The notes under the pieces are model-generated. The model saw only the letters and a list, made by a program, of their open reading frames with translations. It was not told where the DNA came from and did not search any database. Source: Candidatus Nitrosocaldaceae archaeon (GTDB taxonomy: Archaea > Thermoproteota > Nitrososphaeria > Nitrososphaerales > Nitrosocaldaceae). From it: a stretch of 26,548 nt of DNA. Numbering within the stretch: the first letter of the stretch is position 1; every line of letters begins with the position of its first letter. The position numbers were made by a program, and so were the translations under genes. The stretch spans positions 1-26,548 of the forward strand of contig BPGC01000021.1 in assembly GCA_026002835.1 (NCBI GenBank), in the 5' to 3' direction. This document shows, piece by piece, positions 1 to 26,548 of this stretch.

Positions 1-483
1 TATATTATTGATCCTCTCTTTACCTTCTTAATAGTTTCTCTTAATAGTGTTTCAGCACTAACATCATTAACTATCTCAACCTTTACTTTACCATTCCTCT
101 CTAATATACCAAATACTGGTATCTTATCTATTTATACTTGTAATATATCATCTTTTGAGCAATAATCATATATTTTGCTCCTAATTAATTGGTATATCTT
201 ATGTGTAGTATGATAATTGTAACTCTTTACTAGCCTTTAGTACTGGTATCTCTAAAATAACTTTAATATTGCTATGAATTTACTCAACGATATCCTTAAT
301 CCATACAATATACTATTCTAATACTCCATTCCTTCTTACATCTATGGCATCTATAGTAATTCCTTCTAAATCTGCCTATATGCTCATTATTACAATATAT
401 GCATCTATCAAACCTTTTAAGTATACCTTAACCATTCCTCTGCCTTTTTCTCATCATTTATCTTTTAATTCTATTAGATTCAT
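1..483 (-). pseudogene. Remnant of IS1595-type (ISXO2-like) transposase
   Basis: This is a decayed DDE transposase gene read right to left, running off the left edge. Several frames must be joined. From an ATG at 483-481 a short N-terminal part is visible, including NDEKKAEEWLRYT near 450-421. A Cys4 zinc ribbon follows at about 403-340, with CIYC and, after RRNYYR, CHRC followed by KKEW. At 125-3 there is one uninterrupted 41-codon block that begins KIPVFGILERNGK and contains SAETLL and KKVKRGS. The order zinc ribbon then KxPVFGI...ADTLL..GS is that of the ISXO2-like DDE family. The middle, where the first catalytic Asp should lie, is broken by stops and apparent deletions, so it cannot be functional. 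No terminal inverted repeats or target duplication were identified by eye. Confidence 0.75.
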
Positions 484-867
484 GTATTGTTATTGGATAG
501 GTGGTATATATTAAGCAATCGCCAATGATATGTTATAATGCATATAGATTGATTATCTTATTGATAGCAATCATTAAGAGATTGATGGTTTCTAGAGCCA
601 TGAATTACAAAGATATGAAGATATTCATTGTAGTTATTACTGTCAAAGGTTAAAGGCATTAGAGATTTGGACCAAAATACTAATATTTCCTCCGATCCGA
701 CCATACACCAGTGGAACCATACTCAACTATCTTATTAGTTCTTATATTAATATCTCTACCTCATATGCGTATAGCAACTCTTCTGCATTCATGTTTGCTA
801 TCTTATAATATACACAAGAAGAGTATGTGGTTGACACACCATTAACATTTTCTCATTGCTACCCAAA
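484..867. other. Intergenic stretch without an intact gene; decayed sequence
   Basis: No open frame of useful length is present on either strand. It holds one copy of a short imperfect repeat (about 658-692) that recurs near 13929. It looks like decayed coding DNA continuing from the transposase remnant. I saw no tRNA, CRISPR or clear promoter in it. Confidence 0.5.
658..692 (+). repeat. Short imperfect repeat, copy 1 (partner near 13929)
   Basis: The segment starts ATTAGAGATTTGGACCAAAA and matches 13930-13964, which starts ATTAGGGATTTGGATCAAAA. About 29 of 35 positions agree. Five of the six differences sit at every third base and are synonymous in the plus frame (I-R-D-L-D-Q-N-T/I-N-I-S). 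That suggests two decayed copies of the same coding sequence rather than a regulatory repeat. The parent gene was not recognised. Confidence 0.5.
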
Positions 868-1131
868 TTACTTCATTTCAGTTAAAGGATATATATCATA
901 TTCTGCAAGATTATAAACAGGCATGCCAGCTATAAGATTCTCCAATTCCTCATTAGATAAAACATTAAATATCCAAGCACCCCCATGCTTACCTACTATA
1001 TGGTAATTAGCCTCTAACTTACCTTGTTCTTTTAACTTCTTTGCATAGTCCTTAAGAGCAAATATTATATCTATAAGATCTGGAGTAATTTTTATAGTTC
1101 TAATGAATGACCATATAACTAGGAATTTCAT
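868..1131 (-). CDS. Muconolactone isomerase-like small protein
   Basis: An 87-residue protein resembling the muconolactone delta-isomerase family (PF02426), small alpha/beta ferredoxin-like-fold proteins that act as oligomers. Supporting features are an N-terminal strand (MKFLVIW), a helix with the family-like pattern KDYAKKLKEQGKL, a strand with VGKHGGAWIF, then the helix-turn SNEELENLIAGMPVY and a closing YDIYPL. Length fits the family (about 90). Family members include true isomerases of aromatic degradation, but many archaeal members sit outside any such pathway. No other catabolic gene is nearby, so the substrate is unknown. The ATG at 1131-1129 lies about 26 nt from its half of a symmetrical TATA palindrome, which supports this start and a leaderless message. 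It is divergent from the hydrogenase operon and may be co-regulated with it. Confidence 0.72.
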   Translation of the reverse strand: MKFLVIWSFIRTIKITPDLIDIIFALKDYAKKLKEQGKLEANYHIVGKHGGAWIFNVLSNEELENLIAGMPVYNLAEYDIYPLTEMK

Positions 1132-1150
1132 AGATTACAAGTATCTACCT

Positions 1151-1173
1151 TTCTATTTAAACTTTAAATAGAA
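1151..1173. promoter_or_regulatory. Symmetrical divergent promoter (TATA palindrome)
   Basis: A perfect inverted repeat: TTCTATTTAAA, one central C, then TTTAAATAGAA. Each arm carries a TATA-like TTTAAATA. The plus-strand copy (1163-1170) is centred about 25 nt before the ATG at 1192. The minus-strand copy (1154-1161) is centred about 26 nt before the ATG whose first base is 1131. These are the spacings expected for archaeal leaderless transcripts. The element therefore looks like a bidirectional core promoter, or a TATA box overlapping a symmetrical repressor site. Confidence 0.72.
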
Positions 1174-1191
1174 TATATAGGAATATACTAT

Positions 1192-2301
1192 ATGCAAAAG
1201 TTTATAGTTGAAGCAGATAATTTTTATCAGTTCTTTGACGCTTTAACTAGAAGAAAGTATGAGATAATAGGACCTAAGATAGACAACGCCACTGTAATTT
1301 ATGATAAATTGAATTCAATTAACGATCTACCTATAGGTTTTAAAGATGAACAAGATAAAGGAATATATAGATTAAGAAAAAGAAAAGATAAAGCGTTATT
1401 TGGTTATGTAGTAGGACCATATTCGTGGAAAAAATATCTATTCCCTCCTAAGACAAGATTGTTCCATATGGAAAGAAAGGGTGCGGATTTTAAAATTATT
1501 GAAGATAAAGAGGAGGAGAGAAAGTTAGCGTTTATAGGAGTTAGAGCATGTGAGATTCATGCTATACATATACAGGATAGAGTATTCATGGAAGGAGAGT
1601 TTATAGATCCTATATATAAAAGGAGGAGAGAAAATATATTCATATTTGCAGTTAATTGTACAGAATCTGCTAATAGTTGCTTTTGCACATCTATGAATAC
1701 AGGCCCAAAAGTAAATGATGGTTATGATCTAGCATTAACAGAAATACTCAAACCAGAACATTATTTTGTAATAGAGGTAGGAAGTAAACTTGGTTATGAT
1801 ATCTTAAACGAAGTGGAGCATGAAGAAGCAGATGAGAAAAAAGTAAGAAAGGCTGAGAATCTTATAAATAAGAATGCTAGAAATATGAAGAGACATATGA
1901 ATACTACCAACATAAAAGAGCTATTATATAATAATTATGAAAGTAAGCATTGGGATGAGGTTGCTGAACGATGCCTTGCATGTGCCAATTGTACTATGGT
2001 ATGTCCAACATGTTTTTGTAGTACAGTTGAAGATGTTATAGATCTTAAAGGAGAGCATGCTGAGAGATGGAGATTATGGGATTCTTGTTTTACTAACGAA
2101 TTTACCTATATCCATGGAAATAGCATAAGGAAATCAACTAGCACTAAATATAGGCATTGGATAACTCATAAACTAGCGTCTTGGTTTGATCAGTTTGGAA
2201 CTTCAGGTTGTGTTGGCTGTGGAAGATGTATAACTTGGTGCCCAGCAGGTATAGATATAACAGAAGAGATCAGATCTTTGAGGGATGAAGATGCTAGTTG
2301 A
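1192..2301 (+). CDS. hydB: [NiFe] hydrogenase (sulfhydrogenase type), beta subunit
   Basis: A 369-residue iron-sulfur subunit of a cytosolic group 3b hydrogenase. It relays electrons between the small subunit and the flavin subunit. The N-terminal half has the family's GVRACEIHA segment (Cys120) and a cluster of Cys156, Cys163 and Cys165. The C-terminal half is a dicluster ferredoxin domain: Cys261, 264, 267 and 271 followed by Cys274 and 276, and a second set at Cys340, 343, 346 and 350 (CVGCGRCITWCP). Length agrees with HydB of Pyrococcus-type sulfhydrogenases, and the gene order beta-gamma-delta-alpha is the same. In those enzymes a sulfur-reductase side activity has been described; whether it exists here is unknown. 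First gene of the operon, with a TATA box 25 nt upstream and no leader; its end overlaps the next start by 17 nt. Confidence 0.93.
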   Translation: MQKFIVEADNFYQFFDALTRRKYEIIGPKIDNATVIYDKLNSINDLPIGFKDEQDKGIYRLRKRKDKALFGYVVGPYSWKKYLFPPKTRLFHMERKGADFKIIEDKEEERKLAFIGVRACEIHAIHIQDRVFMEGEFIDPIYKRRRENIFIFAVNCTESANSCFCTSMNTGPKVNDGYDLALTEILKPEHYFVIEVGSKLGYDILNEVEHEEADEKKVRKAENLINKNARNMKRHMNTTNIKELLYNNYESKHWDEVAERCLACANCTMVCPTCFCSTVEDVIDLKGEHAERWRLWDSCFTNEFTYIHGNSIRKSTSTKYRHWITHKLASWFDQFGTSGCVGCGRCITWCPAGIDITEEIRSLRDEDAS

Positions 2302-2737
2302 GATGATAAAGAATCACGCATTATTTAGGGATATAGATGCGGATCTGACTCCATTAGTAGAGTATTCAGAGGATCTAATCTTTCATAAAAATGATTTTAT
2401 ATTTCATGAAGGCGAAGATGCCAATTCATTCTATTTAATAACACATGGTAAGATATCTCTTGAATTGTCTACTGCTCATAGGGGAAGAATAATTATACAA
2501 ACTTTAGGTAAAGATGAGGTGCTAGGAATCTCATGGTTATTTCCACCATATAAATGGCATTTTGATGCAAGGGCTCTAGAATTATCCAGAGTTGTTAAAC
2601 TTGATGCAAACCTAGTTATGAAGAGATGCGAAGAGGATAGTAGACTAGGCTATTATCTTATGAAAAGATTTGCAGAAGTTATTATGAAGCGATTACAAGC
2701 TGTAAGATTTCAATTGATAGAGATGGAAGAGATGTAA
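2285..2737 (+). CDS. Cyclic-nucleotide-binding-domain protein (CRP-like, no HTH)
   Basis: A 150-residue protein consisting essentially of one cNMP-binding beta-barrel followed by a C-terminal helix. The fold is visible in NDFIFHEGEDANSFYLITHG (residues about 36-55), followed by a strand region with LGKDEVLGISW. There is no helix-turn-helix domain, so it is not a normal CRP/FNR regulator. The phosphate-binding cassette, usually near FGExAL...R.A, reads VLGISWLFPPYKW...ARALE, so the canonical Glu is missing and cAMP binding is doubtful. Stand-alone proteins of this kind occur inside some group 3b hydrogenase operons. It starts inside hydB and ends 2 nt before hydG, so stoichiometric co-production and a structural or allosteric role in the hydrogenase are plausible but inferred. 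A second in-frame ATG at 2291 is possible. Confidence 0.82.
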   Translation: MKMLVEMIKNHALFRDIDADLTPLVEYSEDLIFHKNDFIFHEGEDANSFYLITHGKISLELSTAHRGRIIIQTLGKDEVLGISWLFPPYKWHFDARALELSRVVKLDANLVMKRCEEDSRLGYYLMKRFAEVIMKRLQAVRFQLIEMEEM

Positions 2738-2739
2738 AT

Positions 2740-3549
2740 ATGTATAATCCATTTATTCCAAAACTAGTTAAGATAAGAAAAATAAAGAAAGAAACCTACG
2801 ATACATATACAATAACAATAGAAACCGATGACTTTAGGTTTTTTCCTGGACAATTTAATATGATCTATGTCTTTGGGACAGGTGAAGTGCCTATCTCTAT
2901 AAGCAGCAATCCTTATGAAGATGATATTATAATGCATACAGTAAGAAAGGTTGGAAATGTAACTAATGCTATCTGTAGGTTAAAACCTAATGATATAATA
3001 GGCATTAGAGGACCTTATGGAAATCCATGGCCTATAGAAGATCATAAAGGTAATGATATTTTGATAATAGCAGGAGGTTTAGGCTTGGCACCATTAAGAC
3101 CATTAATATATTATCTATTAGCAAACAGAGAAAAATATGGCAAGATAACATTGCTTTATGGAGCGAAGACTCCTCAAGATCTACTCTATAAGAAAGAATT
3201 AGAGAAATGGAATGATAAATTAGATGTTATGGTTACAGTAGATAAAGCTAAGCATGGTTGGACAGGTAATGTAGGAGTAGTAACTACACTACTTCCTAAA
3301 ATAGATATAGAACCATTTCATACATCTGCATTTATCTGTGGCCCAGAGATAATGATGTATTTTGTTGCTAAAGAATTGATAGAACGGAATATAAATACTA
3401 ACAATATATTCATATCTATGGAGAGGAATATGAAATGTGCCATAGGTTTCTGTGGTCATTGTCAATTAGGTCCAGAATTCATATGTAAAGATGGTCCAGT
3501 CTTCAATTATAACAAGATAGGAAGATTTCTAAAGATAAAGGAGGTTTGA
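2740..3549 (+). CDS. hydG: [NiFe] hydrogenase gamma subunit (FAD/NAD(P)-binding)
   Basis: A 269-residue flavin diaphorase subunit of the ferredoxin-NADP reductase superfamily, which passes electrons between HydB and NAD(P)(H). The FAD-binding barrel has FFPGQF (residues 34-39) and PISIS (51-55). The pyridine-nucleotide domain has the Gly-rich [11 protein letters not shown] (111-121) and CGPEIMM (200-206). A [2Fe-2S] site follows at the C-terminus with Cys233-x4-Cys238-x2-Cys241-x7-Cys249. Length and order match HydG of archaeal sulfhydrogenases and group 3b enzymes. NAD versus NADP preference cannot be read reliably here. It lies 2 nt after the cNMP-domain gene and 1 nt before hydD, whose ribosome site (AGGAGGT) is contained in its last codons. 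Confidence 0.93.
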
Positions 3550-3550
3550 T

Positions 3551-4315
3551 ATGAAACCAAAACTAGCTGTATGGAAATTTGCTTCGTGTGATGGATGCCA
3601 ATTAAGTCTATTAGATCTAGAAGACGAATTATTATTACTAGCAGACAAAATAGAAATAGCTTACTTCTTGGAAGCATCTAGAGCTATAATTAAAGGACCT
3701 TATGATATATCATTAGTAGAGGGTTCAATAACAACTAGCGATGACATTAAAAGAATAAAAAAGATTAGAAAGATATCTAAATATCTAGTAACTATAGGAG
3801 CATGTGCTACAAGCGGAGGTATACAAGCTCTTAGAAACTTTAAAGATGTTAAAGAGTTTATTAGCATAGTTTATGCAAAACCAGAGTATATAAATACATT
3901 AGACAAATCTACGCCTATATCAGAACATGTAAATGTGGATTTTGAATTATATGGTTGCCCTGTTAATAAATACCAACTGTTAGAGGTATTAACTTCATTT
4001 CTGCATAATAAAAGACCTAATATACACTCATATAGTGTATGTTTAGAGTGTAAAAGAGCTGGTAATGTTTGCGTAATTGTAGCAAAAGGAGAAACATGCA
4101 TGGGACCTGTAACTAATGCTGGGTGTAATGCTTTGTGTCCTTCTTATAATAGAGGATGCTATAGTTGCTTCGGTCCTAAAGAAGAGCCTAATACATCGTC
4201 ATTAAAGAATGTGTTTAAGAAGTTAGGCATGGACGAAGATTCCATTATTGGATTATTCAGAAACTTTAACGCATATGCTAAACCATTCAAGGAGGTGGAT
4301 TATGACAAAGAGTAG
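3551..4315 (+). CDS. hydD: [NiFe] hydrogenase delta (small) subunit
   Basis: A 254-residue small subunit carrying the electron-transfer iron-sulfur clusters next to the NiFe site. The proximal [4Fe-4S] ligands are visible as CDGCQ (Cys13, Cys16), GACATSGG (Cys85) and GCPVNK (Cys136). A Cys-rich tail (Cys164, 167, 174, 183, 192, 196, 203, 206) can hold two more [4Fe-4S] clusters, for twelve cluster cysteines in all. There is no twin-arginine signal, as expected for a cytosolic group 3 enzyme. A strong Shine-Dalgarno sequence (AGGAGGT) ends 6 nt before the ATG. The 3' end overlaps the large-subunit gene by 14 nt, so the two are probably translationally coupled. Confidence 0.93.
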
Positions 4316-5588
4316 AAAATTCAAAGTGGATTATTTAGCAAGAGTTGAAGGAGAAGGAGCTATGTATGTAAAGATCAAGGATAATAAAGTCGAGGATGTA
4401 AAATTGAAGATATATGAACCTCCGAGATTCTTTGAAGGGTTTTTGAGGGGTAGAAGATTTACAGAAGCACCAGATATAACAGCTAGAATATGTGGTATAT
4501 GCCCAATTGCATATCAGATGAGTTCTGTTCATGCCATGGAATATGCATGTAATGTAAGAGTTAGAGGAAAATTGCGTGAATTACGACGATTAGTCTATTG
4601 TGGAGAATGGATTGAGAGTCATGCTCTACATATATTTATGCTTCATCTTCCAGATTTCTTAGGTTATCAAAATGCTATTGAATTGGCAAAAGATCATCCA
4701 GATATAGTAAAACGAGGTTTGTTAATAAAGAAGATCGGTAATGAGCTTGTATCATTGTTAGGAGGTAGAGAGGTCCATCCAATAAATGTTCGTGTTGGAG
4801 GATTCTACAAACTTCCTAAAGAGGAAGAAGTATCAGAATTTATAAACAGACTTGAGAAAGGCAGAGAAGAAATATTGAAATCTATAGAATGGTTATCTAG
4901 GCTAGAATTTCCAGATTTTGAAAGAGAGTATGAATTCGTAGCATTAAGACATGAAGATGAATATCCATTCAATGAAGGTAGGATAACCTCAAATAAAGGA
5001 TTAGATATTAAAGTTGAAGAATTTGAAGATAATATAATAGAAGAGCATGTAAAATATTCCAATGCTTTACATGCTAGGTTGAAGGAGAGAGGTGCTTATT
5101 TTGTAGGTTCAATGGCACGTTATAATCTTAATTTTGATAGACTTCCTTCATCTATAAAGAGTATAGGAAGGGAATTAGATTTGGAGTATTGTAATAATCC
5201 ATTTAAGAGTATACTTGTAAGAAGTTTAGAGATATTATATGCATTTACTGAAGCTATTAGAATATCTAAAGATTATAAGATGATAGAGCAATGTTTCATA
5301 GATGTTAAGCCTCGAGACGGAGTGGGCTATGGATGCACTGAAGCACCACGTGGGATATTATATCATAGATACAATATAGATGATAAAGGCATAATCAAAG
5401 ATGCTAAAATAATACCACCTACATCACAAAATCAGAAGATCATAGAGGAGGATCTATATCATTATGTTAGTAAATATATAGACCTGCCTGATGATAAACT
5501 CATATGGCGATGTGAACAAGCAATTCGTAATTATGATCCTTGCATATCATGTGCAACGCATTTTCTAAAGGCTAAGATAGAGAGATGA
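4302..5588 (+). CDS. hydA: [NiFe] hydrogenase alpha (large) catalytic subunit
   Basis: The 428-residue catalytic subunit that binds the NiFe(CN)2CO centre and interconverts H2 with protons and electrons. The N-terminal nickel motif is RICGICP (Cys64, Cys67), preceded by the typical [17 protein letters not shown]. The C-terminal motif is DPCISCATH (Cys414, Cys417, His420). The protein ends eight residues after that His, a short tail that the endopeptidase would remove after the nickel is inserted. I chose the ATG at 4302 because GGAGGTGG lies just upstream and [19 protein letters not shown] aligns with family N-termini. An upstream ATG at 4248 would add 18 residues but overlap hydD far more and lacks a ribosome site. 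Motifs and partners place it in group 3b. Confidence 0.94.
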
Positions 5589-6028
5589 AGAAGTTAATAA
5601 TAGGAATCGGTAATAAATATAGAAGAGATGATTATATTGGATTGATAATAGCAAAAAAGTTACATAATCTTTTGAATATAGATATAGTAGAAAGTAATGG
5701 TGATATATTAAACATAATAGATTTACTACCAAAATATGATCTTGTGGTATTTATAGATGCTATAAAATCGCTAGATACTCCTGGTAAATTACACAGATAT
5801 TATTTAGAAGATCTAAATCAAGAGTCTGAACGTTTAACATCTACACATTCAATTAATATAGTAGAAGTTATTGAACTTGCAAAAATGTTTGATACGATAC
5901 CTAAAATAATATTCTATGGTATAGAAGGTAAGGATTTTAGCATTGGTGAAGGGTTATCAGATGAGGTTAAAAGATCTATAGAAGAGAATGTAAATAAGAT
6001 ATATGAAGATTTGATTAATATAGCATGA
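5585..6028 (+). CDS. Hydrogenase maturation endopeptidase (HycI/HybD family)
   Basis: A 147-residue protease that clips the C-terminal tail of the hydrogenase large subunit once nickel is in place. The N-terminal signature is [13 protein letters not shown]. The three expected nickel-recognition residues are visible: an acidic residue at Asp16, Asp58 in VVFIDAI, and His88 in STHSINI. Length is normal for the family (about 150). Its ATG overlaps the hydA stop codon (ATGA), a tight coupling that makes the HydA tail FLKAKIER its obvious substrate. Confidence 0.92.
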
Positions 6029-6044
6029 TCTAATAATTATTGGT

Positions 6045-6311
6045 ATGCACGAGCTCTCGCTTATGAAGGATCTTATAAACAAATTAGAGACGATAGTTAT
6101 TGAGAATAATGCAAAAAGGATCATTAGTATTAAAATAAAGTTAGGAGCATTATCACATATATCTCCAGAACATTTTAGAGAATATTTTGCGGTAATGAGT
6201 AAAGGTAAGGCTATGGAAAATGCCCGTTTAGAGATAGAGGTTATTGAAGATATCAATTCAAATGCTCAGGATATAATACTTGAAAGTGTAGAACTAGAAA
6301 TGGAAGATTAA
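6045..6311 (+). CDS. hypA: HypA-like nickel protein lacking the zinc domain
   Basis: An 88-residue HypA, the protein that delivers nickel to the hydrogenase large subunit. The N-terminal MHE nickel-binding motif is intact (MHELSLMKDL), and the core pattern I.IKLGALSHISPEHFREYF matches the family. Ordinary HypA is about 115 residues and has a Cys4 zinc loop in its C-terminal half. Here no cysteine exists at all: the chain passes from LEIEVIEDI straight to NSNAQDIILESVELEMED, which resembles the strand after the zinc loop. It looks like a clean in-frame loss, not a frameshift, since the closing strand is kept. Possible compensation by the ribbon protein at 7591-7845 is an inference. A TATA-like TTAATATAG about 26 nt upstream could be an internal promoter. 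Confidence 0.85.
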   Translation: MHELSLMKDLINKLETIVIENNAKRIISIKIKLGALSHISPEHFREYFAVMSKGKAMENARLEIEVIEDINSNAQDIILESVELEMED

Positions 6312-6337
6312 TATTTCATATCATTAAATTCTATCTT

Positions 6338-6541
6338 ATGTGTTTTGCGTTTGTTGGAAAGATAATAAGTATAAGTGATGATGAACTTATGCCGATAGCT
6401 AAAGTTGATATTAATGGACATGTTAGAGAAGTCAATATAGCAACTATTCCTAATGCTAAAATTAATGATTATATAATAATACATGCTGGAATTGGTATTA
6501 GAATAATAAATGAAGATGCAAAACTGTTATTATCAAAATAA
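6338..6541 (+). CDS. hypC: HypC family hydrogenase chaperone (copy 1, short)
   Basis: A 67-residue HypC-type chaperone, which with HypD assembles the Fe(CN)2CO unit and hands it to the large subunit. The essential N-terminal Cys2 is present, but the signature reads MCFAFVGKI where most family members have MCLAxPGKV. The conserved HAG motif is present (His49). The beta-barrel pattern and length (about 70-80) fit. A second, longer HypC gene lies at 8183-8497 in the same operon; this one is the more divergent at the N-terminus. It may serve a different step or client, but nothing in the sequence decides this. Confidence 0.88.
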   Translation: MCFAFVGKIISISDDELMPIAKVDINGHVREVNIATIPNAKINDYIIIHAGIGIRIINEDAKLLLSK

Positions 6542-6559
6542 TTCATCTAAGATGAGAAT

Positions 6560-7597
6560 ATGAACAAAGTAACTTTATTACATGGAGCAGGAGGAAGTTT
6601 TACAGATAAATTAATTAATGAACACATATTGAAGTTTATCAAACCTTATCTAAAGTTTGATGTTTCATTGAATATGTTGGACGATGCTGGAGTTTATAAT
6701 GATATAGTTATATCTACCGATACCTATACAATAAAACCATTGTTTTTTAATGGTGGAGATATAGGAAGGCTAGCTATATCTGGAACTGTTAACGATATCT
6801 CAGTTATAGGTGGTAAACCTATTGCACTATCATTAGCCCTAATAATAGAGGAAGGATTTAGTTTGGAAGAGTTGGATAAAATACTAGAGAGTATAGATAT
6901 GACATGTAAAGAAGCTGATGTAGATATAATAACTGGTGATACGAAGGTAGTTGAAAAAGGTGCGTTGGATAAATTAATGATCAATACCTCTGGCATTGGC
7001 ATAAGAAATCCATTCTTAGATGATAATATTAGTTATATAAATAGAGGAACTAAATGGCTACTAGATTCTAATATAAAAGATGGTGATAAGATAATAATAT
7101 CTGGCAGTATAGCAGATCATGGAATGAGTATATTATCTGCAAGAGAAGGTTACGAATTTGAGAGTGATATAAGATCCGATGTAATGCCATTAAATAAGGT
7201 TATAGATGAAGCATTAAGAATAAAAGGGGTTGTTAGCATAAAAGATCCCACGAGAGGAGGCATTGCTAACCTTCTTAATGAATGGTCAGAAAAGTCAAAT
7301 ATTGGAATTATGATATATGAGGATAAGATACCTATAAAAGAGAATGTTAAAGCGGCATGCTCATTTTTAGGCCTAGATCCATTAGAGATAGGTAATGAAG
7401 GCAAGATATGCTTAGCTGTTACTCGAGAAAAAGCTGAGAAGATTTTAGACGCAATAAAATCTTTTGAGGGATGTGAAGATGCCTCTATAATAGGAGAAGC
7501 TACTAATCAATTCGATGTAGTTGCTATGCGGACTATAGTTGGAGGAACTAGAATTATTAGTAAGCCAGTAGGCGATCCGGTTCCTAGAATATGTTGA
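6560..7597 (+). CDS. hypE: HypE, thiocarbamate dehydratase for cyanide ligands
   Basis: A 345-residue HypE of the PurM/ThiL (AIR synthase-like) superfamily. It dehydrates the carbamoyl group that HypF places on its C-terminal cysteine, making the thiocyanate that donates CN to iron. The required C-terminus is intact (PVPRIC, with Cys345 as the last residue). The ATP-binding N-terminal motifs LLHGAGGS, DDAGV and GTVNDISVIGGKP are visible, as is KDPTRGGIANLLNE in the C-terminal domain. Length is typical. Its last 7 nt overlap the next gene, which begins at an ATG inside the final Cys codon region. Confidence 0.95.
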   Translation: MNKVTLLHGAGGSFTDKLINEHILKFIKPYLKFDVSLNMLDDAGVYNDIVISTDTYTIKPLFFNGGDIGRLAISGTVNDISVIGGKPIALSLALIIEEGFSLEELDKILESIDMTCKEADVDIITGDTKVVEKGALDKLMINTSGIGIRNPFLDDNISYINRGTKWLLDSNIKDGDKIIISGSIADHGMSILSAREGYEFESDIRSDVMPLNKVIDEALRIKGVVSIKDPTRGGIANLLNEWSEKSNIGIMIYEDKIPIKENVKAACSFLGLDPLEIGNEGKICLAVTREKAEKILDAIKSFEGCEDASIIGEATNQFDVVAMRTIVGGTRIISKPVGDPVPRIC

Positions 7598-7845
7598 TAA
7601 AAATGTTCAAAGCACCGTCAGAAAATGATATAAAAAGACTTTACTGTCCTATCTGTGGTTTCAGTAAAAATGTTCCTATTCATTGCAATAAACCTATGAG
7701 ATGGGTTTTAGAAGGTAATTTTATTAAAGAAGAATATCTAGTATGTTCTATATGTAATTATAAGATGGATATACCAAAACATTGTAATACAATAATGTTT
7801 TATAGTGAGAGCAACTATAACGATATAAAGATCAGAGATGAGTGA
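7591..7845 (+). CDS. Small protein with two C-x2-C-x8-HC-x3-M metal-binding units
   Basis: An 84-residue protein of no family I can name. It holds two copies of one motif spaced exactly 33 residues apart: Cys19-x2-Cys22-x8-His31-Cys32-x3-Met36 and Cys52-x2-Cys55-x8-His64-Cys65-x3-Met69. The 'CxxC ... xC-x-xPM' form recalls desulforedoxin-like and related small ribbon folds, where four Cys (here three Cys and one His) bind Zn or Fe. The conserved Met is unusual for a plain zinc ribbon. It overlaps the end of hypE by 7 nt and is itself overlapped 8 nt by the next gene, so it is part of the maturation operon. A role as zinc-ribbon partner for the truncated HypA, or as a metal carrier, is inference. 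An in-frame ATG at 7603 is an alternative start. Confidence 0.72.
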   Translation: MLIKMFKAPSENDIKRLYCPICGFSKNVPIHCNKPMRWVLEGNFIKEEYLVCSICNYKMDIPKHCNTIMFYSESNYNDIKIRDE

Positions 7846-8158
7846 TACTTACTGGCATCTATTATTAGCTAATTCGATGGTTGATTTGGCTAAAAATAGC
7901 AAGACGAAAAGTGCTGCATATGCATTGTTAATAGCATTTGAAGAGTTGACAGATGCGTATGCTTCATTAGAAGATAAGCATTTTCACGAAGAGTATCTAG
8001 AAGAAGGGTGGAAGAAGAGAAGAGAATGGATGGAAGAGCATAATCTAATAGATAAATGGGAAAGATTGGTATATCTATGCAAGAAAGTTATAGAAGGTAG
8101 AGAAGATCATCTTAAAGAGATGTTCGATATCATAGAAAGTTTGAGGATATCTTTATAA
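7838..8158 (+). CDS. Hypothetical helical protein in hydrogenase maturation operon
   Basis: A 106-residue charged protein that appears entirely helical: segments around residues 5-20, 24-45, 48-75 and 78-104 are rich in Ala, Leu, Glu and Lys. A central AAYALLIAFEELTDAYASLE helix followed by HFHEEYLEEGW and KKRREWMEEH could form a four-helix bundle with an acidic and His-rich face. There are no Cys pairs, no signal peptide and no membrane segment. The helical A-x2-ALLIAFEE pattern is loosely HEPN-like, but the RNase motif of HEPN toxins is not seen. It overlaps the preceding ribbon-protein gene by 8 nt and precedes the second hypC by 24 nt, so it probably works with hydrogenase maturation; the function is unknown. 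Confidence 0.65.
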   Translation: MSDTYWHLLLANSMVDLAKNSKTKSAAYALLIAFEELTDAYASLEDKHFHEEYLEEGWKKRREWMEEHNLIDKWERLVYLCKKVIEGREDHLKEMFDIIESLRISL

Positions 8159-8159
8159 G
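8150..8159 (+). promoter_or_regulatory. Possible internal TATA box before second hypC
   Basis: TCTTTATAAG overlaps the end of the preceding gene and is centred about 28 nt before the ATG at 8183, the right distance for a leaderless archaeal start. It could give the hypC-hypD-aldolase part of the operon its own transcription. Confidence 0.4.
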
Positions 8160-8182
8160 AACTAAATAGGTTATAATAGTTT

Positions 8183-8497
8183 ATGTGTTTAGCATTTCCT
8201 GGAAAGGTTATGGAGATAGACGGAGATTATGCTAAGATAGATTTTGGAGCTAATACTATTAGGAGTAATATAAACATAGCAGAGGTTAATGCCAAGATTG
8301 GAGATTACGTTCTAGTTCATGCTGGTTATGCTATACAGATACTGGATATTGAAGAAGCAGAAAATACAATAAGATATTGGAAAGAGAATCTATTATGGAA
8401 ATGTGAACGATGTTCTATAGCAGATGAGTGTCCTTTAGGTTCTATAGCTATGGAATTGAGAACAAAAGGTGGTATATGTGATATTAGAAAAATTTAG
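8183..8497 (+). CDS. hypC: HypC family chaperone with Cys-rich C-terminal extension (copy 2)
   Basis: A 104-residue HypC. The N-terminus is canonical (MCLAFPGKV, Cys2), and VHAGYAIQILD gives the conserved His-Ala-Gly. The normal HypC fold ends near residue 65-70. After it comes an extra tail with four cysteines, Cys74-x2-Cys77-x5-Cys83-x15-Cys99, able to bind one metal or iron-sulfur cluster. Ordinary HypC/HybG proteins are 75-95 residues and lack this set. It immediately precedes hypD and overlaps it by about 20 nt, so it is the likely HypD partner; the tail could participate in electron supply or docking to HypD's cluster, which is speculation. Confidence 0.88.
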   Translation: MCLAFPGKVMEIDGDYAKIDFGANTIRSNINIAEVNAKIGDYVLVHAGYAIQILDIEEAENTIRYWKENLLWKCERCSIADECPLGSIAMELRTKGGICDIRKI

Positions 8498-9584
8498 AGA
8501 TCCTCAGTTGGCTAAAAAGGTAACTGAGAAGATACACGAATATGCTAAATATATTGAAGAACAGTTATTGTTTATGCATATATGCGGTTCTCATGAATGG
8601 AGTATGACACATTATGGTATTAGATCATTATTACCAGAGAATGTAGAAGTTAGAGCTGGTCCTGGATGTCCTGTTTGTATAACACCTGCATCTGATATAG
8701 ATACATTAGTAGAGCTAGCGTTAGAAGGTAAAGTTATCTTATCTTATGGCGATATGTCTAGGGCTAAGGGCTCAAAAGGTTTGAGTGTTATGGATACAAG
8801 ATCTTTAGGCAGCGATGTAAGATTAGTATATAGCGTTCATGATGCTATCATTAAAGCTAAAAGAGAACCAGAAAGAGATTTCATATTCTTTGGTGCTGGA
8901 TTTGATACTACTGCACCTCCTACAGCTTATGAGATCCTTAATGGCATTCCTGAAAATCTGAGTTTTATGATATCTTATCGTTATATGCCTCCTATTGCTG
9001 GAGCAGTTCTAAGATCTTCATTATTAGGTATAGATGGAGTTATAAATCCTGGACATTCATCTACAATAACTGGTATGAAACCATATTATAGATACTTTTT
9101 AGAAACAAGAAAACCTCAAGTCTTTTGTGGTTTTGAACCATTAGATCTCTTACTTGGTATACTAATGTTATTAAAGCAGATAAGAGAAGATAAGCCCAAA
9201 TTAGAAAATGAATATACTAGATCTGTTACATGGTCAGGCAATATTACAGCACAAAAGACATTAGATAAAGTCTTCGAGTTAGATGAGGGGTATCTTAGAG
9301 GGGTTGCAACTTTACCAGAATGTGGTTTTAGATTTAAGGATAAATATAAAAGTCTGGATGTATATGAACGTTATTCATTAAAGAAGAAGAGTCCTAAAGA
9401 TGAGTTTGTATGTGGCGCAAGGTGTGGAGAAGTAATTCTTGGTTTAACAGATCCTCCAGAATGTCCATTATATATGAAAGAATGTACACCATCAACTCCA
9501 AAAGGTCCAACAATGGTATCACAAGAAGGAACATGTAAGATCTGGGCTGAGCATGGCATAACAAATTCTATTTGCAGGATATAA
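8478..9584 (+). CDS. hypD: HypD, iron-sulfur scaffold for Fe(CN)2CO assembly
   Basis: A 368-residue HypD, the scaffold with a [4Fe-4S] cluster on which, with HypC, the Fe(CN)2CO unit is built. The conserved motifs are MHICGSHE (Cys36), GPGCPVC (Cys64, Cys67), GFDTTAPPTA (family GFETT), CGARCGEVI, and the C-terminal CPLYMKECTPSTPKG followed by MVSQEGTC. The start is a GTG. I prefer 8478 because AGGTGG ends 5 nt before it; a GTG at 8469 is in frame and would add three residues. It overlaps hypC copy 2, and the aldolase-like gene follows after a single base. Confidence 0.94.
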   Translation: MILEKFRDPQLAKKVTEKIHEYAKYIEEQLLFMHICGSHEWSMTHYGIRSLLPENVEVRAGPGCPVCITPASDIDTLVELALEGKVILSYGDMSRAKGSKGLSVMDTRSLGSDVRLVYSVHDAIIKAKREPERDFIFFGAGFDTTAPPTAYEILNGIPENLSFMISYRYMPPIAGAVLRSSLLGIDGVINPGHSSTITGMKPYYRYFLETRKPQVFCGFEPLDLLLGILMLLKQIREDKPKLENEYTRSVTWSGNITAQKTLDKVFELDEGYLRGVATLPECGFRFKDKYKSLDVYERYSLKKKSPKDEFVCGARCGEVILGLTDPPECPLYMKECTPSTPKGPTMVSQEGTCKIWAEHGITNSICRI

Positions 9585-9585
9585 A

Positions 9586-10185
9586 ATGGCATTCTTTATA
9601 GGTAATAGTTTCTGTAATTTATGTCAAAAAGATAAAGAGTCTTTACTTAAAGAGATGAAACTATGTCTAAAAGGTTTGAAACTTAAAGGATTTGTTATAT
9701 ATAGTGCGAGTGCAAAACTTCCTAGAGATGATAATATTATATTCGAAGGCAAAGATCTAGAATTGCATAAAGCGATATACAATAAGAGACCAGATATCAA
9801 CTCGATATTTCATGCAAAGAATGTATATATCTATGCTGCTACTAAAGATGGGTTAATAGATACCGTTCATGCAGAGGCTACGTTAGTATTAGGAGATATA
9901 ATAATAACATCTGATAATTCTATACATAATATAAGTAACCTTGCTATAGGAGAACCTTTGAGACCTATTCGTATAATAATTTACAAAGATGAGATATTTG
10001 GTTTAGGAGCATGTGTCCATGAATCTAGGGCATTTCTAGAGATAATGGACGAATGGGCTCGAGTAAAAGTTATAGCAAAAGCATTAGGAGATATAAGATA
10101 TCCAATTACATTAGAGAAGTTAAGATCACTAGGAGCTAGATATGCTAGAGCAATAAAATTTGGTGGTAGGAGTATTGTTAGATAG
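9586..10185 (+). CDS. Class II aldolase-fold protein, probably non-catalytic
   Basis: A 199-residue protein that aligns with the class II aldolase next to it (10196-10786) and is probably a diverged paralogue. The matching stretch is LHKAIYNKRPDINSIFHAKN (residues 60-79) against FHTQIYKVRDDINAVSHTHS, and YKDEIFGLGACVHE (133-146) against LDHGVVSLGRCIHE. Of the three zinc-binding histidines of the family, only the first is kept (His76); the second is Lys78 and the third is Asp/Glu. The catalytic Glu is not clear either. It also has an N-terminal CNLC pair (Cys10, Cys13). It likely lacks aldolase chemistry and may form a complex with its neighbour. It starts 1 nt after hypD, which ties it to hydrogenase maturation rather than to sugar metabolism, though this is inferred. 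Confidence 0.7.
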   Translation: MAFFIGNSFCNLCQKDKESLLKEMKLCLKGLKLKGFVIYSASAKLPRDDNIIFEGKDLELHKAIYNKRPDINSIFHAKNVYIYAATKDGLIDTVHAEATLVLGDIIITSDNSIHNISNLAIGEPLRPIRIIIYKDEIFGLGACVHESRAFLEIMDEWARVKVIAKALGDIRYPITLEKLRSLGARYARAIKFGGRSIVR

Positions 10186-10195
10186 ATGTAAATTT

Positions 10196-10786
10196 ATGGA
10201 TGAGGAGAAACTTAAGGAGGAATTAGTAAGATCTGTAAAGACATTATTTTCAAAAGGTTACGTATCTGTTGGAGGAGGCAATCATAGTTTTAGATATAAA
10301 GAACTTATATGGATAACACCTTCAGGCTATCCTAGATCTCACCTAAATGCTAAAGATCTCGTTTTGATTGATATAAATGGTAAGATAATAGGAGGAGATC
10401 TTAGACCATCTATTGAAACACCATTTCATACACAGATATACAAAGTTAGAGATGATATCAACGCTGTATCGCATACCCATTCTCCATATACTCATGCTTT
10501 AGCTCAAGCATCTCTTTTAATAGAGAAAAGTAATGGTATATTCAGTTTTAAAGAGTTAGAATTTCCTAAAATATTAGGTAATATAGCTGTTTTAGAGTAT
10601 AGACAACTAGGTTCTAAAGCATTAGCAAAATTAGTTGGAGAGGCATCTTATGATAGTAATATTATGATATTATTAGATCATGGAGTTGTAAGTTTAGGCA
10701 GATGTATACATGAAGCTGTTTTTTATATATTATTGTTAGAAGAGTTTGCTAGATGTTTTCTTGTGTCAAGGATATTAGATGCATAA
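10196..10786 (+). CDS. Class II aldolase/adducin family protein (fuculose-1-P aldolase-like)
   Basis: A 196-residue zinc-dependent aldolase-fold protein. The active-site set is complete: GGGNHSFR near the N-terminus, a Glu at residue 74 in SIETPFH, HTHS with His93 and His95, and DHGVV with His162. These correspond closely in place to the Glu73, His92, His94 and His155 of fuculose-1-phosphate aldolase. Relatives cleave sugar phosphates to dihydroxyacetone phosphate and an aldehyde, or act as dehydratases or decarboxylases; the substrate here is unknown. The ATG at 10196 gives the family-length N-terminus; TTG codons at 10160 and 10175 are possible earlier starts. It ends the long operon between hypD and hypF, an unusual place for a sugar aldolase. 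Its last 64 nt overlap hypF tail to tail. Confidence 0.82.
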   Translation: MDEEKLKEELVRSVKTLFSKGYVSVGGGNHSFRYKELIWITPSGYPRSHLNAKDLVLIDINGKIIGGDLRPSIETPFHTQIYKVRDDINAVSHTHSPYTHALAQASLLIEKSNGIFSFKELEFPKILGNIAVLEYRQLGSKALAKLVGEASYDSNIMILLDHGVVSLGRCIHEAVFYILLLEEFARCFLVSRILDA

Positions 10787-13005
10787 AATGCTTGACCTAT
10801 TGATAACCCTCCATCGCCAGGAGGTATAGATTCATTTAAAATTAAAGTAAGATTATGCTTCTCTATCTCTTCTGCTATTATAGATGTTATTATCTCATTA
10901 TATGCTACTCCGCCAGAGAATCCAATATTTTTAATATCATACTTTTTGGCATTTGTAATTGCTATATCAGCAAGTCCTTTAGCAATATACGTATGTGCAG
11001 AATACGCTAAATCTTTTTTCTTATATTTATGTCTATTATAGAATATCTCTTCAAGTAGGTATTTCGTATCTAATATATTATCTTTTATTCTAGGTTCTAG
11101 GTTTAGAATATCTTGACCATTGATTGCAGTAGATTCCAATTTCAATGCTGGTTCACCTTCGTATGTTCTTTCATATGCTATATCTAGCAAGAAAGATATA
11201 GCATCTAATATCCTTCCAGTACTTGTTGTCTTCATCTTAACTCTATTTACATTCTTTAATATAATATCTAATTCTCTTCTACCATTAGGAAGAGTAAACG
11301 ATTTATTATATAAATAATCTTCAATGCCATCTATATCATTTAATATACCAATTATCATTCTTAATGGATAATAAGATGCTAGATCTCCACCAATCATCGG
11401 TTGTTCCATCAAATGCCCTACTCTCTTATAACCATCTTTATTAGCAATAAAAATCTCTCCACCCCATGCATTACCATCTTCTCCATAACCAAAACCATCA
11501 CATATTATTCCTATCATATCTTTATCATTCTCTGCTTGTAACGTTGCTAAATGTGCATAATGATGTTGTATAGCTATAGTTTTTGCTTCGAACTTTTCTG
11601 CTAATTTGTATGCCAAATTAGTAGTTGGTAAAGTAGGATGTAAGTCATGAACAATTATATCAGGTTTAGTCTTTGTGAGTTTGCATAACCAATCTATTGT
11701 ATAATTAAGATATTTGTAAGTTTCAAGAGAATCTATATTCCCTATATGTTGTGATACAAATATCTTATTGTTTATAAGCAATGATACACTTACGTTTAGA
11801 TGTGCTCCTAATGCTAGTATTGATTTTTTAGATGGTTTCTTTAAGAAGATAGGTAAAGGTACATAACCTCTAGATCTTCTTAGTATTGATACTTTCCCTC
11901 TATTAACTTTTATAACAGAATCATCACATCTATTGACTATTTCTCTGTTATGAAACAAAAAATAATCTATAAATTTTAATCTTTCAATATATTTATCATC
12001 ATTTATTATAGGCTCATCATTAACATTTGCACTCGTCATAACTATTGTTTTCAATCTATTGTTAAATAGTAGGTAATGTAAACCTGTATATGGAAGCATT
12101 ACACCTATACTATTAAGATCGGATATTAGAGGCGCTAAATTATACTCACCCTTCTTCTTAAGTATTATTATCGGTTTTATATATGAGCTAAGCAATCTCT
12201 CTTCTTTTTTACTAATATAGGCAAATTCTTTAACAGTCTCTATATCTCTAGCCATTATAGCAAATGGTTTATTGCCACGCTCTTTAGCATCTCTTAATCT
12301 TTTAACAGCATCTCGATCTATTGCATTAACGGCTAGATGAAAACCTCCTATGCCTTTAATTGCGACTATAAAGCCTTTTTCTAAAAGTTTTGATGCTTCC
12401 TCAATTGCATTCTCTGTCTTAATTATGCCATTTTTATCCTTAAGATACACTTTTGGTCCGCAGTTTGTACATGCAATAGTTTCTGCATGAAATCTTCTAT
12501 TTGAAATATCTTCATACTCACATCTACATTCTTTGCAAAGCTTAAACTCTTTCATACTAGTATTATTTCTATCGTAAGGGAGATCTTCTAGGATAGTAAA
12601 TCTGGGTCCGCAGTTTGTACATGTTATAAAAAAGTAACCATATCTTCTATCCAGTTTATCAAACAACTCCTTTTTACAATTATTGCATATACCAAGATCA
12701 GGGGGTATAATAGAGTTGATCTCATTATTGGCATAATCACTTTTAACTATAGAGAAATTATCGCATTTTTTATCATTAAATCTAGAAATTATTATCTTAT
12801 TATATTTAGCAAACTGTGGTTTTTGATGCTTGAGTTCATCTATAAACCTCTTTATCGAATTATCATTGCCATCTATTACTATCTCTACACTTCCATCGCT
12901 CCTATTTCTAACATATCCTTTCAAATTATTTGCTACCGCTATTCTATACACAAAAGGCCTAAAGCCTATTCCTTGCACTATACCATCTACCAATATTCTT
13001 AGCAT
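10723..13005 (-). CDS. hypF: HypF carbamoyltransferase
   Basis: A 760-residue HypF, which makes the carbamoyl group (from carbamoyl phosphate and ATP) that HypE turns into cyanide ligands. Domains in order: an acylphosphatase-like domain (about 1-90) with GIVQGIGFRPFVYR; two zinc-finger units with CNNC, CTNCGPRF, CKEC and CTNCGPKV (about 105-190); a YrdC-like domain (about 200-370); and a Kae1-like carbamoyltransferase domain with HHYAHLATLQAE, GYGEDGNAWGGE and FSGGVAYNE. Length is normal. It is on the opposite strand from the other hyp genes and converges on them, overlapping the aldolase gene by 64 nt. A weak TATA-like GATTTAATT lies about 28 nt upstream of the ATG at 13005. Confidence 0.95.
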   Translation of the reverse strand: MLRILVDGIVQGIGFRPFVYRIAVANNLKGYVRNRSDGSVEIVIDGNDNSIKRFIDELKHQKPQFAKYNKIIISRFNDKKCDNFSIVKSDYANNEINSIIPPDLGICNNCKKELFDKLDRRYGYFFITCTNCGPRFTILEDLPYDRNNTSMKEFKLCKECRCEYEDISNRRFHAETIACTNCGPKVYLKDKNGIIKTENAIEEASKLLEKGFIVAIKGIGGFHLAVNAIDRDAVKRLRDAKERGNKPFAIMARDIETVKEFAYISKKEERLLSSYIKPIIILKKKGEYNLAPLISDLNSIGVMLPYTGLHYLLFNNRLKTIVMTSANVNDEPIINDDKYIERLKFIDYFLFHNREIVNRCDDSVIKVNRGKVSILRRSRGYVPLPIFLKKPSKKSILALGAHLNVSVSLLINNKIFVSQHIGNIDSLETYKYLNYTIDWLCKLTKTKPDIIVHDLHPTLPTTNLAYKLAEKFEAKTIAIQHHYAHLATLQAENDKDMIGIICDGFGYGEDGNAWGGEIFIANKDGYKRVGHLMEQPMIGGDLASYYPLRMIIGILNDIDGIEDYLYNKSFTLPNGRRELDIILKNVNRVKMKTTSTGRILDAISFLLDIAYERTYEGEPALKLESTAINGQDILNLEPRIKDNILDTKYLLEEIFYNRHKYKKKDLAYSAHTYIAKGLADIAITNAKKYDIKNIGFSGGVAYNEIITSIIAEEIEKHNLTLILNESIPPGDGGLSIGQAFYASNILDTRKHLANSSNNNI

Positions 13006-13099
13006 AGATACATTATGTTATTTATTCCAATTAAATCATATCAGTAATAAAGCTTGTTAACTCATATTAAGAAATCTTGCTATTTACTAAAAAGGCTAT

Positions 13100-13647
13100 A
13101 AGGAATGGGGTATAGAAATATTATATTATCTGCTGATACAGGTGTTAGTAAATAATATATTGTTATTTGCTAGTATTATACTATGGTAGAGGAGCTACAA
13201 TAATTAAAGTTGCTAATACTATTGATAACATATTAAATAAGAATGAGAGAGGATTAGTATTAGTAACCTCTTATTAGCAAACAATATCTATTGGAATATA
13301 AGCAATAAAGATAGGATACTATTAACAGATGATATAAAGAGATATCTATGTAGATTTATAATAATTGCTAAGACTCCATATCTAGATCTATCAGATAAGA
13401 GAGTAAAAGAGTAAGGATAGAGATTGAAGGACATGCTATAATGCGTTTAATACAAGGTTCTGGTAGAGGTGTTAGGAATGATAATGATTATTGTATAACT
13501 TATGTATTGGATAGCAGTGCTAGAATGTTAGTAAAGAGAAGATACAAGTATATACCAAAATGGTTTAGAGATGCTATGAAACTCTATTTTTATTATTCTA
13601 TGAATGATGAGTTATATTGTAAAGAAAGAGGTAAAGAAGAGATGTAA
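13100..13647 (+). pseudogene. Remnant of XPD/DinG-like superfamily 2 helicase (C-terminal half)
   Basis: Fragments of the C-terminal helicase domain are spread over two frames with stops. At 13185-13276 a frame contains KVANTIDNILNKNERGLVLVT. At about 13300-13412 another reads NKDRILLTDDIKRYL then IIIAKTPYLDLSDKRVKE. From 13441 an open frame of 68 codons starts MRLIQGSGRGVRNDNDYC and ends with a WFRDAMKLY segment. The order 'IIIAKxPYLDLxDK ... QGxGRxVRxxxDYxxTYxLD' is that of XPD/Rad3/DinG-like helicases (motif VI with the Gln and arginines). The nucleotide-binding N-terminal half and the iron-sulfur part are not present. The 68-codon frame could be translated but cannot be a helicase. Confidence 0.72.
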
Positions 13648-13873
13648 TTATGAGATACTGCTGATAGAAGAGCAAGCAGATAAATGCTATAATGTTAGAA
13701 ATGTTAAGAAATGAGCCGAATACATGGTATTAAGCAATTATCAAGCATGTGATTGTATAGCATTTGAGAGGTATAATAACTGTAAGCATTTAGAAGCAGT
13801 TAAGCAGTATGAAATGGATAAAGAGTTGTTAGATAAAGGAGAGCATACAGAAGAGTTGATAATGCTAGAATAA
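13640..13873 (+). pseudogene. SWIM zinc-finger protein remnant or micro-gene
   Basis: In one frame a sequence reads YEILLIEEQADKCYN, then a short stretch to a TGA at 13712-13714, then AEYMVLSNYQACDCIAFERY, NNCKHLEAVKQYEMDKE and on to a stop at 13871-13873. CDC-x8-CKH is the CxC-xn-CxH signature of SWIM zinc fingers. The part before the TGA matches the usual lead-in strand of that domain, so a single nonsense change (for instance CGA or GGA to TGA) appears to have cut an older gene. The piece from the ATG at 13724 could still make a 49-residue protein with the whole Cys3His site. No ribosome site or TATA box supports this start. Confidence 0.55.
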
Positions 13874-13929
13874 ACTCATATTTTTATATACGATTATACT
13901 AATAATTAAAGATAGTTCTACTATGTATG

Positions 13930-13964
13930 AATTAGGGATTTGGATCAAAACATTAATATCTCGT
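13930..13964 (+). repeat. Short imperfect repeat, copy 2 (partner near 658)
   Basis: It begins ATTAGGGATTTGGATCAAAA and pairs with 658-692. Most differences fall at third codon positions in one frame, suggesting a shared ancestral coding sequence. The two copies bracket the hydrogenase/hyp block. Confidence 0.5.
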
Positions 13965-13989
13965 ATCCCGCACTTAATCGCTAACTTCA

Positions 13990-13999
13990 TATTATACAT
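13990..13999 (+). promoter_or_regulatory. TATA box for the fix operon
   Basis: An ATATTATACAT-like element is centred about 26 nt before the fixA ATG at 14021, and no Shine-Dalgarno sequence precedes that ATG. This fits a leaderless archaeal transcript. Confidence 0.55.
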
Positions 14000-14020
14000 A
14001 TATGCAGAATATCTAATATA

Positions 14021-14875
14021 ATGAGTAGATTGAATGTTGCTGTTATGGTTAAATTAGAACCAGATCTTTCTGAGGGTAATGTTAGCTATAATCCCGATGG
14101 TACTCTAAACAGATCTAAGACAAAGAATATCCTTGGTCCGCATAGTGCAATAGCATGTAAAGCAGCATTTTATGCTAAAATTAAGCATGATGCTAAGATA
14201 AATATATGTACAATGGGTCCTCCTCTTGCTGAAGTTGCATTAAAGCAAGGTATGGAGATATGCTCTGCAGATGAATTACATCTTTATAGCGATAGAATCT
14301 TTGCTGGAGCTGATACATTAGCAACCGCAGAGACTATAAAGACTGGTATAGAGAAGATGAGAGATATAGAACTTGTATTTAGTGGGCATAGAGCAGTTGA
14401 TGGAGAGACTGGGCAGACTGGACCTCAAACTGCATGGAAATTAGGCTTCAATTTTGTAGGTAATGTTATAGATTATAGTATTGATATGGATAGAAGGTTT
14501 GTTAAAGTTATTAGAAGGTTAGATCTACAAGGATTATATACTGTAATGGAAGAGTTAGAAGTTCCCCTTCCAGTATTATTAACAATAGATCCTAGTTATA
14601 AAGAACATTATACAAAGGTATCTGAGAGATTAAAGTATGTTAGATTGAAGAAAGAAGCGAAGGAGAAGGTTGGGAATTATAAAGATTATCTAAAAGTTTG
14701 GGATGCTGAAAGTCTTGGGGTAGATCCTAAAAAGGTAGGTTTAGCTGGTTCTCCAACTATAGTATATAAGGTTGAGAAGATACCTAGAGCTAAAGCAAGA
14801 AGAAGTGCTGAAATCCTTACAATAGATGAGAAAGATCAGATAGTTAAGAAGATCTTAGAGGTTGTTAATCCATGA
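14021..14875 (+). CDS. fixA: Electron transfer flavoprotein beta subunit (FixA/EtfB)
   Basis: A 284-residue ETF beta subunit. In the FixABCX type it binds the bifurcating assembly with FixB and accepts electrons from NADH. Family features are NPDGTLNRSKTKNILGPHS near residues 24-42, TMGPPLAEVALKQGMEICSADE around 65-87, and the strongly conserved VDGETGQTGPQ. Length is slightly above the usual 260. It is the first gene of the operon, has a TATA box at the leaderless distance, and its stop overlaps the start of fixB (ATGA). There is no acyl-CoA dehydrogenase nearby, so a Fix-type role in energy metabolism is favoured over fatty-acid oxidation. Confidence 0.93.
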   Translation: MSRLNVAVMVKLEPDLSEGNVSYNPDGTLNRSKTKNILGPHSAIACKAAFYAKIKHDAKINICTMGPPLAEVALKQGMEICSADELHLYSDRIFAGADTLATAETIKTGIEKMRDIELVFSGHRAVDGETGQTGPQTAWKLGFNFVGNVIDYSIDMDRRFVKVIRRLDLQGLYTVMEELEVPLPVLLTIDPSYKEHYTKVSERLKYVRLKKEAKEKVGNYKDYLKVWDAESLGVDPKKVGLAGSPTIVYKVEKIPRAKARRSAEILTIDEKDQIVKKILEVVNP

Positions 14876-16047
14876 AATATCAGCATCTAGTAGTAGTATT
14901 TGAACATGATGATGGTAATCCTTTAAGGATTAGTTACGAGATGTTAGGAGAGGCTAGAAGATTAATGGATTATTATAATAAGAGGTATAATGAGAATGAG
15001 AAAGTAATTGCAGTAATATTAGGATATAATATCAAAGAGTTAGCAAGAGAGGCTATTTATCATGGAGCAGATGCTGTTATATATGCTGATCATCCAGAAT
15101 TGAGGTATGTTAAGAACAATACATATACAAAAGTTATATCTGATATTGTGAGAGATAAAGATGTTATAAAAAGAGCAGCAGATAATACTTCTGATGAATA
15201 TATAAAGCCTAGGTATATGTTATTTGGAGCGGATAGTATTGGTAGGCATTTATCTGCTACAGTATTAGCAGAGCTAGATTCAGGATTGGCAAGCGATGTG
15301 AATAAACTAGTTATAGATGATATAGTATTAAGGCATACTCATAAGACTAAAGGCAGAGAGGAGAAGTATGAACGAACGTTAATCATGTATAGACCAGACT
15401 TTTCTGGCTTCTTATGGACTCAGATCTTATGTTTAGATAATAGAGATCCGGAGAATAAGAGAGAGTTCCATCCTCAAGCATGCTCTGTAATACCAAATGT
15501 ATTTGAGCCTTTAGAGAGAGATGAGAATAGAGAAGGGATAATAATTGAATATAAACCAAAGATTGAAGAGAATGATCTTTTGGTTAATATACTAAATAGG
15601 CAGATAATAAAGAGCGAGGTTCCTTTAGAGGAGAAAGATGTTATAGTAGCATTTGGTAGAGGAATAAAAGATGATCCAGAGAATAATATAAGATTGATAG
15701 AAGAGTTAGCAAAAGAGTTGAATGCTGAGATAGGTATATCATTACCATTATCAAAACAGCCATATAATGTTAGTAGTAGTCTTAAAAAATATTTTATAGC
15801 TGATAGAGTTATTGGCAGTAGTGGTAAGAAGGTTTCTCCAAAGTTGTATATAGCAATAGGGATAAGTGGAGCAGCACAACATATAGTTGGCATGAAAGAT
15901 GCTGAGTATGTTATAGCAATAAATAGCGATCCAGATGCTCCAATAAAGGATGAGAGTGATCTATTCATCCATGGAAGAATGGAAGATGTATTACCAGTAT
16001 TGATTGAGGCTATAAGATCTATGAAACAAGAACAGGTGGCTAGATGA
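14872..16047 (+). CDS. fixB: Electron transfer flavoprotein alpha subunit (FixB/EtfA)
   Basis: A 391-residue ETF alpha subunit. The N-terminal domain packs against FixA. The C-terminal domain binds FAD, with the family signature visible as SSGKKVSPKLYIAIGISGAAQH followed by GMKDAEYVIAINSDPDAPI, with a short gap. Overlaps of 4 nt with fixA and 4 nt with fixC show a tightly coupled operon. It is somewhat longer than typical EtfA (310-350), with a long acidic middle segment between the N-terminal and FAD domains. Together with FixC-X it should form a complex that splits electron pairs between a high- and a low-potential acceptor. Confidence 0.93.
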   Translation: MKYQHLVVVFEHDDGNPLRISYEMLGEARRLMDYYNKRYNENEKVIAVILGYNIKELAREAIYHGADAVIYADHPELRYVKNNTYTKVISDIVRDKDVIKRAADNTSDEYIKPRYMLFGADSIGRHLSATVLAELDSGLASDVNKLVIDDIVLRHTHKTKGREEKYERTLIMYRPDFSGFLWTQILCLDNRDPENKREFHPQACSVIPNVFEPLERDENREGIIIEYKPKIEENDLLVNILNRQIIKSEVPLEEKDVIVAFGRGIKDDPENNIRLIEELAKELNAEIGISLPLSKQPYNVSSSLKKYFIADRVIGSSGKKVSPKLYIAIGISGAAQHIVGMKDAEYVIAINSDPDAPIKDESDLFIHGRMEDVLPVLIEAIRSMKQEQVAR

Positions 16048-17915
16048 TGGAAAAGTATGAAGTTACAATAGTTGGAGGAGGATCTGCTGGTTTAGCAGCA
16101 TTGATGGAGTTATCAAAACTAGGTATACAAGCTATATTGCTAGAATCTGGTAATCCAGTAGGAAGCAAGAGTGTTACAGGAGGCATACTATATTCTAAAG
16201 AGTATCCTAATGCTAAGGTTTACAACGTTGACGATGTATATCAGAATTTTGAAGAAGCGCCAGTTGAGAGATTGATAGATGGTTATTATCTAAATGCTGT
16301 ATCAAGAAATAAGGTATTTACTATAGATCTTACTGAAGCTCATCATTATAGAACAAAGTTTGCTTACTCTGTATTGATGGCTAGATTGAATAGATGGTTT
16401 GCTGAACAAGCAGAGGAAGAAGCAATAAAAGAAGGAGGAGGTATAATATCTGGGGTTCATGTTAGAGATGTTAGATGGATCGATGGTAAGACTATAATAG
16501 AGACAGATGAATTAGAAGAGTTTGAGACAAAAGCTGTAATAGCAGCAGATGGAGTCAATTCAGAGTTAGCATGGCTTACAAATGCTAGAGATAAGTTTGA
16601 GCCAGAAGCATTATATCAAGGAGTAAAGTGTGTTGTAAGATTACCAGAAGATATAATTGATGAAAGGTTCGATGTTAGTAATAATAAAGGGGTAGCTCAT
16701 CTATTTGCTGGAGATATATCTAAAGGACATAATGGTGGAGGTTTCTTATATACAAATAAAGATACATTATCTCTAGGTTTGGTTTACCATCTAGACTCTT
16801 TGATAAAGAATCCTATTGAACCATACAATCTACTTGATAACTTTCTAAAGATACCAATAATATCTAACCTTATAGCTGATGAGGTTCCAGTTCCTAAAGA
16901 GTTGCCTAAAGATATTCCTAAAGAAGAAGAGTTAAGGATAAGGTTTACTCTAGCAAGTTTACTAAAAGAGTGGGAAGAGGTTAGATATACATACTATTCA
17001 AAGACAGCAAGGAAAAAAGCTATAGAGAACAAGGTTTATGCTAATGAGGAAGAGATAGAGAATAAATTGAATGATGTCAGAAACAAGTTAAAAGAGTATG
17101 TTAATTTTATAACAAATTATGTTGAGTTAGAATATTCAACAAAATTGGTACCAGATGGTAAGAGAGCTATGATGGATAAACCATACAAGAATAATGTATT
17201 ATTCATAGGGGATGCTGCTGGAAAGGGAGTATTTATTGGCACCAGAATAGAAGGAATTAATATTGGCATAGATGATGCTGCTAGAGCTGCTAGAGCTATT
17301 GCAAGAGCTAAAGAGAAGAATAATTTTAGCGAAGATTATCTAGGAGGATATTATCAGCAACTGATAAAAGAGAGCCCTTATACGTATGATATCAAGAATA
17401 TAGATTTTGAGTATATGAGGATATTTGTAAGAGCATGCTCTGGTATACCTACTGATTCATTTAACATATTCTTAAGATTAGCATTCCATCTATTATCTAA
17501 AGCATCATTTCAAGGTTTGGCTGAGAGGGTAGCAAGAATGCTGGATCAGAAGACGTTATTAAGGATAATAGAGAGTAATGATGCGTATGTAAAATTACCA
17601 ATAGAGATAGCAGAAAAGATAGGGAGGGTAGTTAATGCTAATTATGTAATCAAACCTAGAAGTATTGATGAGAGGATTGCTGCACTTGATATAGAGGAGG
17701 ATCCAGAACCTCATATAAAGATAAAAGAGCAGAATAGATTTGTTAGGAGCATGGTTCATCTATGCCCAACTAAATGTTATATACTAGAGAAGATGGATAG
17801 CAAAGAATTGGTTATATTGCAGCATGAAGGATGTATAGAATGTGGAACATGCTCGAAAGAGACTGAATGGAGGCATACTAAAGGAGAAAAGGGTGTAAAG
17901 TATGAGTATGGCTAG
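16044..17915 (+). CDS. fixC: FixC-FixX fusion: ETF-quinone oxidoreductase with C-terminal ferredoxin
   Basis: A 623-residue fusion. Residues 1 to about 560 are FixC, an ETF:quinone-oxidoreductase-like flavoprotein: an FAD Rossmann motif VTIVGGGSAGLAAL at the N-terminus and a GDAAGKGVFIGTRIEGINIG segment near residue 390. The last 52 residues are FixX, usually a separate ferredoxin: HLCPTKCY (Cys574, Cys578), CIECGTC (Cys597, 600, 603) and a closing GVKYEYG. The cluster would be a single [4Fe-4S]. FixC passes electrons to quinone at the membrane; there is no transmembrane helix, as in other monotopic members. AGGTGG precedes the two possible ATGs at 16044 and 16047. The 3' end overlaps a small Cys-rich gene by 14 nt. 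Confidence 0.93.
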   Translation: MMEKYEVTIVGGGSAGLAALMELSKLGIQAILLESGNPVGSKSVTGGILYSKEYPNAKVYNVDDVYQNFEEAPVERLIDGYYLNAVSRNKVFTIDLTEAHHYRTKFAYSVLMARLNRWFAEQAEEEAIKEGGGIISGVHVRDVRWIDGKTIIETDELEEFETKAVIAADGVNSELAWLTNARDKFEPEALYQGVKCVVRLPEDIIDERFDVSNNKGVAHLFAGDISKGHNGGGFLYTNKDTLSLGLVYHLDSLIKNPIEPYNLLDNFLKIPIISNLIADEVPVPKELPKDIPKEEELRIRFTLASLLKEWEEVRYTYYSKTARKKAIENKVYANEEEIENKLNDVRNKLKEYVNFITNYVELEYSTKLVPDGKRAMMDKPYKNNVLFIGDAAGKGVFIGTRIEGINIGIDDAARAARAIARAKEKNNFSEDYLGGYYQQLIKESPYTYDIKNIDFEYMRIFVRACSGIPTDSFNIFLRLAFHLLSKASFQGLAERVARMLDQKTLLRIIESNDAYVKLPIEIAEKIGRVVNANYVIKPRSIDERIAALDIEEDPEPHIKIKEQNRFVRSMVHLCPTKCYILEKMDSKELVILQHEGCIECGTCSKETEWRHTKGEKGVKYEYG

Positions 17916-18033
17916 ATGCTCTTGTGGTAAATCTTTAAGGATAGTAGAAGTTTGTTCATGGGATGGATGTAAAAGATTGTATATATGCTTAGGATGTAAT
18001 AAAGAAGAAGATAAATGCTCATGTAAATTATAA
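17902..18033 (+). CDS. 43-residue protein with eight cysteines
   Basis: A small open frame starting MSMARCSCGKSLRIVEVCSW and ending KEEDKCSCKL. The cysteines fall at 6, 8, 18, 23, 29, 32, 39 and 41 (CxC-x9-C-x4-C-x5-CxxC-x6-CxC), enough for two four-Cys metal sites and highly non-random for so short a chain. It begins 14 nt inside the end of fixC and stays open to a stop at 18031. The overlap and spacing look like those of the other coupled genes, so I consider it real. It could be a zinc protein, or a small iron-sulfur carrier for the Fix complex. No family was recognised. Confidence 0.62.
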   Translation: MSMARCSCGKSLRIVEVCSWDGCKRLYICLGCNKEEDKCSCKL

Positions 18034-18034
18034 T
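18026..18034 (+). promoter_or_regulatory. Possible TATA box for larB
   Basis: AATTATAAT is centred about 28 nt before the larB ATG at 18059 and overlaps the stop of the small Cys-rich gene. larB also has a GAAGGT-like ribosome site right at its start, so read-through from the fix operon is equally possible. Confidence 0.35.
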
Positions 18035-18058
18035 ACAAGTTATTTCTATTAAGAAGGT

Positions 18059-18832
18059 ATGAAGGTTAGAGATATCCTAAATGCAATAAAGGAGAATGAG
18101 ATTAGTATAGATGAGGCTGAGAAATTATTATCATTGCATGCAATAGAACATATAGAAGATATAGCAAAACTGGATATAAATAGAGAGGTTAGAAGAGGAG
18201 TTCCAGAGGTTATTTATGCTGAGAATAAATCATTCAATGATATTAGAACAATAGCATTAAAGGTATTAAAGAAGAATGATTATGTCATAATAAGTAGAGT
18301 TAAAGATGAAGATCTAAAAAGACTAAAGAATGCTCTGAAAGGTTATAAGATGAAGATAGGAAAGTATAGCAATACAATATTAGCATATAAGAAAGAATTG
18401 AGAGAAGAGTATGGTCCGATAGGTATACTAACAGCTGGAACTTCAGATATTGGAGTTGCTGAAGAAGCAGAGTTTGTGCTTAATGCTATGAACTGTAAAG
18501 TTGTTAAAGGATATGATGTTGGAGTTGCTGGTATTCATAGATTATTTCCCATACTAAAGGAGATGATTGCTAGTGATGTTGATGCTATAATAGTAATTGC
18601 TGGTATGGAAGGAGCTCTAGCATCGGTAGTTGCTTCTCTAGTAGATATACCAGTTATAGGAGTTCCAACTTCAATAGGTTATGGATTCGGCTCAAATGGA
18701 TATGGAGCGTTAGCATCTATGCTACAAAGCTGCTCTTTTGGATTAGCAGTTATCAATATAGATAATGGTATAGGTGCTGGAGCATTTGCTAGCCTAATAG
18801 CAAAAAGAGTAGGAAAGTTCAAATTGAGTTGA
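18059..18832 (+). CDS. larB: LarB, nickel-pincer cofactor biosynthesis carboxylase
   Basis: A 257-residue LarB of the PurE (AIR carboxylase) superfamily. LarB carboxylates and hydrolyses nicotinic acid adenine dinucleotide in the first step of nickel-pincer cofactor synthesis. Evidence: the N-terminal LarB domain with DINREVRRGVPEVIYAENKS (residues about 40-59), then the PurE-like domain with ILTAGTSDIGVAEEAE, YDVGVAGIHRL, VIAGMEGALASVVASLVD and PVIGVPTSIGYG. The full length is typical. LarC and LarE, the other pathway enzymes, and a LarA racemase are not in the window. It converges on the HerA gene and overlaps it by 14 nt. Confidence 0.9.
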   Translation: MKVRDILNAIKENEISIDEAEKLLSLHAIEHIEDIAKLDINREVRRGVPEVIYAENKSFNDIRTIALKVLKKNDYVIISRVKDEDLKRLKNALKGYKMKIGKYSNTILAYKKELREEYGPIGILTAGTSDIGVAEEAEFVLNAMNCKVVKGYDVGVAGIHRLFPILKEMIASDVDAIIVIAGMEGALASVVASLVDIPVIGVPTSIGYGFGSNGYGALASMLQSCSFGLAVINIDNGIGAGAFASLIAKRVGKFKLS

Positions 18833-20543
18833 GCAGTATCTCTTCATTATTGTATGCTTTTATGAATGCTGGAACATTCTTCTGCTTAGTTGCTTTATAA
18901 GAAACGAATAACCATTCTCCAGTTGATAATTCAGTAGTCTTATCTAATATATCATAACTTAATGAGAATGCATCTGCTATAACAAACCTATCATAACTCC
19001 TAGGCATAGTGCTAATAAAGTAACTATGCAATTGTTGTAAAGCATTTACATTTAGATGTGCCAACCTTTGAGTTGATAGCCAACAATGGACTCTATACTT
19101 TCTTCCTTGTCTTAACAATCCTTCAACAGCTAGATTTGATTGCTCGCTATAATCTTTTATGCTTCTTCTATCTGGAATAAATTCTTGTGCCTCATCTAAT
19201 ATCACTAATACCTTATCTCTAGCATTAGATCTCTTCCTTAACATTAACAAACTATTTATGAACCTTGATACAACTTCTCTAGCCTGATCTGGCTCTGGTA
19301 TATATGCTATAGTAAGTCTAGGAGCGTTGAAATTGATCATCCTAGCAATACCTTCTGGAGTTATTAGATTATCATTTGCTTGCTCTCTAGGTTTGCTATT
19401 TATATATTCGAACAATACATCTAATTGATTTCTTAATCCAGATTTAATATGTAAAGATTTGTAGAATCTTTCTAATAATGATATTATATCTTGCTTCTCA
19501 TCATCGCTTAACTCTCTTAGATCTTTTCTAGCATCTATACCATTGCTTATTAATTGATTAAACTCTTGTAATGCTAGTTTTGCTTGTATACTACTCTTTT
19601 CTGCTAACTCGTGCTTTAACATATCCAATATACTCTGTATGTTTATATCTAACGAATTTGCAAGGTTTATCTCATAAGGAGTGCTATGATCAAAGAACGC
19701 TTGTATTTTACGCTTAAATGTATCATAACCTAGTTTATCTTCCAATGTCTCTGGAATTGTTTGTGATGTTAGTAATGTATCTGGATCCTCGAATCTCTCT
19801 GTTGAACATATTACTGCTTTATCTAGCATATCAAGCAGGTGTATTATATACTCTCCAGAAATATCGAAGATTATTGTATGCAGATCTGGAACCGTTTTTA
19901 TAGCATTTCTTAGTAATGATGATGTAAGATTCGATTTTCCAACACCAGTAAAACCGAAGATGCCAGTATGGTATCTTATCATATTACTTATATCGACCTT
20001 TAATGGTATATTAAATCCAATAAGATCTCCTATTGCGATGCCATCATCAATGCATAGAAACTTCTCAACAGCTTTACTAGATAATAGATAAGCAGATGCT
20101 CCTATCAAAGGAATTAGATTTGTCCTCTCGAACCTTATATTATCATCTATTATCAATTCATAATTAGTTGGAACGGTAACAATATCTATCCATGTCTCAT
20201 TGCTCTCTTCCCAACTATCATTTATTATACCTAGATATTCCTTCCTTAATACAGTAGGCATACTTACATCCATACCAAGCATCTGATAATGTATAGGTTT
20301 TGGAGCTGTAACCTCATATACAAGATATTTTATGCTATTACTTGTTTTTCTCTCTATTATCACAAATGCTGGGTTGTGTAATCTATCTAATACCTCTAGA
20401 TCAAACTTTAGCTCTAGTATTACTTGCATATTACTTACGCTTATCTCTCCTTCTCTAGATCTTGAAGATCTAGTTACCATCTTGCTCTCTCTAACCTTAG
20501 CATTAAATTTGTCCTCTAGATCAATAAGCCATGATGGTATCAT
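18819..20543 (-). CDS. herA: HerA-like bipolar DNA translocase ATPase
   Basis: A 574-residue ATPase of the HerA/FtsK superfamily, which with NurA resects DNA ends for recombinational repair in archaea. The N-terminal part (about 1-150) is the HAS-barrel-like region. Walker A is GFTGVGKSNL (about 197-206), Walker B is VLVILDEAQEF near residue 450, and GRKYRVHCWLSTQRLAHLN gives the sensor/arginine-finger region. A helical insertion (about 240-400) lies between them. It overlaps the nurA stop by 4 nt, the standard coupling of this pair. It is slightly longer than the roughly 500-residue Sulfolobus HerA. Mre11 and Rad50, often adjacent in other archaea, are not seen here. Confidence 0.88.
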   Translation of the reverse strand: MIPSWLIDLEDKFNAKVRESKMVTRSSRSREGEISVSNMQVILELKFDLEVLDRLHNPAFVIIERKTSNSIKYLVYEVTAPKPIHYQMLGMDVSMPTVLRKEYLGIINDSWEESNETWIDIVTVPTNYELIIDDNIRFERTNLIPLIGASAYLLSSKAVEKFLCIDDGIAIGDLIGFNIPLKVDISNMIRYHTGIFGFTGVGKSNLTSSLLRNAIKTVPDLHTIIFDISGEYIIHLLDMLDKAVICSTERFEDPDTLLTSQTIPETLEDKLGYDTFKRKIQAFFDHSTPYEINLANSLDINIQSILDMLKHELAEKSSIQAKLALQEFNQLISNGIDARKDLRELSDDEKQDIISLLERFYKSLHIKSGLRNQLDVLFEYINSKPREQANDNLITPEGIARMINFNAPRLTIAYIPEPDQAREVVSRFINSLLMLRKRSNARDKVLVILDEAQEFIPDRRSIKDYSEQSNLAVEGLLRQGRKYRVHCWLSTQRLAHLNVNALQQLHSYFISTMPRSYDRFVIADAFSLSYDILDKTTELSTGEWLFVSYKATKQKNVPAFIKAYNNEEILLNSI

Positions 20544-22201
20544 CTTCTTCTCTTCTCCTCCTCATATCTCTGGTCTCTAAAAGATTTAGAGATTGATAAT
20601 ACTTTGTTCTTTGCTGCTTCTTTGCTAAGGTATAGATTAGATACACCAGTCAGCATTGAACGCATATGCTTAACATCAAACTTTGCTGCTTTATCTGCTA
20701 AATATAATAAATAATTATGTCCATATGCTTCAAATATCTCTTTACTATCAGATGCTGCTAGTATATTTAGATATAGATTATCTATACAACTATCATCCTC
20801 AACAAATAACGATAATCTACTTATCTTATTCCATTCTTCAGCCTCTAACTCTATTAATGAATCAGCATCATCTGGATAGAATATCCTATCATATAAGAAG
20901 ACTGGTGATCTCAATCCTTGATCATGCTTATAAGTTCTCAATTGGAAGTATGATCTTATAAATAACCTTTCTCTGAATATAGCCTTTCTAGCCGCTTTGA
21001 ACCTTTTATCATAGACTAGAGTTGTAAATGCAGCATCGTATGCTATGCTTCTCCATGGAGTCTTTATAGATTCATTAGTAGCACTAAGCATAGTAAAGAA
21101 CGATCTATCATTGCTCAATTCTAATCTATCTATACTTAATCTCTTTGATATTACTAGATAAGGTATGACTGCTCTTATAAATTCAGTAGTATTCATATCT
21201 TTGATAATTCCTATCATAAATATTCTATTCTTTAGAACTTTACCAATTATATCATAAAGTAAGAATAGGTTCAACGCTGATATATCTACTAAAGATAACC
21301 ATTTATCATTTAATAATAATGGATACTTATAACTATTAAAGATATTATTGATTATTTTATTAGTCATACTAGATATTCTCTTCCAATAATCTTTTGCATA
21401 ATCGGTTAATGATAATACTGAATCGGATCTAGCAAGTAGCAAACCTTTGAAATGCTTATCTAACTTCTTTATCTTATCTATATGCTTGTCTATATCATCT
21501 ATTCTTAATTTTAGTTCTTCAATGCTTTTTTCACCATCTAACAACTCTTTTATTATAGCATACCTAGCATATGAGCCTCTAGGAGGTATATAGATACTAG
21601 CATCCCCTAACATATATGCTAATATAATATCAAGCATAGATACTTTACCATATTCTGTATCAATATCAATTAAAGGTGAACTCTTCTTTCTTATAAGCAT
21701 CTGAACATCTCTAGTTAATGGAGCATATGTTCTTAGCAATGATCTATCTAATAATACCAACTTCAAATCTTTATAATTTGTAATGGCATCTGCTGCTAGT
21801 TTGAGTTCGGCCATTGTCATGAATGAATAAGGGATCTTGTCTGATGAATATCTTATGTCAAATTCGTTATCCTCTTCCTCTATCAAGCTACCAATATCCG
21901 ACTTCCATAATGGAATTGCTGTTGATATCTTTAGATTGCTTCTCCTTATATCATCAAACCTATTAGACTTTAATCTAGCAGTAAATGCTACTGCATTTAC
22001 ATAAAATAGTAACATATCTAATCTTTCTTCATAATCCATAGAACCATCTATGCCTATTGCTTTATATTCATCCAACTCTTTATGACTAACATGCTTTATA
22101 CATTTCAATAACTCTTTAGTGCTAGATATTGTATTCAATCTATTATTGAATAGATCTAAAAGCATACTAGTCTGTATCTTAAGGTTAGAGGCTAGATCCA
22201 T
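20540..22201 (-). CDS. nurA: NurA family nuclease
   Basis: A 553-residue NurA-domain protein. NurA is the nuclease partner of HerA in end resection. The first catalytic motif is AIGIDGSMD (Asp52), followed by a strand pair ending in AVAFTAR. A second motif is LVLLDRSLLRT (Asp near residue 152), and the C-terminus has AYGHNYLLYLADKAAKFD, resembling the family's closing 'YPY.L..AD..A' motif. It is longer than most NurA proteins (300-450), with extra helical sequence in the middle (about 220-430). Coupling to the HerA gene by a 4-nt overlap supports the call. The start at 22201 is the first in-frame ATG; a later one at 22165 cannot be excluded. Confidence 0.82.
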   Translation of the reverse strand: MDLASNLKIQTSMLLDLFNNRLNTISSTKELLKCIKHVSHKELDEYKAIGIDGSMDYEERLDMLLFYVNAVAFTARLKSNRFDDIRRSNLKISTAIPLWKSDIGSLIEEEDNEFDIRYSSDKIPYSFMTMAELKLAADAITNYKDLKLVLLDRSLLRTYAPLTRDVQMLIRKKSSPLIDIDTEYGKVSMLDIILAYMLGDASIYIPPRGSYARYAIIKELLDGEKSIEELKLRIDDIDKHIDKIKKLDKHFKGLLLARSDSVLSLTDYAKDYWKRISSMTNKIINNIFNSYKYPLLLNDKWLSLVDISALNLFLLYDIIGKVLKNRIFMIGIIKDMNTTEFIRAVIPYLVISKRLSIDRLELSNDRSFFTMLSATNESIKTPWRSIAYDAAFTTLVYDKRFKAARKAIFRERLFIRSYFQLRTYKHDQGLRSPVFLYDRIFYPDDADSLIELEAEEWNKISRLSLFVEDDSCIDNLYLNILAASDSKEIFEAYGHNYLLYLADKAAKFDVKHMRSMLTGVSNLYLSKEAAKNKVLSISKSFRDQRYEEEKRRR

Positions 22202-22235
22202 CTGATATTATAAATAAAATCACATTAATTAGTCT

Positions 22236-22832
22236 TTATTCAGTCTTTAATAGATTAGCTTCTATAAGCTGTTGAACTAGGTCTACTACTTCTTTCTCTA
22301 TATCGCTCCTTGGTAATTTAAGTTTGGTAGCAAATTCGTCTATAAGTTCGTTTAAAGTCTTTGTGCCATCACAAGAGTTCCAGAATGCTGCTAAAGCATC
22401 ATTTATCATAAAGCCTTGATTAGCGTCATTGTATAATGCTAGTGAGCCATCCTCTTGCTTTACCAACTTACCTTGTTTAATAGGCTTTGCCTTATCTAGA
22501 TCTATACTAAATCTTAGACTCTTCTGACCGTATATCTTCTCTTTTGCCTCTTCACTCATCCTCTCTGGAGTCCATGGAGGATCCCATACAATCTCTACAT
22601 TAACATTTCCTAATCCTTTAATATCTTTCAATGCATTCTTTACATCTCTAACTAAAGTATCATGCAATGGGCAACCTTTTGTAGTCATAGTCATCTTTAT
22701 ATTAACATCATTATTCTCATTGATATCTATGCCATATATCAAACCTAGATCTACTACACTTAATGGTATCTCTGGATCCATGCATTTTTTCAAAGCATTC
22801 CTAATCTGTTCTTCTGTAACTTGAGTACTCAT
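22236..22832 (-). CDS. MIP18/SufT-like (DUF59) domain fused to a PqqD-like domain
   Basis: A 198-residue protein in two parts. Residues 1 to about 100 are a MIP18/DUF59 domain of iron-sulfur cluster trafficking: DPEIPLSVVDLGLIYGI, then the conserved TTKGCPLHD with Cys54, and WDPPWTPERMSEEAK. Residues about 105-198 resemble PqqD: LVKQEDGSLALYNDANQGF, then ALAAFWNSCDGTKTLNELIDEF and a closing helix. PqqD-like domains usually bind peptides for radical SAM enzymes, so the pairing is unusual. A TATA-like TATTTATG about 28 nt upstream (22857-22864) supports the ATG at 22832 and a leaderless message. It is presumably a cytosolic Fe-S assembly factor; the client is unknown. Confidence 0.82.
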   Translation of the reverse strand: MSTQVTEEQIRNALKKCMDPEIPLSVVDLGLIYGIDINENNDVNIKMTMTTKGCPLHDTLVRDVKNALKDIKGLGNVNVEIVWDPPWTPERMSEEAKEKIYGQKSLRFSIDLDKAKPIKQGKLVKQEDGSLALYNDANQGFMINDALAAFWNSCDGTKTLNELIDEFATKLKLPRSDIEKEVVDLVQQLIEANLLKTE

Positions 22833-22869
22833 ACTAGAGTTTATAATTATAAAACATAAATACTTTTAG

Positions 22870-23211
22870 TTAATGATGCCCTGGTAAACTCGATGGAACT
22901 CTAAACTCTTTCTTTATATTTATACCTTCAGCAGTTGTAACTATTATATAATCTCTAGATACCTCTTTAGGAGATAATACAATCCTTTCATTTGGTGATA
23001 ATCTAGGGATCTTCTCTTGATAACTTCCAAAATCTATTGTTATATCTGTAAGATCTTTACTGCCTTTATTCGTTAACACTATCCTATAAAAATTTGCAAG
23101 ATCTGCTGGATCGTTTATTGCATCTACTTCTAAAGCGTAATCTTCTTTTGGTAGTGTTAATATTATTAGGGATATAGCAATTATTGGCAAAAGCAAGAGT
23201 TTGTTATTCAT
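22870..23211 (-). CDS. Small exported or membrane-anchored protein, unknown function
   Basis: A 113-residue protein with an N-terminal hydrophobic segment (LLLLPIIAISLIILTL, residues 5-20) that acts as a signal peptide or anchor. The rest is a single beta-rich domain of about 90 residues: YRIVLTNKGSKDLTDITIDF and a following strand region, reminiscent of immunoglobulin-like CARDB/DUF11-type extracellular domains. It ends in PGHH. It has no cysteines in the outer part. It stands alone between mtnA and the MIP18-PqqD gene, with a TATA-like TATTTATTT about 27 nt upstream of its ATG. Function is unknown. Confidence 0.65.
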   Translation of the reverse strand: MNNKLLLLPIIAISLIILTLPKEDYALEVDAINDPADLANFYRIVLTNKGSKDLTDITIDFGSYQEKIPRLSPNERIVLSPKEVSRDYIIVTTAEGINIKKEFRVPSSLPGHH

Positions 23212-23244
23212 CGTAATTCAATCATATATATCAAATAAATATTT

Positions 23245-24282
23245 TTACAAGCCGAATAATTTTGCTATAGATCGTTCATATGGCTGCCTTAATACACCTT
23301 TCTCTGTTATTATAGCACTAATCAACTCTGGAGGAGTTAGATCAAATGCTGGGTTGAATATCCTAACACCTTTTGGAACTAACCTCTTGCTTCCTACTTT
23401 TATAACTTCATCATACTTTCTCTCTTCTATTATAACCTCATCGGGATTGCTTTTAAGATCGAAACTTGATAATGGAGCTGCTACATAGAATGGGATATTA
23501 TGCTTATCTGCTAATATTGCTAATTGGTATGTGCCTATTTTATTATATACATGTCCAGTTCTTAATACTCTATCAGCACCAACTATAACCTTATCGATCA
23601 TGCCTCTAGCCATGAGCGAACCTATTGCTGTATCTGGAGCTAAACTTACATCAAATCCATCATGTTTTAATTCAAATGCAGTTAACCTAGCACCTTGCAT
23701 AACTGGTCTAGTTTCGGTAGCAATAACATTTATCCTCTTACCATGTTCCTTTGCAGCTCTTAACACTCCTAATGCAGTTCCATATGCTACTGTTGCTAAT
23801 GCTCCAGCATTACAATGTGTCAATACTGTATCGCCATCATCTATCAATAAAGAGCCATTGAAACCTAGTAATTGATTTATCTCTATATCCTCATTAAGCA
23901 TTTTTAAAGCCTCGTCTAATATACTCTTCTTGATACTTGCTATATCTCTAGCCTCTCTAGCCTTATTCATAACCCGCTCTAAAGCCCAGAATAGGTTTAC
24001 TGCAGTTGGTCTAGTAGATCTTAAAGTATTGTATGCTAACTCTAGATCTTTAAGCAAAGCATCTCTTGTCTTGCTTTTACTATTGATTGCTGCTAATGCT
24101 AATCCTAACGCTGCTGATACTCCAATTGCTGGAGCACCTCTTACAACCATATTCTTTATAGCATCTGCTACCTCTTGATACGTTTTGCATCTTACATACT
24201 CTAACTTATTAGGTAACTTTGTCTGGTCTATTAGGATAACACTATTATCCTTCCATTGTACAGTTAATAATTCTAAACTCAT
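23245..24282 (-). CDS. mtnA: S-methyl-5-thioribose-1-phosphate isomerase
   Basis: A 345-residue sugar-phosphate isomerase of the MtnA/eIF2B-alpha superfamily. MtnA converts methylthioribose-1-phosphate to methylthioribulose-1-phosphate in methionine salvage. Evidence: VVRGAPAIGVSAALGLALA (residues about 46-64), LTHCNAGALAT with the catalytic Cys157, ATETRPVMQGARLTAFEL, and GADRV with Asp237 followed by NKIGTYQLA. The residue set and length fit MtnA better than ribose-1,5-bisphosphate isomerase, a close archaeal relative. Own promoter: TATATAAT-like box centred 25 nt before the ATG, overlapping the end of the DUF354 gene. Confidence 0.9.
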   Translation of the reverse strand: MSLELLTVQWKDNSVILIDQTKLPNKLEYVRCKTYQEVADAIKNMVVRGAPAIGVSAALGLALAAINSKSKTRDALLKDLELAYNTLRSTRPTAVNLFWALERVMNKAREARDIASIKKSILDEALKMLNEDIEINQLLGFNGSLLIDDGDTVLTHCNAGALATVAYGTALGVLRAAKEHGKRINVIATETRPVMQGARLTAFELKHDGFDVSLAPDTAIGSLMARGMIDKVIVGADRVLRTGHVYNKIGTYQLAILADKHNIPFYVAAPLSSFDLKSNPDEVIIEERKYDEVIKVGSKRLVPKGVRIFNPAFDLTPPELISAIITEKGVLRQPYERSIAKLFGL

Positions 24283-24301
24283 TGCTATCTATCATGCTAG
24301 C

Positions 24302-24313
24302 ATTATATAAATT
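24302..24313 (-). promoter_or_regulatory. TATA box for mtnA
   Basis: On the minus strand AATTTATATAAT is centred about 25 nt before the mtnA ATG (24282), the distance for a leaderless archaeal transcript. It overlaps the stop codon of the upstream DUF354 gene. Confidence 0.6.
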
Positions 24314-25292
24314 AGTTTTTCTCAATCTCATCAACAATCCTCTTCTTCAGATCTTCCATGCTAGATAATACTTTCTTACTATTTGCTTGAAACTCTTCCC
24401 TAGCATTTATCAATCTAGGTATGCTTTCTATTATCTCATCTATAGTATCAAAAGTATAACTTAATCTATTAGCAATTAGATATCTATTGATATGGATATC
24501 TTTCATATTATATATTATATTTGGTATTCCTAATAATGCTGCTTCACAATTCATAGTTCCTCCAGAGCCTATGAATAACGCAGCATCTTTCAATAGCATT
24601 AAGCCATCTATAACATCTTCTAATACATTTATACCTAAATCCTTTATAGCGTTTATCTGATCCTCATATCTTGCTAATGCTATAACATTGTATCTCTCTG
24701 CTATTCTATCTAATAATTCTAATGCTATAGATCTTTTGTTATGAAGATAAGCAGCTTTACTCTCTTCCAATCTAAATAAAATAAAATTTTTATTAGAATT
24801 TCCGATGGGCTTTATCCATATACTTGGATCTAGCGCTTTATATGGTATCAATTTTTTATTATTTATTCCATATTTAATAAATTCTTCTCTTGGTATAATC
24901 CATGGATACATTAATTTATCTACTAATGGTAAGGTTAATTTACATACAGCCTCTGCATGAGGAGAGTCATTAAAGCATAGAATCGGTATCTTTAAACCAA
25001 ATGCTACTCTACATGCATCTGGGGATGAGAATGTTATCAATTTATCTGGTTTATAATCATTGATGATACTTGCTAGTTTATGTACCCTCTCAGCAGATAT
25101 TACTAGTTTGTCATATAATGTTAATCCATAATTGCCTATAACCTCTAGATCTAAACCTCTAATCTTTGCTAACTCTATAGTCTCTCTAAATGCTCTCGAG
25201 GTGCATAATATCTCATGATCTTTTAACTCATCTATCACAGGTTTGAAAAAGTTTACTTGTTTTGGAGTTAATATATCAAACCATAGTCTCAT
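24312..25292 (-). CDS. DUF354 family protein (glycosyltransferase-like)
   Basis: A 326-residue member of the DUF354 family, archaeal and bacterial proteins with a GT-B-like two-domain fold. The N-terminal MRLWFDILTPKQVNFFKPV and the following ILCTSRAFRETIELAK are characteristic. The C-terminal domain contains ALFIGSGGTMNCEAALLGIP, resembling the donor-binding loop of GT-B enzymes such as UDP-GlcNAc 2-epimerase and MurG. Its start overlaps the end of the UDP-sugar dehydrogenase gene by 17 nt, so the two probably act in the same pathway, likely the making of cell-surface polysaccharide or protein glycans. Substrate is unknown. Confidence 0.82.
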   Translation of the reverse strand: MRLWFDILTPKQVNFFKPVIDELKDHEILCTSRAFRETIELAKIRGLDLEVIGNYGLTLYDKLVISAERVHKLASIINDYKPDKLITFSSPDACRVAFGLKIPILCFNDSPHAEAVCKLTLPLVDKLMYPWIIPREEFIKYGINNKKLIPYKALDPSIWIKPIGNSNKNFILFRLEESKAAYLHNKRSIALELLDRIAERYNVIALARYEDQINAIKDLGINVLEDVIDGLMLLKDAALFIGSGGTMNCEAALLGIPNIIYNMKDIHINRYLIANRLSYTFDTIDEIIESIPRLINAREEFQANSKKVLSSMEDLKKRIVDEIEKN

Positions 25293-26548
25293 ATGCTCTA
25301 CCTATGCCTCTTATCTTCAATCTCTTAAACTCTTTATTAGCAAATATTCCTCTTCCATCATATATCATAACATTATCGTTTATGCTAATAATATAATCCT
25401 CATCCAACCTTTTATATTCATCATGATCAGTTGCTATGAATAATAGATCTGCATTTCTAATTGCAGTATTTATATCTCTAGTAAATTTAACGTTCTTTGG
25501 TATTGATTCTTCTCTAACATAAGGATCATGTAATATTATATCAAAACCATACTCTAAGAATTTATTTATTATATTATAAGATGGTGACAATCTAGCATCT
25601 GCTACATTACCTCTAAATGCTAAGCCTAGTATTGCAACTCTCTTCTTGCCATTTAACATGTTTATTGCTTGATCTACACAATACTCTGGCATACTATCGT
25701 TAACAATCCTAGAGGAATGTATTATGTTTGCTTCTTCTTTAACCTTACTTGCTACATCTAATACAAATCTTGGATAGATTGGAATGCATATGCCTCCTAC
25801 TCCTACTCCTGCTCTATGTATATTACAATAAGGCTGAGAGTTAGCAGCATCTCTAACCTCCCAGAAATCTATGCCTAGTTTATCGCATAATCTCGCTAAT
25901 TCGTTTGCCAATGCTATATTAACATCTCTATAAACACCTTCTAACAATTTCTCTAACTCTGCTGCTTTTATGCTACTCATAACAATTACTCCTTTCTTTG
26001 CAATTATCGAGTATAACTCTTTAGCAATAGCCTTGCTATTATTGCCTATACCAGATACTATCGCTGGATAATTCTCTTCTATATCCTTTATTGCTCTACC
26101 TATATAGATCCTCTCTGGGTTATATATTAGAGCAAAATCCTCATCTGGCTTTAGACCATTATACTTCAATTTTGGTAATATTATATTCTCAGTGGTTCCA
26201 GGAGGCAAACTTGTATTAAAGCATACTATATCATTCTTCTTTAAACCTTTTCCAATACTATCTGCTACCTCTTCTATATCAGAATAGTCTATCGATGAAC
26301 CATTTGTAACTAATGGGACTGCAACAAACTTTATTCTGCTCTCTTTAGATGCAAGAATACCATCTTTGATTGCTATAAACCTATTCTCTTTAATTGCTTC
26401 TGTAAATGCTTCTTTAACTCCGGGTTCATTTGAATTAGGAAATCCATTATTAGCTTCATTAATTATATAATCAGATTTATCTATACCAATAACACTTGCC
26501 CCTTTCCTTAACCATACAGCTGCTATAGATGATCCTACTTGTCCTAAT
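25276..26548 (-). CDS. UDP-N-acetyl-sugar 6-dehydrogenase (WecC-like), 5' end outside window
   Basis: An open frame running from the right edge; the first few codons are missing. About 423 residues are visible, starting with GQVGSSIAAVWLRKG of the Rossmann NAD-binding motif. Landmarks are VAVPLV, FNTSLPPGTTEN, NPERIYIGRAIKD, the central-domain helix with KAAELEKLLEGVYRDVNIAL, and a C-terminal ILGLAFRGNVADARLSP. The family oxidises the C6 alcohol of UDP-HexNAc to the uronic acid with two NAD+. The catalytic-cysteine segment reads GVGVGGICIPIYPRF, with the usual His before the Cys replaced by Ile but the Cys kept. A methionine drawn at 26208 is only an internal TTG. It is coupled to the DUF354 gene. 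Confidence 0.85.
   Translation of the reverse strand, partial: LGQVGSSIAAVWLRKGASVIGIDKSDYIINEANNGFPNSNEPGVKEAFTEAIKENRFIAIKDGILASKESRIKFVAVPLVTNGSSIDYSDIEEVADSIGKGLKKNDIVCFNTSLPPGTTENIILPKLKYNGLKPDEDFALIYNPERIYIGRAIKDIEENYPAIVSGIGNNSKAIAKELYSIIAKKGVIVMSSIKAAELEKLLEGVYRDVNIALANELARLCDKLGIDFWEVRDAANSQPYCNIHRAGVGVGGICIPIYPRFVLDVASKVKEEANIIHSSRIVNDSMPEYCVDQAINMLNGKKRVAILGLAFRGNVADARLSPSYNIINKFLEYGFDIILHDPYVREESIPKNVKFTRDINTAIRNADLLFIATDHDEYKRLDEDYIISINDNVMIYDGRGIFANKEFKRLKIRGIGRAYETMV

Follow-up and report, generated by a model that had tools for sequence, protein, structure and literature searches.

Small double-knuckle proteins encoded directly behind hypE form a family with a probable, so far unnoticed role in assembly of the nickel-iron centre of hydrogenases

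During maturation of [NiFe] hydrogenases nickel is handled by HypA and HypB, and we know of no direct iron donor for the Fe(CN)2CO group. Small Cys-rich proteins of the HoxR/HupI type, which are rubredoxin-like with Cys4-type sites, occur in hydrogenase loci of aerobic bacteria and are encoded with the hydrogenase genes. According to PMC12134894, making the cofactor requires six Hyp proteins, HypA to HypF, and some archaeal HypB hydrolyse ATP. According to the section of PMC7055735 that deals with HypA, all HypA have a zinc site. The described gene closest in position to the one studied here is hypY of Acidianus ambivalens, a 70-aa ORF of unknown function that is listed directly after hypE (Laska et al. 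2003, via Table 2 of PMC5461723); in PMC7325606, which compares Metallosphaera genomes, hypY is reported to be absent from them.

We analysed a stretch of 26,548 nucleotides from a Candidatus Nitrosocaldaceae archaeon (contig BPGC01000021.1; hereafter the window). Its hyp operon, all on the forward strand, comprises a hypA without the zinc loop (6045–6311; 88 aa, matching positions 1–68 of 112 in PF01155), hypC-like gene 1 (6338–6541), hypE (6560–7597; Pfam AIRS/AIRS_C), the gene for the double-knuckle protein that is the subject of this study and is called X below (7603–7845), ORF106, which encodes a five-helix HEPN-like protein (7838–8158), hypC gene 2, which is conserved with hypD (8183–8497), hypD (8469–9584) and two genes for class II aldolase-like proteins, AldA (9586–10185) and AldB (10160–10786), directly 3′ of hypD. 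By eye, HypC2 has a Cys-rich C-terminal tail past its HypC domain. A small gene that looks cyclic-nucleotide-binding-like by eye lies within the hydrogenase operon (2285–2737), and a cAMP-activated regulator is mentioned for the N. cavascurensis cluster in the corresponding part of PMC5797428. Further downstream (18059–18832), a gene for LarB (nickel-pincer cofactor biosynthesis, above cut-off) follows an etf/FixC-like cluster.

X consists of 80 residues when translated from 7603 and of 84 codons when read from 7591; we number residues from the 7591 start. An earlier note, made from the window sequence alone, pointed to a pair of C-x2-C-x8-HC-x3-M units in the frame, and this pair is present as described: unit 1 (C19-x2-C22-x8-H31-C32-x3-M36; 7645–7698) and unit 2 (C52-x2-C55-x8-H64-C65-x3-M69; 7744–7797) are spaced exactly 33 residues apart, and their ligand-type residues are invariant in 31 sequences (see below). 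The note also described the HC pattern as identical in the two units, which is true of the window, but residue 32 of unit 1 is His in 22 of the 31 sequences and Cys in nine (the window and eight genomes of a second group). Translational coupling to hypE, the third element of that description, relied on the frame 7591–7845, which overlaps the 3′ end of hypE. The true start is probably 7603, 5 nt past the hypE stop, because the Nitrososphaeria relatives begin at a Met that aligns with window residue 5. N-terminal residues of X sequences are MFKA, MFR, MAKL, MARL or MEKL. With a start at 7603 and gaps of 1–72 nt in 18 loci, the overlap is not conserved.

No Pfam or NCBIfam model matched X above its cut-off (the nearest, zf-Sec23_Sec24, scored 23.8 bits against a cut-off of 25), in agreement with the earlier statement that no named family could be recognised. 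A single-sequence search of a large protein set returned the window protein alone, and a search of the PDB gave nothing better than E 0.22, with rubredoxins at the top. Relatives of X were found behind hypE in the nearest four genomes (G351, G198, G274 and G258) and in G284, and a six-sequence profile matched 17 proteins in the protein set besides the window's own. Source names accompany six of the 17: Candidatus Nitrosocaldus (three), Nitrososphaeraceae archaeon (two) and Nitrososphaerales archaeon (one). Database protein P0002 is identical to X of G351. Searched against 300 Nitrososphaeria genomes at E ≤ 0.01, the X profile matched 23, nine of them strongly (E < 1e-25), six at an intermediate level (E 1e-10 to 1e-15) and eight weakly; we set the weak matches aside as chance. 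A wider profile, A4, which was built with intermediate X-like sequences included, matched 13 of 398 genomes of the phylum at E ≤ 1e-5 (five already known and eight new). X is thus carried by 17 distinct genomes (relatives at E < 1e-21), with the window extra. The hosts belong to the Nitrososphaeria, with Nitrosocaldus and Nitrososphaeraceae types (G284, G495, G585 and G515 are assigned to the latter by likeness to named proteins), and to the second group, eight genomes that resemble Sulfolobales.

Across 31 different X sequences, made up of those from 18 hypE loci and 13 closely matching database proteins taken without sight of their own gene context, the residues C19, C22, P29, H31, G42, F44, C52, C55, H64, C65, M69, Y71 and Y76 are invariant and M36 is conserved in 30. 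Two fragments were left out of this count, P0017 (47 aa) and P0018 (77 aa, from a 538-base contig, without the unit-1 cysteines). Most X proteins are 77–94 aa long. Since the ligand-type residues are invariant in 31 sequences, the two-unit motif is not a product of chance. Judged by its sequences, X is a conserved protein family that is absent as a named entry from the libraries searched; a possible link to hypY apart, we found it described nowhere.

The position of the gene is equally well conserved. In each of the 18 loci (17 genomes and the window), the start of X lies 1–72 nt downstream of the hypE stop codon. Starting from one Bathyarchaeota record and proceeding through its genome, we found HypE at E ≤ 1e-60 in 197 of the 398 phylum genomes, and a scan of 1.5–2.6 kb at the hypE end of X-negative loci gave an X relative in 0 of 64 cases to set against the 18, the best profile score being E 0.095; these controls are 24 of the first and 40 of the later HypE matches, not all 197, and some are near-identical to one another. 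In the phylum sample HypE is present in every one of the 13 genomes with X, compared with 197 of 398 overall (the two samples are apparently the same), and a [NiFe] large subunit is present in nine of nine X genomes of the Nitrososphaeria sample. In G462, the nearest relative of the window (HypE 76% identical), the cluster is split over three contigs (hypA-hypC1-hypE-X-ORF106, the hydrogenase genes, and hypC2-hypD-ald), and X remains with hypE despite the split. Second-group loci have the arrangement hypE-X-hypC-hypD-aldolase, each of these genes being seen in eight of eight. In a phylogeny of HypE with 43 rows (18 X-bearing ones and 25 of the nearest without X, the latter being best matches only and not a full sample), the X rows fall on one side of one branch, with an SH-aLRT value of 88, which is below the mark for strong support. 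Local identity of the large subunits to that of the window is 70–77% in Nitrosocaldus types, 33–35% in Nitrososphaeraceae types and 22–28% in the second group. As X accompanies such widely unlike hydrogenases, it more likely serves a maturation step common to them than acts as the partner of one enzyme. The earlier note ranked X as the best candidate in the window for an undescribed maturation factor; an unnamed family tied to hypE and to genomes with a [NiFe] large subunit supports this, and the possible link to hypY qualifies the word undescribed. We conclude that assembly of the nickel-iron centre of hydrogenases probably involves X as a helper that has so far been overlooked.

In the Nitrososphaeria the gene that follows X is ORF106 (nine of nine loci; the match in G515 is weak, E 2e-4). 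The model of its product consists of five confident helices (pLDDT 94) and has a HEPN-like look (2hsb, TM 0.70, but E 1.6). We found 27 relatives besides the window's own at E ≤ 0.1, and those with a source organism come from Nitrosocaldus, Nitrosocaldaceae, Nitrososphaeraceae or archaeon HR04; E35, A40, H48, F49, H50 and R61 are invariant in 28 sequences, with an HFH motif, and E35/D39 are also listed as conserved. The second-group hyp locus encodes a helical protein of about 100 aa that weakly resembles ORF106 (profile comparison using seven of the eight loci, probability 70%, E 4e-5). At the other end of the operon, AldA adjoins hypD in nine of nine Nitrososphaeria X genomes and in none of 22 HypD genomes without X, two of which have weak 1e-9 matches elsewhere, and an Aldolase_II-type gene follows hypD in all eight second-group loci. 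The Ald proteins are possibly a further maturation enzyme, for example one concerned with the CO ligand.

An AlphaFold2 model of X built from 16 sequences (mean pLDDT 75.7; below 50 at residues 1–12 and 74–84, and 86–94 by blocks over residues 21–70) consists of two similarly built beta units, with strands 14–18, 25–27 and 37–41 and strands 47–51, 58–60 and 70–74. Foldseek and a second structural look gave no match above noise. Candidate metal ligands are C19, C22, H31 and residue 32 (Cys or His) in unit 1 and C52, C55, H64 and C65 in unit 2. Exchange of Cys and His at one position, with the others fixed, is typical of zinc ligands. The extra invariant His and the repetition of the whole unit argue for two sites, though the C-x2-C spacing would also fit a rubredoxin iron site. 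X shares with the HypA zinc domain (PF01155) two C-x2-C motifs and the hyp operon setting, and is unlike it in that each C-x2-C is followed by a His-Cys or His-His pair and by a Met; none of six X members matched PF01155 at E ≤ 1, and the N-terminal MHE nickel motif was not found in X sequences.

We tentatively favour, at somewhat less than even confidence, the view that X is an accessory factor dedicated to [NiFe]-hydrogenase maturation in the Nitrososphaeria and the second group, a two-site zinc adaptor acting with HypE and HypCD. The protein would fold as two similar small beta units, each with one structural metal ion, most likely zinc, held by the C-x2-C and the adjacent H-C or H-H pair. 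Encoded with HypE, X would most likely dock or adapt at the HypE or HypC-HypD stage, and may either hand cyanide-bearing HypE to HypCD or hand HypCD to the large subunit.

A different role is suggested by the distribution of HypA and HypB. HypD is present in 31 of the 300 Nitrososphaeria genomes, including all nine with X. In five of the nine (Nitrosocaldus types), HypA is matched only to position 66 of the 112-position PF01155, and these are all of the zinc-less HypA among the 300 genomes. The other four have no HypA over cut-off, and a profile of the zinc-less HypA finds none in them at E ≤ 1; in three of them the zinc half of PF01155 is matched below cut-off (E 1e-5 to 8e-4), by what we provisionally take for other zinc proteins. 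A full HypA (matched to position 101 or beyond) is found in none of the nine X genomes and in 21 of the 22 HypD genomes without X (Fisher p 5e-7, with no correction for shared ancestry). The exception, G611, encodes a UreG and has only part of hypD, at the edge of a contig; it may be an X genome that is incomplete. HypB (TIGR00073) passes its cut-off in none of the nine and in five of the 22, and in 16 of the 22 a MinD/Mrp-type ATPase gene lies 32–96 nt from hypA, so that a full HypA stands beside either HypB (5) or a MinD-type ATPase (16) in 21 of 22. We take the hypA-adjacent ATPase to be the ATP-type archaeal HypB, from its position and from work on Thermococcus. The sole MinD-type match in each of the nine X genomes is a frame of Mrp size (362–416 aa), and none adjoins hypA. 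Single absences of HypA or HypB carry less weight where genomes are incomplete, and the whole pattern may go back to one or two ancestral events.

These data would fit a scheme in which X, with ORF106, takes over nickel loading from the zinc domain of HypA and the NTPase HypB; nickel would then be inserted with the zinc-less HypA in Nitrosocaldus types or by X and ORF106 alone in Nitrososphaeraceae types. The scheme accounts for the lack of full HypA, HypB and hypA-adjacent MinD-type ATPase in all nine genomes, when 21 of 22 genomes without X have both partners, and for the confinement of zinc-less HypA to X genomes. However, genome G089 of the second group (locus L177) encodes, one after another, a full HypA (two C-x2-C motifs, 73 bits to PF01155), a NUBPL/MinD ATPase, HypE and X; in the other seven second-group genomes the state of HypA was viewed within 20-kb loci. 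Plain replacement of the HypA zinc loop, which the earlier note had raised as a possibility, therefore does not account for X, and four X genomes have no detected HypA for it to complement. The co-occurrence with zinc-less HypA and absent HypB that the note proposed as a check is seen in the Nitrososphaeria and breaks down at G089; absence of GTPase-type HypB is by itself not specific to X genomes, as this protein is also missing from 17 of the 22 genomes without X. The possible ancestral events, the lack of a PF01155 match in X and the sub-cut-off zinc-half matches in three of the four HypA-less genomes count further against nickel loading, and we consider it an unlikely role, though the chief rival to the adaptor view. 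Slightly more doubtful still is the proposal that ammonia-oxidising-type archaea could come to do without HypB and the zinc domain of HypA because X and ORF106 form an alternative nickel-insertion module.

X might instead be a rubredoxin- or desulforedoxin-like protein for redox or oxygen protection of maturation in O2-exposed cells, comparable to HoxR/HupI, which it resembles, by description only, as a small Cys-rich protein of a hydrogenase locus. The spacing of the C-x2-C pairs is rubredoxin-like, and the desulforedoxin motif CCGxPM resembles HCGxPM of X. Rubredoxins are matched weakly (phmmer E 0.22–0.46, profile E 0.38–0.41, the best PDB values being 0.22 and 0.38), Pfam RUBY_RBDX reached E 0.13 and 12.2 bits against a cut-off of 26.5, and Desulfoferrodox_N is not among the 20 Pfam families matched at E ≤ 1 by six X members. 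A C-x2-C knuckle is common to both, but rubredoxin and desulforedoxin have a Cys4 iron site, whereas the two units of X present C-C-H-C or C-C-H-H sets; an additional His that never varies, and a residue 32 that can be either Cys or His, are ill-suited to a redox Fe(Cys)4 site. X also follows hypE and not the hydrogenase subunit genes. An aerobic or facultative life is described for Nitrosocaldus and for Acidianus/Metallosphaera, which would be hosts if the second group is Sulfolobales, but that group's name and lifestyle are only presumed, and in PMC11018855 the A. brierleyi hypE1/C1/D1 genes, a cluster that may or may not include X, follow an anaerobically induced hydrogenase. Overall, we regard such a function as improbable.

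Delivery of iron or another metal by X to HypCD for the Fe(CN)2CO group is a very improbable role: two sets of invariant metal-type residues and a gene between hypE and hypC-hypD would suit it, but Cys/His tetrahedral sites usually bind their metal tightly. Equally remote is a zinc-ribbon nucleic-acid-binding regulator of the hyp operon, or a commonplace small zinc protein whose position beside hypE reflects nothing more than common descent, to which weak matches to zinc-ribbon families and the PriA zinc region and the X-like proteins described next might point, but adjacency to hypE in 18 of 18 loci, in two distant groups with different next genes, is hard to explain without a functional tie.

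Six X-like archaeal two-unit proteins (G405, G402, G408, G411, G514 and G601; 26–50% BLAST identity to X) share the arrangement C-x2-C-x8-HH-x3-M followed by C-x2-C-x8-H[CH]-x3-M, one having H at 65. They differ from X in lacking F44 and Y76 (0 of 6), and E48 is present in one of six. No hyp gene was found within the 4.6–18 kb around these genes, and no hydrogenase large subunit was found in the G514 and G601 genomes (X-like matches at E 4.5e-12 and 1.4e-10). Close homologues in organisms without any [NiFe] hydrogenase, which the earlier note had named as evidence against its proposal, were not seen among the close relatives; the distant proteins of G514 and G601 indicate that the double-knuckle module is broader than hydrogenase. 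In four genomes the X-like genes (loci L140–L145) appear by eye to lie beside acyl-CoA-synthetase-like and sugar-kinase-like genes.

The second-group genomes are 2.0–3.0 Mb in size, seven of the eight having a single contig that approaches the size of the genome, and the GC content of their loci is 32–53%. One locus, L171, encodes a pair of hydrogenase large subunits, together with a NicT/HoxN-like transporter that falls just short of its cut-off; several hydrogenases are described for Sulfolobales such as Acidianus and Metallosphaera in the relevant part of PMC11018855. We infer that the second group is Sulfolobales, for example Acidianus/Metallosphaera-like. A short gene lies 3′ of the aldolase in L171–L178, and the two tested match FeS_assembly_P (DUF59-type) below cut-off. 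HypY of A. ambivalens may be a relative of X by its place behind hypE. The two, compared by position and description alone, are both small ORFs directly behind hypE of a hydrogenase cluster, HypY having 70–72 aa and most X proteins being longer.

The zinc-less HypA of Nitrosocaldus types would then be an exception to the zinc site described for all HypA, which is notable in itself. In the Nitrososphaeria lineage the hyp operons are well preserved, HypA is reduced or undetected, and neither kind of HypB was detected. This leaves a definite gap in the maturation pathway that can be put to the test, with X and ORF106 as its two candidate genes. If the second group is Sulfolobales, the question would be accessible in genetically tractable organisms.
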